Origin: Gammaproteobacteria bacterium
GTDB taxonomy: Bacteria; Pseudomonadota; Gammaproteobacteria; UBA4575
Direction: 5' to 3'
Assembly: GCA_028279275.1 (NCBI GenBank)
Contig: JANQOB010000018.1
Coordinates: 124,001 to 188,000 of the forward strand
DNA length: 64,000 bases
Shown here: one piece after another, positions 1-64,000 of the stretch
How the letters are laid out: every line of letters starts with the position of its first letter
How positions within the stretch are numbered: the first letter of the stretch is position 1
The notes under the pieces: generated by a model
Seen by the model: the letters and a program-made list of their open reading frames with translations, nothing else
The model's database searches: none
Told to the model about the DNA's origin: nothing
Made by a program: the position numbers and the translations under genes

Positions 1-180
1 AAATGGGCAGCAACTCCAATCCTGCTTTTTTGAGAGTAGATCTCTAACACATCCTGTAGAAGAGAGCTGCTCCTCGCCTGTATCAGCATAAAGATACTGT
101 TTCAGAATTTTGAAACAACAGGCTTTCGGGTGAAGCGCCCTGACGAAGCGACGTAATAACCAATTGAGATATGGTGCCAT
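1..180 (-). CDS. possible hypothetical protein, cut by left edge
   Basis: A minus-strand frame starts with ATG at 178-180, directly after an in-frame TAA, and stays open for 60 codons to the window edge. The peptide begins MAPYLNWLLRRFVRALHPKA and contains two CC pairs. I do not recognise a family, and there is no convincing ribosome binding site. An open frame of this length can occur by chance, so this is only a candidate. It would be divergent from rpoH. Confidence 0.25.
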   Translation of the reverse strand, partial: MAPYLNWLLRRFVRALHPKACCFKILKQYLYADTGEEQLSSTGCVRDLLSKKQDWSCCPF

Positions 181-462
181 TTAGCAGCCATGTTCGAGGT
201 GAATTTCATTGCCAAAAAGCATGTGATCCACAACCTTCTCTAAGAACCGTTATTGAGCAAATTCGACTTAATGCAGTGCTAGGGGTGGAGTCTAAATACT
301 TTGAATTTGCGTAAAAATCAGGCTTTTTGTACGTGTTAAATGCGTTCATTAGGTCAAATACAGGTCAATATTGAACCTTTCGCCTAATTAGCACTCTAAC
401 CTCAAGACTGCTAAAATATGCTTAGCAAACCAAAATCAACCAAAGAGGGGAAATTAGCCAGA

Positions 463-1329
463 ATGTCAAAGTCGATTATGCCTACCCAAACTCATTTATC
501 AGTATCTACAGCTAATGTAGACAGCTATATCGCGTCTGCTTATCAACTACCTGTGTTAGATGCAGAGCAAGAGCATGCACTCGCCATTCGCTTGCATGAA
601 CACAATGATTTGGATGCCGCTCGCACTTTGATTCTTCATCACCTTCGCTTTGTGGTGCAAGTTGCCCGTGGTTATAGCGGTTATGGCCTACCCCTTGCTG
701 ATTTAATCCAGGAAGGCAACATTGGATTAATGAAAGCAGTAAAAAAATTCGACCCACATAAAGGAGTGCGCTTAGTTTCTTTTGCTGTTCACTGGATACG
801 AGCTGAAATTCATGAGTTTGTATTGCGAAATTGGCGTATTGTTAAAATTGCTACAACCAAAGCACAACGCAAATTATTCTTTAACTTGCGCAGTAGCAAA
901 AAAAGATTAGCCTGGTTAAATCAACAGGAAGTTGAGAATGTCGCAAAAGAATTAGGCGTCAAACCTGTAGAAGTCTTAGAAATGGAAAAACGCCTCAGTA
1001 GCCCTGACCTTGGTTTTGATCTGCCTGAGCAGGTTGATGACGATGAATCATCAACAAACTATTCACCTGCAACATACTTAACGAGCGACAGCGCGTCTCC
1101 TGCAGAACAATTAGAGCAGAATGATTGGCAAGCCCATCAAACTCAGCAGTTACAAACTGCTTTACAAGAACTTGATGAACGTAGCCGCGAAATTATTGCT
1201 AAACGTTGGCTCGCTGAGAAAAAAACAACACTACAAGATTTAGCTAAGGAATATGACATTTCAGCTGAACGTGTGCGCCAGCTAGAAAGTAATGCAATTA
1301 AAAAACTTAAACTTGCCGTAGCAACATAA
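463..1329 (+). CDS. rpoH: RNA polymerase heat-shock sigma factor RpoH (sigma-32)
   Basis: Alternative sigma factor that directs RNA polymerase to heat-shock promoters. Region 2 is clear ([32 protein letters not shown]), the RpoH-specific box QRKLFFNLR is at about residues 135-143, and the C-terminal region 4 helix-turn-helix reads [11 protein letters not shown] chose ATG 463 (288 aa, close to the 284 aa of E. coli) because AGAGGGG lies 12 nt upstream and the protein then begins where homologues do. An in-frame ATG at 418 would add 15 unconserved residues. A TAAAAT at 411-416 could be a -10 element. The usual ftsEX neighbours are absent; the gene converges on ctaA with only 3 bp between the stops. 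Confidence 0.97.
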
Positions 1330-1339
1330 TAGCTACGGC
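1315..1339. terminator. hairpin spanning the rpoH and ctaA stop codons
   Basis: GCCGTAGC and GCTACGGC form a perfect 8-bp stem with a 9-nt loop. The rpoH stop lies in the loop and the ctaA stop overlaps the other arm. On the minus strand a T-run follows after about 10 nt; on the plus strand there is none. This is a plausible shared terminator or mRNA 3'-end structure for the two convergent genes. Confidence 0.45.
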
Positions 1340-2322
1340 TTCTCCAGTCGTGAGTAGAAAATCAACGTAACAACACTCAGCAATAATAATGCTGCACCAC
1401 CATTGTGCATAACGGCAACGCTAATCGGTAGGCTCATTACCACATTTGAAATTCCTAGTACTATTTGAGCAAGTAAAAACAATAAAGTAATGATTGCTAA
1501 TTGACGCATATTTGATGACGACAATTTACTCATCATTATTCGGAACAACACGACGATCCAAAATATTGCAACCACAATTGCAAAAACTCGATGGCTAAGA
1601 TGAATAGCGGTTCTAGCAGGATTATCCAACACCCCAAATTCATAGTTTTGACCTAATCCACGCCAAAACACAAACCCTTCTTTAAAGTCTGTTGCAGGCC
1701 ACCACTTTCCCTGACAAGTTGGAAAATCTGGACAAGCCAAGGCGGCATAGTTTGCACTTGTCCAGCCACCTAATAAAATTTGCACCACTAATAAAAACAG
1801 CCCCACTAATAAAATTGATGTTAGAGGTGTATTGCTTGTTGTAGTTTGACTAGCTGCAGGTTGCAACACCAACCACCAAAGCAACGCTAAGATGCTCAAT
1901 CCACCTAGTAAATGCAGCATTACAATTACTGGTTTCAATAACAACGTAACAGTCCACATACCTAATAAACCTTGAAATATAACCAAGCCAACTAGAAAAA
2001 CGGGTAGCCACAAAGCTTGACCTGCTTGCTTGCGATTCTTAATCGCTAAAAATGCCAAAATGAGAATCAACAGGCCTAATCCTTCGGCCATGTAACGATG
2101 GATCATTTCTTTCCATGCTTTGTCGATCTCAACTGCACGTTCTGGAAATTCTTGATTTGCTTGATCGATCTCAGAACTTGATTCAGGAACGCCTAACAAA
2201 TGTCCATAGCAGCCTGGCCAATCCGGACAACCTAAACCCGCATCCGATAACCTCGTGTAAGCACCCATTACCACAACTGCAAGTGTTAACAAGGTTGCAA
2301 GTAGAGCAATCTTTCTAAACAT
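1333..2322 (-). CDS. ctaA: heme A synthase (CtaA/COX15)
   Basis: Integral membrane enzyme that oxidises the C8 methyl of heme O to make heme A for the aa3 oxidase encoded just upstream. The 329-aa protein has about eight hydrophobic helices and the COX15/CtaA signatures: TRLSDAGLGCPDWPGCYG near the N terminus, a second CPDFPTCQGKWWP block midway, and conserved histidines in HRYMAEG, HLLGG, HLSHRVFA and MHNGG that ligate the hemes. It is the last gene of the minus-strand surf1/Sco-like/ctaA run. CtaB (heme O synthase), often the next gene, is not in this window. Confidence 0.96.
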   Translation of the reverse strand: MFRKIALLATLLTLAVVVMGAYTRLSDAGLGCPDWPGCYGHLLGVPESSSEIDQANQEFPERAVEIDKAWKEMIHRYMAEGLGLLILILAFLAIKNRKQAGQALWLPVFLVGLVIFQGLLGMWTVTLLLKPVIVMLHLLGGLSILALLWWLVLQPAASQTTTSNTPLTSILLVGLFLLVVQILLGGWTSANYAALACPDFPTCQGKWWPATDFKEGFVFWRGLGQNYEFGVLDNPARTAIHLSHRVFAIVVAIFWIVVLFRIMMSKLSSSNMRQLAIITLLFLLAQIVLGISNVVMSLPISVAVMHNGGAALLLLSVVTLIFYSRLEKP

Positions 2323-2335
2323 TTTATGTCACCTT

Positions 2336-2926
2336 TTAGCCAATCTTAGAGACTTTTAATAAGCGTTTAAGATCTTTTTTGATGCCTTTTGATGTTGCAT
2401 CACGAGAATAATGCATCATTAAATTACCCAGTGGATCAATTATGTAGATTACGTTTTTATGCAGATCATATGTGGAAAGTGAATTGGGTGTATTGTCAAT
2501 TTTAAACCAACTTACCTTCATATCAGGATAGTTTTTAATAATATCATTGAAAGATTGCTTATTGTTTTTATTGTCTATTCCAAGATACTTACCTTGCACT
2601 CGCTGACGATCGCGACCTAACGATAAACGCACTTGGCGCATTTTAAATAAACTTGCCTCACAATAAAGATCACAGTGTTCATCGCCAACATAAAGCAGTG
2701 TCCATTTACCCATGAACTTTTGTTTGTCCCAAACATCTCCATCAATAGATGTTATTTTAAAATCATCTAAAGGTTTTGCAGGTTCTATTAAAGCACCATG
2801 ATTTTGAGTTTTAGAATTCATCCAGCTATTTGGAACATAAAAAAGCCACATAGCAAAGAAAAGAGGCCCAAAAAAAACTGCAAATATCGCAACTAGATAA
2901 ATTCTACTTCTTGTTTGTTCTTTCAT
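2336..2926 (-). CDS. Sco-like membrane-anchored copper chaperone/thioredoxin-fold protein
   Basis: 196 aa with one N-terminal membrane helix (about residues 9-31) followed by an extracytoplasmic thioredoxin-like domain. C85 and C89 form the CxxxC copper/redox motif of the SCO1/SenC family (GDEHCDLYC), and histidines follow at DLHKN and MMHYS. Sco proteins deliver copper to, or keep reduced, the CuA site of CoxB, which fits its place between surf1 (10 bp upstream) and ctaA (13 bp downstream). It is more divergent than classical SenC, so copper binding is inferred from the cysteines and the context. Confidence 0.8.
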   Translation of the reverse strand: MKEQTRSRIYLVAIFAVFFGPLFFAMWLFYVPNSWMNSKTQNHGALIEPAKPLDDFKITSIDGDVWDKQKFMGKWTLLYVGDEHCDLYCEASLFKMRQVRLSLGRDRQRVQGKYLGIDNKNNKQSFNDIIKNYPDMKVSWFKIDNTPNSLSTYDLHKNVIYIIDPLGNLMMHYSRDATSKGIKKDLKRLLKVSKIG

Positions 2927-2936
2927 TTTAATTTAA

Positions 2937-3653
2937 CTATGAAGTTTTCGATTTAGATATATGCAACACAATAAAAATAATAAACAAGCTAAGTGCGAGT
3001 GCAAACCACTGTACCGCATAAGCTAAGTGTCGATCAGGCGAGAATGCAAAAATTTTCCATGCCCTTAAATATCCATCTTGTTGATCCTTGTCTAAACGCA
3101 AAGTAAACGGCTGCAGGTTGAAGCCTATACGTTGACTCAATGCTGAAAAATCTAAGAATTGAATTAACCTAGGCCACTGTGTATCGCCATTGTCGATCTC
3201 ACCTAATGTGAACGGATCCCCATAGGGGGCATATACTTGTCCCATTACAGTACGCAAATTTTCGTCTACGTCTATTTCAGGTAGTTGATCACGCGAACGT
3301 TCTATTGGCACCCATCCACGGTCGACTAATACAATAAAATCCGTATCAATAACTTTAAATGGTGTAAATATATTGTAACCGACTTGATGATCGTGTACTT
3401 GATTGTCCAGCACAAATTGTTTACTTGAAATATAACGTCCTTGTAATTCAATACGTTGATAGCGTAATTTCTCTGGCTCACTTACTGGTAAACGAATATC
3501 CTGAAGTGTATTGTTACGCTGGAGTTCATAATTTTGTAGAATTTGCTTTTTTTCTTCTGCACGCTGCAATTGCCAAACACCTAGTAAAGATAAGAAAAAA
3601 ATTCCAACTGCAGTTACAGTTAAAACTAACCAGGAAGGTTTACGCCAATACAT
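2937..3653 (-). CDS. SURF1 family cytochrome oxidase biogenesis protein
   Basis: 238-aa inner-membrane assembly factor with the family topology of two terminal helices, one at about residues 8-26 and one at about 212-232, enclosing a periplasmic domain. SURF1 signatures are visible: GVWQLQRAEEKK, QRIELQGRY, VLDNQ, VLVDRGWVP and YAVQWFALA near the C terminus. SURF1 assists heme a3 insertion into CoxA. It is separated by only 21 bp from the divergent DUF2909 gene, so its promoter must lie in that short gap or overlap coding sequence. Confidence 0.93.
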   Translation of the reverse strand: MYWRKPSWLVLTVTAVGIFFLSLLGVWQLQRAEEKKQILQNYELQRNNTLQDIRLPVSEPEKLRYQRIELQGRYISSKQFVLDNQVHDHQVGYNIFTPFKVIDTDFIVLVDRGWVPIERSRDQLPEIDVDENLRTVMGQVYAPYGDPFTLGEIDNGDTQWPRLIQFLDFSALSQRIGFNLQPFTLRLDKDQQDGYLRAWKIFAFSPDRHLAYAVQWFALALSLFIIFIVLHISKSKTS

Positions 3654-3674
3654 TTTTAAATCTTTATTATTTTT

Positions 3675-3884
3675 ATGGTTATAAAAATCATCATCATATT
3701 AATGTTTGTGGTCATTCTCATCAGTCTTGGCGCTGCGTTATATTACTTATTACAAGATAGAGGCACTACCAAACGTACTGTAAACGCATTAACTGTGCGT
3801 ATCGCTATTTCTGTATCGATTATCCTATTACTCATCCTAGGATATTATGGCGGGGTGATACAGCCTCATGGTATTGGTGGGTAA
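3675..3884 (+). CDS. DUF2909 twin-transmembrane protein
   Basis: 69-aa peptide made of two membrane helices (about residues 3-24 and 42-61) joined by a short basic turn containing a DRGTTKRTVNALTVRI stretch typical of DUF2909. Proteins of this family commonly sit between coxC and surf1 in gammaproteobacterial oxidase clusters, as here; their function is unknown. It is the only plus-strand gene inside the cluster. No strong ribosome binding site precedes the ATG. Confidence 0.85.
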   Translation: MVIKIIIILMFVVILISLGAALYYLLQDRGTTKRTVNALTVRIAISVSIILLLILGYYGGVIQPHGIGG

Positions 3885-3911
3885 AGTAATTAAAATAAAT
3901 TTTTTAGTCTG

Positions 3912-3938
3912 AAAAAAAACGCCGCAACCGCGGCGTTC
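3912..3938 (-). terminator. rho-independent terminator after coxC
   Basis: AACGCCGC, loop AACC and GCGGCGTT form a GC-rich stem (3919-3938). Read on the minus strand it is followed directly by a run of eight T. It ends the DUF2244-coxBA-ctaG-coxC transcript and separates it from surf1 and ctaA. Confidence 0.9.
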
Positions 3939-3959
3939 TTAACTCTATGAAAGCTGCAA

Positions 3960-4832
3960 TTACATAATATATACGAATATAAACAAGCCCAGCCACACAA
4001 CATCAACAAAATGCCAGTACCATGCTGCTGCCTCAAATCCAAAATGGTGCTCGGGGTTGAAGTGCCCTCGAATACATCGAATCAAAATGACAAATAATAT
4101 GATCGCACCAATGGTTACATGCATGCCATGAAAACCTGTCAACATAAAGAATGTAGAACCATACACACCTGAACCTAAGGTTAAGCCCAAGTGGTTATAG
4201 GCTTCGTAGTACTCAAATCCCTGAAGTGCCATGAAAATTGCGCCTAACAAAACAGTTAATGCCAATCCAATAATGAGCTGGCCCCGATGATTGGCCTTAA
4301 GGGCATGGTGTGCCCAAGTTAATGTCACGCCACTGGTAAGAAGTATTATAGTGTTAACGAGAGGCAAACCATTCCATGCCATGGCTTTGAACTCTCCACC
4401 AATTTCGCCTGGGCCATTTGCAGTAAGCGGCCACAGTGCTTCAAATCCTGGCCATAAATAACTATTGGTTGCGGCACCGGAGGCTTCGCCCCCTAACCAA
4501 GGTAGTGAATACACTCGCACATAAAAAAGCGCACCAAAAAACGCTGCAAAAAACATTATCTCGGAAAAGATAAACCAAACCATGCCCCACCTAAATGACA
4601 CATCGACTTGTTTATTGTAGTTTCCAGATTCACTTTCTTTTATAACAGCGCCAAACCAACCGAAGAGCATTACAAGTAGCACAAGTAAGCCAAACGCCAT
4701 TATGTATGTGCCCCAACTTGCACCATTTAAATAATTAGAGAACCCCACCATTAAGCTGAAAACTGCAATTGAGCCAACAAATGGCCAGTGACTTCCGTGG
4801 GGGATGTAGTAGTTACTTTCAGCGTTTGCCAT
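3960..4832 (-). CDS. coxC: cytochrome c oxidase subunit III
   Basis: 290-aa integral membrane subunit III of the aa3 oxidase with seven predicted helices. Typical motifs are SFRWGMVWFIFSEIMFF, the FHGMHVTIGA segment, the HFGFEAAAWYWHFVDVVWL block near the C terminus, and the glutamates lining the lipid-binding cleft. The start ATG (MANAES) is preceded by AAGAGA. It is the last gene of the oxidase operon and is followed by a strong terminator. Confidence 0.97.
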   Translation of the reverse strand: MANAESNYYIPHGSHWPFVGSIAVFSLMVGFSNYLNGASWGTYIMAFGLLVLLVMLFGWFGAVIKESESGNYNKQVDVSFRWGMVWFIFSEIMFFAAFFGALFYVRVYSLPWLGGEASGAATNSYLWPGFEALWPLTANGPGEIGGEFKAMAWNGLPLVNTIILLTSGVTLTWAHHALKANHRGQLIIGLALTVLLGAIFMALQGFEYYEAYNHLGLTLGSGVYGSTFFMLTGFHGMHVTIGAIILFVILIRCIRGHFNPEHHFGFEAAAWYWHFVDVVWLGLFIFVYIM

Positions 4833-4928
4833 ATCTATCTCTTGGTTACAAAGTCTCTGATTAATTTTGATACATTGTTAAAAAATATCTCAAATTCTTC
4901 ACTAATAAATCAGAGTCTCTTTTGGTTA

Positions 4929-5489
4929 TTAAATTGTTTTTAAATTTATCATTTTGTTGTCAGCCGTGTTGCTTACATCAAAATAAGTATAAGAAAGTGT
5001 CACAGTTTTCACGTGTTCCGGAAGCGCAGGATTGATAAGAAATACCACTGGCATTTCCATAGTTTCTCCTGCTTCTAGCAGTTGATCGGTAAAACAAAAA
5101 CACTCCGTTTTAATAAAATGATTTGCTGCAGCGTAAGGTGCAACACTAGGGACTGCTTGCCCCACCATTGATCGCATTGTTTTATTGTTTACAAAAAAAC
5201 TTGTTTGATAGGCTTTGCCTGGATGTACCTGCATTTTTGCAATCTCAGGTTTGAAGTCCCAAGCCATGCCTTGATTTAAATTGGTTACGAACTCAACAGT
5301 AATCGTTCGTGATTCGTCCACTGTAAAATCTACGGGCTGCTGTTGCTGAGTGACTGTATCGGACTTGCCATTTAAACCGGTAATATCGCACAACAAATCA
5401 TATAGAGGCACCAACGCGTATCCAAAGCCAAACATAGCGATAGCTACCACAAATAATTTAGAGGCACTTTTTCTATTTGCGTTAATCAT
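4929..5489 (-). CDS. ctaG: cytochrome c oxidase assembly protein CtaG/Cox11 (copper chaperone)
   Basis: 186 aa with one N-terminal helix (about residues 10-30) and a periplasmic Ig-like domain. It delivers copper to the CuB site of CoxA. The Cox11 signatures VPLYDLLCDITGLNGK and ECFCFTDQLL (the copper-binding CxC) are both present. It lies between the 33-aa small membrane protein and coxC, its usual place. Confidence 0.96.
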   Translation of the reverse strand: MINANRKSASKLFVVAIAMFGFGYALVPLYDLLCDITGLNGKSDTVTQQQQPVDFTVDESRTITVEFVTNLNQGMAWDFKPEIAKMQVHPGKAYQTSFFVNNKTMRSMVGQAVPSVAPYAAANHFIKTECFCFTDQLLEAGETMEMPVVFLINPALPEHVKTVTLSYTYFDVSNTADNKMINLKTI

Positions 5490-5495
5490 AAGTAC

Positions 5496-5597
5496 TTATT
5501 TTGATGCCACCAAAAAATAAAAACCAACATAAATAAACAATGCAACGCAAGCTAATATGATCGCGGTTCGTTTAGCTTCGCGTTTTGACTGTTTCAT
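5496..5597 (-). CDS. 33-aa single-helix cytochrome oxidase small protein
   Basis: A short frame reads MKQSKREAKRTA and then one hydrophobic helix (IILACVALFIYVGFYFLVA) ending in SK. Its start lies inside the 3' end of coxA (26-bp overlap, different frame) and its stop is 6 bp before the ctaG start. This basic-N-terminus, one-helix layout between coxA and ctaG matches the small CoxA-associated peptides often left unannotated in proteobacterial oxidase operons. Translation is probably coupled to coxA. A regulatory or assembly role is inferred from position only. Confidence 0.8.
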   Translation of the reverse strand: MKQSKREAKRTAIILACVALFIYVGFYFLVASK

Positions 5598-7200
5598 AAT
5601 GTTGATGTGTAAACCAGTTCCACTCACCTTTAACATTTGGTGGTGTAGTAAAACTATGATATGGAGGAGGTGAACTCAAAGTCCATTCCAAACCTTCTGC
5701 ACCTTCCCATACTCGATCAGTAGCTTTTACGCCACCACGTATAGTCGCAATTACTAATCCTAAGAAAATGATTTGTGCAAAACCAAATCCAAATGCGCCT
5801 ATTGTGGCAATTTGGTTATAGTCTGAAAATTGTAATGCGTAATCTGGTATGCGTCGTGGCATTCCCGCTAGCCCTACAAAGTGCATTGGGAAAAATGTGA
5901 TGTTAACGAAAATGGTGGATAACCAAAAATGCGTCTTACCCCAAAACTCACTATACATATGCCCCGTCCATTTCGGCAACCAATAATAAACTGCTGCGAT
6001 AATTGCAAAAATAGACCCGGGCACTAATACATAATGAAAGTGCGCAACAACAAAATAGGTATCATGGTACTGGAAATCAGCCGGCGTGATGGCCAACATT
6101 AATCCAGAGAATCCGCCGATTGTGAACAAAATAATAAACGCTATTGCGAATAACATAGGTGTTTCAAATGTCATTGCACCCCGCCACATTGTACAAACCC
6201 AATTAAACACTTTAACCCCGGTGGGTACAGCGATGAGCATAGTGGCCAACATAAAGAACAACTCACCCGCTAATGGCATTCCCACGGTAAACATGTGATG
6301 TGCCCACACGATAAAGGATAAAAATGCAATTGACGCCGTTGCATACACCATAGATGAGTAACCAAATAATGGTTTACGTGCAAATGTTGGAATAATGCTG
6401 GAAATCACACCGAAGGAAGGCAAGATCAAAATATATACTTCCGGATGTCCAAAAAACCAAAAGATGTGTTGGAACAAAACAGGATCACCACCACCAGCAG
6501 CATTAAAAAAGCTGGTTTCAAAAAACTTATCCGTAAGCAGCATTGTTACGCCGCCTGCTAACACAGGCATTACCGCAATAAGTAAGTAAGCTGTAATTAG
6601 CCATGTCCATACAAACAATGGCATTTTCATGAGTGTCATACCGGGTGCACGCATATTTAAAATGGTAGCAACGACATTGATCGCACCCATGATTGATGAC
6701 ATACCCATAAAATGAATTGCAAATATTACAAAGGGAAATGCGTCACCTGTTTGCAGTACCAAAGGAGGATAGAGCGTCCAACCTCCAGCAGGACCGCCGC
6801 CATCCATAAATAAAGTAGACAGCATCATTGCAAAGGCAAATGGCAGAATCCAGAAACTCCAATTATTCATTCGCGGCAAGGCCATATCAGTAGCACCAAT
6901 CATCAGTGGGATCAGCCAATTTGCTAACCCAGTGAACGCGGGCATGACCACGCCAAAAATCATAACGATGGCATGCATCGTAGTCATAGAATTAAAAAAT
7001 TGCGGATCAACAAACTGCATGCCTGGCTCGAACAGCTCCGTGCGAATTATCAACGCCATGAACCCGCCAATAAAGAACATAATAAATGAGAACCACAAAT
7101 ATAAAGTACCTATGTCTTTGTGATTTGTGGTCGTGATCCAACGCATTATTCCGGAAGGATGATGGTCGTCATGGTGTTCGTCAGCTGTCGTCGTTGACAT
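5572..7200 (-). CDS. coxA: cytochrome c oxidase subunit I (aa3 type)
   Basis: 542-aa catalytic subunit carrying heme a and the heme a3-CuB centre where oxygen is reduced. Visible features are TTNHKDIGTLYLWF at the N terminus, the D-channel region (ANWLIPLMIGATDMALPRMNNWSFW), GHPEVYILILPSFG with the glutamate and CuB histidine, the WAHHMFTVG histidines, and HDTYFVVAHFHYVL with the heme a3 and heme a ligands. These mark an A-type heme-copper oxidase. Subunit II lies 50 bp upstream in the same operon. Confidence 0.98.
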   Translation of the reverse strand: MSTTTADEHHDDHHPSGIMRWITTTNHKDIGTLYLWFSFIMFFIGGFMALIIRTELFEPGMQFVDPQFFNSMTTMHAIVMIFGVVMPAFTGLANWLIPLMIGATDMALPRMNNWSFWILPFAFAMMLSTLFMDGGGPAGGWTLYPPLVLQTGDAFPFVIFAIHFMGMSSIMGAINVVATILNMRAPGMTLMKMPLFVWTWLITAYLLIAVMPVLAGGVTMLLTDKFFETSFFNAAGGGDPVLFQHIFWFFGHPEVYILILPSFGVISSIIPTFARKPLFGYSSMVYATASIAFLSFIVWAHHMFTVGMPLAGELFFMLATMLIAVPTGVKVFNWVCTMWRGAMTFETPMLFAIAFIILFTIGGFSGLMLAITPADFQYHDTYFVVAHFHYVLVPGSIFAIIAAVYYWLPKWTGHMYSEFWGKTHFWLSTIFVNITFFPMHFVGLAGMPRRIPDYALQFSDYNQIATIGAFGFGFAQIIFLGLVIATIRGGVKATDRVWEGAEGLEWTLSSPPPYHSFTTPPNVKGEWNWFTHQHYETVKTRS

Positions 7201-7250
7201 ATGTTTGCTCCGAATGTTCTTTAAATTTTAACTATTAAACTTGTACGCAA

Positions 7251-8174
7251 TTAATTAATAAGTGCATTTTGTTCTATGTTCTTATTTTCCTGCTGTAAAG
7301 AAGCGTTACTTCCTTGAGAATCTGCCACTGTTTTATTGCTTTGTTGCAAAGAAATGCTACTTCCTTGAGAACCTGCCACTGTTTTATTGCTTTGCTGCAG
7401 TACCCATGCGTCGAATTCTTCTGGAGGCAGTGCGCGCACGACAATAGGCATGAAACCGTGATCACGCCCGCATAGCTCTGCACATTGACCACGATAAATT
7501 CCAGGCTCATCTATTTCTGTCCAGGCTTGATTGATGTAGCCAGGAATTGCATCTTTTTTAACTGCTAGATCTGGTACCCACCATGCATGTATTACATCAT
7601 TTGAAGTAATTAGAATACGAACTTTACGATTGGTAGGCAGAACTAATTCATTATCAACTTCTAGCAGATAGTTTTCATTTTTCTCACTTCGATTATAAAT
7701 TTCATTGCGAGATGTTTTTAATACACTATAGAAATCAACATCATGATCAATGTAATCATAGTGCCACAACCATTGATAGCCTGTTACTTTAACAGTCATT
7801 TCTGAGTCACTTACATCTTCCATATCAATTAATACTTTTGCTGCTGGAATGGCTATACCAATTAATATTGCAAAGGGTATCGCAGTCCATACAAATTCTA
7901 ATAAAACACTCTCATGAAAGTCAGCTGGTGGTACACCTTTTGATTTACGGTCTCTTATTAAAGAGACAATCATTGCACCAAATACGATTATCCCTATTAC
8001 ACAACAGATATAAAAAATGAGCATGTGCAAATCGAAAACTTCTTTACTTATTTGCGTCACACCCTCAGTCATATTGTAAGGCTGAATATCCGCTGAAACG
8101 TCTAATGAAAAAAGAGCAATCAAACCGCCCAACAAACTGTAGCGTAGTGAATGTTTAATAGGATTGTCTTTCAT
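7251..8174 (-). CDS. coxB: cytochrome c oxidase subunit II with a repeated C-terminal tail
   Basis: 307 aa: signal peptide, two membrane helices (about residues 46-70 and 90-112) and a periplasmic cupredoxin domain with the CuA site (GQCAELCGRDHGFMPI, two Cys, His and Met). It takes electrons from cytochrome c; there is no fused heme-binding CxxCH domain. After the domain ends (PPEEFDAWV), residues 259-307 form an unusual Gln/Ser/Asn-rich tail of two 17-residue repeats and a partial third. That tail is absent from ordinary CoxB proteins. Confidence 0.96.
   Translation of the reverse strand: MKDNPIKHSLRYSLLGGLIALFSLDVSADIQPYNMTEGVTQISKEVFDLHMLIFYICCVIGIIVFGAMIVSLIRDRKSKGVPPADFHESVLLEFVWTAIPFAILIGIAIPAAKVLIDMEDVSDSEMTVKVTGYQWLWHYDYIDHDVDFYSVLKTSRNEIYNRSEKNENYLLEVDNELVLPTNRKVRILITSNDVIHAWWVPDLAVKKDAIPGYINQAWTEIDEPGIYRGQCAELCGRDHGFMPIVVRALPPEEFDAWVLQQSNKTVAGSQGSSISLQQSNKTVADSQGSNASLQQENKNIEQNALIN
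7254..7400. repeat. 51-bp in-frame tandem repeat inside coxB
   Basis: Units at 7350-7400 and 7299-7349 encode LQQSNKTVAGSQGSSIS and LQQSNKTVADSQGSNAS. A degenerate partial unit at 7254-7298 encodes LQQENKN before the stop. The 51-bp period keeps the frame. Confidence 0.9.
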
Positions 8175-8196
8175 GTATTTTTTCCTAGCTGTGTAA

Positions 8197-8694
8197 TTAA
8201 CTTTTATTAAGTGTAATGTGTAATGTTCGCATTAAAGACCTTGCTAAACTTTCTCTTTCCTCATCAGTCAAACATTCGCCTATTTCAGTTTGTGAGCCTT
8301 TTGATCGAACAAGCAGTTTGCTGGGATGTCCCAGAAGTTTTGAATCTCTTAATTCCAGATTAACCCACGCTCGATCAAATTCCCACGTTTCATTAGGCTG
8401 CTGTAGACCTTTTTCCACAATAAGCTTCTCATTCCCTACAGTTATCACTTCTTTATAGCGATTACGCAAACAGCAAGTATATAAAGCAACCGATAAAATT
8501 AATATTTCTAACCCTACAAATGGCAAAATAAGCCACAATCCATGTAATGCGAATACTCCTGCAATACTAAACGACAAAATTCCAACATTAATGATAAAAA
8601 TTTTGTTGCCTCTCCAGGAAAGAGATTGGTTGTGTTGAACTATAAACTGTGTTGGAACCTCCAGTTCATGATCTATATCAGCAACTGTGTTCAA
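8197..8694 (-). CDS. DUF2244 membrane protein of the oxidase operon
   Basis: 165 aa with two closely spaced helices (about residues 31-70) and a C-terminal domain containing WEFDRAWVNLELRD and LGHPSKLLVRSKGSQTEIG, both characteristic of DUF2244. The family commonly precedes coxB; its function is unknown. The start is a TTG at 8692-8694, supported by AAAGGA 8 nt upstream. It is the first gene of the oxidase operon, so the operon promoter should lie within 8695-8907. Confidence 0.85.
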   Translation of the reverse strand: MNTVADIDHELEVPTQFIVQHNQSLSWRGNKIFIINVGILSFSIAGVFALHGLWLILPFVGLEILILSVALYTCCLRNRYKEVITVGNEKLIVEKGLQQPNETWEFDRAWVNLELRDSKLLGHPSKLLVRSKGSQTEIGECLTDEERESLARSLMRTLHITLNKS

Positions 8695-8907
8695 ACTATT
8701 AATCCTTTAATCGCAAATCCCTTGCCCATTTATATTTAGCCCTAAATTCATGGGTTTATAGATGATATATCTAATAAATTTAAGATTGATCATTGTATCT
8801 CTTCATTAGAAAAAGTCATATCTGACACTTAAGCGCAATGGAGATAGCTGTATAGTATTAAATATCAAATCTTATATTGCCATTAGCATCGGTTATTAGC
8901 TTTAATA

Positions 8908-9747
8908 CTATTTAATATTATCGACCGGAATTCTAATTTCTCCATTCATCGATGTTTGTAGACTTGATTTACGTGCATATCCGTAAATTACTTCGTAACT
9001 TGCCGGCAATAGGCCATTTTTTTGGCGAAAAGATTCATAGGCTTTTATCACTCTTTGAAATTTAGCCTTACCGGTTAAACCTAATAAAGAGCTTTTAGCC
9101 TGAGTTGCAAATTTACCTCGACTACCCGTTGCTTTCAGGTCCTTCAGTAATTGTTGAATTTTTTCATACTCAACAACAATCATCTCTCTATCTACTACTG
9201 GATCTGTATATTGCTGACTCAGCAACATATCGCCGATATGGTGCATATCTATAAAATTATGCACATGGTCTAGTTGATCTACTTGTGCCCAACTTTGGCG
9301 TAACTCTATCAATGTGTCAGGGCCAAAAGTAGTGAATAACAGCGCTCCATCATTTTTCAGAATCCGTGAACACTCCGCTAATACTTGTGGTAAATCTTCA
9401 CACCATTGAAAAGTAGAAGTAGAAAAAATGAGGTCTACTGATGAATTTTTTATCGCCAAGCGTTCAGCATCATTACAAATTGATAAAAATTTTTTATTTT
9501 GTTCTAACATTGACAAAGCAATATCACTGGCAATTATTAGACTGTCCGGGAATAGTTTTTGCAATCCATTCAGGCTTGTACCAGTGCCGCTACCAATATC
9601 AAGAATAACCTTCGCTTGTAATTTAAGCATTTGCAAACGTTCTAATGCACGATGACATATTTCTTCTTGCACGATAGCTGCTGAATCATAGGTTTTCGCT
9701 GCTTTAGAAAAGTCTTCGCGAATTCGTTGTTTATTTAGTTCCGACAT
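8908..9747 (-). CDS. bioC: malonyl-[acyl-carrier protein] O-methyltransferase BioC
   Basis: 279-aa SAM-dependent methyltransferase that methylates malonyl-ACP to start pimelate synthesis for biotin. The N terminus (INKQRIREDFSKAAKTYDSAA-like) and motif I (VILDIGSGTGTSL) are typical, as are FSTSTFQWCEDL and LLFTTFGPDTLIELRQSW, the BioC signature. It follows bioH with an 11-bp gap, and the pair forms the methylation and demethylation ends of the pathway. No bioF, bioA, bioD or bioB lies in this window. Confidence 0.93.
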   Translation of the reverse strand: MSELNKQRIREDFSKAAKTYDSAAIVQEEICHRALERLQMLKLQAKVILDIGSGTGTSLNGLQKLFPDSLIIASDIALSMLEQNKKFLSICNDAERLAIKNSSVDLIFSTSTFQWCEDLPQVLAECSRILKNDGALLFTTFGPDTLIELRQSWAQVDQLDHVHNFIDMHHIGDMLLSQQYTDPVVDREMIVVEYEKIQQLLKDLKATGSRGKFATQAKSSLLGLTGKAKFQRVIKAYESFRQKNGLLPASYEVIYGYARKSSLQTSMNGEIRIPVDNIK

Positions 9748-9758
9748 TTATGAAAAGT

Positions 9759-10532
9759 TTAATTCTCCTGCATCATTAGTTTTACGTTTTCAATAAAAAC
9801 TTTTGGATGTGATAAAAATGGAACGTGTCCTGCATCCACAATTTTGTGCAAACTGACATTGTCCCAAATTTTTGCAGTATCTTCTGCGGCATGCATAGAT
9901 GAAACCTGATCTTTCTCGCCTTGCATAATATGTATATGTGCATGTTGAGCGTTGTCGCTACTACGTAAATCTATATTATTTAGCCATCGCAGTCCCCAAG
10001 TTATATTTTTCAATGGTTGATGCATTGCAGCATATTCAAGTGAATGCATTATTTTTTTCGAGCTTGCGCCATGCAATGTTTGAAGTATGTGAAATTGCTT
10101 TATAGCTTGTTGGGGTGAATGTTTAAAATTAAGTGAAAATTTCTTTAACGTCTCTGCGGACATACCATTAGGCCAATTTTTACTGGCGATAAACTTAGGT
10201 GTACTTGCAATAAGCATTAAATTATTTACTCGGTGCGGAAAACGCTGCAAAAATAATTGTGCACACAGCCCGCCTAATGACCATCCAACTATTGAGCAAT
10301 TTTCTGGCAACGTATTTGCCAACAAACTTAAGCCCTGTTCGACACTTTCGTCCCAGGCTATGGAGTGGTTTTCCCCATGACCAGGTAGATCGATACACCA
10401 AACCTGAAAGTTTTTGCATAGGTCATTCAAACATAATTGCCAAATCTTCGAACTTGATCCCCATCCATGTAACAATACCAATATGGGCGCTTGCTTAGTT
10501 TCTTCAAACTTCGTGACATGTAATTTAGACAT
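9759..10532 (-). CDS. bioH: pimeloyl-ACP methyl ester carboxylesterase BioH
   Basis: 257-aa alpha/beta hydrolase, nearly the length of E. coli BioH (256). It removes the methyl ester from pimeloyl-ACP methyl ester. HGWGSSSKIW forms the oxyanion region, GWSLGG holds the nucleophilic serine, and DAGHVPFLSHP holds the catalytic histidine. It is the first gene of the bioH-bioC pair. Only 6 bp separate its start from that of divergent plsY, so both promoters must overlap coding sequence. Confidence 0.9.
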   Translation of the reverse strand: MSKLHVTKFEETKQAPILVLLHGWGSSSKIWQLCLNDLCKNFQVWCIDLPGHGENHSIAWDESVEQGLSLLANTLPENCSIVGWSLGGLCAQLFLQRFPHRVNNLMLIASTPKFIASKNWPNGMSAETLKKFSLNFKHSPQQAIKQFHILQTLHGASSKKIMHSLEYAAMHQPLKNITWGLRWLNNIDLRSSDNAQHAHIHIMQGEKDQVSSMHAAEDTAKIWDNVSLHKIVDAGHVPFLSHPKVFIENVKLMMQEN

Positions 10533-10538
10533 TTAATA

Positions 10539-11159
10539 ATGGATAACGTACATTTTTTATATGTTATAGGCGCATACCTGCTTGGCTCGATTAACAGTGC
10601 CATTATCGTTAGCAAAGTATTTAGTTTACCTGACCCACGCAATTTAGGCTCTGGTAATCCGGGTGCAACAAATGTGTTGCGCACAGGTAATAAGCTTGCC
10701 GCTGGAATAACGCTAGTGGGTGACCTGTTAAAGGGATTGATACCTGTCTTACTTGTTCTATTAGTAACTTCCAACATGGGCTTGGTCGCTGCAACCGGAG
10801 TGGCAGCACTCCTCGGTCATATGTATCCAGTTTATTATCAGTTTAAAGGCGGTAAAGGTGTTGCTACGACACTAGGCGTGTTATTTGGATTTGATTGGTT
10901 TTTAGCAATCGTGTGGATTGGGCTTTGGTTAATCACCGCGATGTTGTTTCGTTATTCTTCTTTAGCTGCGCTGGTGGCAACCTTAACCACACTTATAATT
11001 GGTTGGTTAACTACGGATACATGGACAAGTTTTCGAGAAAATAATATTTTAATCGTGGCAGCTATTGCGCTTATGACTGTATTGGTTTTTTGGCGACACC
11101 GTGAAAATATTAAAAAATTACTTTCGGGAAATGAATCACAAATTGGAGCAAATAAGTAA
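10539..11159 (+). CDS. plsY: acyl-phosphate:glycerol-3-phosphate acyltransferase PlsY
   Basis: 206-aa inner-membrane enzyme that makes lysophosphatidate from acyl-phosphate. All three family motifs are present: AYLLGSINSAIIVSK, GSGNPGATNVLRTGN and HMYPVYYQFKGGKGVATTLG, with about five membrane helices. It is divergent from bioH and converges on tsaD, with an AT-only gap of 22 bp that shows no clear terminator. Confidence 0.96.
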   Translation: MDNVHFLYVIGAYLLGSINSAIIVSKVFSLPDPRNLGSGNPGATNVLRTGNKLAAGITLVGDLLKGLIPVLLVLLVTSNMGLVAATGVAALLGHMYPVYYQFKGGKGVATTLGVLFGFDWFLAIVWIGLWLITAMLFRYSSLAALVATLTTLIIGWLTTDTWTSFRENNILIVAAIALMTVLVFWRHRENIKKLLSGNESQIGANK

Positions 11160-11181
11160 GCTGATTTTTATTAAATTTAAT

Positions 11182-12207
11182 TTATAGATTTTCCAAGGAC
11201 CAGCGTGGCCGCACATTAATGGCAAGTTTATCGTCGGCAAAATTATGTGAATCTAGTTGATCTAATCTTAGCAAGCCTAGCTGTGCAACCATTGCGGCAT
11301 TATCTGTACAATATTCTGGCGCTGGATAAAATACTTCTAAACCTTTTTTAGCAAGTTTTTCTTTTAGCTGCTCTCGCAATTTTTTATTTGCCCCCACGCC
11401 CCCTGCAACCACTAAAGTCCTAGCTCCACTTTGCTCTAAGGCTCGCAGGGATTTTATTCTTAGAGTATCGACAATCGCATCTTCGAAAGCACGCGCTACA
11501 TCTGCACGGTCTTGATCATCAACACTTGAGAGTTCTTTTAATGTATTCAGAACATGCGTCTTAATACCACTAAAACTAAAATCTAATCCCGGCCTATCCG
11601 TCATAGGTCTTGGAAAAGAAAAACGCTGCGGATTACCCTCTAAAGCTAAGCGGGCAATCTCTGGTCCACCAGGATAAGGCAAACCTAACATTTGGGCAGT
11701 CTTATCAAAGGCCTCACCAACCGCATCATCAATGCTCTCGCCTAAAATTTTGTATTTTCCAACACTCTCGATTTTTACTAGTAAGGTATGACCTCCGGAA
11801 ACAAGAAGAGCAACATACGGAAATTGCGGAGCAATATTTTCAATTAAAGGGGCTAGAAGATGTGCTTCCATGTGATGCACTGCAATTGCCGGTTTACCGA
11901 TTGACCAAGCAAGGCTACGCGCAAATCCTGCTCCGACCATCAAGGCACCCATTAAACCCGGGCCTGATGTATAGGCCACAGCATCTATATCCTGCTTAAG
12001 CTGTAAACCCGCTGAGTGAAGCGTCTCTTTTACAAGTGGACTCAACTTTCGGATGTGGTCGCGAGAAGCAAGCTCCGGCACCACACCCCCATAAGGGCTG
12101 TGAAGTTCAATCTGAGAATACAGCTGGTTCGCTAATAAACCTTTCTTTTCACATAGGATTGCGGCGGCTGTCTCATCACAAGAAGTCTCTATTCCTAATA
12201 CACGCAT
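11182..12207 (-). CDS. tsaD: tRNA N6-adenosine threonylcarbamoyltransferase TsaD
   Basis: 341-aa ASKHA-fold enzyme of t6A37 tRNA modification, working with TsaB, TsaC and TsaE. The start [16 protein letters not shown] (ATG 12205-12207, with AAGGGA 10 nt upstream) matches homologues; an in-frame ATG at 12255 would add 16 unsupported residues. Metal-binding [10 protein letters not shown], the GGHTLLV and [10 protein letters not shown] motifs and a C-terminal [10 protein letters not shown] are all visible. It is divergent from rpsU, the classical gammaproteobacterial arrangement. Confidence 0.97.
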
Positions 12208-12272
12208 AAGTGGATTATCCCTTGGATAAAGGCGTTTGGCATGTATTTTTGGCACATATACGAGTGAGCAAT

Positions 12273-12300
12273 TTGATATTCAAGACTCCCTCTGTATAAT
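12273..12300 (+). promoter_or_regulatory. sigma-70 promoter of rpsU
   Basis: TTGATA (12273-12278) and a perfect TATAAT (12295-12300) are separated by 16 bp. The predicted start, near 12307, gives a leader of about 30 nt before the rpsU ATG. Confidence 0.75.
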
Positions 12301-12338
12301 CGCGGCTCATTTTTCAATTGAGCAAGAAAGTTATTCAT

Positions 12339-12554
12339 ATGCCCGGTATACGTGTGAAAGAGAACGAACCTTTTGATTTCGCATTGCGACGTTTCCGTCG
12401 TTCATGTGAAAAAGCAGGTACGGTTACCGAAGTTCGTCGTCGTGAAGCCTATGAAAAACCAACTGAAATTCGTAAGCGTAAAGCTGCTGCTGCCGTAAAA
12501 CGCAACCTCAAGCGCGTCGCACGAACCAGCTTGCGTAGACGCCGCCTTTACTGA
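12339..12554 (+). CDS. rpsU: 30S ribosomal protein S21
   Basis: 71-aa basic ribosomal protein, the same length as E. coli S21. It starts [19 protein letters not shown] and ends in the arginine-rich LRRRRLY. The ATG at 12339 is chosen over an upstream in-frame TTG because S21 proteins begin MP-x-I. S21 helps 30S subunits base-pair with mRNA leaders. It is followed at 41 bp by yqeY rather than by dnaG, so the rpsU-dnaG-rpoD operon is split here. Confidence 0.98.
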
Positions 12555-12594
12555 GTAAAGTTATTGCTCTCACACCGCTAGGTGTTTAAATAAC

Positions 12595-13041
12595 ATGTCC
12601 CCTCTCAAGTCTAAATTAACTGAAGACATGAAATCCGCCATGCGTGATGGCGATAAGTCTCGACTACAAACGATTCGTCTCATCCTTTCTGCGGTAAAAC
12701 AGCAAGAAGTCGATACTCGAGAAGAACAAACAGATGATGACATCATTGCATCTTTAACAAAAATGCAAAAACAGCGCCGCGAATCAATTAGCCAATTTGA
12801 AAAAGCTGAACGACAAGATTTAGTAGACAAAGAAAAACAAGAATTAGAAGTTATTAGTGAATATTTACCTGAAGCACTCAGCGAAGATGAAATCGATCAG
12901 CTAATCTCTGAAGCAATGACTGCATCAGGGGCTAGCAGCATTAAAGATATGGGTAAGATAATGGGTATACTAAAACCCAAATTAGCTGGCCGTGCAGATA
13001 TGGGCGTCGTAAGCGCTAAAATCAAATCTTCTTTGTCTTAA
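12595..13041 (+). CDS. yqeY: GatB/YqeY domain-containing protein
   Basis: 148-aa YqeY family protein: an N-terminal four-helix region (LKSKLTEDMKSAMRDGDKSR, TIRLILSAVKQ) and a GatB-like C-terminal domain (ISEYLPEALSEDEI, GKIMGILKPKLAGRADM). It resembles the tRNA-binding tail of the amidotransferase GatB, but its own function is not settled. It usually follows rpsU, as here. A small hairpin (ACACC-GCTA-GGTGT, 12572-12585) sits just before the ATG and covers the only candidate ribosome binding site. Confidence 0.93.
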   Translation: MSPLKSKLTEDMKSAMRDGDKSRLQTIRLILSAVKQQEVDTREEQTDDDIIASLTKMQKQRRESISQFEKAERQDLVDKEKQELEVISEYLPEALSEDEIDQLISEAMTASGASSIKDMGKIMGILKPKLAGRADMGVVSAKIKSSLS

Positions 13042-13117
13042 CCATGCTCTATAATGGTTATTATCATTGATATAGTAGCCCTCACAATTTAGTGGGCTGA
13101 TTCTATAACTTTCTATT

Positions 13118-14179
13118 ATGGCAAATTTAAAAAATGACCTCTTCTTGCGTGCATTACGCAAGGAACCAATCGAACGTACTCCTATATGGATCATGCGTCA
13201 GGCAGGGCGTTACTTACCCGAATACAGAGCTACTCGAAAAAAAGCCGGCGATTTTTTAACTCTTTGTAAAACACCTGAGCTGGCATGTGAAGTAACTCTA
13301 CAACCTATCGACCGTTACGCATTGGATGCGGCGATTCTATTCTCTGACATTCTTACTATACCTGATGCACTCGGTCTCGGTTTGCAATTTAGTGAAGGAG
13401 AAGGGCCTAGCTTTAAATCACCGATTACTTGTTTATCTGATGTAGAACGCATTACTAATCTTGCGCCGATGAATGAGCTCGGTTACGTCACGGACGCAGT
13501 CAGCTTGATACGCAAAGAGCTCAATGGCCGTGTACCTTTGATTGGTTTTTCGGGTAGTCCCTGGACCTTGGCTACTTATATGGTTGAAGGCAAAGGCAGT
13601 AAAGAGTTTCATAAAGTTAAAGGCATGATGTATCAAGAACCTGATACTTTAGAAAAATTACTAACTGTACTAAGTGACTCCGTTACAGATTATCTTGCAG
13701 CACAAGTTGATGCTGGAGCACAAGCTGTGATGATTTTTGATACATGGGGTGGAGTATTATCAAAGGAATCGTATTTAAAGTTTTCTTTAAGACCCATGCA
13801 GGAAATCGTACACAAGCTCAAAAACAAATCTTCTATGCAAAACGTGCCTATCGTTTTATTTACCAAAGGTGGTGGTAACTGGCTAAATGAAATGGCAGCC
13901 ACAGGATGCGACGCATTAGGATTAGATTGGACTACAGAAATAGCGCATGCCAAAGCACAAGTGGGCGATAAAGTTTCCTTGCAGGGCAACCTCGATCCAT
14001 GTGTATTATATGGCAGTGACAATGTTATTCGTGAAGAGGTAAAAAAAGTTCTCGATAAATTTGGCAAAGGAACGGGTCACGTGTTTAATCTTGGTCATGG
14101 TATTCATCAGTATGTAGATCCTGACAAAGTTACCGTGCTTGTTGAAGCTGTGCGAGAATTTAGCCCTGCATACCATTAG
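13118..14179 (+). CDS. hemE: uroporphyrinogen decarboxylase
   Basis: 353-aa cytoplasmic enzyme that decarboxylates uroporphyrinogen III to coproporphyrinogen III in heme synthesis. Family motifs are [15 protein letters not shown] at the N terminus, [28 protein letters not shown]-type loop, and [13 protein letters not shown] near the C terminus. Length matches E. coli HemE (354). It starts 76 bp after yqeY and overlaps the convergent 14160-14786 gene by 20 bp. Confidence 0.97.
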
Positions 14180-14786
14180 TTTGCAACATCTCTTGCAAAC
14201 CTTTTATATTCACTCTCTGCATACTACGATTTTGACTTTTACTTTTTGGTAGCTGGTGTTGCTGCCGCAAAGAAAATACCAATACTTCTACTTCAAAATT
14301 CTGATACTCAAAACAAATAGTAGGCACATGTATTAATTGATTATTTAACTTTAATCGTCTCTCTGCAATATCAACACTTAAGCCTTTCGCCTTAATTTGA
14401 TCGATGACATTTTCTACAGTGTCGCTTGAAACGTGGACACTGATAGGACTATTTACACCTGAAGTTCCTTCTAATACTGGCCCTACTAAAAATGGAGAAT
14501 AGGATTGTAAAAACTGCATGATCTCTAACGCAATTTTGCGTTGAGTAAAAACAATTTCTTTATGTTCTGGTAAAAAAGTATTTTGAAAAGAGCTGATTGC
14601 TTGCTCAATTTCAATATTGCTTGGTAAAGAGCCGAAATTTGAATTACCTAAGCGTTCACTAGCTTTTAATTTTGCGCGGCGAAAGTCCTTAATCCCTTCG
14701 AGCATGATAATTTTTGCAGTTTCATCTGCAAGAGCACATCGTAGTCTATCAACTTTAGGATAAATAGATTTTTTGTCACTCTTCAT
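14160..14786 (-). CDS. conserved-looking hypothetical protein, possibly nucleotidyltransferase-like
   Basis: 208 aa, not confidently recognised. The N-terminal half is helical and charged (residues 1-100). Then comes [21 protein letters not shown], which loosely resembles the GS-x10-D turn of the nucleotidyltransferase fold, and a beta-rich stretch ([18 protein letters not shown]). The C terminus is basic and Gln-rich. No signal peptide or membrane helix is seen. It converges on hemE with a 20-bp overlap and lies 51 bp downstream of PBP1a on the same strand, so it may share the PBP1a transcript. Activity is not inferable from motifs alone. Confidence 0.75.
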
Positions 14787-14837
14787 CTTTAATCAAAAAG
14801 ATAAACACAAATTTTCAACACTGATAATTATGGTGTC

Positions 14838-17357
14838 TCAGAATAATTGCTCTGGAATCTCGATCACTTCGCCACCCGACTCAAAATTTTCTTGCTGATA
14901 AGTAATCTGGTTATCAATTTCGACACTACTGGTTGGTATAAATTCCTCACGAAACGTTTCTTCAATACCTCGGTCGCTATCTTGGTCCACCAAGAGTCCC
15001 GTTTTAGGGTCAATACGCATAGTGACAATTCCTTCGGGTGTTCGCAGCGTGTTCTCTTCATTACTCTCTAAGGCAATTCTCATATAGTCCATCCAAATCG
15101 GTAAAGCCGCTGTACCACCCACTTCCCGTTTCCCGAGTGGTTTATCTTGATCGAATCCCACCCATACGGTTGCCACAACATCCCCATTGAAGCCACTAAA
15201 CCATGCATCGTGCTGATTATTTGTTGTGCCCGTCTTACCTGCTAAATCATCTCTACCCAATTCGATGGCTTTCCTACCGGTTCCCCTTTTAATGACGTCT
15301 TTCATCATACTCACCATTTGATATGCATTCTCTTCATCTAACACTCTAGTGGCTAAACGGTCTTCGTTGATAGCATTTTTTGTTTCATCTGTATTAATTA
15401 CAGTCGTATCGATTTGCTCTCCTGAAATCTGGATATCCTCAATTTCATCGTAATCATCTATTTCATCATTAATAAGTGAACATTCTATTTCACAAAACAC
15501 CAAATCACCGGCCTGGTATAGAATTTCGCCTTTATCATTTTCTATTCTTTCGATTAGGTAAGGTTCAATATGGTAGCCGCCATTTGCAAAAACGGTATAG
15601 CCGCTAGCAAGCTCAAGTGGAGATACAACTCCTGAACCTAATGCCAAAGTCAAATCATAAGGAAGACGTTCACGATCAAATCCAAATTTTGTGACGTGTT
15701 GCATTGCGTGGCGACGCCCCATATCGTTCAGCAAACGAATTGAAACCATATTGCGTGATTTGAATAAAGCCACTCTTAAACGTGTCGGACCAAAAAATTT
15801 ACCGCTGTAATTTTGCGGACGCCAGGTATCTTCTAAGGCAACATCCTCAAATACAACAGGCGCATCATTAATAATACTTGCAGGCGTGTAGCCAGAATCC
15901 AGAGCGGCAGAATATATAAATGGTTTGAAACTGGAACCTGGTTGACGTTTAGCTTGGACAGCTCGATTAAATTTACTGTAGTAATAATCAAATCCTCCAA
16001 CTAAAGCCAAAATACTGCCATTACTTGGATCCACTGAAACGAGTGCTCCTGAAACACTTGGGATTTGTGCTAAGTACCACTGCTTAGCATCTTCTGTTGT
16101 GACGCGAATGACATCACCAATATTGAATATTTTTCTGAAATCACTTGGTTCGTCTCCCACAGAATTTTCATTTAAATATGGTCGAGCCCAAATTGCGTTG
16201 CCTAACGGAATAGTGATCGTTTGTTCTGCCCCTATGTATACTTGAATTTCTTGCTCAGTAATATTTGTGATTACCCCAGGAAGTAAACCACCTACATCTG
16301 TCATTTCACTCAAGGTTTCATCTAATTGAGCTGTATCGATTTCTTCAAGTATGGCTTGATTAATTTCTACTTGAGCCTCGGCTCCTCGGTAACCATGACG
16401 ATGGTCATAAGCCTTTAATCCACTCACTAATGCGGTTCTTGCAGCTTGCTGCAAACGTGTATCAATAGTAGTAAATACACGATACCCCTTGTTATATGCG
16501 TCTTCGGTGCCATAAGTGTCAACAATATGTGCACGAACCATCTCACCTATATAAGGTGCATCCACTTCAACTCGCGGGTAATGGCGTGAAGCTGTTGCAG
16601 GTGCTGCAATTGAGTTCTCGTATGTTTCTGTATCAATGTAATCCAATTCATACATTCTTCTTAAAACATAATTGCGACGTTGAACTGCACGACTTGGATT
16701 GATAATAGGATTAAACTTTGATGGCGCTTTAGGCAACCCTGCAATCATCGCGACTTGTGCATAATTTAACTCATCCACGTCAAGTCCGTAATAAACATCC
16801 GCTGCTGCACCTACACCGTAAGCACGATTACCTAAATAAATTTTGTTCAGATAAAGTTCTAGAATTTCGTCTTTACTAAGATTCTCAATATGCTCGATTT
16901 CCAGCGCAAGAAATATTTCTCGGATCTTACGTACGAGTTTTTTTTCACTCCCCAGAAAAAAATTGCGTGCTAACTGCATGGTGATTGTGCTGCCACCTGA
17001 TCTTATCTCTCTATAGCGTATTACTTCGATTGCAGCACGAAGCAATCCTTGATAATCCACTCCTGGATGTTCGTAAAAACGATCATCTTCTGCAGCTAAA
17101 AACGCCTGAATGACTGCTTGGGGATATTCTTTGATTTGTAAGGGTTGGCGTCGCTTCTCTCCATATACCGCGATGAGCTTATAATCTCGGCTGAAAACCT
17201 TCAAAGGCACTTGTAATTCCACATCTTTCAAAGTGCTCACACTCGGCAAACCCGGGGCAAAATAAAGGTAGGCCCCTACGCCAACGATCCCCGCAGCGAC
17301 GGAAATCCCGAAAATTCCGATGAATATGAGACGTAATAGCTTTAAAAACAATGGCAT
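14838..17357 (-). CDS. mrcA: penicillin-binding protein 1A (bifunctional class A PBP)
   Basis: 839-aa inner-membrane enzyme that polymerises and cross-links peptidoglycan. Residues about 8-30 are the anchor helix. The glycosyltransferase (GT51) domain shows EDDRFYEHPGVDYQGL and GGSTITMQLARNFFL. The transpeptidase domain has the nucleophile motif SSFK (GSSFKPFIYSAAL), SRN and KTGTT. An OB-like PBP1A insertion lies between them, with an acidic segment near residues 620-660. It is divergent from pilM, a standard neighbourhood in gammaproteobacteria. Confidence 0.97.
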   Translation of the reverse strand: MPLFLKLLRLIFIGIFGISVAAGIVGVGAYLYFAPGLPSVSTLKDVELQVPLKVFSRDYKLIAVYGEKRRQPLQIKEYPQAVIQAFLAAEDDRFYEHPGVDYQGLLRAAIEVIRYREIRSGGSTITMQLARNFFLGSEKKLVRKIREIFLALEIEHIENLSKDEILELYLNKIYLGNRAYGVGAAADVYYGLDVDELNYAQVAMIAGLPKAPSKFNPIINPSRAVQRRNYVLRRMYELDYIDTETYENSIAAPATASRHYPRVEVDAPYIGEMVRAHIVDTYGTEDAYNKGYRVFTTIDTRLQQAARTALVSGLKAYDHRHGYRGAEAQVEINQAILEEIDTAQLDETLSEMTDVGGLLPGVITNITEQEIQVYIGAEQTITIPLGNAIWARPYLNENSVGDEPSDFRKIFNIGDVIRVTTEDAKQWYLAQIPSVSGALVSVDPSNGSILALVGGFDYYYSKFNRAVQAKRQPGSSFKPFIYSAALDSGYTPASIINDAPVVFEDVALEDTWRPQNYSGKFFGPTRLRVALFKSRNMVSIRLLNDMGRRHAMQHVTKFGFDRERLPYDLTLALGSGVVSPLELASGYTVFANGGYHIEPYLIERIENDKGEILYQAGDLVFCEIECSLINDEIDDYDEIEDIQISGEQIDTTVINTDETKNAINEDRLATRVLDEENAYQMVSMMKDVIKRGTGRKAIELGRDDLAGKTGTTNNQHDAWFSGFNGDVVATVWVGFDQDKPLGKREVGGTAALPIWMDYMRIALESNEENTLRTPEGIVTMRIDPKTGLLVDQDSDRGIEETFREEFIPTSSVEIDNQITYQQENFESGGEVIEIPEQLF

Positions 17358-17540
17358 AAGCTTACAATTAACAGTGAAGTAGTGAGTTACCTTATGAGTT
17401 AGGTATCAGAACCTAATTTGAACGGTTGAGCAAGTATTTTGCTAAACCCACCATTTGATATAGAGTTACACACAGTTTCTAACATACATATATATAAGCC
17501 AACTATAACCATCGCAAATACTAATTAATTTATTACTAAC

Positions 17541-18602
17541 GTGTTGTTTTTCAATCGAAATAAAGGCCCTGTCGTAGGCTTAGATATTAGCTCTTCTTCT
17601 GTAAAGGCGATGGAGTTTTCACAAACCAGTAATGGTTATCGGGTAGATCATTACGGAGTGGAACCACTTCCTTCCAATGCAGTTACTGAAAAAGTAATTT
17701 CTGATGTCGATGCAGTTGGTGAAAGCATTAGACAGGTAATGAAGAAGTCTAGTTCCAAAGCTAAAAACTGCTGTCTGGCTGTAGCTGGCTCCGCTGTGAT
17801 TACCAAAGTAATTACCATGCCTGCAAATTTAAGTGAAGAAGATCTAGAAGGTCAAATTCAACTAGAAGCGGATCAATATATTCCTTATGCCTTAGAAGAA
17901 GTCAATTTAGATTTTGATATTTTAGGGCCCACTGACGAAAACCCTGAAACGATTGACGTGCTACTTGCGGCATCACGCAGCGAGAATGTAGATATGCGTG
18001 TGGCAGCAGCAGAAGCTGCCGGTTTGATACCAATTGTGGTCGATGTAGAAGCCTATGCTATTGAGAATGTATTTCCCATCTTAACGGAAGCCGTTGAAGA
18101 TCGTGGACGTGATAAAACCGTCGCGATCTTAGATATCGGAGCTACCATGACCAGCCTGAACGTTCTTGATGATCACAAGATGGTGTATACCAGAGAACAG
18201 CCGTTTGGTGGTAAACAACTCACTGAAGAAATCATGCATCAGTATGGTTTAACTTTTGAAGAAGCAGGTTTGGCTAAGAAAGAAGGCGGTTTGCCTGAAA
18301 ACTACGTTTCCGATTTATTAGAGCCATTTAAAAATACCGCAGCACAGCAAGCAAATCGATTTTTACAATTTTATTATTCTGCTAGTCAACACGTTACCGT
18401 AGATCATTTATTACTTGCCGGTGGTTGTGCAGCCATCCCAGGACTCGATGAAAGAATTGCAAATGAAACGGGTATCCAGACCACCATAGCGAACCCTTTC
18501 AGTCATCTGTCACTTGGATCCAAAATTAATCCACAGTCATTAGGTGCTGATGCACCTTCAATGTTAATAGCGTGCGGTTTGGCGCTGAGAGCTTTTGATT
18601 AA
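17541..18602 (+). CDS. pilM: type IV pilus assembly ATPase-like protein PilM
   Basis: 353-aa actin-like (FtsA-fold) cytoplasmic protein that docks on PilN and couples the inner-membrane alignment complex to the motor. VVGLDISSSSVKAMEF is phosphate loop 1, AILDIGATMTSLNVLDD phosphate loop 2, and HLLLAGGCAAIPGLDE the adenosine motif. The start is GTG 17541 (or TTG 17544); neither has a clear ribosome binding site. It opens the pilMNOPQ operon, with 15 bp to pilN. Confidence 0.96.
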   Translation: MLFFNRNKGPVVGLDISSSSVKAMEFSQTSNGYRVDHYGVEPLPSNAVTEKVISDVDAVGESIRQVMKKSSSKAKNCCLAVAGSAVITKVITMPANLSEEDLEGQIQLEADQYIPYALEEVNLDFDILGPTDENPETIDVLLAASRSENVDMRVAAAEAAGLIPIVVDVEAYAIENVFPILTEAVEDRGRDKTVAILDIGATMTSLNVLDDHKMVYTREQPFGGKQLTEEIMHQYGLTFEEAGLAKKEGGLPENYVSDLLEPFKNTAAQQANRFLQFYYSASQHVTVDHLLLAGGCAAIPGLDERIANETGIQTTIANPFSHLSLGSKINPQSLGADAPSMLIACGLALRAFD

Positions 18603-18616
18603 GGAATATCAAACAA

Positions 18617-19180
18617 ATGGCTAGAATAAATTTATTACCCTGGCGCGAAACACGCAGACGCGAACAACAAAAAGAATTCTTTACCTTAATGGGTTTGGCA
18701 GGGGCACTTTGCGCAGCAGTGGTATTACTTACCCACTTTGAAATCAATGGCAGGATTACTCATCAAGAAAAACGCAATCAATTTATAACAAATGAAATTA
18801 AAGTATTGGATGGGCAAATTGCGGAAATCAAAAAACTAGACTCTACACGACAGGCGCTTATTGAACGCATGGAAGTCATTCAAAATCTACAAGCTGCGCG
18901 ACCCGGTGTAGTGCATTTGTTTGATGAATTAGTCAAAACATTACCTGATGGTGTACATCTTTCCAGCCTTAAGCAAACTGACAATAATATTCAGTTATCT
19001 GGGCGAGCTGAATCCAATGCACGTGTATCATCCTATATGCGTAAAATCGAAGACTCTGAGTGGCTAGCTAAGCCAAGTTTAGGTGTTATTGAAACCAAAG
19101 ATACAGAGCTTGCACGCATAAGCAGTTTCAATATGACTGCACAACAAATTAATCCAAATATTGAAGAGCAAGAAGAATAA
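18617..19180 (+). CDS. pilN: type IV pilus assembly protein PilN
   Basis: 187-aa bitopic inner-membrane protein. The conserved INLLPWRETRRREQQKEF cytoplasmic motif that binds PilM is at residues 4-21, followed by one helix (about 24-42), a coiled coil and a periplasmic ferredoxin-like domain (VHLSSLKQTDNNIQLSGRAE). It pairs with PilO to form the alignment subcomplex. Its stop abuts the pilO ATG. Confidence 0.96.
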   Translation: MARINLLPWRETRRREQQKEFFTLMGLAGALCAAVVLLTHFEINGRITHQEKRNQFITNEIKVLDGQIAEIKKLDSTRQALIERMEVIQNLQAARPGVVHLFDELVKTLPDGVHLSSLKQTDNNIQLSGRAESNARVSSYMRKIEDSEWLAKPSLGVIETKDTELARISSFNMTAQQINPNIEEQEE

Positions 19181-19762
19181 ATGGATTTTGCAGAAATAAA
19201 AAACGTTAATCTTACCAATATTGGTACCGCTCCTTTATGGGTAAAAGTGTTACTAATTGGTTTAGTGTGCGTTGCAATATTGTTTGCTGGATATTGGTTG
19301 CATCATAAAAATCAATTAGAAGATTTAAAGCGAGTACAAGCGAAAGAGACCGAATTAAAAACTATATTTGAAAACAAAGCTGAAAAAGCGGCTAACCTTG
19401 AACTGTATAAAGTTCAACTTGAAGAAATGCGCCGAACCTTTGGTACTTTGTTGCGTCAATTACCTAGCAAAACTGAAATACCTGCTCTCATTGTTGACAT
19501 TTCTCAAACAGGATTAGCAAGTGGTTTGGAAATTGAATTATTCAAGCCCAACCCAGAATCCCGTAAAGAATTTTATGCGGAAAAACCTATTAGTCTTCGC
19601 GTTAAAGGTGATTATCATCAGTTTGGAAATTTCGCAAGCGAAATTGCAGCACTACCTCGCATTGTTACTTTGCATAACATTTCACTTTCACCAAGTGGAG
19701 ATGATATGACTATGACGGCAACTGCAAAAACTTATCGTTATCTTGAAGAGGATGAAGAATGA
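19181..19762 (+). CDS. pilO: type IV pilus assembly protein PilO
   Basis: 193-aa bitopic protein with one helix (about residues 20-41), a coiled coil (about 45-85) and a periplasmic domain with LLRQLPSKTEIPALIVDISQTG and FYAEKPISLRVKGDYHQFG, typical of PilO. It heterodimerises with PilN and contacts PilP. The gene follows pilN without a gap and overlaps pilP by 4 bp (ATGA), so translation is coupled. Confidence 0.96.
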   Translation: MDFAEIKNVNLTNIGTAPLWVKVLLIGLVCVAILFAGYWLHHKNQLEDLKRVQAKETELKTIFENKAEKAANLELYKVQLEEMRRTFGTLLRQLPSKTEIPALIVDISQTGLASGLEIELFKPNPESRKEFYAEKPISLRVKGDYHQFGNFASEIAALPRIVTLHNISLSPSGDDMTMTATAKTYRYLEEDEE

Positions 19763-20301
19763 GAAATATAGGTAACGTTTCGATTGTTCCTTGGTTAGTG
19801 CTGATAATGCTAAGCATCTTGTTGACTGGTTGTGGTAGAGAAATGCGTGATTTAGAAGATTATGTTGAAGAAGTTAAATCTCGCGAACCGCCAGGGATAG
19901 ATCCCATTCCTGAAGTAAAACCCTATCAAAGTTTCAAATACCAAGCGGATAGCGCACGCAATCCTTTTGATGCATCTATTTTCCAAGCCAAGATCGTACA
20001 AAATATTAGAAAGTCAAGTTCTACAATTTCACCTGACCCAAATCGTACACCTGAGTTTTTAGAAAATTTCCCATTAGATACTTTGCGCATGGTGGGAACA
20101 TTAGAGCAAAGCGGTACATTGTGGGCGTTGATACAAACACCTGAAAAAACAATACAACGGATTTCAATTGGTAGTTATCTTGGCCAAAACAATGGCAAAG
20201 TTTTAAAAGTTTCTGATGCGGGCATTCAGCTAGAAGAAATTATTCCAGATGGTTTTGGAGGCTGGAGAAAAAGAGATGGTTCAATTGCATTAAGTGAGTA
20301 A
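19759..20301 (+). CDS. pilP: type IV pilus lipoprotein PilP
   Basis: 180-aa lipoprotein linking PilNO to the PilQ secretin. A signal peptide ends in the lipobox LLTGC (Cys about residue 25). A flexible Pro-rich stretch follows and then the beta-domain (LDTLRMVGTLEQSGTLWALIQTPE, YLGQNNGKVLKVSD, LEEIIPDGFGGWRKRDGSIAL), which is diagnostic of PilP. Confidence 0.96.
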   Translation: MRNIGNVSIVPWLVLIMLSILLTGCGREMRDLEDYVEEVKSREPPGIDPIPEVKPYQSFKYQADSARNPFDASIFQAKIVQNIRKSSSTISPDPNRTPEFLENFPLDTLRMVGTLEQSGTLWALIQTPEKTIQRISIGSYLGQNNGKVLKVSDAGIQLEEIIPDGFGGWRKRDGSIALSE

Positions 20302-20364
20302 ATTTGGTGTTACTTAGAATTTATACATATTTATAGGGAAAGCTTACACAAGGGGCATTATGCC

Positions 20365-22503
20365 ATGAACGAAATACTACATAACATAACTAGTCATCAT
20401 TTAAAACATCGATCATTTGTATTTCAAATTATTGCAGCGTTGTTTTTATTAATGGTGACAACTGTTTCATTTGCACAAAATGCGTTACAAGACATTAAAA
20501 TTGCAAGTCTCCCTAATGATGAAATTCAACTTTCACTTGAATTTTCTGGAACCCCTAGTGAACCGCTTGCGTTTACGATTGATAACCCCGCAAGAATTGC
20601 ACTCGATTTTCCGGCCACCAACAACGAGTTAGCGAATCGCTTTCAAGAAATCGGGGTTGGAATTGCACAAAGTGTTAATACTGCAGAAGCCAAAGGCCGT
20701 ACTCGTGTAGTTGTTAACTTGAATCGAATGGAAGATTACACCACTAAAGTTTTCGGCAATAAGTATATTCTAACCATTGGTTCGGGAGCAGATAAATCAT
20801 CACAAGCCGTTGCCTCTTCTACAAGCACTTCTGTGCAAACTTATACTGCTAGTAATACAGGAAAGAACAGTATTAATGACATTGATTTTCGTCGCGGTGC
20901 AGATGGTACGGGGCGTGTTGTTATTAATCTTTCAAATCCTAATATCCCTATTAGTTTGCGTGAACAAGGAGGACGTATACTCGTTGACTTTGCGAACACC
21001 TCTTTGCCAAACAACTTAAGCAAACGTTGGGATGTTGTGGATTTTGCAACCCCTGTGCAATTGTTTGAAACGTTCGTTGATGGAGCAGACACAAAGCTAA
21101 TTATTTCCCCTGATGCAAGTAAAGAATTCGAACATTTAGCTTATCAATCAGATAACCAATATGTCGTAGAAGTAAGAGAAATCCCTGAAGAAATCATTGA
21201 AGAGCGTAAAAAAGATGTATTTGAAGGTGAAAGGCTTTCTTTAAATTTCCAAGATATTGAAGTGCGTTCGGTATTACAACTCATTGCAGATTTTACGAAT
21301 CTCAACATGGTCGTGAGTGATGCGGTTTCAGGTAATTTAACCTTGCGGTTAAAAAATGTTCCATGGGATCAAGCATTAGACATCATTCTTAAAACCAAAG
21401 GTTTAGGAAAACGTGAAAATGGTAATGTGATTTATGTCGCGCCAAGTGAAGAAATCGCCGCACGCGAAAAACTTGAACTTGAAGCACAACAACAAGTGCA
21501 AGAACTCGCACCGTTGCGTTCAGAGTTTATTCAAGTCAACTACGCGCGCGCTGGTGAGCTTGCGGCACTGTTAAAGTCGTCAGAAAACTCTTTATTATCG
21601 GAACGTGGTAATGTCACGGTTGATGATCGAACCAACAACTTATTGGTGCAAGATACCGCTATTAAACTTAACGAAATTCGCCGCTTGATTGAAAGATTAG
21701 ATATACCAGTCAAACAAGTATTAATTGAGTCACGGATAGTGGTCGCCAATGATGATTTTAGTAAAGCATTAGGCGTGAGATTTGGAATATCGAATCGCGA
21801 TACTGATGTAACAGGAGATGATGACTTTGACGCTATCGCAGGAAATCTTGAAGGAACTGACGATGCATTGAATGGTGCAGCAATCAGTTTGGATGACCGT
21901 CTTAATGTAAATTTACCTGCAGCAAACGCAACAGGCAGTATTGGTATAGCTTTAGCTAAACTTCCATTAGGACTACTGCTAGATCTAGAGTTATCAGCAG
22001 CACAAGCAGAAAGTCGAGCTGAAGTGGTCTCCACACCGCGTGTGATCGCATCCAATCAAACCACTGCTAGAATCGAACAAGGTACTGAAATACCTTTCCA
22101 GTCTGCAACTTCCAGTGGTGCTACTGATGTAGAGTTTAAAAAAGCAGTATTGTCCCTCGAAGTTACACCGCAAATTACTCCTGATGACAGAATATCCATG
22201 AAGTTGCTAATCAACAACGACAGTATTGGCGAGGAAGTGCCATCTGGATTTGGTGGAACTATACCTTCAATTGACACAAACGAAGTCGAGACTGATGTCT
22301 TAGTGGATAATGGACAAACAATAGTTCTAGGCGGCATTTATCAACAAGACACAGTTAATTCTGTAAGTCGTGTTCCTTTCTTCGCTGATCTACCTTTTGT
22401 GGGAATTTTGTTTAGAAATAGCTCAATGAGAGACGACAAATCTGAACTTCTAATATTTATTACGCCCAAAATCATCAGTGAACAGCTGACATTAGTCCGC
22501 TAA
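20365..22503 (+). CDS. pilQ: type IV pilus secretin PilQ
   Basis: 712-aa outer-membrane secretin through which the pilus emerges. A signal peptide ends near SFAQ (about residue 38), followed by two AMIN domains (about 40-130 and 170-275) that bind peptidoglycan. Next come N-domains (LSLNFQDIEVRSVLQLIADFTNLNMVV and FIQVNYARAGELAALLKSS) and the secretin core with VDERTNNLLVQDT-like, EVVSTPRVIASNQTTARIEQG and VPFFADLPFVGILFR motifs. A strong terminator follows. Confidence 0.97.
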   Translation: MNEILHNITSHHLKHRSFVFQIIAALFLLMVTTVSFAQNALQDIKIASLPNDEIQLSLEFSGTPSEPLAFTIDNPARIALDFPATNNELANRFQEIGVGIAQSVNTAEAKGRTRVVVNLNRMEDYTTKVFGNKYILTIGSGADKSSQAVASSTSTSVQTYTASNTGKNSINDIDFRRGADGTGRVVINLSNPNIPISLREQGGRILVDFANTSLPNNLSKRWDVVDFATPVQLFETFVDGADTKLIISPDASKEFEHLAYQSDNQYVVEVREIPEEIIEERKKDVFEGERLSLNFQDIEVRSVLQLIADFTNLNMVVSDAVSGNLTLRLKNVPWDQALDIILKTKGLGKRENGNVIYVAPSEEIAAREKLELEAQQQVQELAPLRSEFIQVNYARAGELAALLKSSENSLLSERGNVTVDDRTNNLLVQDTAIKLNEIRRLIERLDIPVKQVLIESRIVVANDDFSKALGVRFGISNRDTDVTGDDDFDAIAGNLEGTDDALNGAAISLDDRLNVNLPAANATGSIGIALAKLPLGLLLDLELSAAQAESRAEVVSTPRVIASNQTTARIEQGTEIPFQSATSSGATDVEFKKAVLSLEVTPQITPDDRISMKLLINNDSIGEEVPSGFGGTIPSIDTNEVETDVLVDNGQTIVLGGIYQQDTVNSVSRVPFFADLPFVGILFRNSSMRDDKSELLIFITPKIISEQLTLVR

Positions 22504-22525
22504 CTTAATTTCTTCCATTTATATA

Positions 22526-22554
22526 AACCCTCTCTATTTTAGAGAGGGTTTTTT
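22526..22554 (+). terminator. rho-independent terminator after pilQ
   Basis: AACCCTCTCT, loop ATTTT and AGAGAGGGTT form a perfect 10-bp stem, followed by TTTT. It separates pilMNOPQ from aroK, so aroK-aroB-dgt must have their own promoter within 22555-22625. Confidence 0.93.
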
Positions 22555-22625
22555 CATTTTGGTCTATACTTAATCTTTGGTAAGTTTTAATTTGAAACCA
22601 TTAATTCGTATCTACCTTAAGCTAA

Positions 22626-23138
22626 GTGATTAACCAAAACATCATTTTGATAGGTCCTATGGGTGTGGGTAAATCCACAGTTGGTAAGCGATTAGCTAAA
22701 AAATTAAAAATAGACTTTTTTGACAGCGACCAAGAAATCGTAAAAAAAACAGGTGTGGATATCTCAACTATATTTGAGTACGAAGGAGAAAAAGGTTTTC
22801 GTGAAAGAGAAAAGAAAATCATTCATGAACTATGTCAGTTAAAAAACATTGTGCTTGCAACCGGTGGGGGTGTAGTTCTAAGCAAACAAAATCGAGAGTT
22901 ATTGAGTACTAATGGGATAGTGTTTTATTTGAAAGCCTCTATCGAGACCATACTCAATCGGGCTAAAAAAGAAAACTCAAGGCCATTACTAAAAACAGTT
23001 AACAAACGTGAGCGGATTAGTGAGCTGTTAATACAAAGGGTGCCACTCTACGAAGAAATTGCTAGTCACGCCATCAACACTGACCGGCATACTGTAAATT
23101 GGGCGGTTGAAGAGATTTTAAAAAAAATTCAAAAATGA
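22626..23138 (+). CDS. aroK: shikimate kinase
   Basis: 170-aa kinase that phosphorylates shikimate at O3. Walker A is GPMGVGKSTVG, DSDQEI is the shikimate-contacting motif, and VLATGGGVVLS is the Walker B-like GGG motif. A GTG start at 22626 fits homologue length; the first in-frame ATG lies inside the P-loop and would destroy it. It overlaps aroB by 4 bp (ATGA), so translation is coupled. Confidence 0.96.
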   Translation: MINQNIILIGPMGVGKSTVGKRLAKKLKIDFFDSDQEIVKKTGVDISTIFEYEGEKGFREREKKIIHELCQLKNIVLATGGGVVLSKQNRELLSTNGIVFYLKASIETILNRAKKENSRPLLKTVNKRERISELLIQRVPLYEEIASHAINTDRHTVNWAVEEILKKIQK

Positions 23139-24220
23139 AAACTTTTAATGTGCAATTGGATGAAAGAAGTTATCCAATCTATATTGGCACCAGTTTACTT
23201 TCTCAAACTGAGCTTATGACTAAACATATTTCCCATGAACATGTTTTTGTTATCAGCAATGAAAAAGTTGCACCTTTATACCTAGATAAAGTTCTTAATA
23301 GCTTCAAAAATTTTAAGTGTGGATACCATATTTTACCTGATGGCGAAAACCACAAAAATATCGACTCCATGCAAGCTATATACACTTCTTTGATAGAAAA
23401 GCATTATGATCGCAACACAACCTTGGTTGCACTTGGCGGTGGAGTCATTGGTGATCTTACCGGATTTGCAGCCGCGACATATCAAAGAGGGATTAACTTT
23501 ATTCAAGTACCCACAACATTACTGGCCCAGGTTGACTCATCTGTAGGAGGTAAAACAGGTGTGAATCACCCGCTAGGTAAAAACATGATAGGTAGTTTTT
23601 ACCAACCACGTTGTGTCATCGCTGACCTTAGCACTTTAAAGACTTTAGATGGTCGTGAGCTAAGCGCAGGTGTAGCAGAAATAATTAAATATGGTTTAAT
23701 CAGAGACCCTGATTTTTTTAGTTGGCTCGAAAAAAACATCAAAAAACTTATTGATCGTGATCCAGAAGCTCTTGCTTATGCAGTTCATCGCTCATGTGAA
23801 AATAAAGCACAAATTGTTGCAGAAGATGAATTAGAAAAATCAGGTACTCGGGCATTGCTGAATTTTGGACATACTTTTGGACATGCTATAGAAACAAGCT
23901 TAGGTTATGGTGTGTGGTTACATGGTGAAGCGGTAGCGTATGGAATGTTGATGGCCATGCGGTTGTCAGTAAAACAAGGATGGCTAACAGAGCATGACTA
24001 CCTAAGGGTTCGAAAGCTTTTAGATCAAGCAAATCTACCAATTAAAGCGCCTAATAATATGCTTGCCGAAAAATTCATACAGCATATGTCCGTGGACAAA
24101 AAAGTAAGGGAAGGTAAACTATATTTAGTGCTATTAAAATCAATCGGCGAGGCAATTTTAACAGCAGAGTTTAACAGTGCTTTATTAAACGAAACGCTAG
24201 ACGAATGTTGTAAATCTTGA
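23135..24220 (+). CDS. aroB: 3-dehydroquinate synthase
   Basis: 361-aa NAD- and zinc-dependent enzyme that converts DAHP to 3-dehydroquinate. The NAD-binding loop (ALGGGVIGDLTGFAA), TTLLAQVDSSVGGKTGVNHPLGKN, and the metal ligands in AEIIKYG, FGHTFGHAIE and LHGEAVAYGM are all present. Length matches E. coli AroB (362). The stop overlaps the ATG chosen for dgt (TGATG). Confidence 0.97.
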   Translation: MKTFNVQLDERSYPIYIGTSLLSQTELMTKHISHEHVFVISNEKVAPLYLDKVLNSFKNFKCGYHILPDGENHKNIDSMQAIYTSLIEKHYDRNTTLVALGGGVIGDLTGFAAATYQRGINFIQVPTTLLAQVDSSVGGKTGVNHPLGKNMIGSFYQPRCVIADLSTLKTLDGRELSAGVAEIIKYGLIRDPDFFSWLEKNIKKLIDRDPEALAYAVHRSCENKAQIVAEDELEKSGTRALLNFGHTFGHAIETSLGYGVWLHGEAVAYGMLMAMRLSVKQGWLTEHDYLRVRKLLDQANLPIKAPNNMLAEKFIQHMSVDKKVREGKLYLVLLKSIGEAILTAEFNSALLNETLDECCKS

Positions 24221-25416
24221 TGATAATGACAACTGCAACTTTATCGAATCATGCGAGAACTTATTCTTCAAATGAATTAGCTCCTTATGCTGCCAACAGC
24301 TCACGTAGTATAGGTAGGCAGTACCCCGAAGCCTTAGTTAATTACCGTACTGAGTTTCAACGCGATCGTGAACGCATTATTCATAGCACCGCATTTCGCA
24401 GACTCGAATATAAAACTCAAGTTTTTGTCAATCATGAGGGTGATTTATTTCGAACACGTCTTACACATTCTATTGAAGTTGCCCAAATAGCACGCGCAAT
24501 AGCACGTGCCTTAAAACTCAATGAAGATTTATCCGAAGCGATTGCACTGGCACATGATCTGGGCCACACACCTTTTGGACATGCTGGACAAGATGCTCTT
24601 AATGAATGCATGCAGGATCACGGTGGCTTTGAGCATAATTTACAATCATTACGTGTTGTAGATAAGTTGGAACTCAAATATCCTGATTTTGCCGGGCTGA
24701 ATTTAATGTATGAGACTAGAGAAGGTATTCTCAAGCATTGTTCACGCAAAAATGCAGAGCATTTAGGTGAACTAGGACAACGGTTCTTACAACGCAAACA
24801 ACCCTGCTTGGAAGCTCAATTAGCCAATATTGCAGATGAGATCGCTTATAATAATCATGATTTAGACGATGGCTTACGAGCAGAACTCATAAATGTCGAA
24901 CAGCTAAGAGATGTAGCACTATTCAACAGTAAATTTGAAGACGTCAATAAGAAATATCCTCAGTTAAATAACCGTCGTAAGGTATATGAATGCATTCGAA
25001 GTATAATAAATGAATTAGTAAGCGATTTAGTTTCTTATAGCAGCAAAACAATCAGACAAAAACAAACGAAAACTATTGATGATGTTAGAAATGAGAACAA
25101 ACCATTAATTCAATTTAGTGATTCAATGTATATAAAAAATCGTGAACTCAAATCATTTTTAAATAAAAACTTATATCAACACTATAAAGTTCATCGTATG
25201 AGCCAAAAGGCTAAAAAAATAATCCTGGATTTGTACGAAGCATTTTATAATGACGTTAAGCTTATGCCTGATGAATATCAGCAATATGCAAATACCGGTT
25301 TAAAAGAAAAAGGTAATAAAGGCAAAGCACGAGCCGTGGCCGACTATATTGCTGGGATGACTGACCGATATGCCATTGTAGAACACGAACGTATATTCAA
25401 TGCCAAATCCATTTGA
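24220..25416 (+). CDS. dgt: deoxyguanosinetriphosphate triphosphohydrolase-like protein (HD domain)
   Basis: 398-aa HD-domain dNTP triphosphohydrolase that releases triphosphate from deoxynucleotides. The HD metal site is visible as RLTHSIEVAQ and ALAHDLGHTPFGHAG, with TAFRRLEYKTQVF at the N terminus and IADEIAYNNHDLDDGLR in the middle. It is the shorter Dgt-like subfamily rather than E. coli Dgt (505 aa). ATG 24220 is favoured because it overlaps the aroB stop; ATG 24226 is also possible. It overlaps the next gene by 17 bp. Confidence 0.93.
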   Translation: MIMTTATLSNHARTYSSNELAPYAANSSRSIGRQYPEALVNYRTEFQRDRERIIHSTAFRRLEYKTQVFVNHEGDLFRTRLTHSIEVAQIARAIARALKLNEDLSEAIALAHDLGHTPFGHAGQDALNECMQDHGGFEHNLQSLRVVDKLELKYPDFAGLNLMYETREGILKHCSRKNAEHLGELGQRFLQRKQPCLEAQLANIADEIAYNNHDLDDGLRAELINVEQLRDVALFNSKFEDVNKKYPQLNNRRKVYECIRSIINELVSDLVSYSSKTIRQKQTKTIDDVRNENKPLIQFSDSMYIKNRELKSFLNKNLYQHYKVHRMSQKAKKIILDLYEAFYNDVKLMPDEYQQYANTGLKEKGNKGKARAVADYIAGMTDRYAIVEHERIFNAKSI

Positions 25417-26923
25417 GCAGCGCTATAGCAGTAAATCTATTGAAAATATGGATATAGATTTTTTATCAGTTGAATGCCTAGAGAAACTAGGGTTAGAACA
25501 AAACCCTTTTATTGATCACGCACGTGACCCATTTCTTTTCATGGATAAACAACTTGAAATGTCCATGAATGTTCTAATGGACTACTTATCAAATCAGAAC
25601 TCAACAATCGTTTTACTAGGCGAGGTAGGAATCGGAAAAACTACACATCTGCGTATGTTGTTACGCAAAGGCTATCAACAATTCAATTTCTGTACTCTAC
25701 GCGCAAAACCAAAAACTTCTTTTTTAGACATCGAACAAAAAATAAAAGAGCGCTGGCGTCTTCCTAAGGCAGACGATGAGAATATAACTCACTTAGATAT
25801 TGAAGACGAAGAAGAATTAAATACAAATGAACATATAAGAGAGTACATTGAAGACGATAAATTTCCAGTTTTAATCATCGATGATGCTCATCGCCTGCCA
25901 AATAACGTGCTGGATGAACTACTAAAGCTTAAACACCACGTTGGTTTACAGTCTACACGTGCAATGGGGCTAGTACTTGCTGCAGAACCAAATATACAAA
26001 CAAAACTTGCTGAACTAGAACAAACAAACCCTGCCGCTACTCAAATTTATCAAGTTAATACACGTGCTTTTGATGCTAAACAATGTGAAGAATATCTTCG
26101 CTATCGGCTCGAACAGGCAGGAGCAAGCAATGATGACATATTAAGTTCTACAATAATTACTGAAATTTATTCAAAATCAAAAGGCTTACCTAAACACATT
26201 AATAAACTAGCCCGTGAAGAACTATCCAAACAATGTGACCAGAAATCATCGTCAGCAGCCGAGGGAAACAATATTCAGGGGAGCCCAGGTATGCGGCTTG
26301 GATTGATATTAGCCGGGCTTATCGCATTAGCCATTTTACTTTCAGCAATATTTAAAAACGCAAATCAAACAGATGAACCAATTGAGCTTGATATTGCAGA
26401 ACCTAAACAGGAGCAAGCACCATCTAAAGAAATTAAGAAAGAAGAAACTCAACAGCCTAAAAAAATTATATCTGATAAAGCTCAAGAAGAGGAAAAACAG
26501 GTCGCCAAACCCTATGTCGCACCACTGGTATTAGGTCCTTTGCAAAAAGACCTATCGGAAACTGAGAAACCGAAAAAAGTAGTTGAAATTTCCGAGAATA
26601 AAACAGATGCCGAAAGCAAAACTTCCGATTTCTCATCTGACTGGATACTCAAACAAGATCCATCTGCATATACCATTCAGATTGTTGCCTCCCCAAATGA
26701 AAAAAATCTTTTAGACTTCATCAAAAAAAATTCATTAACTGATAATACAGCTTATTATCAAAAGACCTCTGCAGATAAGTCTTGGTATGTGCTTGTGCAT
26801 GGCATCTATGCATCTCGTGAAGATGCGCTAAAAGGTATTGAGCAACTCTCAGATTCATTGAAAAAAAATACACCCTACCCAATACAAATGAAGTATTTGC
26901 ACGAGGTGATACAAAAAGAATAA
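25400..26923 (+). CDS. DamX-like membrane-anchored ATPase with SPOR domain
   Basis: 507 aa in three parts. A cytoplasmic ExeA-type AAA domain has Walker A GEVGIGKTT (about residues 73-81) and Walker B VLIIDDAHRL. One helix follows (about 298-318). A Lys/Glu-rich periplasmic linker leads to a C-terminal SPOR domain (about 425-500, YTIQIVASPNEKNLLDFI). SPOR domains bind denuded septal peptidoglycan, and DamX in the same aroKB-damX position is a division protein. The start is either ATG 25400, which overlaps dgt, or ATG 25448; neither has a good ribosome binding site. Confidence 0.85.
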   Translation: MPNPFEQRYSSKSIENMDIDFLSVECLEKLGLEQNPFIDHARDPFLFMDKQLEMSMNVLMDYLSNQNSTIVLLGEVGIGKTTHLRMLLRKGYQQFNFCTLRAKPKTSFLDIEQKIKERWRLPKADDENITHLDIEDEEELNTNEHIREYIEDDKFPVLIIDDAHRLPNNVLDELLKLKHHVGLQSTRAMGLVLAAEPNIQTKLAELEQTNPAATQIYQVNTRAFDAKQCEEYLRYRLEQAGASNDDILSSTIITEIYSKSKGLPKHINKLAREELSKQCDQKSSSAAEGNNIQGSPGMRLGLILAGLIALAILLSAIFKNANQTDEPIELDIAEPKQEQAPSKEIKKEETQQPKKIISDKAQEEEKQVAKPYVAPLVLGPLQKDLSETEKPKKVVEISENKTDAESKTSDFSSDWILKQDPSAYTIQIVASPNEKNLLDFIKKNSLTDNTAYYQKTSADKSWYVLVHGIYASREDALKGIEQLSDSLKKNTPYPIQMKYLHEVIQKE

Positions 26924-26953
26924 ACATTATAAAATATAGTGTTTATGTTTTTA
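26921..26953 (+). terminator. AU-rich terminator after the DamX-like gene
   Basis: TAAACATTATA and TATAGTGTTTA form an 11-bp stem with one wobble pair and an AAA loop, followed by TGTTTTTA. The stem includes the stop codon. The low GC makes it weaker than the other terminators here. Confidence 0.5.
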
Positions 26954-27018
26954 CTTAAAAGGTTATTATTTCTATTGTTAGAATTTTATGTAAAAACTTA
27001 CAGTAGAAATCATACTTC

Positions 27019-28722
27019 GTGTATTCAAGAATCCCTCAAGCATTCATCGATGAAGTCATCGGTCGTACTGACATCGTTGAATTAATTGACAGCCGTATAA
27101 CATTAAAAAAGAAAGGTAAGGAATATGCTGCTTGCTGTCCTTTCCACAATGAAAAAACTGCATCATTTACTGTAAGCCCAGAAAAACAGTTTTACCATTG
27201 TTTTGGATGCGGTGCTCATGGTACTGCACTTGGTTTTTTAATGGAGTATGAACGACTTGATTTTATTGAAGCAGTGGAAGTGCTAGCCCAACAACATGGT
27301 TTAGAAGTTCCAAAAGACAATAACAGCTTTATAAAAAATGATTTTCAACCACTTTATATTCTTCTTGAACAAGCTAACACTTATTTCCAAAAATCTTTGC
27401 GTAAGCATCAACATGCAATAAATTATTTAAAAGATCGTGGTGTCAGTGGAGAAATAGCTGCCCAATATAATTTAGGCTATGCTGAAGACGGATTCGAAAA
27501 TCTTCTTAAACAGTTCGATAGCGCTGCAACCCAAGAACAGCTAATTGAAATTGGACTAATTAAAAAGAATGATAAAGGGGGTATATACGATCGTTTTCGT
27601 AACAGAATAATCTTCCCTATTAAAGATCGTCGTGGACGCGTTATTGGTTTTGGCGGGCGCGCAATTGATGATGCGGTACCAAAATATCTAAACTCTCCAG
27701 AAACTCCAGTATTTCATAAAAGTGAAGCACTATATGGACTTTATGAGGCACGCAAAGCAAAACAAACGGCTCGATCACTCATAGTCGTTGAAGGTTACAT
27801 GGATGTTGTGGCATTAGCTCAACATGGAATTGAAAATGTAGTAGCTACCCTTGGAACCGCAACAACTTCTCAACATATTCAAAACCTATATCGCTGTACG
27901 CAAGAAATTGTGTTTTGTTTTGATGGAGATCGCGCAGGGCGTGACGCTGCCTGGCGCGCAGCCCAGCAAACGATACCTTTATTCAAAGATGGGCTAGAGG
28001 CAAAATTCTTATTTTTGCCACAAGGCGAAGATCCCGACAGCTTGATTCGTTCACGTGGAAAAGAGATATTTTTACAATATATTAATGAAGGTGATTCTTT
28101 AGCCACATTTATTTTTTCAAAATTATCTGAAGATATTGATATACGCAGTCCGTCTGGCAAAGCCAGGTTAGCGCAACTTGCGAAACCTTTATTAGAAAAA
28201 TTTCCAAATGGTGTTTTTAAGCAATTAATTTTTGAAGAGCTAGAAAAAAAAGTAGGTGCGCCTATTGATTATACTTCAACGTCTCTTACACGTCCTAAAC
28301 CAGCCAATGTGACTAGCAACAAAGTAACTCCTGTTCGCTTAGCAGTAGCAGCATTACTGCATCAACCTTCTTTGGCCTTAGAAGTAGATTCAATTGATTT
28401 TTTACATGAAAACCAAATTGCTGGTGTTCCATTACTGTCAAAAATCATACAAATATGGAAACAGCAACCCGAACTCACTCACGCTGCATTAATTGAGCGT
28501 TTTCGAGACCAACCTGAGGAACAACAAATTCAAAAGTTGATGTCTTGGGATCCTCCTGAAATGGCGGATCCACAAGCCACACTGCAGGATGCTCTAGTCT
28601 GGATACAACGCAAGACCCAAAGCTCACGAGTCCAAGAACTCATTGATAAACAGAACACAGATGGCCTAAATGAAGACGAACGGCAAGAATTTAAGAACTT
28701 GTTACACCAAAAGGCATCATAA
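27019..28722 (+). CDS. dnaG: DNA primase
   Basis: 567-aa primase that makes RNA primers at the replication fork. The N-terminal CHC2 zinc finger reads CCPFHNEKTASF and FHCFGCGAHG-like (YHCFGCGAHG). The Toprim catalytic core has VVEGYMDVVAL and FDGDRAGRDAAW. The C-terminal helicase-binding domain extends from about residue 430. A GTG start (27019) is chosen because the reading YSRIPQAFIDEV aligns with the N terminus of E. coli DnaG; no ATG is suitably placed. It is followed at 90 bp by rpoD. Confidence 0.97.
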   Translation: MYSRIPQAFIDEVIGRTDIVELIDSRITLKKKGKEYAACCPFHNEKTASFTVSPEKQFYHCFGCGAHGTALGFLMEYERLDFIEAVEVLAQQHGLEVPKDNNSFIKNDFQPLYILLEQANTYFQKSLRKHQHAINYLKDRGVSGEIAAQYNLGYAEDGFENLLKQFDSAATQEQLIEIGLIKKNDKGGIYDRFRNRIIFPIKDRRGRVIGFGGRAIDDAVPKYLNSPETPVFHKSEALYGLYEARKAKQTARSLIVVEGYMDVVALAQHGIENVVATLGTATTSQHIQNLYRCTQEIVFCFDGDRAGRDAAWRAAQQTIPLFKDGLEAKFLFLPQGEDPDSLIRSRGKEIFLQYINEGDSLATFIFSKLSEDIDIRSPSGKARLAQLAKPLLEKFPNGVFKQLIFEELEKKVGAPIDYTSTSLTRPKPANVTSNKVTPVRLAVAALLHQPSLALEVDSIDFLHENQIAGVPLLSKIIQIWKQQPELTHAALIERFRDQPEEQQIQKLMSWDPPEMADPQATLQDALVWIQRKTQSSRVQELIDKQNTDGLNEDERQEFKNLLHQKAS

Positions 28723-28812
28723 AATAGCACAGACGTGATACTACCTATATCAGCCTTTTCTGATATACTTTCCGGTTCACCTAGCAACTCTCACACTTGG
28801 ACTCGATAGCAA

Positions 28813-30624
28813 ATGGACGAAGATCAGCAATCCAGTATCAAACAACTCATCGCTAAAGGTAAGGAACAAGGTTATCTTACTTATGCTGAAGTAAATGACC
28901 ACCTCCCTAGCGGAATTGTTGACCCCGAACAAATCGAAGACATCGTTAGCATGATTAATGACATGGGCATTAAAGTCCATGAACAGGCTCCAGATGCAGA
29001 TAGCTTAGTATTAACAGACGACAATGTTACTGACGATGATGCTGCCGAAGAAGCCGCTGCGGCACTTGCCACAGTAGATAGTGAATTTGGTCGTACCACT
29101 GATCCAGTGCGCATGTATATGCGTGAGATGGGTATCGTTAATCTGTTAACTAGAGAAGGCGAAATTAAAATCGCTAAACGTATTGAAGATGGTTTACGAC
29201 AGGTTTTATTTGCAATCGGCCATTACCCCGCGACCATAGAAAAACTTTTGTTCATGTATGACAAAGTTGAAACTGAAGAATTGCGACTTACCGATTTGAT
29301 CACGGGCTTTATGGATCCAGATGAAGATACGGATGCAATCCCACCGCCCGCAGCACAACAACAAGCAGAAAGAGAAAAAAATCAAGAAGAAGGTGAAGAG
29401 TCTGAAGAAGAAATTGACACGGGCCCTGACCCTGAAGAGGCACAAATTTATTTCAAAGGCCTGAAAAAATTATTTAAAAAGCTTTCAAGTGATACGGTTG
29501 CAAATGATGAGAAAAAGTTAACCTCAGCACGTGAAAAGCTTGCCGAAGAATTTACCATGGTTAAGCTAGTGCCTAAAATCGTCGAAATTCTTACAGATGA
29601 TGTACGAAAAATGATGAACCGTATTCGTACTCATGAACGGGTGATCATGCAAATTTGCGTGCATGATGTGAAAATGTCGCGTAGTAAATTCATAGAGACT
29701 TTTTCTGGTAATGAGACAAATATAGATTGGGTAAACACACACGCTAAAGCTAAATATGCAAAAACTTTAACGGAATTTAATTCTGAAATAATTAAGGAAC
29801 AGGAAAAACTAATACTCATTGAAGATGAAATTGGTTTAACCGTTGGTGAAATAAAAGACATCAATCGTCGCATGTCCATTGGCGAAGCAAAAGCGCGTAG
29901 AGCCAAAAAAGAAATGGTAGAAGCGAATCTACGATTAGTAATTTCCATTGCGAAAAAATATACCAATCGTGGTTTGCAGTTTTTGGACCTCATCCAAGAA
30001 GGAAATATCGGTTTAATGAAAGCCGTAGATAAATTCGAATATCGACGCGGTTATAAATTTTCTACGTATGCTACTTGGTGGATTCGACAAGCGATTACGC
30101 GATCGATTGCTGATCAAGCGCGCACTATTCGAATTCCGGTACATATGATTGAGACGATTAACAAACTCAATCGTATATCACGCCAAATGTTGCAAGAAAT
30201 GGGTCGAGAAGCGACTCCAGAAGAACTTGCCGAGCGCATGGAAATGCCCGAAGACAAAGTGCGTAAGGTTCTTAAAATTGCTAAAGAACCCATCTCAATG
30301 GAGACACCTATTGGAGATGATGAAGATTCACATCTTGGTGACTTTATTGAAGACTCTACAATTGAGTCGCCCGTTGACTCAGCTGCCTTTGAAGGTTTAG
30401 GTGAAGCTACACGCGAAATTCTTGCATCACTCACACCACGAGAAGCAAAAGTTCTGCGTATGCGTTTTGGTATTGATATGAATACTGACCATACATTGGA
30501 AGAGGTAGGCAAACAATTTGACGTTACACGTGAACGTATCCGACAAATTGAAGCTAAAGCCTTGCGTAAACTACGCCACCCAAGTCGTTCTGAGCAGTTA
30601 CGTAGTTTTCTAGAAATAGAGTAA
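28813..30624 (+). CDS. rpoD: RNA polymerase primary sigma factor RpoD (sigma-70)
   Basis: 603-aa housekeeping sigma factor. Region 1.1 ([20 protein letters not shown]) is at the N terminus. An acidic, Glu-rich non-conserved region spans about residues 165-205. Regions 2.1-2.4 read [37 protein letters not shown] and [13 protein letters not shown]. Region 4.2 reads [20 protein letters not shown]. It forms a dnaG-rpoD pair that is separated from rpsU by 14 kb. Confidence 0.98.
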
Positions 30625-30653
30625 ACTTCTACTTTCAATTACTTTTCTTGTTA

Positions 30654-30730
30654 GGGCCTGTAGCTCAGTTGGTTAGAGCAGAGGACTCATAATCCTTTGG
30701 TCGTAGGTTCGAGTCCTACCGGGCCCACCA
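30654..30730 (+). tRNA. tRNA-Ile2 (CAU anticodon, lysidine type)
   Basis: A full 77-nt cloverleaf: acceptor GGGCCTG/CGGGCCC, D arm GCTC/GAGC, anticodon stem GAGGA/TCCTT with loop CTCATAA, T arm GTAGG-TTCGAGT-CCTAC, and an encoded ACCA end. The anticodon CAT allows elongator Met or lysidine-modified Ile. C4-G69 and C5-G68, known TilS-recognition pairs, favour Ile2, and E. coli also has ileX close to rpoD. The discriminator base is A. Confidence 0.88.
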
Positions 30731-30791
30731 ATAAAAACAGGCACTTAACTTCTAAATAGTAGCAAATAGATCACAGTAAAGACTGAGTTCA

Positions 30792-31430
30792 CTATCGCTT
30801 ACGTAATTTAGTTATCTCGTTGTCAAGTGCACTAATCCATTCAGCCTTTGATGGCATTGCAAAGGTAGCTTCACCCCCTCCCGAGGCACTCCAAATCACA
30901 ACATCAGGTTCAAGCCTTTTATAGAGATTTAGGCTTCTCTCAAGTAATTGAGCATTACCAGTTCCTTCGAACAATACAGTTTCCCAAATGCCATTGGTTT
31001 GAATTAATGTATCACCAGTGAAAAGATAAGTGTGTCCATGCGGAGTGCAATAGTAAAGAGAAATACTTCCATCGGTATGTCCAGGCGTATGAATTACCTC
31101 TATACCAAAGAAGCGAGTCATATTCTCAGTAAAAGTAACGTCTACAGGACATGATTTGGCTATAGAAGCTTCTTCCTTAATATGACAACATAATTTTGAG
31201 CTAAATCTTTCTTTAATACTTTTTAAAGTATCTCCTGTTTCATCACGATGACTTAGAAATTGATATTTAATACCACCTAATTTTTCAATGTGGTTAATTT
31301 CTTTTTGGTGCCCAGTATTATAAATTAAGGCGTTGCCTTTTTCGCATTTTAATAAATATGCATGTGTATGAACGCTACCAAAAACAATATAGAGTTCACT
31401 TTGCCATAAATCATCAAATATTTGCTTCAT
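30792..31430 (-). CDS. MBL-fold hydrolase with an altered metal motif
   Basis: 212-aa metallo-beta-lactamase-fold protein. HTPGHTDGSI and FTGDTLIQT are normal metal-site motifs, but the usual HxHxDH is replaced by H61-R-D63-E-T-G-D67 (LSHRDETGD), close to the HRDD-type variant of some MBL subfamilies. No signal peptide is seen, and the substrate is unknown. The ATG at 31430 has no ribosome binding site of its own and follows a 13-codon frame by one base, so translation is probably coupled. It is the last minus-strand gene before the tRNA. Confidence 0.85.
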   Translation of the reverse strand: MKQIFDDLWQSELYIVFGSVHTHAYLLKCEKGNALIYNTGHQKEINHIEKLGGIKYQFLSHRDETGDTLKSIKERFSSKLCCHIKEEASIAKSCPVDVTFTENMTRFFGIEVIHTPGHTDGSISLYYCTPHGHTYLFTGDTLIQTNGIWETVLFEGTGNAQLLERSLNLYKRLEPDVVIWSASGGGEATFAMPSKAEWISALDNEITKLRKR

Positions 31431-31431
31431 A

Positions 31432-31473
31432 TCAATCAGTGCAGATTAAATGTTGTTTCCACTCCTCAGTCAT
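31432..31473 (-). CDS. 13-aa upstream frame coupled to the MBL gene
   Basis: ATG 31471-31473 follows AGGAGG at a 6-nt spacing and encodes MTEEWKQHLICTD before TGA. One base later the MBL ATG begins (TGATATG). The strong ribosome binding site belongs to this frame and not to the MBL gene. It could be a coupling leader or the decayed start of a longer protein joined by a frameshift. Confidence 0.45.
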   Translation of the reverse strand: MTEEWKQHLICTD

Positions 31474-31640
31474 TTTTTCCTCCTACACTCCCAAGGCTTT
31501 ATTCTCTCATTCTCATGAAGCTTCCAAATACCTACCTTATTCTCCTGAGCCTCGGTATCATATTCGTATAATCTATTTGTTGTTACATATTTTGGATACC
31601 AAAGCTACCAAGTTTATAAAAAATTGCTGGCGGTTTTCCT

Positions 31641-32903
31641 CTAAGTATCTCTCTCAATTATCATGGCGGCTGCCGTACCACCTGCGCCACATATACTAAT
31701 TAAACCTAAACGCGAATTTCTGCGCTTCATTTCATTTGCTAATGTCGTTGTAATACGAATACCCGTTGCAGAAAAAGGGTGCCCAATAGCAATTGAGCTT
31801 CCTAGCGGGTTTAATTTTTCTTGATCTATTTTACCTATTGCTGGCTCTTTCCAACCTTGTTCCCATGCTTTTACATTACAAGCAATTTGTCCAGCAAATG
31901 CCTCATGCATTTCAATAATGTCAAAATCAGATAATGTTAGTGAGTTACGTTTTAGTAATCTTGGCACAGCAATAGCAGGTCCCATTAACAAACCTTCTTT
32001 TGGTTGAATGCCAACAAATTCAAAATCTTTTACATATGCGAGCGGATCAAAACCGTAGTCTAGTGCATACTGTTGAGACACGAGTAACATTGATGCTGCA
32101 CCATCAGTCAACGGACTAGAATTACCAGCCGTTATCGTACCATTTGAACTTCGATCAAATACTGGTTTTAGTTTAGCGAGCTTATCTAGAGTAGTATCAG
32201 GACGAATAAATTGATCTGTTTGAATTCCATCTAAAGGATTTATTTCTTCAAGTAAGCGACCATCCTGAGTAGCTTTATATGCGTTCATATGACTACGATA
32301 GGCAATTTCATCTTGCACATCTCGTGAAATATCCCATTCTTTTACCATTAGTTCTGTATGCTCACCCATTGATAACCCAGTTGATGGTTCTTTGATACTA
32401 GGTGAAGTTGGTTTGAAATGGCGCGGTCTTAATTTTAAGAACTGATGTAAACGATCTTTATTTGATCTAGCTGAAAATGCATCTAGAAAAATTCGACTTG
32501 TAGAGCGGCTAAATAAAAGCGCGGGATTTGACATTGATTCCACGCCACCAGCAATACCTGCGTCAATTCTTCCTGATGATATTGAATCATAAATAACCCG
32601 GATTGCTGAAAGTCCGGTGATGCAATTGTTTGTTATTGTCAATGCCTGAAGATCTGAGGGTAAATCATTTGCCAAAATAATTTCTCTTGCTAAATGAGGG
32701 ATTCTTGGGTCTAAAACAACAATGCCATATACAAATTCTTGTAATTCATCTCTATTTGCATTTGTTTTATTTAGCAAACCATTAACAGAATGCCCAGATA
32801 GTTCAAGAGGTGTGTACTGTTTGAAAACGGTACCAGCGCGGACAAATGGTGTACGAACCCCTGCAATTATTGCAACGCGCTTTGAAGGATTATTATTCAT
32901 CAC
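31641..32903 (-). CDS. thiolase family acetyl-CoA acyltransferase (FadI-like)
   Basis: 420-aa thiolase. The nucleophile C94 lies in TNNCITGLSAI. HEAFAGQ replaces the more common NEAFA, as in FadI/trifunctional-beta thiolases. GHPFSATG holds the catalytic His and ICGAGGTAAA the second Cys. It should cleave or form 3-ketoacyl-CoA. No hydratase/dehydrogenase partner is adjacent, and the gene instead overlaps a hypothetical membrane protein by 11 bp. The direction and substrate of the reaction cannot be read from sequence. Confidence 0.9.
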   Translation of the reverse strand: MMNNNPSKRVAIIAGVRTPFVRAGTVFKQYTPLELSGHSVNGLLNKTNANRDELQEFVYGIVVLDPRIPHLAREIILANDLPSDLQALTITNNCITGLSAIRVIYDSISSGRIDAGIAGGVESMSNPALLFSRSTSRIFLDAFSARSNKDRLHQFLKLRPRHFKPTSPSIKEPSTGLSMGEHTELMVKEWDISRDVQDEIAYRSHMNAYKATQDGRLLEEINPLDGIQTDQFIRPDTTLDKLAKLKPVFDRSSNGTITAGNSSPLTDGAASMLLVSQQYALDYGFDPLAYVKDFEFVGIQPKEGLLMGPAIAVPRLLKRNSLTLSDFDIIEMHEAFAGQIACNVKAWEQGWKEPAIGKIDQEKLNPLGSSIAIGHPFSATGIRITTTLANEMKRRNSRLGLISICGAGGTAAAMIIERDT

Positions 32904-33381
32904 ATTTTTTTAAATTAACATTAAAAATTAGTCGTACAAAAATCATGAAATGTGTAACAAAGAGAAGTGGTACCAAAAAAGTTGGGATGTACCAATTCGC
33001 ACCAAACATTGGTATTACCTCTGCATGACGTAATGCATTTAGTAAATCCACAAACCCCACTATGTTAAATATCCAAACAATAACCAATGCTAATGGACAC
33101 TTATAATATAGAAAACATAACGCAGCAAAAGCAAGTATACCTGCTGCTAAATCGCCGTAGGCTGCGGGAAATGCAAAGTTACTAGGTAAAGTTTGCAATG
33201 AAAGTCCAGGAACAAGAAAGCTCATGCCAATATGTCGAAATGTATGAGGTAGTGTAAGCCAGAATAATGCTGTATTTATAGACTGTTTATTCAACCAAGG
33301 TGAAGCAATCCATTTCATTAGGAAACTGAACACTATTATGCTGAGCAAAAACTGTAATAGGAATATGGCTTGCGTATCCAT
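32893..33381 (-). CDS. hypothetical membrane protein
   Basis: 162 aa with about five hydrophobic helices (roughly residues 6-24, 36-55, 73-92, 95-113 and 127-150). Conserved-looking polar residues sit between them (LPHTFRHIGM, FVDLLNALRHAEV). I do not recognise a named family. It overlaps the thiolase start by 11 bp and is probably co-transcribed with it. It begins downstream of the terminator at 33411-33440, so it has its own promoter or depends on read-through. Confidence 0.75.
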   Translation of the reverse strand: MDTQAIFLLQFLLSIIVFSFLMKWIASPWLNKQSINTALFWLTLPHTFRHIGMSFLVPGLSLQTLPSNFAFPAAYGDLAAGILAFAALCFLYYKCPLALVIVWIFNIVGFVDLLNALRHAEVIPMFGANWYIPTFLVPLLFVTHFMIFVRLIFNVNLKKCDE

Positions 33382-33410
33382 TTTTACCTCTCTTAATATT
33401 ATGAATATAT

Positions 33411-33440
33411 AAAAAGTACGGCCTCTGTATCGAGGCCGTA
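33411..33440 (-). terminator. rho-independent terminator after the YHS gene
   Basis: TACGGCCTC and GAGGCCGTA form a perfect 9-bp stem (33417-33440) with a 6-nt loop. On the minus strand it is followed by CTTTTTATAT. It marks the end of the transcript coming from the sigma-54 promoter at 35083-35100 or from a YHS-specific promoter. Confidence 0.88.
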
Positions 33441-33456
33441 ATGAGAGGTCACTTAC

Positions 33457-33912
33457 TTAGAGTGACGCGGGTGATGCATCTTTTATTTTTGGCCATTCCT
33501 TATCAGCCATTGCAATCCTTCCTGGGATGTCCTTTTCCCATTCTTTTTGAATATTCTCATCCAAGTTGAGATAAAGCTTTCCATCCACTATCTTCCATAC
33601 AGTCGGATCACCTACAAATTTTTTACCTACAGATACACCATAAGCACAGTATCCACCATATGCGGGTAGGTATTTTTGTGGATTTTTATTAAACGCCTTC
33701 ATGTTTTTTTTGGTTGAAAACAAGTAGGTCACACCCTCATGATCTGAGACATAATGGCCATTTCCACGCACAGGGCCTGTTTCACTTTGATAGGAAACCA
33801 CATCATAACCTTGTACACCTGGAGTGCTGTTTGCATGAATGTTAGCTGCAAATAAACTGGTGCTAACACCAGCTAAGAACAATATTGATATTAAGAAAGT
33901 AATTAGTTTCAT
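33457..33912 (-). CDS. secreted YHS domain protein
   Basis: 151 aa: signal peptide (MKLITFLISILFLAGVSTSLFA) and a YHS domain with GVQGYDVVSY, FSTKKNMKAFNKNPQKYLPAYGGYCAYGVSVG and GDPTVWKIVDGKLYLN. YHS domains are short metal-associated domains; this exported version is common but functionally undefined. The start is ATG 33912 because AAAGGAG lies 7 nt upstream; an in-frame ATG at 33957 would put 15 residues before the signal peptide. It follows the glutaredoxin gene by 206 bp with no visible promoter or terminator between, so it may be the last gene of the sigma-54 operon. Confidence 0.9.
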   Translation of the reverse strand: MKLITFLISILFLAGVSTSLFAANIHANSTPGVQGYDVVSYQSETGPVRGNGHYVSDHEGVTYLFSTKKNMKAFNKNPQKYLPAYGGYCAYGVSVGKKFVGDPTVWKIVDGKLYLNLDENIQKEWEKDIPGRIAMADKEWPKIKDASPASL

Positions 33913-34118
33913 TTCTCGCTCCTTTAATAAATTAAATAAAATTTTGGCTTTTTTCATTAAGCCCTTCCGTATATATGCCCACTATTAATAGCATGATTAC
34001 TCCAGTGGTTAATGTTCAGAAGTCTTATGCATCTTCATCTCAATTTTTTATGTTTTTTCTCTCATAAGTTTCAGTATTTCAATTTTGTCTAAGCCACCTA
34101 CATCCTATTACTTAATTA

Positions 34119-34367
34119 TCATTTATCTTTAGTAATTAGCTCTACAAGCTGCTGGTAGCCTCCGATTAAATTACTATTAATATAAATTTTTGGTAAATGT
34201 TCTTCTTCAAATAAAACTTTATTTTTAAATTTTTTATTTGAAGAAGAGTTAATATCAATTTCTTCATATTCAATTCCTTTTAAATGTAATAATGTCCGCG
34301 TTGCTTCACAGTAAGGACAATCTTTCTTTATATAAATAATTATTTTGTCTTCTTTTTTTATTTTCAT
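34119..34367 (-). CDS. glutaredoxin
   Basis: 82-aa dithiol glutaredoxin with active site CPYC at residues 17-20, the cis-proline region HLPKIYIN and the glutathione-binding GGYQQLVEL. It reduces disulfides or mixed glutathione disulfides in the cytoplasm. A Lys-rich N terminus (MKIKKEDK) precedes the fold and there is no signal peptide. It lies 13 bp after the 108-aa secreted protein and is the only cytoplasmic product of this operon. Base composition is very AT-rich. Confidence 0.93.
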   Translation of the reverse strand: MKIKKEDKIIIYIKKDCPYCEATRTLLHLKGIEYEEIDINSSSNKKFKNKVLFEEEHLPKIYINSNLIGGYQQLVELITKDK

Positions 34368-34380
34368 TTTTTAATAAAGC

Positions 34381-34707
34381 TTATTTCGATAGACTGCTTT
34401 TGCTAATAACCATTGCAATCTCACATTGTTGTTTCTCAGCAAACGCTACTTCATCAGGGTCTAAATTATTTTCAAAGTTGTATACTCGATCTATAAGCGG
34501 GATTACCACACTTTGTTCTCCATAACTTGTGCTTTGCTCTAAATATTTTTTTATTAAGTCATATTCTGCGATTCCTTTGTCTCGGTTTTGCGCAACAGCA
34601 TTCGCAGCATTTCCAAGCCACTCACAAAATGTATCGTTAGAATCTTGTGCATACGAGGATGCATTCACAACCAATAAAAAAATAATTATTGTTACTCGAT
34701 TTTTCAT
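34381..34707 (-). CDS. small secreted protein of unknown function
   Basis: 108 aa with a clear signal peptide (cleavage near SSYA-QD, residue 20). The mature part is acidic and helical with only two cysteines, C28 and C95, which could form a disulfide. I recognise no domain. The start ATG 34707 follows AGGAGA by 7 nt; an earlier in-frame ATG at 34785 would bury the signal. It lies between the 75-aa secreted protein and glutaredoxin, so it is probably controlled by the sigma-54 promoter upstream. Confidence 0.8.
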   Translation of the reverse strand: MKNRVTIIIFLLVVNASSYAQDSNDTFCEWLGNAANAVAQNRDKGIAEYDLIKKYLEQSTSYGEQSVVIPLIDRVYNFENNLDPDEVAFAEKQQCEIAMVISKSSLSK

Positions 34708-34785
34708 TATTTCTCTCCTGTGATGATTACTAGTGAACATCCCTGTTCTGTACTCGTCCTTGATCGCTAATGCTAAACACAGCAA

Positions 34786-35013
34786 TTAAGCTTGACCGTT
34801 GTAATCTTGCTTAAGCTTGTCGGTATCAACTATGAACTTACGAGCTTCAGCATTAAATTTATCAAGAGGACCTTGAACAACAATTTCTGGTTTGTTGTTG
34901 TCGCGAGCTTCATAGTCAGTTGCTTGTGCGGTATCAATTGACAATCCCCCTTGCGCCCATGCAAAGTTGGTGGCTGCAAGTAATACTGCTGTTAATAGTG
35001 CTTTTGCTTTCAT
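34786..35013 (-). CDS. small secreted protein, first gene of sigma-54 operon
   Basis: 75 aa: a signal peptide of 20 residues (ending NFAWA) and a 55-residue mature part that is charged, cysteine-free and includes NNKPEIVVQGPLDKFNAEAR. No family is recognised. AAGGAGAT stands 5-6 nt before the ATG. It is the first gene after the sigma-54 promoter at 35083-35100, separated by a leader with a hairpin, and so is likely to be strongly expressed when the divergent activator is active. Confidence 0.82.
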   Translation of the reverse strand: MKAKALLTAVLLAATNFAWAQGGLSIDTAQATDYEARDNNKPEIVVQGPLDKFNAEARKFIVDTDKLKQDYNGQA

Positions 35014-35047
35014 ATCTAATCTCCTTAAAAAAGATGTTTAAAAGTTA

Positions 35048-35071
35048 AAGAACATCAACATTAATGTTCTT
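35048..35071 (-). promoter_or_regulatory. 5'-leader hairpin of the sigma-54 operon
   Basis: AAGAACAT and ATGTTCTT form a perfect 8-bp stem with an 8-nt loop. It starts about 2 nt after the predicted transcription start (near 35073), where a stem-loop would protect the mRNA 5' end. A dyad operator is the alternative. Confidence 0.45.
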
Positions 35072-35082
35072 GCTTTGCTTTA

Positions 35083-35100
35083 GTGCATACAACGTACCAA
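35083..35100 (-). promoter_or_regulatory. sigma-54 promoter P1
   Basis: Minus strand reads TTGGTACGTTGTATGCAC: -24 GG at 35098-35097, exactly 10 nt, then -12 GC at 35086-35085. This matches the RpoN consensus TGGCACG-N4-TTGCA except at two positions. It faces the 75-aa secreted protein gene, and a divergent sigma-54 activator gene starts 190 bp away. Confidence 0.85.
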
Positions 35101-35151
35101 CTTTGCTTTTTCAATAAATTCAGGAACTTGCAGAAAATTATCACTTACGAA

Positions 35152-35179
35152 ATATTGGGAATCCCAATATATTGGGAAT
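35152..35179. promoter_or_regulatory. upstream activator site: palindrome plus third half-site
   Basis: ATATTGGGA-A-TCCCAATAT (35152-35170) is a perfect 9-1-9 inverted repeat. ATATTGGGAAT repeats directly at 35169-35179. The palindrome is 79-97 bp upstream of the predicted P1 start, the normal range for bacterial enhancer-binding proteins. The likely binder is the activator encoded at 35290. Confidence 0.7.
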
Positions 35180-35202
35180 GGAATTATAAAATTTTGTATA
35201 AT
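35172..35202 (+). promoter_or_regulatory. candidate sigma-70 promoter of the first activator gene
   Basis: A perfect TATAAT lies at 35197-35202. TTGGGA at 35172-35177 is a weak -35 at 19-bp spacing, and it is part of the third activator half-site. If this is the promoter, bound activator would block its own gene. Confidence 0.45.
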
Positions 35203-35289
35203 TTTGTATTCAAGGTGAGCAATTAATGCCTTGAAAAATTATCGTATTGAATAAAAGAATAATTAGTGATTTATATGGAGGTATGCTCC

Positions 35290-36792
35290 ATGTCTCAATC
35301 AGAATCTATCGACCTATATAATGACGAATCAGAAAGGTTCTTACTTGAACACGACCTGATCCTAGAATCTGCAGGAGAAGGTATTTATGGTATTGATGCA
35401 CAAGGACGTGGAAGATTTGTTAATAAATCTGCAAAAGATTTATTAGGCTGGGATGTTGATGATTTTAGAAAAACTAATTCTCATGACGCACACCACCATA
35501 CTAAGGCTGATGGATCACCCTATCCAAAAGAAGAATGTCCAATTTATGCTGCTTTAAGGGATGGGAAAGTACATCGATGTGATAATGAAGTTTTTTGGAG
35601 CAAAGATGGTAAAGCCGTTCCTGTTGAATACACGAGCACGCCAATTATCAAAGGAGATGAAATAATTGGGGCAGTCGTTGTTTTTCGAGATATAACGGAG
35701 CGAAAACAAACAGCACAAAGACTAGAAAAAGCATTTGAAGATATTCAAAAATTACATATTGCTTTAAAAAAAGAGCGTGACTATTTAAGAGAGGAAGTCG
35801 AACATACTGTAAAATTTGGCGACATTATTGGCGAAAGTCCAGCGCTGAAGCAAATGTTAGTTCAAATTGAAGCGGTTGCTTCTACACCAGCCAATGTTTT
35901 AATTTATGGTGAGTCTGGTACTGGAAAAGAACTTACCGCACGTGCGATACATAATCGTAGTGATCGCTCAAAAAGCCCTCTAATAAAAGTAAATTGTGCA
36001 TCTATTCCCAAAGAATTATTTGAAAGCGAATTTTTTGGTCATGTTAGAGGCTCATTTACAGGTGCACATCGAGACCGTGTAGGGCGATTTGAACTCGCTC
36101 ATGGGGGGACTTTGTTTTTAGATGAAATAGGTGAAATCCCATTAGATTTGCAAAGCAAGTTACTTAGAGTATTACAAGAGAGCGAGTTTGAAAGAATTGG
36201 TGATGAAAAAACAAGAAAAGCTGATGCTAGAATAATTGCGGCAACTAATCGTGACTTACAAAGTGAAGTCGAAAAGGGAAACTTCCGAGAAGATTTATTT
36301 TACCGCCTGAGTGTTTTCCCGATTGAGGTGCCTCCTCTTAGAAATCGGCGTGAAGATATAGTCCCGCTTGCACTTCACTTTATGAACAAACAGTGCGCTA
36401 ACATGGGAAAATGCGACTATAAGCTCACTCGTGAACAAGGACGGTTGCTCGAGAATTATAGTTGGCCTGGAAATATACGGGAACTTGAACATGTAATTGC
36501 AAGGGCCGCAATTTTATCAAAAGGCAAAAAGCTATTATTAGACCCAAATTTATTTAGCTCTGAAGAATCAATTGTCCATGATGAAACTCATTCATCAAAA
36601 AAACTCAAAAAATCAAAGTTTTTAACAGCAGACGAATTTAAACAAAAAGAGAAACAAAATATTATTGCAGCTTTAGCTGAAAGCAATTGGAGAGTTGCTG
36701 GGAAAGATGGTGCAGCAGAACTATTAGGGCTAAAACCAACCACGTTGGCACATCAAATGAAAAAACTGAATATTCGAAAACCTGCACTATAA
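35290..36792 (+). CDS. PAS domain sigma-54-dependent transcriptional activator (first)
   Basis: 500 aa: an N-terminal PAS domain (about residues 20-140, with a HHHTKADGSPYPKEECPIY loop), a coiled coil, a RpoN-interacting AAA+ domain (about 175-400) and a Fis-type HTH (about 455-500). Walker A is GESGTGKE, the sigma-54 contact loop is GSFTGA and Walker B is TLFLDEIGEI. The start ATG 35290 follows GGAGG by 9 nt. It has no receiver domain, so it senses a ligand or redox signal through PAS rather than phosphorylation. It is divergent from P1, its probable target. Confidence 0.92.
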   Translation: MSQSESIDLYNDESERFLLEHDLILESAGEGIYGIDAQGRGRFVNKSAKDLLGWDVDDFRKTNSHDAHHHTKADGSPYPKEECPIYAALRDGKVHRCDNEVFWSKDGKAVPVEYTSTPIIKGDEIIGAVVVFRDITERKQTAQRLEKAFEDIQKLHIALKKERDYLREEVEHTVKFGDIIGESPALKQMLVQIEAVASTPANVLIYGESGTGKELTARAIHNRSDRSKSPLIKVNCASIPKELFESEFFGHVRGSFTGAHRDRVGRFELAHGGTLFLDEIGEIPLDLQSKLLRVLQESEFERIGDEKTRKADARIIAATNRDLQSEVEKGNFREDLFYRLSVFPIEVPPLRNRREDIVPLALHFMNKQCANMGKCDYKLTREQGRLLENYSWPGNIRELEHVIARAAILSKGKKLLLDPNLFSSEESIVHDETHSSKKLKKSKFLTADEFKQKEKQNIIAALAESNWRVAGKDGAAELLGLKPTTLAHQMKKLNIRKPAL

Positions 36793-36872
36793 AGTTAAAT
36801 ATTACTGCACGACTAACAAAGAACAGAGACTTATCAATATTGATTAACAATTTGAGTTTATTTAAATCCTAA

Positions 36873-37529
36873 ATGAGTGAGAATCTAGGTAAAGTTATTT
36901 CAATCAATGTTGGTTTACCAACAGAATTTGAATATAAAGGTCGCAAAGCCAAGAGCGCAATTTGGAAAAATCCGGTTAGTGGTAAAATTTTTGCTCGGGG
37001 CATCAATCTCGAAGGCGATGTTCAGGCTGATCGAGAAGCACATGGGGGTTATGATAAAGCCGTCTATGCATATGCAATTGAAGATTTAACCTGGTGGGGA
37101 AATGAAATTGGACGCGATATAAAACCTGGTGAGCTTGGAGAAAATTTAACGTTAAAGGGGATCTCCGTTAATGATGCTTTGATTGGAGAGCGATGGAAAG
37201 TTGGTGAAGTTACATTAGAGGTGTCTGAACCGAGAATTCCATGTTGGCGACTAGGGGTCCGAATGAAGGATAAAACCTTTCCAAGAAAATTTACAAAGGC
37301 ATTAAGGCCAGGTGCATACTTAAGAATAGTTCAGGAAGGATCAGTCGAAAAAGGGAACTCAGTAGAGATAATAGAAAAACCCGATCATGCTTTAAGCGTT
37401 CGTGATGTTTTTGAGATATACACACAAACTCACACTAATGCGAATAGAATTCTTGAAGTATCTAAGATGTCAGATGCTTGGAAAAGTTGGGCAAACAAAA
37501 CTGTACAAAAAAATAAGTTTGATTCTTAA
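36873..37529 (+). CDS. MOSC domain protein (YiiM-like)
   Basis: 218-aa MOSC domain protein. It has ADREAHGGYDKAVYAYAIEDL, GELGENLTLKG and the conserved cysteine C124 in EPRIPCWRLG. MOSC domains carry a sulfur or molybdenum cofactor; YiiM-type proteins help reduce N-hydroxylated compounds. The C-terminal helical extension is the 3-alpha domain of this subgroup. It follows the activator by 80 bp on the same strand and may be co-transcribed or have its own promoter. Confidence 0.9.
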   Translation: MSENLGKVISINVGLPTEFEYKGRKAKSAIWKNPVSGKIFARGINLEGDVQADREAHGGYDKAVYAYAIEDLTWWGNEIGRDIKPGELGENLTLKGISVNDALIGERWKVGEVTLEVSEPRIPCWRLGVRMKDKTFPRKFTKALRPGAYLRIVQEGSVEKGNSVEIIEKPDHALSVRDVFEIYTQTHTNANRILEVSKMSDAWKSWANKTVQKNKFDS

Positions 37530-37615
37530 CTATTTTGAATGAATTCTATAGGCAGGATAGCAATCATAATTTAGCTAGCATATAAATGCCCTAACGATGA
37601 TTAATATTAAGTTTT

Positions 37616-38551
37616 ATGGCACATTACAATCAAGATGTAGCACCTGAAGAGACATTTGATGGAACGTGGCCATTTACTGCTCGTTATACAGATGCACCAG
37701 GTTTTCGGATGCATTATGTTGATGAAGGAGTTGGCGAGGTTATTCTAGCACTTCATGGTGAACCTACGTGGGGTTACTTATTTAGACATCTAATTAAAAC
37801 TCTATCTCAGAAATATAGAATTGTTGCACCAGACCATATGGGTTTTGGGAAAAGCGAAACACCTCAAGATAAAAATTATTATCTTCAAGATCACATCGAC
37901 AATCTTGAGCAATTTGTTTTAGAACTTGACCTTAAAGAAATCACACTTGTAATGCACGACTTCGGTGGACCTGTAGGTATGGGATTAGCCATACGCTACC
38001 CGGAACGTATTAAACGCATCATCAGTACCAATGGGCCGACACCATTAGGTCAATCCAATCTAATTGATATGCTCCAAAAAAATGGCTCAACTGCACCCTG
38101 GTTTCATTGGATAGCTTCAGCTTATGAAAGAGGTACATTAGAGCAAATTCTTGGACAGCTCGACTACAATATTCTAAGTACATTAAAGCTAAACGGTTTT
38201 GAGCGTAATGAAATAATCACTGATAGCTGGTTAAATGCCTATCGTGCTCCTTTTAAAACTCCAGAAAGTTGCTTAGGTGCAATTGGTTGGGCGAAGGGCT
38301 TTGCCGAAGGCGCACATCAGTTTGAAGTTCCTGATGATGTAGTTATGAAGACGATTTCAAACAAGCCGTCATCAGCAATATGGGGAATGGCAGATCACAC
38401 TCTACAGCCGGAATTTTTCATTCCACTTTATCAGGAAGCATTTCCAAATGGAGAATTGTATCAACTAGAAAATGTTGGCCACTATTGCCATGAGGATGCA
38501 CCGGAAAAAATTTCAGATGCCATTGACAAGTTTATCCAGCAAGTTTTATAG
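37616..38551 (+). CDS. haloalkane dehalogenase-like alpha/beta hydrolase
   Basis: 311-aa alpha/beta hydrolase. HGEPTWGYLFRHL is the oxyanion and halide-side motif of haloalkane dehalogenases. The nucleophile is an aspartate, D115, in MHDFGGPVG, which separates this group from serine esterases. WGMADHTLQPEFF supplies the acid and NVGHYCHEDAPEKI the histidine. The aspartate nucleophile supports dehalogenase or epoxide-hydrolase-like chemistry. The true substrate is unknown, and dehalogenation of natural organohalides is inferred. It ends 41 bp before the tRNA fragment. Confidence 0.87.
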   Translation: MAHYNQDVAPEETFDGTWPFTARYTDAPGFRMHYVDEGVGEVILALHGEPTWGYLFRHLIKTLSQKYRIVAPDHMGFGKSETPQDKNYYLQDHIDNLEQFVLELDLKEITLVMHDFGGPVGMGLAIRYPERIKRIISTNGPTPLGQSNLIDMLQKNGSTAPWFHWIASAYERGTLEQILGQLDYNILSTLKLNGFERNEIITDSWLNAYRAPFKTPESCLGAIGWAKGFAEGAHQFEVPDDVVMKTISNKPSSAIWGMADHTLQPEFFIPLYQEAFPNGELYQLENVGHYCHEDAPEKISDAIDKFIQQVL

Positions 38552-38591
38552 AGACTTTCATTTTAGCTTATAGATAGCCTATTGACTGCTA

Positions 38592-38625
38592 TTGGCCGTA
38601 GGTTCGATTGCTACATGGTCCACCA
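38592..38625 (+). repeat. partial copy of tRNA-Ile2 3' end (possible att site)
   Basis: 34 nt aligned with 30697-30730 are identical at 28 positions, covering the variable loop, T arm, acceptor strand and the ACCA end. The 5' half of a tRNA is missing. Such 3'-end copies are left when elements integrate at tRNA genes. No integrase is found between the two copies. Confidence 0.7.
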
Positions 38626-38644
38626 AATAGTTTTTTAATAATTT

Positions 38645-38935
38645 CTAGACCCCATTGATAAACACAGCATTTGATTTTGTAGCTTCCAAACGTATTGCCT
38701 TTAATTCACTATATTCATCAGATTCATACCAATTACGGGCATCCTCCAAGCTGGGAAATTCAATCATTACTGGATAAATTGGCTTCCAATCTCCTTCAAC
38801 AATTTCACATTGACCTCCTAGTACTAGATAACGGCCATTAAATTGCTCAACAACTGGGCCTACACGTTTCTTGTATACCTCAAGTTCTACAGGATCTGTA
38901 ACTTTCAAATTATCGAATAAACAATATGCGGACAT
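38645..38935 (-). CDS. DUF1330 protein
   Basis: 96-aa cytoplasmic protein of the DUF1330 family (dimeric alpha-beta barrel, related to EthD and monooxygenase-like folds). YKKRVGPVVEQFNGRYLVLGG and the characteristic PVMIEFPSLEDARNWYESDEYSELKAIR are present. Its biochemical role is unknown. It follows the protoglobin gene by 64 bp, with a hairpin between, and is probably part of the same sigma-54 transcript. Confidence 0.92.
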   Translation of the reverse strand: MSAYCLFDNLKVTDPVELEVYKKRVGPVVEQFNGRYLVLGGQCEIVEGDWKPIYPVMIEFPSLEDARNWYESDEYSELKAIRLEATKSNAVFINGV

Positions 38936-38955
38936 ATCTATCTCCAGAAAACGAC

Positions 38956-38994
38956 GGTAACCGAAGTAAATTTACTTGCTTCGGCTACCTTTTT
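38956..38994. promoter_or_regulatory. intercistronic stem-loop between protoglobin and DUF1330 genes
   Basis: GGTAACCGAAG and CTTCGGCTACC pair over 10 of 11 positions around an AT-rich loop. A run of five T follows on the plus strand only. On the minus strand, where the genes run, it is not a canonical terminator and may serve as a processing or stability element. On the plus strand it could block antisense transcription. Confidence 0.5.
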
Positions 38995-38999
38995 GATGA

Positions 39000-39650
39000 T
39001 TAAAATTCATTTGCATTGATGTATGGATGGCTCCATAAAATCGTCTGCATCAATACAGATTTAACCCATGCTTGATGCATCGCATTTACTTCCTCTGGTG
39101 AATATTCACTGCGTTCAAGAAAAGGTTTTAATGTTGCTGTCACGGGATAAAGCAAAGCCACTACATATCTGAAGTGTATATGGTCTACTGATTGCACATC
39201 ATCTATCTTGTTTTTCCCTATATGATGATGGCGCTTGGCTATCTCATACTGATAGTTCAGCCAATCCTGATCATAGTTTGCATCTGCTGTATCGTAGACC
39301 CACTGAATAAACCGTGCGCGCACTCGTGCTAGATAATTAGCATCTGCCTCGCCTTTCTTATTTGAAAAGTAGTAAATCAGATGAGGATGTGAACCAACGA
39401 ATCCATACCAAGTATCTAAAATTTCTTCTGCATGTGGTTCAAGGACTTTACGACTTTTACGCAACCATTTGGCATCATCCTCTGTAAATAACACAGTGGT
39501 TTTTAACAACTGCAAATCTTTCAAGGTATAGGGTGCTGTCTCTAGATTTGATTCACCATACGCATAACCTGGAATGTCTTTCGCACTGAGATTGTTGGTG
39601 ATCAAAACAAAAAGTAACGAAAAGATAATTAAACTAATTGATTTATACAT
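39000..39650 (-). CDS. protoglobin with signal peptide
   Basis: 216 aa: a signal peptide (about residues 1-23, LITNNLSA) then a protoglobin domain. The best match to the family is the stretch EIAKRHHHIGKNKIDDVQSVDHIHFRY and VALLYPVTATLKPF (residues 136-178). H141-H143 include the candidate proximal heme ligand, and W81/Y82 and F84 lie in the distal region. Protoglobins bind O2, CO and NO and are usually cytoplasmic; export would be unusual. AAGGAG lies 8 nt before the ATG. It is transcribed from sigma-54 promoter P3. Confidence 0.88.
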   Translation of the reverse strand: MYKSISLIIFSLLFVLITNNLSAKDIPGYAYGESNLETAPYTLKDLQLLKTTVLFTEDDAKWLRKSRKVLEPHAEEILDTWYGFVGSHPHLIYYFSNKKGEADANYLARVRARFIQWVYDTADANYDQDWLNYQYEIAKRHHHIGKNKIDDVQSVDHIHFRYVVALLYPVTATLKPFLERSEYSPEEVNAMHQAWVKSVLMQTILWSHPYINANEF

Positions 39651-39697
39651 TTCATATTCTCCTTCTAACAGTTTTTCAAAAAAGTACCCCCAGGTAA

Positions 39698-39715
39698 TTG
39701 CATTAACCGTGCCAA
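39698..39715 (-). promoter_or_regulatory. sigma-54 promoter P3
   Basis: Minus strand reads TTGGCACGGTTAATGCAA, with GG (39713-39712), 10 nt, GC (39701-39700). It is the closest of the three to the RpoN consensus. The predicted start, near 39688, gives a 38-nt leader to the protoglobin ATG, the same as for P2. Confidence 0.88.
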
Positions 39716-39770
39716 GAAGAACTAACTATACAAATCAATAAGATGGCATTTGATGCATAAAATTAATTTG

Positions 39771-39814
39771 GAAATTTAAAAAATAATTTCTAAATTTCAT
39801 GGAACAATATTCCA
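39771..39814. promoter_or_regulatory. candidate activator sites upstream of P3
   Basis: Two candidates lie 83-126 bp upstream of the predicted P3 start. One is GAAATTT at 39771-39777 and AATTTCTAAATTTC at 39785-39798, a degenerate form of the CGAAATTTCG site near P2. The other is the palindrome TGGAA-CAATA-TTCCA at 39800-39814. Either could bind the 40665 activator. The rest of the 39651-39949 gap holds nothing else I can identify. Confidence 0.4.
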
Positions 39815-39949
39815 ATACAAAAACAGATTTGGTTAAGAAAATAAATTTGTATTCTTTAAAAAGAACGGGATGCTTATGCAAATGAGATGGGCGGGAAAAT
39901 ATAGCACCCCGTTAATAGTACGCATTGCTGCGTGCGGGAAGAATTGTTT

Positions 39950-40444
39950 TTACTCGTAAATAATGTCAAACGGTCTTGTATAGGCTAGATAAAAGATGCA
40001 AGGCTCTTTCTTTCCACAGATCAAAGTATGTGGCGGTGCATTACCAGGAAAGCTAATATAGGCTGGGCCACGAAATTTTTTCTCATCGCCTCTATCAGAA
40101 ATTAAAGTAAATTCTCCACTAATCCACATATACAATTCTTCTGAAGTATGCGTATGACTTGGTACATGGTAGCCAGGTGGAATACGTAATATAGATTCAC
40201 TCCCAGCCTTGCCTAAATCACCACGAATGTGTGCGATTTCAGCACCTTTTGGCAACCCTTCAACTTCGAGAGGTTCATAAACCAGTTTGTCTACATCGAC
40301 AATAGTTTGATCAGCGCCGAATGCAATTGGTTTTTTATTTGATCCTAATTCATGCGCATAACCTTGTGAAAAAAGCACACTAATAGAAATAACGAATAGT
40401 AAATGGATAAAGAAATAATAATTACTGAGTTGATTTGCTTTCAT
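39950..40444 (-). CDS. secreted cupin-domain protein
   Basis: 164 aa: signal peptide (residues 1-30, ending SQGYA) and one cupin domain. H97, H99, E103 and H139 (SHTHTSEELY ... PPHTL) match the standard cupin metal-ligand set. C143 and C149 could form a disulfide. The start ATG 40442-40444 follows CAGGAG and sits 38 nt after the predicted P2 start; a GTG at 40609 would lie upstream of the promoter and is rejected. Function (metal-dependent dioxygenase, isomerase or binding) is open. Its neighbours are the protoglobin and the divergent activator. Confidence 0.87.
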   Translation of the reverse strand: MKANQLSNYYFFIHLLFVISISVLFSQGYAHELGSNKKPIAFGADQTIVDVDKLVYEPLEVEGLPKGAEIAHIRGDLGKAGSESILRIPPGYHVPSHTHTSEELYMWISGEFTLISDRGDEKKFRGPAYISFPGNAPPHTLICGKKEPCIFYLAYTRPFDIIYE

Positions 40445-40491
40445 ATCTTTTTTCTCCTGAAAATAGTTGATGAACTTTTGTGCATTAATAG

Positions 40492-40509
40492 TTGCATCAA
40501 CCGTACCAA
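40492..40509 (-). promoter_or_regulatory. sigma-54 promoter P2
   Basis: Minus strand reads TTGGTACGGTTGATGCAA, with GG (40507-40506), 10 nt, GC (40495-40494). It differs from P3 at only two positions. It drives the cupin gene. Confidence 0.87.
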
Positions 40510-40572
40510 GTTTTCTGATAAATAAAATCAACAACTTAGAATTTAAAAAGTAGTAAGAATTCTGAACTTTCA

Positions 40573-40592
40573 CGAAATTTCGCGAAATTTCG
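40573..40592. promoter_or_regulatory. tandem palindromic activator site upstream of P2
   Basis: Two adjoining perfect palindromes, CGAAATTTCG and CGAAATTTCG, lie 91-110 bp upstream of the predicted P2 start. Their position is typical for an enhancer bound by two dimers. The presumed binder is the divergent activator starting at 40665. A weak sigma-70 promoter for that gene (TTGAAT 40599-40604, TAGACT 40623-40628) adjoins the site. Confidence 0.72.
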
Positions 40593-40664
40593 AGGATTTT
40601 GAATATCACACAAGAGTAGAGTTAGACTTTAATTTATCGATATTGGTCGTATATAAGAAATACC

Positions 40665-42101
40665 ATGAACGATAAAAACTTATATCAATTCTTTTATGAA
40701 AAAACGCCTGTGATGTTACAGGCCATTGATAGTGATGGTGTTATGCAAGCCGTTAGTAAGAAGTGGCTTGAGAAATTAGGCTTTGAAGAACATGAAGTTA
40801 TTGGCAAAAAAGTATTTGAGTTCTTAAGCGAGGAAACCAACACTGCACTATTTTCGGGTTTATTAAAACAAATAATTGATAAAGGTGAACTCTCTAACCA
40901 AGTAATAGAGTGTGTAAAGAAAAATGGAGATATTTTCGAAGCCATTGCATCAGCAGAAGTTATTTACGATGAAGAAGAAAACCCTAAAAGCATAACGTGG
41001 GCGCTATATGACGTTGAAGATGCCGATGCGATACCTCCCAATACTAACCATCACATTAAACAACTTATTCGGATTAAAAACCAACTCATAGATGAAAGAG
41101 ATTACCTACGTGACGAATTAAATCTGGTAAAAGAGAAGTATCCTTTAATCAGCCAATCTCTTGCTATGCAGCATTTATTTGAGAAGCTTAAAGCCGTTTC
41201 TCAAACTGATGCAACGGTATTGATCTTTGGTGAAACTGGATCAGGAAAGGAAGTCGTTGCAAGCACTATAGTTAAACAAAGTGGACGTGCTGATAAACCT
41301 TTTGTAACCATTAATTGTTCATCCGTTACTAGAGATTTATTTGAAAGTGAATTCTTTGGCCACGTGAAAGGATCATTTACTGGAGCACTAAAAGATCGAA
41401 AAGGCCGTTGGGAACTCGCAGATACAGGAACACTATTCTTGGATGAGATAGGTGAAATACCCCTAGAACTTCAGCCTAAGTTACTTCGTGCAATCCAGAA
41501 TAAAGAGTTCGAACGTGTGGGAGATGAAAAAACAAGACATGTTGATGTAAGAATCATTGCAGCGACCAATCGTAATTTAGAACAAATGGTAAAAGAAGGA
41601 AACTTCAGAGAAGATTTATTTTATCGACTTAATGTGTTTCCCATTGTAGTACCGCCCCTTCGAGAGAGATTGGATGATATTCCATTACTAACTAGACACT
41701 TCTTAGATGAATCATGTAAACGATTCAATAAACAGTGTTTCGGTTTAAATGAACAGACTGTAGATGAACTGAAAGAATATGATTGGCCGGGAAATATTCG
41801 AGAACTACAAAACGTAATTGAACGTGCTGTTATTTTAAGTAAGGGCACATCATTGCATGTTAATCCGGATTTATTAAAACAGCGCGACAACGCTGAAAAC
41901 TTAGAACACACGATATCCCCTACAAGACATGCCTTGCTAAAAGCGGATGAAATTAAACATCTTGAGCGAGAAAATATCAGAACCGCATTAAACAAAGCGA
42001 ACTGGAAAATATCAGGTAAAGGAAGCGCTTCAGAGTTATTGGGGATGAATGCGTCGACTTTAAACTCAAGAATTATCAAACTTGGTATAAAGAAAAATTA
42101 A
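40665..42101 (+). CDS. PAS domain sigma-54-dependent transcriptional activator (second)
   Basis: 478 aa with the same plan as the activator at 35290: PAS (about residues 8-120), a short coiled coil, the AAA+ sigma-54 domain (about 155-385) and a Fis-type HTH at the C terminus (GKGSASELLGMNASTLNSRI). Walker A is GETGSGKE, the contact loop is GSFTGA and Walker B is TLFLDEIGEI. The PAS sequence is quite different from that of the first activator and lacks its HHHT/CPI loop, so the two probably sense different signals. It is divergent from P2. Confidence 0.92.
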   Translation: MNDKNLYQFFYEKTPVMLQAIDSDGVMQAVSKKWLEKLGFEEHEVIGKKVFEFLSEETNTALFSGLLKQIIDKGELSNQVIECVKKNGDIFEAIASAEVIYDEEENPKSITWALYDVEDADAIPPNTNHHIKQLIRIKNQLIDERDYLRDELNLVKEKYPLISQSLAMQHLFEKLKAVSQTDATVLIFGETGSGKEVVASTIVKQSGRADKPFVTINCSSVTRDLFESEFFGHVKGSFTGALKDRKGRWELADTGTLFLDEIGEIPLELQPKLLRAIQNKEFERVGDEKTRHVDVRIIAATNRNLEQMVKEGNFREDLFYRLNVFPIVVPPLRERLDDIPLLTRHFLDESCKRFNKQCFGLNEQTVDELKEYDWPGNIRELQNVIERAVILSKGTSLHVNPDLLKQRDNAENLEHTISPTRHALLKADEIKHLERENIRTALNKANWKISGKGSASELLGMNASTLNSRIIKLGIKKN

Positions 42102-42116
42102 AATTATTATAATTCT

Positions 42117-42608
42117 CTATCTATCATTTTGTTCGTAATTAATTATATTTTTAATACCAAGTTTCCAGGCCTGTTTTCCTGAAGCTGTAATTGATATCTG
42201 AACAGTTCTTCGATCCTTTGGAACAAAATAATTTCGGCGAATTAGTCCTTTTGATTCCAACATATTTAAAACATTTGAAATTTGTGGATATGTATAATTT
42301 GTATGAGAACGTATGATCTTAGGGCCTGTAGTTTTTGAAATAACTACTTCATTTAGAACCCTCCATTCCTTTAAGCTAAGTTTTTTTCTTTTTAAAGTTT
42401 CATTTATACTTTTCTTCGCGCTTTCGTAATAATCTATTTTTTTAAGAAACTTCTGTGAGGTAATAGCAACCTCTTCTTCATGCAGATCATTTAATGATAA
42501 GTCATCTAATTTATAATATTTATTGTCGTCTAATTTATTTTTATATTTATTCTTAGTTGGATTATATGAATCCTGTAAATTGTTTTTTTCAATAATGCTT
42601 AATTTCAC
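42117..42608 (-). CDS. MarR family transcriptional regulator
   Basis: 163 aa. Residues about 70-155 form a MarR winged helix: LSLKEWRVLNEVV, the recognition helix YPQISNVLNMLESKGLIRR, then the wing with the family motif DRRTVQISITASGKQAW. The N-terminal 60 residues are Asn/Lys/Asp-rich and probably disordered. It converges on the second sigma-54 activator with a 15-bp gap. The target is unknown. The gap upstream (42609-42785) is AT-rich with no clear operator. Confidence 0.85.
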   Translation of the reverse strand: MKLSIIEKNNLQDSYNPTKNKYKNKLDDNKYYKLDDLSLNDLHEEEVAITSQKFLKKIDYYESAKKSINETLKRKKLSLKEWRVLNEVVISKTTGPKIIRSHTNYTYPQISNVLNMLESKGLIRRNYFVPKDRRTVQISITASGKQAWKLGIKNIINYEQNDR

Positions 42609-42785
42609 TAGTTCAATCTTTTCAAATGTTGTTTATATAATGATATCAATAATTATTTTAATTCGTTTATCTAACATATAAGTACTCACTGAATTAAGCA
42701 TTAAATTTGAATTAAAATTGAATAAATATTCAATGAAAAAGTCAGAATTACCAAAATAATAGAAAAGCTATAATTTAAAACTGAC

Positions 42786-44405
42786 TTATAAACCAGCTAT
42801 TTGACTAGTATCTTGAATTTCTTCGAAGCTGTCGATATCTAGATTAAATGTCACCAGAGCGGTAGTGCCCTCATTAATCTCACTACTCAAATTAAAATTA
42901 ATCCCATGTGCGCTCATGATAGCTCTTGCAATTGAAAGACCCAACCCCATCCCTTTATCATGTTTCTCTTGGGCGCGTTTGCCACGAAAAAAGCGGATCG
43001 TGCTCTGGTCTTTCTCATCCTGAGTCATACCTATTCCAGTATCACTTATTTTTACGTCTGCAAGATTCTGCGTTGCACTTGATCTGGCAATAATTTCAAT
43101 TGTTACTTCTCCACTTGGCTTAGAATACTTGATCGCATTGTCGATTAGTATACTAAACAGTTGTTTCAATCTCCTTGGATCTCCCTCTATTAAGCTATCG
43201 TGATCGCACGTAAATAAGAGCTTAACTTGATTTTGCTTAGCAATCTCTTGCATTTGTTCTTTAACATTAGACAAAAGAGTACATAATGAAAGTGTAGTTA
43301 TATCTAGCACAGGTTTTCCTGTTTCAGAACGCGCTATAAACAATAAGTCATCTACTAAAGAACCAAGTTGTTCACATAGCTCGACAATTCGTTTAAGCGC
43401 AGTACTGTCATTATTATTTAGATATTTACTAGATCGAAGCCTCACCTCTGATATACCTCGTATTGCAGTTAAAGGAGTTCTTAACTCATGTCCTAAATCT
43501 GCTAAAAACTCTCGACGGGTTTCGTCTATTTGTAAAAGCTTTTGATTAGCATCTTCAAGCTCGGTAGTGCGTACTTTAATAAGGTTCTCTAGCTGAGCTT
43601 TTGTATAGGTATGATTACTTAATTCATTAGACATCCAATGAATTGATTGTGCCAGCTCACCCAATTCATCCTGACGACTAGTGAGCTTGGTTTTAATACC
43701 ATACTCTCCTTGACCAATTCTTCGTGTTTGATCAGCTAATGTAAGAATCGGTTGCGAAAGATGTCGTGAGATTAATACGCCACCTAATACTGCTAAAACA
43801 CACATCATAATTGCTAATAGTGTAGTCAGTAAAAAGTCTCGTAGATCATTACTTTTAATAATGCCCTCTAGCTCAGATTTCAAATCCTGGATATGAGAAT
43901 CAACATAATCAAGTTTAAATTCAAGGTAGATACCCCCCAATACTCTCTTATCTATATGAACTGGTGCGCAAACTTTTAAAAAGTCATTTTTTCTTTCCGA
44001 GATAGTTTGAAAATTTGAATTAATTACATTTAAAATTTCTGAAGGAATTTGTGTACCAAAATCGCTAACGTCGTCTGTACCGTCATGAATTAACACTCCT
44101 TGAGCATCAAATACTAATAGTTTAGATACACGTGGTAGCTTACGGGCAGATTTGGCAACATTTGCGATATTTTCAAAGTTGTCTACTGCTATTGGTTCAA
44201 CAAGGCTGTCTGTAAGCGTCATTGTTAATGCTCGTGCCGCATTTTCATTCTCAATATAAAGAGATTCAGACATGGCATTAAAACTTGATTGCACTAATTG
44301 TGACTCCATATGCTTATGTCGTAAGACCATTGCTGCAGATATTGTTAATATGATCAATACCGAAACTGATCCAATTATTAATACATACTGTTGGCGTAGT
44401 TTCAT
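42786..44405 (-). CDS. sensor histidine kinase
   Basis: 539-aa inner-membrane kinase: helix 1 (about residues 8-29), a periplasmic sensor region to about 190, helix 2 (about 192-214), HAMP, HisKA with the phospho-acceptor in FLADLGHELRTPLTAIRG, and HATPase_c with NAIKYSKPSGEV, DTGIGM and GMGLGLSIA. It follows the PhnD-like binding protein by 11 bp and the response regulator by two genes in one minus-strand operon. The close linkage suggests that the binding protein presents the ligand to its periplasmic domain. Confidence 0.93.
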   Translation of the reverse strand: MKLRQQYVLIIGSVSVLIILTISAAMVLRHKHMESQLVQSSFNAMSESLYIENENAARALTMTLTDSLVEPIAVDNFENIANVAKSARKLPRVSKLLVFDAQGVLIHDGTDDVSDFGTQIPSEILNVINSNFQTISERKNDFLKVCAPVHIDKRVLGGIYLEFKLDYVDSHIQDLKSELEGIIKSNDLRDFLLTTLLAIMMCVLAVLGGVLISRHLSQPILTLADQTRRIGQGEYGIKTKLTSRQDELGELAQSIHWMSNELSNHTYTKAQLENLIKVRTTELEDANQKLLQIDETRREFLADLGHELRTPLTAIRGISEVRLRSSKYLNNNDSTALKRIVELCEQLGSLVDDLLFIARSETGKPVLDITTLSLCTLLSNVKEQMQEIAKQNQVKLLFTCDHDSLIEGDPRRLKQLFSILIDNAIKYSKPSGEVTIEIIARSSATQNLADVKISDTGIGMTQDEKDQSTIRFFRGKRAQEKHDKGMGLGLSIARAIMSAHGINFNLSSEINEGTTALVTFNLDIDSFEEIQDTSQIAGL

Positions 44406-44416
44406 GTAATTATGTT

Positions 44417-45394
44417 TTAGTAATCAAACTCAGCAAACAGTTTGCGTGCATACTCAAGATCCTCAGCTGCATCATCAACAAGTTGATCAAATCGGGCTAC
44501 TTTAAAAAAGTCATGCAGGACCTTTTTCCCTTCTTCGCTTTCGTGCATTTTTGTTAAGAGAAAAATAATTCGCTCTTCGATATCAGGAGAAATATCTGAT
44601 CGGGCAAGAAACAATGAACGTATGATGTTTGGAGTTGTATGAAATACTCTCAAGTCTCGCTTTAAACCTTCAGGCGCTTGATTTGGATCGATCCAGTCCA
44701 GATTGCTTATAGCTCCAGCATCACTCTTTCCTCGTAAAATTGAGTAAAGAATATTTTCTTCTGAATAGCTGAAAGTGTAGCTTACGGTATTCTGCATCGG
44801 ATTAAATTTTGAACTCCCTTGCAGCTGTACATCCAATCCATTATTTTTAAGTGAGAGCATCGGTACAAAAAAAGCCGAAGTAGATCCAGGGTCCTCAAAA
44901 GCAATTTTACGACCTGCAAGATCGCTAAGATGGTTAACTTGGCTATTTTTGTGAGTAATAAAATGTGTTTGATAAGAAGATGTACCGTTTTTCCATTGTC
45001 TTAGTATGATTTTCGCATCAGCCTCTCTTTCAAAAAATAGTGCTGAAAATGGAGTATCACAAAGAAAATCAATTCTGCCTTCTTGTAATTCTTGAATCAT
45101 TTCATCTTTGTTTCGAGGAAAGTTTATTTCGAAACTTTTTATTCCAAAATCTTCCAAGTGTTTAACAAGATATTTTCCAAGGCTATCAAAAGCCCGATAA
45201 TGCCTGCGTGGGCCTTGTGAAACACGACCAAGAACTATGATTTCATTTCTTGCATATTTATTAATTACGTCGTTATTAGTATTTTCTGCATGTATAGGTT
45301 GTTGCAAAAATAAAAGAAAAAATATTATTAAGAATGACTTAATAAATACTAATTTTTTATGAACCAAATTTTTTAGCAAAGATGTAAAAAACAT
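44417..45394 (-). CDS. PhnD-like periplasmic substrate-binding protein
   Basis: 325 aa with a hydrophobic signal segment (about residues 16-36) and a type II periplasmic binding fold of the PhnD/SsuA/transferrin group. LGKYLVKHLEDFGIKSFEINFP, LQEGRIDFLCDTPFSALFF, LAGRKIAFEDPGSTSAFFVP and RGKSDAGAISNLDW are its typical blocks. No ABC permease or ATPase is nearby. Its place between a response regulator and a histidine kinase points to a sensory rather than a transport role. The ligand could be phosphonate, phosphite or another oxyanion. Confidence 0.9.
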   Translation of the reverse strand: MFFTSLLKNLVHKKLVFIKSFLIIFFLLFLQQPIHAENTNNDVINKYARNEIIVLGRVSQGPRRHYRAFDSLGKYLVKHLEDFGIKSFEINFPRNKDEMIQELQEGRIDFLCDTPFSALFFEREADAKIILRQWKNGTSSYQTHFITHKNSQVNHLSDLAGRKIAFEDPGSTSAFFVPMLSLKNNGLDVQLQGSSKFNPMQNTVSYTFSYSEENILYSILRGKSDAGAISNLDWIDPNQAPEGLKRDLRVFHTTPNIIRSLFLARSDISPDIEERIIFLLTKMHESEEGKKVLHDFFKVARFDQLVDDAAEDLEYARKLFAEFDY

Positions 45395-45409
45395 GATTAT
45401 CCTAATTTA

Positions 45410-46108
45410 TTAGTTACCATTATTGACAGTGGAATCATGAAGCTTATAGCCAAATCCACGCACGGTATGAATAAGTGGAAATTTATTAGACCTGTCAATT
45501 TTATTCCGCAAATGTCGTATGTATACTTCAACGACGTTCGTAAATGGGTCGCTGTCATAGCCCCAAACATTATCAAGTATGTTTGTCTTACTAACTACTT
45601 TCTCAGCGTGGAGCATTAAATAAGCAAGGAGGGTAAATTCTTTTGGTGTCAGGTCTATTTTTTTACCATTACGCGTGACTTCATAAGTTTCTTCATCAAG
45701 AACAAGATCTGCAAACTTGAGTACTCTTGGTGATTGCTTTTGATAATCACTACTACGACGTATTAAAGCCTTAATTCGAGCAAGTAATTCTTCGAATGCA
45801 AAGGGCTTAGCTAGATAGTCATCTGCACCAATTTTTAAACCTAAAACACGATCATCAACAGTATCTAATGCAGTCAGCATTAATATCGGAATTCTTATGC
45901 CTGTACTTCTAATATGACTGCAGAGAGCTCTGCCATCAACTCCAGGCAATAAAAGATCCAATATGATTGCGCCATAGTCCGAATAAGGCATAAAGTCTTT
46001 TGCGGTTTGCCCATCTTTAATAACATCGACGAGATAGCCTTCAGCTTGCAGCCCAGGCTGAATAAATTCAATTATTCGATCATCATCTTCAATCAACAGT
46101 AATTTCAT
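45410..46108 (-). CDS. OmpR/PhoB family response regulator
   Basis: 232 aa. The receiver domain (residues 1-120) has the acidic pair EDDDR, the phosphorylated aspartate in ILDLLLPGVDG and the lysine in DDYLAKPF. A winged-helix DNA-binding domain follows (LTPKEFTLLAYLML, VVEVYIRHLRNKID, TVRGFGYKL). It is the first gene of the operon with the binding protein and kinase, and the promoter should lie in 46109-46200. Confidence 0.95.
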   Translation of the reverse strand: MKLLLIEDDDRIIEFIQPGLQAEGYLVDVIKDGQTAKDFMPYSDYGAIILDLLLPGVDGRALCSHIRSTGIRIPILMLTALDTVDDRVLGLKIGADDYLAKPFAFEELLARIKALIRRSSDYQKQSPRVLKFADLVLDEETYEVTRNGKKIDLTPKEFTLLAYLMLHAEKVVSKTNILDNVWGYDSDPFTNVVEVYIRHLRNKIDRSNKFPLIHTVRGFGYKLHDSTVNNGN

Positions 46109-46666
46109 CTTTATTCCTATTAAGAATTTAAGGATTTTTTATTATTTATACATATATTGACTGATGTTTAACCTTAACTTAGACACACAATAAGCACATG
46201 AATTTTAGATAAAAATAACCATGCATTACGTATTGGAATTGTGCTTTAGCCAAAACTAAATTAATTACCTAAGAATACTAATAATATGTAAGTAAAATGC
46301 ATATATTTCCACAAATCTTGAATTGTAAACGTGATACTTTAACGTCTAATTGCTAAGTTTGTCCGCTGAAATTAATTATTGTAAGCACATATATTCCACA
46401 TAATAAGTAACGAATATTTAGGCTGTAGCAAATATGGAATATATAGATTTAAAAATTCTTTAATAAAATTAAGTTTTTAGTTTTTCAATAAAAGCGATGC
46501 GCAGTGATTGAATTAGACAAAAACATAAATAACGAGAAGAAATAATATGTTAATTAATTTATGTAAAACTGATGCAAATAAAAATAATGGCACTATTCAA
46601 AATGAATCGATTCAGATTTTTGCTTCATTTGAAATCCATATAAGATAAAAATATTTGGGGACTGAT
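46109..46666. other. 558-bp AT-rich intergenic region
   Basis: The region lies between divergent operons (response regulator, minus; nucleotidyltransferase, plus). It holds an inverted repeat, ATATATTCC at 46388-46396 and GGAATATAT near 46434-46442, and a related CATATATTTCCAC near 46298, which may be regulator sites. A 33-codon frame (46547-46648) is listed separately. No sigma-54 element or terminator is seen. Confidence 0.5.
46547..46648 (+). CDS. possible 33-aa leader peptide
   Basis: ATG 46547 with GAGAAG about 9 nt upstream opens a 33-codon frame (MLINLCKTDANKNNGTIQ...) that ends 18 nt before the nucleotidyltransferase ATG. No homology is recognised. It may be a coupled upstream frame or chance. 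Confidence 0.25.
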   Translation: MLINLCKTDANKNNGTIQNESIQIFASFEIHIR

Positions 46667-47467
46667 ATGAAAGTTGTTTTATTTTGCGGCGGACTTGGAA
46701 CACGACTTCGCGAACACTCGGAAATAATTCCAAAACCATTAGTAGAAATAGGAAGACGACCAATTATATGGCACTTAATGCAGTATTATGCATCATATGG
46801 TCACAAAGACTTTATTCTGTGTTTAGGTTATCGTGGCGACCTAATTCGCAATTATTTTCTAAACTACAACCCTTATATCACAACAGATTTTGTTATGACC
46901 GATGGTGGTCATACACTGCAACCATCTACCAGTGACATATATGACTGGCGTATTTCATTCGTCGATACGGGCATACATTCAAATCTTGGTCAACGACTCG
47001 TTGCTGTTCGCGAACATGTCAAAGGTGTAAAGTATTTTCTAACAAATTACAGTGATCAGCTTAGTGATCTCCCGCTTAATAATTTTATTGACAAAGCAAA
47101 AAGCAAAAATTCTGTGGCGAACTTTATTAGTGTCAAGCCGCACCAGAGTTTTCATCATGTTGAAATGAATGAGAACGGATATGTTGAACAACTTCAATCA
47201 AGCCACGATTCAGATTACTGGATAAATGGTGGGTATTTTATTTTTCGCAGTGATATTTTTGACTACATTGAGGAAGGTGAGGAGCTCGTAGAACAACCAT
47301 TCACACGTCTTGCTAAACAAGAACTTATCTGGACACAAAAGTACGATGGGTTTTGGAAATCAATGGACACCTTTAAAGATAAAATAGAGTTTGATCGTAT
47401 GGACAGTCGTGGCGAGCGTCCTTGGAATAATCGTTCACACGAAAATAAAGATTTTGATCATGATTGA
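46667..47467 (+). CDS. sugar nucleotidyltransferase (glucose-1-phosphate cytidylyltransferase-like)
   Basis: 266 aa of the RfbF/glucose-1-phosphate cytidylyltransferase group. It has the signature FCGGLGTRLREHSEIIPKPLVEIG, HLMQYYASYGHKDFILCLGYRG, YLTNYSDQLSD-like FLTNYSDQLSDL and the C-terminal FWKSMDTFKDK. It would activate a sugar phosphate with CTP (or another NTP) for glycan synthesis. ATG 46667 is chosen because GGGGA stands 7 nt upstream; an in-frame TTG at 46655 is rejected. It overlaps the PIG-L gene by 8 bp. No glycosyltransferases surround the pair. Confidence 0.9.
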   Translation: MKVVLFCGGLGTRLREHSEIIPKPLVEIGRRPIIWHLMQYYASYGHKDFILCLGYRGDLIRNYFLNYNPYITTDFVMTDGGHTLQPSTSDIYDWRISFVDTGIHSNLGQRLVAVREHVKGVKYFLTNYSDQLSDLPLNNFIDKAKSKNSVANFISVKPHQSFHHVEMNENGYVEQLQSSHDSDYWINGGYFIFRSDIFDYIEEGEELVEQPFTRLAKQELIWTQKYDGFWKSMDTFKDKIEFDRMDSRGERPWNNRSHENKDFDHD

Positions 47468-48113
47468 ACTGGGTCTGTCTGATGTAGTTCGACCAAAAAT
47501 TCTATGCTTAGGTGCGCACTGTGATGATATTGAAATTGGATGTGGTGGCACGTTATTACAGCTTGGTACTACTCTTGAAGAAGGAGAGCTATGTTGCACC
47601 ATATTTTCATCCAATGAGGTACGTGAAAAAGAAACCCGAACGGCTCTGTCGCAACTAGGTTCTAACTGGACTACAGTAAATATCGAGATACATCAATTTC
47701 GCAATAGTTACTTTCCTTATATCGGCGCTGAAATTAAAGAAGCATTTGAAGCACTTAAGCTTAATTTCAAACCAGATATAGTTTTCACTCATTATCGCAA
47801 TGATCTTCATCAAGACCATCGTGTTATTTCAGACCTGACATGGAATACATTTCGTGATCATTTAATACTGGAATATGAGATCCCCAAATTCGATGGCGAT
47901 ATTGGACAACCAAATACCTACTTTGAAATTTCTACTGAAAATGCAGAAAAAAAAGTAGACTGTTTACAACGCTGCTTTGTGTCTCAACATGACAAACATT
48001 GGTTTAAACCCGAAACATTCAAAGCATTAATGCGACTACGTAGCATTGAATGCAATGCTTCTTCTGGTTTTGCAGAAGCTTTCTATACCCGTAAAACCAA
48101 GTTAAGTTTTTAG
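47460..48113 (+). CDS. PIG-L family deacetylase
   Basis: 217-aa zinc-dependent N-acetylglucosaminyl deacetylase-like (LmbE) protein. The motif LGAHCDDIEIGCGGTL corresponds to AHPDDxExGxGG, with Cys in place of Pro, and HYRNDLHQDHRVI is the second metal motif. ATG 47460 gives a normal length; the upstream frame lies within the nucleotidyltransferase gene. Translation is coupled to that gene. The pair probably makes or trims a nucleotide-activated or lipid-linked amino sugar. Confidence 0.9.
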   Translation: MIELGLSDVVRPKILCLGAHCDDIEIGCGGTLLQLGTTLEEGELCCTIFSSNEVREKETRTALSQLGSNWTTVNIEIHQFRNSYFPYIGAEIKEAFEALKLNFKPDIVFTHYRNDLHQDHRVISDLTWNTFRDHLILEYEIPKFDGDIGQPNTYFEISTENAEKKVDCLQRCFVSQHDKHWFKPETFKALMRLRSIECNASSGFAEAFYTRKTKLSF

Positions 48114-48446
48114 AATTTTTAAAATAATTACCTAATACTCAGAATTTATTCTTCACGTAGCAGGTGATTTTGTAAATTAAAAATATCCAAGACATTTCAA
48201 TTTTTTTAATCCACATCAAACGATAAACGATCATCTCTAGCTTCGGTATTGGCTAGTTGTTGAAAAAGCATGCCGCGGTAACTCCCGCCACAATTTAACT
48301 TGTCAGGAGTATATGCATTCCAATAAGTAATTATTATCATCGAAATAGATAAAATTTAAAAAATTACAAATTTTTAACCTTTATGCCGTAATTTTTTACT
48401 CATAATAAGGTCTACTAGATTATCTTAAAATATTCTGGAGAAAATA
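48114..48446. other. 333-bp intergenic region with a possible gene remnant
   Basis: Mostly AT-rich. On the minus strand a 42-codon frame at about 48206-48340 (ending GGSYRGMLFQQLANTEARDD-RLSFDVD) has ordinary protein composition and higher GC than its surroundings. It may be the 3' end of a lost gene. I do not recognise it. The EF-hand gene's ribosome binding site (CTGGAG) lies at the right end. Confidence 0.35.
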
Positions 48447-48743
48447 ATGAAATTCCTTAATGTTGTATTTGCTGTCGTGCTCATGTTGCTACCACTTTCT
48501 TCTATAGCAGGTGTTGCTGGTGGTGGACGAAGTTTTGAAGACGGGCTATTTTGGGGTGCAGACCTAGATCGAAATGAACGATTGGACCGCGATGAAGCAA
48601 AAGCGGTCTATAATTTAAGTGATGATGAAATTTTTGAACGTTTTGATGAGGACTCAAACGGATTAATTAATCGTGCAGAATTTACCGAATTTATTCAGCT
48701 TTCTCCTTGGACGGATAAATTTGTACCGCCAGCTGAAAGATAA
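48447..48743 (+). CDS. secreted EF-hand calcium-binding protein
   Basis: 98 aa: signal peptide (residues 1-21) and two EF-hand loops. Loop 1 is D39-E50 (DLDRNERLDRDE) and loop 2 is D67-E78 (DEDSNGLINRAE), which matches the canonical D-x-D-x-N-G pattern. It should bind Ca2+ outside the cytoplasm. CTGGAG is 8 nt before the ATG. The neighbouring phoX-like remnant is interesting because PhoX phosphatases need Ca2+, but a functional link is only a guess. Confidence 0.88.
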   Translation: MKFLNVVFAVVLMLLPLSSIAGVAGGGRSFEDGLFWGADLDRNERLDRDEAKAVYNLSDDEIFERFDEDSNGLINRAEFTEFIQLSPWTDKFVPPAER

Positions 48744-48761
48744 ACTGATTAATTCTCCAAA

Positions 48762-48951
48762 TTAACTTCCAATCTCCTTGTCCTGATCGTGGGTTACCGC
48801 AACCACGGCAGGGCGAGGTGGGAACTTCAACTCAAAATCTGGCCAGCGCGTATTGGGTTGATCAAAAGTCAAACCGTCTCCTAGGTGTTGGATAGAACAA
48901 AACATCGTATTGTGTTTGGGTGTGAAGCAGGACTACAAACTTCAGCGTCAG
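48762..48951 (-). pseudogene. C-terminal fragment of a PhoX-type (DUF839) phosphatase
   Basis: The minus strand encodes, in one frame down to a TAA at 48762-48764, DAEVCSPAFTPKHNTMFCSI, then QHLGDGLTF and NTRWPDFELKFPPRPAVVAV followed by THDQDKEIGS. This matches the end of PhoX alkaline phosphatases (FTPD-x-TMFV-x-IQHPG, WPD, PRP-x-VV). The rest of the gene is missing: the ald 3' end begins directly where the fragment stops. It is a deletion remnant with no start codon. Confidence 0.75.
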
Positions 48952-50052
48952 CTAGAAACTATTCGGTAAATTTGGAAAAGCATTTGCTACGGCTAAATGT
49001 TTTATTTTTCCTGCATGAATATTGAGTGCATTTCGTAAATTTTTACTTTCATTAATGAACGCTTGTAAGCCTAAATTACTCAATTTATGAATAAAGGGTA
49101 GTGTTGCATTGCATAATGCTTGACTACTTGTACGTGCAACAGCCCCAGGAATATTGGTTACACAATAATGTACGATATTATCGATTACATATACCGGATC
49201 ATGGTGTGTAGTAGGTTTACTGGTTTCAAAACATCCTCCTTGATCAATAGATACATCTACAAGTACAGCACCCTTTTTCATTTTTTTTAATAAGCTTCTG
49301 TTGATCAGTTTTTTTGCACGCGCACCAGGGACAAGTGTCGCACCTATAATTAAATCTGCATTGATTGCACAATTTTCAATTGCATGAGGATCAGAAAAAA
49401 TGGTTGTGACATTTTCTGGCATTACTTCATCAATATGACGAAGTTTTTCAATGTCTATATCCATGACAATCACATTAGCGCCCAAACCAGCAGCGACACG
49501 CGCTGCGTTTGAACCTACAACACCAGCCCCAAGAACGAGTACATTTGCAGGTGCGACACCTGCCACACCGCCTAATAACACGCCCCTCCCTAGCATGGGT
49601 TTCTCAAGACATTTAGCACCTTCTTGGATAGACATCTTGCCTGCAACTTCGCTCATGGGTTTTAACAGTGGTAATTGCCCATGAGTATCTGTTAGCGTTT
49701 CATACGCTAAAGCAGTAATACCACTTTTTATACATGATGCAGTTAATGCTTCCGAGCTAGCAAAATGAAAATAGCTAAATATGATTTGCGAGTTTGAAAA
49801 TTTATCGAGCTCTTCAGACTGAGGTTCTTTTACTTTTATGATCAAACTTGACTCATTAAAGATGTCATTAACATTAGATACAATTTTTGCGCCCGCGGAT
49901 TCAAATTCTTTATCATGATAACCACTTGCTAAACCTGCATTTTTTTCTATAAGTACCTGATGACCATCTTGAACAAGTAGATCTGCACCAACCGGAAGCA
50001 ACGCTACACGATATTCATCTGCCTTTATTTCTTTTGGAACACCAATTATCAC
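48952..50052 (-). CDS. ald: alanine dehydrogenase
   Basis: 366-aa NAD-dependent enzyme interconverting L-alanine with pyruvate and ammonia. N-terminal GVPKEIKADEYRVALLP, FSYFHFASS, LPLLKPMSEVAGKMSIQ and the NAD fold VLVLGAGVVGSNAARVAAGLGANVIV are diagnostic. DQGGCFETSKPTTHHDPVY is the active-site segment. It follows aceF by 18 bp, so pyruvate from alanine could feed the dehydrogenase encoded by the same transcript. Confidence 0.96.
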   Translation of the reverse strand: MIIGVPKEIKADEYRVALLPVGADLLVQDGHQVLIEKNAGLASGYHDKEFESAGAKIVSNVNDIFNESSLIIKVKEPQSEELDKFSNSQIIFSYFHFASSEALTASCIKSGITALAYETLTDTHGQLPLLKPMSEVAGKMSIQEGAKCLEKPMLGRGVLLGGVAGVAPANVLVLGAGVVGSNAARVAAGLGANVIVMDIDIEKLRHIDEVMPENVTTIFSDPHAIENCAINADLIIGATLVPGARAKKLINRSLLKKMKKGAVLVDVSIDQGGCFETSKPTTHHDPVYVIDNIVHYCVTNIPGAVARTSSQALCNATLPFIHKLSNLGLQAFINESKNLRNALNIHAGKIKHLAVANAFPNLPNSF

Positions 50053-50070
50053 GATCGTTGTCGTTAAAAC

Positions 50071-51324
50071 TTAAAGAATAAGTTTCCAGATATCCTCTAA
50101 AACATTTTTTAAATGTGAACAAAAACGTGCCGCATCGGCACCATTAATCACTCGATGATCATAAGATAACGATAGAGGCAATAGTTTTTGTTGTTTTGTC
50201 CCTGCTTCGTTTATTTGATCTTCAATAATCATTTTGGAAAGCCCTAAAATAGCAACTTCGGGAGGATTGATAATGGGGGTGAATGCTCGTCCTCCTAAAT
50301 TACCCAAACTTGAAATTGTCATACTCGCTCCTCCCATATGTTTAGGAGTAAGTTTTCTTTGTTTTGCCAGTGTGCTGACTTCAACTAATTCTTTTGCTAC
50401 CTGTTCCAGTGTTTTTTTGTCTACATCACGTAGTACCGGTACAAACAGCCCATGTTCTGTATCCACTGCTATACCAATATGAAAAAAATCTTTATAAATT
50501 AACTGCTCATTTGCAATATCAAGTGAGGCATTAAAATCAGGAAACTGTTTAAGACACAATACGAGTGCTTTAGCGACAAACGCGAGTGGCGTTAGCTTAA
50601 CTTTCTTACTTTCAAGTTCGCTTGCTAGTTTTTTGCGGTGTTGCTCTAATTGTGTAACGTCAGCGTGATCAAAATGAGTCACATGTGGAATACTCTGCCA
50701 AGCATTAAGCATGTTTTGCGCAGTTAATTTTTGAATTTTACTTAGCTCTTTAGCATGTGTTTGACCGTATTGAGAAAAGTTCAGTGCTTTTTGCGGCACT
50801 GATTTATTTGAAGAAGTGGAATACAGATTGTCACGCACGTGCTGTTGAATATCTTCGATAACAATTCTTTGTTGTCGTCCGCTGCCATGTATATTGTCAA
50901 GATCAACTCCTAACTCACGTGCATATTTTTGTGTGCCAGGGCTTGCATAGGCATTTGAAGTTTTCAGTGGTTGAGTGTTTTCAGAACGTACATCTTGCTT
51001 TTCAATAATATTTTCTTCGTCAAAATCATCCTTAGTCTCAGCGGCCACTTTTTCAGTTTTATTTTCAGCTTTAGGAGTTTCATCTGAATTAACTTTAAGT
51101 GTTATTAAAGTATCACCTTCACTTATCTTATCTCCTTCGCTTACCACAATATTTTCAACTATACCTGCAGAAGGAGAGGGATAATCCATCATCGCTTTTT
51201 CACTTTCTACTGTTACTAGGGGTTGATCTAAGCTTATTTCATCTCCCTTTTTTACTAATATCTCTATGACATCAACTGCATCAAAATCAGCGATATCAGA
51301 GATCTTAATTTCTTTAATTTCCAC
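50071..51324 (-). CDS. aceF: dihydrolipoamide acetyltransferase (PDH E2)
   Basis: 417-aa core subunit of pyruvate dehydrogenase. It has a single lipoyl domain (residues 1-75, lipoylated K43 in VESEKAMMDYP), a long acidic linker, the E1/E3-binding domain (ASPGTQKYARELGVDLDNIHGSGRQQRI) and the catalytic domain with SLSYDHRVINGADAARF. E. coli AceF has three lipoyl domains, so this is a short version. It follows aceE by 8 bp. The E3 gene (lpd) is not in this window. Confidence 0.95.
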   Translation of the reverse strand: MEIKEIKISDIADFDAVDVIEILVKKGDEISLDQPLVTVESEKAMMDYPSPSAGIVENIVVSEGDKISEGDTLITLKVNSDETPKAENKTEKVAAETKDDFDEENIIEKQDVRSENTQPLKTSNAYASPGTQKYARELGVDLDNIHGSGRQQRIVIEDIQQHVRDNLYSTSSNKSVPQKALNFSQYGQTHAKELSKIQKLTAQNMLNAWQSIPHVTHFDHADVTQLEQHRKKLASELESKKVKLTPLAFVAKALVLCLKQFPDFNASLDIANEQLIYKDFFHIGIAVDTEHGLFVPVLRDVDKKTLEQVAKELVEVSTLAKQRKLTPKHMGGASMTISSLGNLGGRAFTPIINPPEVAILGLSKMIIEDQINEAGTKQQKLLPLSLSYDHRVINGADAARFCSHLKNVLEDIWKLIL

Positions 51325-51332
51325 AATGAATG

Positions 51333-53978
51333 CTATGCAAATACAGGATCAGTTTTATCAGCATCAATACCGTACTTTTGCATGGCAGAATTCAAAACTG
51401 ATTTATCAAGACTACCTTCTTGCACTAAAGAAAATATTGCAGCAATAGCAACATGATGGGCATTCACTTCAAAATGACGGCGTAATTGTTTGCGTGTATC
51501 GCTACGTCCAAAGCCGTCTGTACCTAACACGACATAATTCGATTTAATGAATGGACGAATTTGGTCTGCATAAATTTTCATATAGTCCGTCGCAGCAATT
51601 ACAGGCCCTTTTGCATTTTCTAAACACTTTTCTACATAAGTTGCCTTAGGTGTTTCGTCTACATGAAGCATATTCCAACGTTGAATTTGCATACCCTCAC
51701 CTCGTAAACGATTGAAACTTGTAACGCTCCAAATATCAGAACTAATCGAATAATCTCGATCAAGTAATTCGGCTGCTGCAATCACTTCTAACAAAATCGC
51801 TCCGCTTCCTAATAGTTGAACATGATGTTCTTTAGGCTCAGAAGACTGCACTTGATACATGCCCTTAATTATTCCTTGTTCACAACCTTGCGGCATTTCT
51901 GGTTGAGCATAATTTTCATTCATCACGGTGATATAGTAGTAATGGTCTTCGTTATGCTCAAACATAGATTGCATACCATGATGAACAATTACTGCAAGTT
52001 CATATGCGTAGGCAGGATCATATGCACGGCAATTCGGTACCGTAGATGCTAATAAGTGACTGTGGCCATCTTGATGTTGTAACCCCTCACCCGCCAGAGT
52101 AGTGCGTCCAGCGGTTCCGCCAATTAAAAATCCGCGCGAACGACTATCCCCTGCGGCCCAAGCGAGGTCACCAATACGTTGAAAACCAAACATGGAATAA
52201 AAAATATAAAAAGGGATCATTGGCATGTTATGTGTGCTGTAAGAAGTTGCGGCAGCAATCCATGAGGACATTGCTCCTGCTTCATTTATACCTTCTTCTA
52301 AAATTTGACCAGCTTGATCTTCACGGTAATACATAACTTGATCTGCATCGACTGGATCATAAAGTTGTCCTTTATGAGCGTAGATCCCCATGCTTCGAAA
52401 TAAACCTTCCATACCAAATGTTCGTGCTTCATCAGGAACGATAGGCACAACATATTTGGCAATTTCTTTGTCGCGCGTTAGAGCTAACAGAATTCTTACA
52501 AAAGCCATCGTAGTAGAATTTTCACGACCGTCACTGCCGTTAATTAAGTCTTTAAATATTTCTAAAGGCGGGACTTTTATTTTTATACTTGACTGCGAAC
52601 GCTTAGGAATTTCACCAACTAACTTACTACGCAATTTCTTCATGTATTGCATTTCCGCGCTGTCTTCATCAGGCTTATAAAATGGCACATCTTCTAATCG
52701 CTCATCACTAACGGGAATACGATAACGATCTCGAAATGCTGCAAGTGAATCTTTCGTGGGCTTTTTAAGTTGATGGGCGATATTCATACTTTCACCACTT
52801 TTACCCAAACCATAGCCTTTCACTGTTTTCGCTAAAATAACGGTTGGTTGTCCCTTATGTTTTACTGCAGCGGCATAGGCCGCGTAGACTTTTTGTTGAT
52901 CATGACCACCTCGATTTAAGCGCCATATATCATCATCAGTCATATTTTCGATGATGTTTTCCAATTCAGGATATTTTCCAAAAAAATGTTCACGCACATA
53001 AGCGCCGCCCTTTGCGCGATAGTTTTGAAAATCTCCATCTAACGCTTCATTCATGCGTTTACGCAAAAAACCATCTTTATCCTTTGCTAAAAGAGGGTCC
53101 CAATTTCCGCCCCAAATAAGTTTAATTACATTCCAGCCTGCACCACGAAACACACCTTCTAATTCTTGAATAATTTTTCCATTACCACGCACCGGACCAT
53201 CTAGGCGTTGTAAATTACAATTAATTACAAAAATTAAATTATCCAGTTCTTCTCGCGATGCGAGTGAAATTGCACCAAGTGATTCAGGTTCATCCATTTC
53301 ACCATCGCCAGTGAAAACCCAAACTTTACGATCTCCTTTATCAATCAGGCCTCTATCATGTAAGTACTCCATAAAACGCGCCTGATAAATTCCCATAATG
53401 GGTGCAAGTCCCATAGAGACGGTTGGGAACTGCCAAAATTCTGGCATAAGCCAAGGGTGTGGATAAGAAGAGAGCCCTTTCCCATCCACTTCTCTGCGGA
53501 AATGTTGTAATTGCTCTTCACTGATACGATTCTCTAAGTAGGCTCGTGCGTAAACACCGGGCGCCGCATGTCCTTGGAAATAAACGCAATCTCCAGCAAA
53601 GTCTTTCGAAGCGGGTCGAAAGAAATGATTAAATCCAATGCTCATTAATGTGGCTGCTGAAGCATAAGTGGAAATATGTCCACCCAGTTCGGGAAATTTT
53701 TTATTCGCACGCACGACCATGGCCAGTGCATTCCACCGTTCCAAAGAACGCACGCGGTGTTCCATTTGAAGATCGCCAGGCAAACGCGCTTCTTCGTCTA
53801 CAGGTATCGTATTTACGTAGGCGGTTGTATTCCGAAAAGGTAAATTTACTCCTGCAAGACGCGAATTATGAATGAGCTGTTCGATGATGTAGTGAGCTCG
53901 CTCTTCTCCATCGCGTTCCAATATGGCTTGCATTGCTTGCAACCATTCCTTAGTTTCCTGTGGATCAATATCATTCAT
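51333..53978 (-). CDS. aceE: pyruvate dehydrogenase E1 component (homodimeric)
   Basis: 881-aa thiamine-diphosphate enzyme that decarboxylates pyruvate and acetylates E2. The TPP motif runs from GDGEMDEPES to VINCN. GHAAPGVYARAYLEGR-like (GHAAPGVYARAYLENR), TFGMEGLFRSMGIY, TTLAGEGLQHQDGHS and GFGRSDTRKQLRRHFEV are characteristic. Length matches E. coli AceE (887). It is the first gene of aceE-aceF-ald; its promoter lies in the 222-bp gap shared with the divergent patatin gene. Confidence 0.97.
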   Translation of the reverse strand: MNDIDPQETKEWLQAMQAILERDGEERAHYIIEQLIHNSRLAGVNLPFRNTTAYVNTIPVDEEARLPGDLQMEHRVRSLERWNALAMVVRANKKFPELGGHISTYASAATLMSIGFNHFFRPASKDFAGDCVYFQGHAAPGVYARAYLENRISEEQLQHFRREVDGKGLSSYPHPWLMPEFWQFPTVSMGLAPIMGIYQARFMEYLHDRGLIDKGDRKVWVFTGDGEMDEPESLGAISLASREELDNLIFVINCNLQRLDGPVRGNGKIIQELEGVFRGAGWNVIKLIWGGNWDPLLAKDKDGFLRKRMNEALDGDFQNYRAKGGAYVREHFFGKYPELENIIENMTDDDIWRLNRGGHDQQKVYAAYAAAVKHKGQPTVILAKTVKGYGLGKSGESMNIAHQLKKPTKDSLAAFRDRYRIPVSDERLEDVPFYKPDEDSAEMQYMKKLRSKLVGEIPKRSQSSIKIKVPPLEIFKDLINGSDGRENSTTMAFVRILLALTRDKEIAKYVVPIVPDEARTFGMEGLFRSMGIYAHKGQLYDPVDADQVMYYREDQAGQILEEGINEAGAMSSWIAAATSYSTHNMPMIPFYIFYSMFGFQRIGDLAWAAGDSRSRGFLIGGTAGRTTLAGEGLQHQDGHSHLLASTVPNCRAYDPAYAYELAVIVHHGMQSMFEHNEDHYYYITVMNENYAQPEMPQGCEQGIIKGMYQVQSSEPKEHHVQLLGSGAILLEVIAAAELLDRDYSISSDIWSVTSFNRLRGEGMQIQRWNMLHVDETPKATYVEKCLENAKGPVIAATDYMKIYADQIRPFIKSNYVVLGTDGFGRSDTRKQLRRHFEVNAHHVAIAAIFSLVQEGSLDKSVLNSAMQKYGIDADKTDPVFA

Positions 53979-54200
53979 TATTTACTAATGTATTGGTTTA
54001 TTTGCAGAATTTCATAATGCATAACTAGGCAATTTCAAACCATAACGATAAGATAACCCCTTAACATTTGCTTTATGAATAATAGTTGAAAGTAATTTCG
54101 TGAAAATACTTTCATATAATAACTGCATCATTAACGTAAAACGTAAGTACCGCAATCTTTTTCATGTACCGTTATAGGCCTAGTTAGACCGTAAAACAAT

Positions 54201-55358
54201 ATGTCTATTACAATTAACACGGATTTAGGCTTGGCAATGACAGGGGGTGGTGCTAGAGCTGCTTATCAAGTCGGTGTATTACGCTACATTTGTAACAATT
54301 TTGATGATTTCCACCCACCCATTCTTACCGGTGTTTCTGCGGGTGCGGTAAATGCTGCACATCTAGCAGCCTATCAAGGAAGCTTTCATGAAGCGGTTAA
54401 CCAACTTGCGGAACTATGGCTTGAATTAACTACCGATCAAGTCTTTCGCACGGATAGTGGATATTTCTTTGCGAACTTTTTTCGCTGGGGACTCAGTTTT
54501 ATATTGGGTGGTAGCAACATGGGCCCACGCAAGCGTAGTTTATTAGACAGTGACCCGTTAAGAATTTTCCTAGAAAAAAAATTAGCTTCAAAAGCAAAAG
54601 AAAGAATTCATGGTATTCAGGAAAACATTCAACATGGTCAATTACAAGTCTTAGGAATCACTAGTACGAACTATGGTACTGGTAAAGCTATTACATGGGT
54701 TCAAGGAAATGTTGAAGAACATTGGCAACGTCCAAGACGTCATAGCGAACCTGCAGAGATCACTGTGGACCATATTATGGCATCAGCAGCATTACCCTTA
54801 GTATTTCCCGCCGTTAAGCTCGACGATGGATGGCATGGAGATGGTGGAATTCGATCAATTGCTCCTCTGTCACCGATTATGCATTTGGGTGCAAAAAAAA
54901 TACTCGCGATATCGACACGCTTTCGTGGAGGAGAAATAACACCAGACGAATCAGTAATTGGGGAATATGCTCCAGTCGCTCAAATAATTGGTATTTTACT
55001 AGACTCAATCTTTTTAGACTTACTCGATTATGACGCTGCCAATATGAGTCGAATTAACATGTTATATGAAGAAGTGAGCGAAGAGACAAAAGAAGAATTA
55101 AAAAAAGTTAACTTACTCATTCTTCGTCCTAGTGAAGATTTAGGTAAACTTGCCAGTGAATACGAAATTCGTTTACCGCAGCCATTTAGATATTTCACAC
55201 GTGGCTTTGGAACTCGCGATACAAAAAGCCCAGACTCTTTGTCTTTATTAATGTTTCAGCCGGATTACTTAAACCGTCTAATTGAGTTAGGCGAAAAGGA
55301 TGCACAACTCAATGCACAAAAGATAGAAGAATTCTTAACACAAGAAAGCTACAGCTAG
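54201..55358 (+). CDS. patatin-like phospholipase
   Basis: 385-aa serine acyl hydrolase. The oxyanion motif is MTGGGARAAYQVGVL, the nucleophile motif GVSAGAVNAA (GxSxG), and the catalytic aspartate lies in WHGDGGIRSIAPL. No signal peptide is seen, so it is probably cytoplasmic or membrane-associated. A TATAAT at 54115-54120 may belong to its promoter. The substrate lipid is unknown. The 230-bp gap after it (55359-55588) shows a weak AAAGCC/GGCTTT pairing but no clear terminator. Confidence 0.92.
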   Translation: MSITINTDLGLAMTGGGARAAYQVGVLRYICNNFDDFHPPILTGVSAGAVNAAHLAAYQGSFHEAVNQLAELWLELTTDQVFRTDSGYFFANFFRWGLSFILGGSNMGPRKRSLLDSDPLRIFLEKKLASKAKERIHGIQENIQHGQLQVLGITSTNYGTGKAITWVQGNVEEHWQRPRRHSEPAEITVDHIMASAALPLVFPAVKLDDGWHGDGGIRSIAPLSPIMHLGAKKILAISTRFRGGEITPDESVIGEYAPVAQIIGILLDSIFLDLLDYDAANMSRINMLYEEVSEETKEELKKVNLLILRPSEDLGKLASEYEIRLPQPFRYFTRGFGTRDTKSPDSLSLLMFQPDYLNRLIELGEKDAQLNAQKIEEFLTQESYS

Positions 55359-55588
55359 AACTAAGCCAAGCCGATATAAGAAAGCCCCATGGATCCATCC
55401 ACAAGGCTTTCAGGTTTGCCACTGGAGTTGGAACAATGTGGCGCATAAATATTAACTCTTTTTAGCGACGAGTGGTAGCAAAGTCTGAATAAACGGTCGT
55501 ATTGCTATGTTTTCTTTGGTATTTCATGATGAAATTGTGATTTGATTCACACTTTTCGGACAAAATTAATTCTACTGGATCGCTTTTG

Positions 55589-56509
55589 TCAGACTTGGCT
55601 AATGTCTTTGATTCGTTTGAGAGTGCCGAAGATTTTTTGTTGTTGATTCATGCTGATATAGGGCAAGCCTAATTCTTCTAACCATGCGATGCCGGCACGC
55701 TCTCCCTTTAACATCGCAATGGTTGAAGAAGTACCTGCCACTACACATTGCTCAGCGTATACACTCGTGCTAGCCAAGCTATTCACTGGCCAACCCGTTT
55801 TTGGATTAAGAATGTGAGCATAACGAACACCGTCTATGATCATAAAACGTTCGTAGTCTCCACTGCTGGCTAATCCACCTTTTTCAAGCATTACAAATGA
55901 CATTGGCACACTTGGATTACGTGGATGTCGTATACCTACTTTCCATGCATCACCATTTGGATGGGGACCAATAATACAAATATCACCTCCCAGATTTACC
56001 AAACCACCTTGAATATTTGCATTGCGACAAACATTCGCGGCAACATCGGCAGCATATTCTTTTACGTAACCGCCAAAATCTAATTCCATACCTTCAACCG
56101 GTAGACATATATGCGGAGCTTTCCAGCGAATTTTGTCCCAACCAATTAACGGTAATAGTGCATCGATATCATTTTGTGAAGGAAGTTTTTGCGAGCGGAA
56201 ATCCCAAGCTTTTCTTAAAATACCGGAGCTTATATCGAATAAACCATCACTTTGTTCATAACCCACTTGCGCATAGTTAAGCAACAGCGCGGTTTCTGCA
56301 TCAACTCCAATACCGTTTTTGTTTCCAGCACTATTATTTATTTCACTGGTGACACTATCGTCGCGATAGCGTGAGTATTTTTTTTCAAGACGATGTACTT
56401 CTACGATTGCTTCATCTGCAATTTCTTGAGCAAATGCTTTCTCATTAGAATAAAGACGTAACTCACAAGGCGAGCCCATGGCTTTAAATTCAAAGGTATA
56501 GAGTTCCAA
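55589..56509 (-). CDS. apbE: FAD:protein FMN transferase (ApbE family)
   Basis: 306-aa ApbE. It moves FMN from FAD onto a Thr or Ser of target proteins. AMGSPCELRLY, SRYRDDSVTSEINN, the substrate-contact region YVKEYAADVAA, NLGGDICIIG, GGLASSGDYERF and YAHILNPKTGWPV are family motifs, with the Mg ligands near AGTSSTIAM. No signal peptide is visible, so it would act in the cytoplasm or the start is further upstream. It is the last gene of the TlpA-DUF4266-DUF3570-ApbE cluster (62 bp after DUF3570). Confidence 0.94.
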   Translation of the reverse strand: MELYTFEFKAMGSPCELRLYSNEKAFAQEIADEAIVEVHRLEKKYSRYRDDSVTSEINNSAGNKNGIGVDAETALLLNYAQVGYEQSDGLFDISSGILRKAWDFRSQKLPSQNDIDALLPLIGWDKIRWKAPHICLPVEGMELDFGGYVKEYAADVAANVCRNANIQGGLVNLGGDICIIGPHPNGDAWKVGIRHPRNPSVPMSFVMLEKGGLASSGDYERFMIIDGVRYAHILNPKTGWPVNSLASTSVYAEQCVVAGTSSTIAMLKGERAGIAWLEELGLPYISMNQQQKIFGTLKRIKDISQV

Positions 56510-56571
56510 ATTGGAAGCTCCAAAAATAAAATTGCTGGGAAGTGTACTAGATTTTTTCTGAAGTCAGAAAA

Positions 56572-57783
56572 TTAAAAACTGTAATCTACGCCAAAGGTAA
56601 ATTGTGTGAAATCTAATAAGGCAGGATTTTCAACATCGACGCTTTGCACAGAATAAGATTTGTCGCTGATATAACGCTCTGCAGCTAGTTTAACTGTCCA
56701 ATCACCTATGGTTTCCGATAAACCTAAGCGTAATGAAACTGAGCCATAGGGAGATAAACGATAATCACTAGAGTATTCTCCGTCGGCTCGAGGTGCTCGA
56801 TAAAATGGTTCATAAAAATCTGCTTGGGTTTGGGTGTAATAGCGTATAGAAGTATCGAATGCCCAACCGCTATCAGTTACCTTATGTAACCCTAAATCTA
56901 ATGTGTGCGAACGAACATTCCAGTCGTCATAATAAAAACGATAATCAACATGCAGTGCTGCGGCTAATAATTCCGAGTATCTGCGTAAACGTGTAGCAAA
57001 AGTATATTGAGTTCGATCACCCGGACGGCTATCGGGCAAGTTCCCTGTCGGTAGCCATACTTGTTTGTAAGGATCAGACAGAAACCCATCAAAATAAGAA
57101 ATACCTAATGTGGTTTGCAAAATTGTGTGTTTATTAATAACCTGAGTTACACCACCAAAGATTGCGTAGTTTTCTTTATCTTCATTATTTACACGTATTT
57201 CACCAGGCTCTTGGGTAGGATCGATTTCATCAAATGAAACCGCAATTCCACCGCGTAGAGAAGTCGCTTTGCTGGGAAACTCATACTCAACTTCTAATGC
57301 GCCACTAATGGCTTTGTAATCTTTCTCAGTTGAATAGCCAATGCTAGGTGCAATGGTAAATTTTTCACCAAAATATTCAGCCCCTATACTAAAATCATAG
57401 CGTGTGTCATCGATGGTGGCGCCACTCATTACCACAAGCGGATCGCCAGTAGCGGTCAAAGTATCGGTTGGCTGAATAAACCAAGGAGAGGAACCACTCA
57501 TATCATCATAAACAAAGCCGGTTGTTATTTGCCATTTATCACTGAGCGGATAGAGAAACTGAATTTGTGCTACGTCAATATCATAACGATCCCGATCTCC
57601 TGCCGTTGATAATGCATCATTACTTGGAATAGAGTCTTCATCATAACGTGTGTATGCAAGTGAAAGCTTAGGTTCGTTTGCTGCAACAGCCGCTTTAACG
57701 TTTGAGCTAATGCCTGGTAATGCCATCGCTGCTGAGGTGAGTGCAGCCAATGCAGGACTAATACTGCTAGATTTTTTGCCCAT
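56572..57783 (-). CDS. DUF3570 outer-membrane-like protein
   Basis: 403 aa with an N-terminal export-like segment (ALAALTSAAMALPGISSNVKA). The rest is beta-rich with alternating aromatic strands and a terminal FTFGVDYSF, as in outer-membrane barrels. DUF3570 features are LAYTRYDED, DRYDIDVAQIQFLYPLSDKW, DDMSGSSPW and VVMSGATIDDTRYD. The SGAT at residues 120-123 resembles the (S/T)GA(T/S) site to which ApbE attaches FMN in NqrC and RnfG. Its partner genes are ApbE and DUF4266. Function is unknown; flavin attachment is inferred. Confidence 0.88.
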   Translation of the reverse strand: MGKKSSSISPALAALTSAAMALPGISSNVKAAVAANEPKLSLAYTRYDEDSIPSNDALSTAGDRDRYDIDVAQIQFLYPLSDKWQITTGFVYDDMSGSSPWFIQPTDTLTATGDPLVVMSGATIDDTRYDFSIGAEYFGEKFTIAPSIGYSTEKDYKAISGALEVEYEFPSKATSLRGGIAVSFDEIDPTQEPGEIRVNNEDKENYAIFGGVTQVINKHTILQTTLGISYFDGFLSDPYKQVWLPTGNLPDSRPGDRTQYTFATRLRRYSELLAAALHVDYRFYYDDWNVRSHTLDLGLHKVTDSGWAFDTSIRYYTQTQADFYEPFYRAPRADGEYSSDYRLSPYGSVSLRLGLSETIGDWTVKLAAERYISDKSYSVQSVDVENPALLDFTQFTFGVDYSF

Positions 57784-57823
57784 TTATTTCTATAGATTTA
57801 CTTTTTAAAAGAAGGATGTTGAA

Positions 57824-58033
57824 TTAATTACAACCACAGCCTCCGCCGCCAGCACCGTATCCTCCGTTAGATCCTTCTTTACTGAAATAAACGTGCTCTT
57901 GTAGTTGCCCCATAAGTGGGTCGGGCTCCCATGCCATTTCTGTTTTAGCTAATATCCCACGCTCCCATGGATTAACTGTCGTGCATGCAGAAGCAACTAT
58001 AGAAATTAAAATTATGTAAAAAATATTTTTCAT
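57824..58033 (-). CDS. DUF4266 lipoprotein
   Basis: 69 aa. The signal peptide ends in lipobox ASAC (Cys about residue 17), followed by the DUF4266 motif TVNPWERGILAKTEMAW and DPLMGQLQEHVYFSKEGSNGGYG, and a Gly/Cys tail GGGGCGCN that could bind metal. ATG 58033 is preferred over an in-frame TTG at 58072, which would give a non-signal extension overlapping tlpA. DUF4266 commonly pairs with DUF3570. Confidence 0.9.
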   Translation of the reverse strand: MKNIFYIILISIVASACTTVNPWERGILAKTEMAWEPDPLMGQLQEHVYFSKEGSNGGYGAGGGGCGCN

Positions 58034-58061
58034 TTGTGTAATGTAAATTTGTCTATCTTTT

Positions 58062-58562
58062 TTATTCTGCAATCAACTTTTCTATTTCTACTCTGAGTTT
58101 TTCAATATCACCTTCTTTGAAAGCCGCATGTACATACTTTACAACGCCATTTTTATCCACGAGATATGAAGTAGGCATTGCTTTAACACCAAATACACCT
58201 GGCAAAACACCTTTAGGATCTTTTGCGATGGGATAACTTACTGGGTGCTTGGCCAAAAACTTCTTTGCATCTTCAGTGTTTTCATCAACATTTACAGCAA
58301 CAATTTCAAAATCACTCGTACCAATCTCTCTGCGTAATTCATTATATTTTGGCAAAGACTTCAAACATGGAGGACACCACGAAGCCCAAAAATCTATTAA
58401 AACAACTTTACCGCGATAATCATCTACAGCAATGCTTTTTGAACCATCAATAGTTCGGGCTTTAAAAGACGGCACTGTATCGCCAACTGAAATTGCAGAT
58501 ACGGTAAATGGAAGGAATACAAATACTAGAATAATCAATGGGCTTAAAAAACGTATATTCAT
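58062..58562 (-). CDS. TlpA-like periplasmic thioredoxin
   Basis: 166 aa: a signal or anchor segment (about residues 8-23) and a TlpA/ResA-type thioredoxin fold with active site WCPPC (in DFWASWCPPCLKSLP), VNVDENTEDAKKFL and the cis-Pro segment AMPTSYLVD. It reduces disulfides outside the cytoplasm. It is the first gene of the cluster and ends 29 bp before the DUF4266 ATG. It could keep the DUF4266 Cys tail reduced. Confidence 0.93.
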   Translation of the reverse strand: MNIRFLSPLIILVFVFLPFTVSAISVGDTVPSFKARTIDGSKSIAVDDYRGKVVLIDFWASWCPPCLKSLPKYNELRREIGTSDFEIVAVNVDENTEDAKKFLAKHPVSYPIAKDPKGVLPGVFGVKAMPTSYLVDKNGVVKYVHAAFKEGDIEKLRVEIEKLIAE

Positions 58563-59006
58563 ATCTTACCTCAATACTTAATTGTTAGATCATTTCTGAT
58601 TTAGATCGATTAATTTTCTATTCGTTTTATTCGAATTCAGCCTTACCGTAAAAATGCGACTTCCAACATTAAAAGAATCATTCAGCAAATTATTAAGTAT
58701 TTATACTTAGAAATATGCCGGTAACGCACTGAATGGATTTAAATTTCGGATTAAATAGACTGGCTTATGTATTATTCAAAGACATACACAAGCCACTGAT
58801 AACAATGAATCTCCAACTCCGATGGTTAATCAAGGTTAGGCAAACTATACAAGCTGAGAATATTTACGACTTCCCATTTATCCGGAAAAACTTACAGCTT
58901 GTCTTTGCTAGTCATGAACACGAAGAATAAGAATAAAGGCCTTATGAAGACACACAAATAAATTAAATTACTTGTGCGTGAATGCTGAAAAATTTTTTGC
59001 TATATA
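58563..59006. other. 444-bp intergenic region
   Basis: The region lies between the metY 3' end and the tlpA start (both minus strand). A 65-codon plus-strand frame at 58733-58930 (beginning MDLNFGLNRLAYVLF) has no ribosome binding site or recognised homology and may be chance or a relic. An imperfect hairpin (58951-58981) after metY lacks a T-run on the minus strand. The tlpA promoter should be near 58565-58650. Confidence 0.4.
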
Positions 59007-60296
59007 TTAACTACTTGCAGCAATCGCTTGATCAAGGTCTGCAATAATATCAGCAGCATCTTCTAAACCAATCGACAAACGCACAACATCTGGACCTGCA
59101 CCGGCAGAAATTTGTTGCTCTTCAGTTAGCTGACGATGAGTAGTTGAAGCTGGGTGGATGATCAGCGAACGTGTATCGCCAATATTGGCTAAGTGCGAAA
59201 GTAGCTTGCAATTACTCACTATACTTAAACCCATGTCATACCCACCTGCAACACCGAAGGTAAAGACTGCACCAGCGCCACTTGGGCAGTATTTTTTAGC
59301 CAGTGTATAAAATTCATTATCAGGCAACCCTGCATACGATACCCAAGTAACGTTTGAATTGCCTTGTAACCATTGTGCAACTTCTAAGGCATTATCCGCA
59401 TGTTTTTGCATCCGCAGAGGCAAAGTTTCAGCACCGGTTAACGATAAGTATGCATTCATTGGCGACATGGCAGGACCTAAATCTCGCAGGCCAATTGCAT
59501 GGCAAAACATTGTATAAGCCATATTGCCAAAAGTTTCATAAAACTTTAAACCGTGGTACGCACCACAACTTTCTACTAAATCTGGGAATTTATCATTTTG
59601 TGACCAATCAAAATTACCACTGTCTACAACAACACCCCCCATGGCATTGCCATGCCCAGAAATAAACTTTGTTGTGGAATGCACAACAATGTCCGCGCCA
59701 AATTCGATAGGACGACACAAAGCCGGCGAAGGAAGTGTGTTATCAACAATACAAGGAATGCCCTCATCATGGGCAATCGCGGCTATGGCTTCTATATCAC
59801 AAACTACACCGCCTGGATTTGCCAAACTTTCTGTGAACACCGCTTTGGTTTTTTCATTGATCGCTTTACGGAAGTTTTGCGGATCAATTGGATCAACAAA
59901 ATTTACTTTCCAACCGAATTTTTTGAAGCTATGCCCAAATTGTGTAATCGATCCTCCATAAAGTTTGTTCGACGCAACAAATTCATCGCCACTGCTCATT
60001 AATGCAAATAGAGCCAATAATTGTGCTGCATGTCCAGAAGATGTGCAGGTTCCTCCCACACCTCCCTCTAAGCTTGCCACTCTTTCTTGAAATACACTTA
60101 CGGTTGGATTGGTAAGCCGTGAGTAAATAAAACCAGCTTGCTCTAAACCAAACAACGCTGCGGCGTGGTCGGCATCGTCAAATACAAAAGCGGTCGATTG
60201 ATGAATTGGAGTTCCACGCGCACCGGTGGATGGGTCGGGTGATGCTCCAGCATGAATGGCTCGTGTGGAAAATCCTTGTTGGGCTTTATTACTCAC
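59007..60296 (-). CDS. metY: O-acetylhomoserine sulfhydrylase/aminocarboxypropyltransferase
   Basis: 429-aa PLP enzyme of the Cys/Met metabolism family that makes homocysteine (or methionine) from O-acetylhomoserine and sulfide (or methanethiol). It begins FSTRAIHAG and carries YSRLTNPTVSVFQERVASLEGG; the PLP lysine is in VHSTTKFISGHG. A long C-terminal half (NLVRFSIGLED-like VVRLSIGLED) and the overall length favour MetY over MetB or MetC. AAGGAG precedes the ATG, and an inverted repeat lies just upstream. Confidence 0.95.
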   Translation of the reverse strand: MSNKAQQGFSTRAIHAGASPDPSTGARGTPIHQSTAFVFDDADHAAALFGLEQAGFIYSRLTNPTVSVFQERVASLEGGVGGTCTSSGHAAQLLALFALMSSGDEFVASNKLYGGSITQFGHSFKKFGWKVNFVDPIDPQNFRKAINEKTKAVFTESLANPGGVVCDIEAIAAIAHDEGIPCIVDNTLPSPALCRPIEFGADIVVHSTTKFISGHGNAMGGVVVDSGNFDWSQNDKFPDLVESCGAYHGLKFYETFGNMAYTMFCHAIGLRDLGPAMSPMNAYLSLTGAETLPLRMQKHADNALEVAQWLQGNSNVTWVSYAGLPDNEFYTLAKKYCPSGAGAVFTFGVAGGYDMGLSIVSNCKLLSHLANIGDTRSLIIHPASTTHRQLTEEQQISAGAGPDVVRLSIGLEDAADIIADLDQAIAASS

Positions 60297-60308
60297 TAAT
60301 ATCTCCTT

Positions 60309-60334
60309 AATGCAATAAATGTATTAATTGCATT
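60309..60334 (-). promoter_or_regulatory. inverted repeat in the metY leader
   Basis: AATGCAAT and ATTGCATT (8-bp arms, 10-nt spacer) lie directly upstream of the metY ribosome binding site. It may be an operator or an RNA hairpin limiting ribosome access. It does not look like a known SAM riboswitch. The remainder of 60335-60672 is AT-rich with nothing else recognised. Confidence 0.4.
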
Positions 60335-60672
60335 CATTCAGGTGTGGTTTATCTTTGCTAAATGTCTACAAATATGTTTTGAATAAATTCTAGTTAAATA
60401 TTAATTTTGCAGTGATTTAAAGTGTATATGAATTGGTTAATTCTTGAGCTGTTAAGTTAACTCTATGGCCGTCACATGAGAACATTATTTTACATTTAAA
60501 CCTCAATAATACTATGGATTTTAATTTGATTTCACATCAAATCCAATGAATTAACGCATGTTAAGTCGGCTTTCTTTTAATTCAGGAATGTTTGGCTAAG
60601 ATCCATTATAGGCAAAGAGCTGACGTACTATAATATTAAATTAGATTAGAAAATTCATTAATTCGCTTAACT

Positions 60673-62724
60673 ATGAGTACTGTCATTTCTAATGATGCAA
60701 ACAAACTAGATAACCCTTCTAGTCAACAACCTGCGTCAAAGAAAATACTTAAAAGCACTTATGAAATTGTACTTGCTGCGTTAAACAGTAATAAAAAAAT
60801 TATATTAGTTACAGGAGATACAAAAAAAGGTAAATCTGCTCTTCTACATACGATTAGTAAAGATATGTCCTCCACCCACCGCACTATCTCATTAAGTGGG
60901 AAAGACTTGCCATCGACAGATTCTGCTAACGCGGATGCAGAAAGTAGTGACCTTAGCACGGTTCGGGACTTTATTATTGCGTCTACAGATCTTGACGATA
61001 AGCTAATTGTTACATTAGATGATGCCGATTACTTACCAACAGATTTTTTAAGCGATTTGATTTCATCTATAACCACCAAGTCAGTCAACGATCATGGTTT
61101 ACAGCTAGTCTTAACCGGATCGGCCAACTTTAAAGACCAATTATTGTCTATAGAATCATTGGATGATACTGATTTCATACATTGTCCAATGGAAAGTTTG
61201 AATAAAGATGAAATACTAAAATTTGCTAAGAACAAAACCTATAAAATTTCTTCAAATATAAAAAATTTAAAATATGAAAAAGAAGCATTAAGCGCATTAA
61301 GTGATTTTTCACTATTGAACAAACAGCTTCTGGATGTCGCACTTGAATGGTGTTCAGCTTTAGTAAAAAAAGATCAATTAGATTTAGTCTCATTAGACAC
61401 TGTTACACGAGCAATAAATTTTGCTCGACAATTTTCTAAAGATAAAAATTTACGCTTAGAAAATTCTTACCCTCCTTCTCATGAAGTCTACAAATTTATT
61501 AATGGCTTTCAATCAAGAACTTCTACCTATAAGCAAAATGAAAAGCGGGAAAGTTTTATAAAAACTCCAAATAAAACGGATTCAAATGCAACTAAAATTC
61601 CAACCATTACAGCTAATGTTAGCAATGCTAAAAAGCACACAAGGCAGGGCGCAAATGAAGAATTACTAAGTAATGACTCCAAAAATTCAGAACTTGATAA
61701 TGACGTTATGTCCGTTGAATGGACTCCAAAAGACCAAAAAGCTTCTGCCAACAGGATGTCTTTCCCTGCAATTTTGGGACTTTTGGCCGTTTTGGTTTTA
61801 GGGTATGTCCTTTTCATTAATAATCGTATTGAAACGAACATTACAAATAATGCACCATCAAAAGAATCTGTTGCTAATAATCAACCTGTAGAAAATGATA
61901 ATGAATTAAGTTCACCAAACGAAAGAGAAGATAATGTAAATAAAATTATCAGCACTGATATAGGCGATCCAAAACCTGAAGTTGCGCCTCTAGCTTTAGG
62001 TAAAGTGGATAGCTCTTTGTTCAACACAGGCGATAGCATAAATAACCTGCTTAAGCTGGCTGAATACCAATTCGAGAATAAGCAACTCTCCACTCCACCG
62101 GGTGATAATGCGTTAGAAACCTATCAAAAAATTCTGGAGCTAGAACCAAATAACCAAACGGCCATTGATGGTATTAAAAAAGTACATGGTAAGTATTTAA
62201 GCTGGGCTAACTACTATTCGAAAAATAATGACACTGAACTCGCGAAGCAATTCTACAACAAAGCTTTGTCTATTGATCAAAATGATAAAATTGCGCTAGA
62301 AGGTCTGCAAAATATTGAGCGTCAAAAAACAGCTCCTTTAAATTCTGATATCAGCTCCTCCACTCAAAATATTTTAAATGATAGCGCCCCTTCAGAAAGT
62401 ATCGATCGTTTACTCGTGGACGCAAATGAAAAAATGTTGCAAATAGAATCTGATATTAAATCTGACCAACGCAATTTTAAAATTTACAAAGAGGCGCAAA
62501 GTGCATATGAAAATATCTTGAAATCTCAACCGCAAAATCTCAGTGCGCAACAAGGTCTATCTTCGTTAATGGACTATTATGTAGACTGGGCAGAACTACA
62601 AATTCAAAACCGAAATTATAATATTGCCATTTTTTTGTATGGCCAAGCATTGTCTATAGAACCAGATAATAACGAATTAACAGACCGAATAGATCAACTG
62701 CGAAAATTTAAAAAACCCTTGTAA
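60673..62724 (+). CDS. membrane-anchored ATPase with C-terminal TPR repeats
   Basis: 683 aa. The cytoplasmic ExeA/DamX-type P-loop domain has Walker A GDTKKGKS (residues 48-55) and Walker B LIVTLDDAD. A charged linker, one helix (about 364-384) and a periplasmic part with a Pro/Asn-rich stretch follow. APLALGKVDSSLF and TPR-like repeats (about 455-680; ALETYQKILELEPNNQTAI, AKQFYNKALSIDQNDKIAL, AIFLYGQALSIEPDNNEL) complete it. The plan parallels the SPOR protein at 25400, with TPRs replacing SPOR. Function unknown; an envelope-complex ATPase is inferred. Confidence 0.8.
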   Translation: MSTVISNDANKLDNPSSQQPASKKILKSTYEIVLAALNSNKKIILVTGDTKKGKSALLHTISKDMSSTHRTISLSGKDLPSTDSANADAESSDLSTVRDFIIASTDLDDKLIVTLDDADYLPTDFLSDLISSITTKSVNDHGLQLVLTGSANFKDQLLSIESLDDTDFIHCPMESLNKDEILKFAKNKTYKISSNIKNLKYEKEALSALSDFSLLNKQLLDVALEWCSALVKKDQLDLVSLDTVTRAINFARQFSKDKNLRLENSYPPSHEVYKFINGFQSRTSTYKQNEKRESFIKTPNKTDSNATKIPTITANVSNAKKHTRQGANEELLSNDSKNSELDNDVMSVEWTPKDQKASANRMSFPAILGLLAVLVLGYVLFINNRIETNITNNAPSKESVANNQPVENDNELSSPNEREDNVNKIISTDIGDPKPEVAPLALGKVDSSLFNTGDSINNLLKLAEYQFENKQLSTPPGDNALETYQKILELEPNNQTAIDGIKKVHGKYLSWANYYSKNNDTELAKQFYNKALSIDQNDKIALEGLQNIERQKTAPLNSDISSSTQNILNDSAPSESIDRLLVDANEKMLQIESDIKSDQRNFKIYKEAQSAYENILKSQPQNLSAQQGLSSLMDYYVDWAELQIQNRNYNIAIFLYGQALSIEPDNNELTDRIDQLRKFKKPL

Positions 62725-62811
62725 ATAAAAATTTAAGATCTAATTAAATCTAAGTTATTCGAATTAAAGTCAATTTTTACAATCGATCTCAAACAAAAAT
62801 TTACTTAATTG

Positions 62812-63222
62812 ATGGAAAACAATCAGTCAGATATTCTAGTCATTCAAGTCAATGGTAATCCCATTCTTGAGTACGACAGAAGTAAAGAACTTTCTGATGC
62901 ACAACATCAATCTTTAAAACTCATGGAAGAAAAACTGAATCTAGGGTTAGAGCTTGGTGATCAACTAGTCAAGCATCCAAATTTAGAGCAAAAAATTCAG
63001 TTCGTAAGTGCAAACCTAGTATCAGCTTTGCTAAATGATGAAGAAACACTTGCTGCGGCAGCATGCGCTTATCTTGCGCATACCCTACCTGACTTAAAAC
63101 AGTTAAAAGCAATCGAACAAAATGGTGAAATCGGTATTGAGTTAATATTTGACCGTGAATTCCAAGCTGAAGAAAAATTAAATTTTATTCCTATTGATAA
63201 TTTTACATCTCGTTCTCATTGA
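62812..63222 (+). CDS. hypothetical protein
   Basis: 136 aa, acidic and soluble, with no signal peptide, cysteine cluster or recognised domain. An N-terminal beta hairpin (ILVIQVNGNPILEYDR) is followed by helices (LEQKIQFVSANLVSALLNDEETLAAAACAYLAHTLPDL) and a short beta end. It lies 87 bp after the TPR ATPase on the same strand and may be co-transcribed. ATG 62812 is used rather than TTG 62809. No function is proposed. Confidence 0.7.
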   Translation: MENNQSDILVIQVNGNPILEYDRSKELSDAQHQSLKLMEEKLNLGLELGDQLVKHPNLEQKIQFVSANLVSALLNDEETLAAAACAYLAHTLPDLKQLKAIEQNGEIGIELIFDREFQAEEKLNFIPIDNFTSRSH

Positions 63223-63614
63223 CCGTTCAAGGTGTTTGAAGTCTCACGTCATGCGAATCAAAAATATTGTAAATATTAAGACTTATAATTCGAGCTCAGT
63301 TACGGATTAGTATTACTGCGCCCACAACCAATATAAAAAGAGCAATGAGTAAATTTACAGACATCCTAGTTGTCCATTCACTGTTGTTGACTGACTTAAT
63401 ATATAAAAGCATACGGCTCAGGTGATGAAATTTCAGATCAGTACAGAAAGTTTACGGATAAACTACTCTAATCCTTCTCAAAATCTTGCAATTTAATAGG
63501 ATAAAATTTTCAAACTATTCACCGAACTCGCTCAGAATATGAGTGTTAGGTGGTGTTTCTCATCAGTCTAGTGAAATATTGATTTATCAATGGTTTACAG
63601 CTCTGTCTAGCATT

Positions 63615-63718
63615 TTGTTGCATATTTGCAACAATTTTTACGGCTTTAAATTTCGTTTATTTCAACTTTATCACTCAAAAGCAGCCAGTTATTTTAGCAA
63701 TGTTGCTTAATTGCAACA
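63615..63718. promoter_or_regulatory. two related inverted repeats (possible operators)
   Basis: TTGTTGCA-TATT-TGCAACAA (63615-63634) and TGTTGC-TTAATT-GCAACA (63701-63718) share the same half-site 86 bp apart. Two copies of one dyad ahead of a gene suggest a DNA-binding repressor or activator. The T-rich bases after each also allow weak hairpin terminators. Confidence 0.45.
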
Positions 63719-63866
63719 CTTTTTCATTGACTTGATTCTCATCAGAAGGCAATCTGTCGCACAAATACAACGTTTGTTGTGTTTAATCTGTGTGGGTTGT
63801 TGTAAGGATACATCGACCCATTTCAGATTGAGATTTGTCGTTCAGAGGGAGGGAAGCACCCTAAAG

Positions 63867-63963
63867 CTTAGTTAAAAGACTAAGGTTGTTACCAAATTTA
63901 TGGCGAATCTCTTTTAGGAAAATTACTCGAGTATTTTTCTTTTTATCTTTTAACCTTAGTTAA
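63867..63963 (+). promoter_or_regulatory. possible switching RNA leader ahead of 63981
   Basis: CTTAGT (63867-63872) can pair with ACTAAG (63879-63884) as a local hairpin. Alternatively ACTAAGGTT (63879-63887) pairs over 9 bp with AACCTTAGT (63952-63960), which ends 6 nt before the ribosome binding site. The two pairings exclude each other. Confidence 0.35.
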
Positions 63964-63980
63964 CGAAGAGGAGTATCTTC

Positions 63981-64000
63981 ATGAAAACTAAACTTATCGG
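63981..64000 (+). CDS. start of a gene cut by the right edge
   Basis: ATG 63981 is preceded by AGAGGAG at 7-nt spacing. Only MKTKLI is visible, a start typical of exported proteins. The strong ribosome binding site and long leader suggest a regulated, possibly abundant product. Nothing more can be said. Confidence 0.6.

Follow-up and report, generated by a model that had tools for sequence, protein, structure and literature searches.

A protoglobin with a predicted signal peptide belongs to a recurrent, apparently exported branch of the family in diderm bacteria

The protoglobin family, known from the cell interior, appears on sequence evidence also to work outside the inner membrane. The window (the whole 64,000-nucleotide gammaproteobacterial stretch analyzed here) encodes a protoglobin with a predicted Sec leader, a member of a known family with a recurrent exported branch, of which the searchable literature yielded no earlier account. 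The role outside the inner membrane is probably directed against reactive nitrogen and oxygen species; the specific reading that we favor, a periplasmic, mostly ferric protoglobin that would scavenge such species, is given a probability of about 0.4.

The open reading frame encodes a full-length protoglobin of the Methanosarcina type plus an added leader (Table 1). An initial annotation of this DNA had placed a clear globin domain here; its coordinates are right, with the reading frame on the minus strand, and the domain is borne out by Pfam (PF11563 spanning residues 44–215, 114.4 bits against a curated cut-off of 25) and by phmmer, which aligns residues 22–216 on residues 2–195 of the archaeal protoglobin MaPgb (PDB 2veb). 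Key residues of MaPgb are W60 (B9), Y61 (B10), R90 (E8), F93 (E11), and the proximal H120 (F8) (PMC3680402). They correspond to W81, Y82, R111, F114, and H141, such that proximal HisF8 and distal TrpB9, TyrB10, and PheE11 are all present, and none of the pocket residues W/Y/R/F/H varies across the 88-sequence set described below. An AlphaFold2 monomer model of residues 24–216 (mean pLDDT 96.5) was superposed on MaPgb, a comparison that the initial annotation had proposed as a check, and matches it with a TM score of 0.97 and an rmsd of ~1 Å over ~192 columns. The model reproduces the heme-burying N-terminal extension of MaPgb, about 20 residues long, together with the Z-helix and the extended CE/FG loops of protoglobins. 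The protein ends at the globin, and the fused C-terminal signaling domain of globin-coupled sensors is absent.

Table 1 Features of the protoglobin locus, in window coordinates
Feature	Position	Strand	Remarks
Protoglobin gene, 216 aa	39000..39650	minus (ATG 39650, stop 39000)	PF11563 6.3e-33; MaPgb 5.5e-73
Predicted Sec signal peptide, residues 1–23, MYKSISLIIFSLLFVLITNNLSA	39582..39650	minus	hydropathy 3.27; independent, divergent signals in orthologues
Mature protoglobin domain, residues 24–216, without cysteine	39003..39581	minus	residue comparison with MaPgb and model
Ribosome-binding site AAGGAG	39659..39664	minus	8 nt from ATG, read in sequence
Sigma-54 -24/-12 element TGGCACGGTTAATGCA, protoglobin	39699..39714	minus	48 bp upstream of start codon; one mismatch to TGGCAC-N5-TTGCW
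Palindrome TGGAACAATATTCCA, candidate upstream activator site	39800..39814	.	~86 bp above -24 box; weak, by eye
Exported cupin-domain protein (predicted), leader MKANQLSNYYFFIHLLFVISISVLFSQGYA	39950..40444, ATG 40444	minus	PF07883 1e-6; leader also in 74% homologue from another genus
Sigma-54 element TGGTACGGTTGATGCA, cupin	40493..40508	minus	counterpart TGGCACAGTTGATGCT in genome G007
DUF1330 gene	38645..38935	minus	64 bp downstream of protoglobin; also beside protoglobin in Acaryochloris
PAS/AAA+ sigma-54-dependent activator, divergent from cupin	40665..42101	plus	PF00158 6.7e-70; activator-cupin pair kept in G007
Paralogous PAS/AAA+ sigma-54-dependent activator	35266..36792	plus	PF00158 1.9e-73
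Sigma-54 element TGGTACGTTGTATGCA, upstream of 75-aa exported protein	35084..35099	minus	shared pattern
75-aa predicted exported protein, candidate regulon member	34786..35013	minus	no known family

The leader displays n-, h-, and c-regions, is followed by KDIPGY, and ends just before the position of the MaPgb N-terminus. It carries the marks of a Sec/SPase-I signal, namely the K3 charge, the core LIIFSLLFVLI, and Ala at -1, with a less than ideal Leu at -3, and its peak 9-residue hydropathy ranks fifth of the 54 window open reading frames, among evident exported and membrane proteins. Signal peptides were called by our own heuristic, which scores hydropathy and the cleavage site and was supplemented in part by manual inspection, and on this basis the hydrophobic export signal of about 23 residues claimed initially is recovered as a predicted Sec-type leader of 23 residues; an uncleaved membrane anchor is a possible alternative to a cleaved leader. 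A cytoplasmic protein whose apparent leader results from a wrong start codon or an annotation error is extremely improbable: an in-frame TTG at codon 16 would yield a short cytoplasmic form, but AAGGAG precedes the ATG and none precedes the TTG, so that the leader should be translated and the shorter start is unlikely, and leaders of the same design occur in seven of seven relatives from the clade of the window protein. Leaders of seven clade members are 31% identical compared with 73% for the mature domains, as expected of a signal sequence selected for physical properties only. Likewise, the orthologue on an Agarilytica plasmid, 70% identical over residues 22–216, has a different leader of like design.

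A scan of GTDB genomes returned at least 580 protoglobin relatives, of which the best 80, ranked against the signal-bearing query, were taken. Plasmid relatives, a sequence from one additional genome, MaPgb, and the window protein complete the 88-sequence set. SPase-I- or lipoprotein-type leaders are found in 48 of the 88 classified sequences, a share that gives no frequency estimate for the family, as the set is biased to a signal-bearing query. Exported forms span about seven diderm phyla (Pseudomonadota, Planctomycetota, Bacteroidota, Bdellovibrionota, Myxococcota, Ca. Eiseniibacteriota, and, with a single and less secure member, Acidobacteriota), and the haloarchaeal, Methanosarcina, and Chloroflexota members of the set are without leaders. 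Median leader hydropathy is 2.5 in exported and 0.9 in other forms, with overlapping distributions and some unexported entries that include untranslated upstream codons. Exported and unexported states require 6 changes on the tree compared with ~29 for shuffled labels, and a single exported clade is rejected (AU p = 0.019); export therefore arose or disappeared on more than one occasion. The window protein falls into a clade of eight exported gammaproteobacterial proteins (SH-aLRT 97). The initial annotation held that a periplasmic form would be a new setting for the family. As judged from these predicted leaders, the observation is somewhat bigger: the protein is no isolated oddity, and diderm bacteria contain several groups of exported MaPgb-like protoglobins. 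Searches of the accessible literature, a scope outside which most subscription papers lie, turned up no account of a single-domain protoglobin that is exported.

Among 93 other genomes related to the host, three congeners included, no protoglobin match was obtained, and we therefore regard the gene as accessory. Its GC content (0.379 vs 0.380 for the window) bears no foreign mark. Viral contigs yielded no relative, and the tandem single-domain globins of genome G392 were unmatched in a phmmer search with the window protein. MaPgb-like protoglobins are also encoded on plasmids of Agarilytica, Cupriavidus, Acaryochloris, Hymenobacter, and haloarchaea (L036–L041), the Hymenobacter plasmid copy adjoining a hexameric tyrosine-coordinated heme protein. 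Lipoprotein-type leaders occur on the protoglobins of loci L051, L053, L054, L055, L061, L066, L072, and L074, for instance LLGC in Enterovibrio and Grimontia, which suggests membrane-anchored forms. The Photobacterium proteolyticum gene (L043, about 8310) contains one in-frame stop after ~residue 103 and is either a pseudogene or affected by a sequencing error.

Exported and other forms further differ in cysteine content. A mature cysteine is present in none of the 48 exported and 15 of the 40 other forms (Fisher 1.3e-6, MaPgb counted with its native CysE20), a contrast that is not phylogenetically independent and is weakened by shared descent, the cysteine state changing only twice on the tree. 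Cysteine-free mature domains would fit an oxidising compartment; CysE20 of MaPgb was itself mutated to prevent intermolecular disulphides (PMC4020757).

Neighborhoods of the relatives contain recurrent partners. A MarR-family gene lies near the protoglobin in 45 of the 88 loci, exported or not, mostly directly upstream or divergent. Listed MarR members (L036, L042, L045–L048, L050, L073, L105, and others) share a C-terminal cysteine cluster, CxxC...HxC...C, a tail covered by no Pfam or NCBIfam model in the proteins scanned. TlpA/AhpC-TSA-like redoxins are found in 19 loci, 18 of them classed SP, and 13 loci, every one of them SP, contain an AhpD-like peroxidase-related enzyme, both usually downstream and on the same strand as the protoglobin; many of these loci are near-identical Nitrotoga, yet 9 and 5 changes, respectively, are still required on the tree. 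Di-heme cytochrome c peroxidase and YghU appear at single loci only. These neighbor genes suggest a link to peroxide and thiol stress. The redoxin and the AhpD-like enzyme, however, have the look of cytoplasmic proteins and hence cannot act on the same pool as the exported globin. In the window, no redoxin, AhpD-like, or cysteine-cluster MarR gene adjoins the protoglobin, and only weak generic matches to the redoxin and this MarR type were obtained elsewhere in the host genome. The MarR-like gene at 42117–42608, without the cysteine cluster, was rejected as a candidate for the usual MarR partner.

The local setting is instead one of sigma-54-type promoters. Sigma-54 control, claimed initially, gains sequence support from the -24/-12 element read from 39714 to 39699 and from an RpoN encoded in the genome (491.7 bits), and the cupin reported next door is there, with its real start at 40444 and also with a leader. 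As a setting for the family the original description holds only in part: promoter and cupin are found here, but relatives often lie beside a cysteine-cluster MarR gene instead. The joint pattern TGGYACGNTNNATGCA has three sites in the 2.7-Mb genome, all at these exported genes; as these three sites also served to define the 16-mer, the informative part of this result is that the pattern is absent elsewhere. Allowing one mismatch, the window contains 3 sites compared with 0.12 expected. The gene of the 75-aa exported protein is divergent from the second PAS/AAA+ activator, and the DUF1330 gene is likely on the same transcript as the protoglobin. G007, from another genus of the family, keeps the activator-cupin pair and a related promoter and has no protoglobin match; in the simplest history, the protoglobin and DUF1330 genes would have entered an older sigma-54-controlled cupin locus. 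Two further observations concern the surroundings. An exported YHS-domain protein is encoded at 33457–33957, 5 kb from the protoglobin, and its homologue (3.9e-40) is the immediate neighbor of the Alteromonadaceae M269 protoglobin (L044, position -1). A histidine kinase, an exported binding-protein-like gene (PhnD-like by eye), and a response regulator form one run on the minus strand at 42786–46108.

This setting could be taken for a catabolic or detoxification route, in which a periplasmic heme enzyme would act on a small organic or peroxide substrate together with the cupin, the DUF1330 protein, and an alpha/beta hydrolase. The matching promoter of the exported cupin, the DUF1330 gene close downstream, and the hydrolase nearby favor such a route, but the cupin is found near none of the relatives and DUF1330 only at Acaryochloris, and many exported relatives lie among redox and peroxidase-like genes, so that we consider it unlikely. 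An exported sensor or carrier that binds O2, CO, or NO in the periplasm and relays the signal to a partner in the membrane, for example the histidine kinase at 44405–42786, would agree with the reshaping of the MaPgb distal pocket upon ligand binding (PMC3680402) and with the kinase, binding-protein, and response-regulator run 3 kb away. The protoglobin, however, is without an output domain, neither a kinase family nor a membrane sensor is conserved beside exported relatives, and the PAS/AAA+ activators, having no export signal, should be cytoplasmic. The lack of an output domain and of a conserved adjacent membrane sensor makes sensing less likely, and we rate its probability as low.

For the favored periplasmic scavenger, properties of MaPgb offer a route. 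Ferric MaPgb isomerises peroxynitrite at 3.8x10^4 M-1 s-1 with no reductant consumed, and ferrous MaPgb autoxidises within minutes, with a half-life of 3.6 min (PMC4020757). Sec would take the protoglobin to the periplasm, where its 23-residue leader would be removed and the mature protein would fold around heme b in the manner of MaPgb, with tunnels giving access to the buried heme. It would be mostly ferric in the oxidising periplasm and may remove peroxynitrite, NO, or peroxide before any of these enters the cytoplasm. RpoN, together with one or both neighboring PAS/AAA+ activators, would switch on the protoglobin, the exported cupin, and the small exported protein; many relatives may use the neighboring cysteine-cluster MarR regulator instead, along with thiol-peroxidase-like partners. 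A protoglobin of Nitrosococcus oceani, which may or may not be an exported form, is co-expressed with nitrosocyanin and NO reductase (PMC3772326). A periplasmic NO dioxygenase or O2 store, in which a periplasmic electron donor would sustain cycling via the ferrous oxy form, is a further candidate, as NO dioxygenation is described as common among globins (PMC3820574) and nitrifiers such as Nitrotoga have exported forms. The rapid autoxidation of MaPgb speaks against such a cycle, as do the missing reductase domain and the lack of a conserved periplasmic donor in the neighborhoods, and we find it quite improbable.

The biological role of protoglobins has been described as unknown, with only two characterised by 2014 (PMC4020757, PMC3680402). 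Export narrows the possible roles, as a protein of the envelope is barred from cytoplasmic metabolism and must either work without a reductant or draw on one in the periplasm. Since exported forms occur in named Photobacterium, Enterovibrio, Dyella, and Advenella isolates, the family role is testable by gene removal, and the cysteine-cluster MarR gene near 45 of the 88 loci provides a second handle on the signal. Tentatively, exported protoglobins may constitute a functional branch of their own within the globin superfamily, with more than one gain or loss in diderms, that would comprise cysteine-free ferric heme enzymes of the envelope under the control of a new type of cysteine-cluster MarR sensor; in this lineage they would have come under a local sigma-54 regulon of exported proteins.

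Compared with known systems, the window protein has its best solved relative in MaPgb, with 54% core identity, the same fold including the N-terminal extension, and the five pocket residues kept; unlike MaPgb, which has CysE20 and no export signal, it has a leader and no cysteine. The Aeropyrum pernix protoglobin (PDB 7ute) is of the same family (TM 0.91, 47% identity), but its solved chain starts about where MaPgb does, without a leader. Orthologues from Photobacterium, Alteromonadaceae M269, Teredinibacter, and Agarilytica pSU1 share clade and leaders at 69–73% identity, whereas most of them (not M269) lie near a cysteine-cluster MarR gene rather than sigma-54 activators and a cupin. Globin-coupled sensors (HemAT, AfGcHK, BpeGReg) have a related globin fold (TM ~0.65), but are fused to signaling domains and reach at most 18% identity to the window protein.
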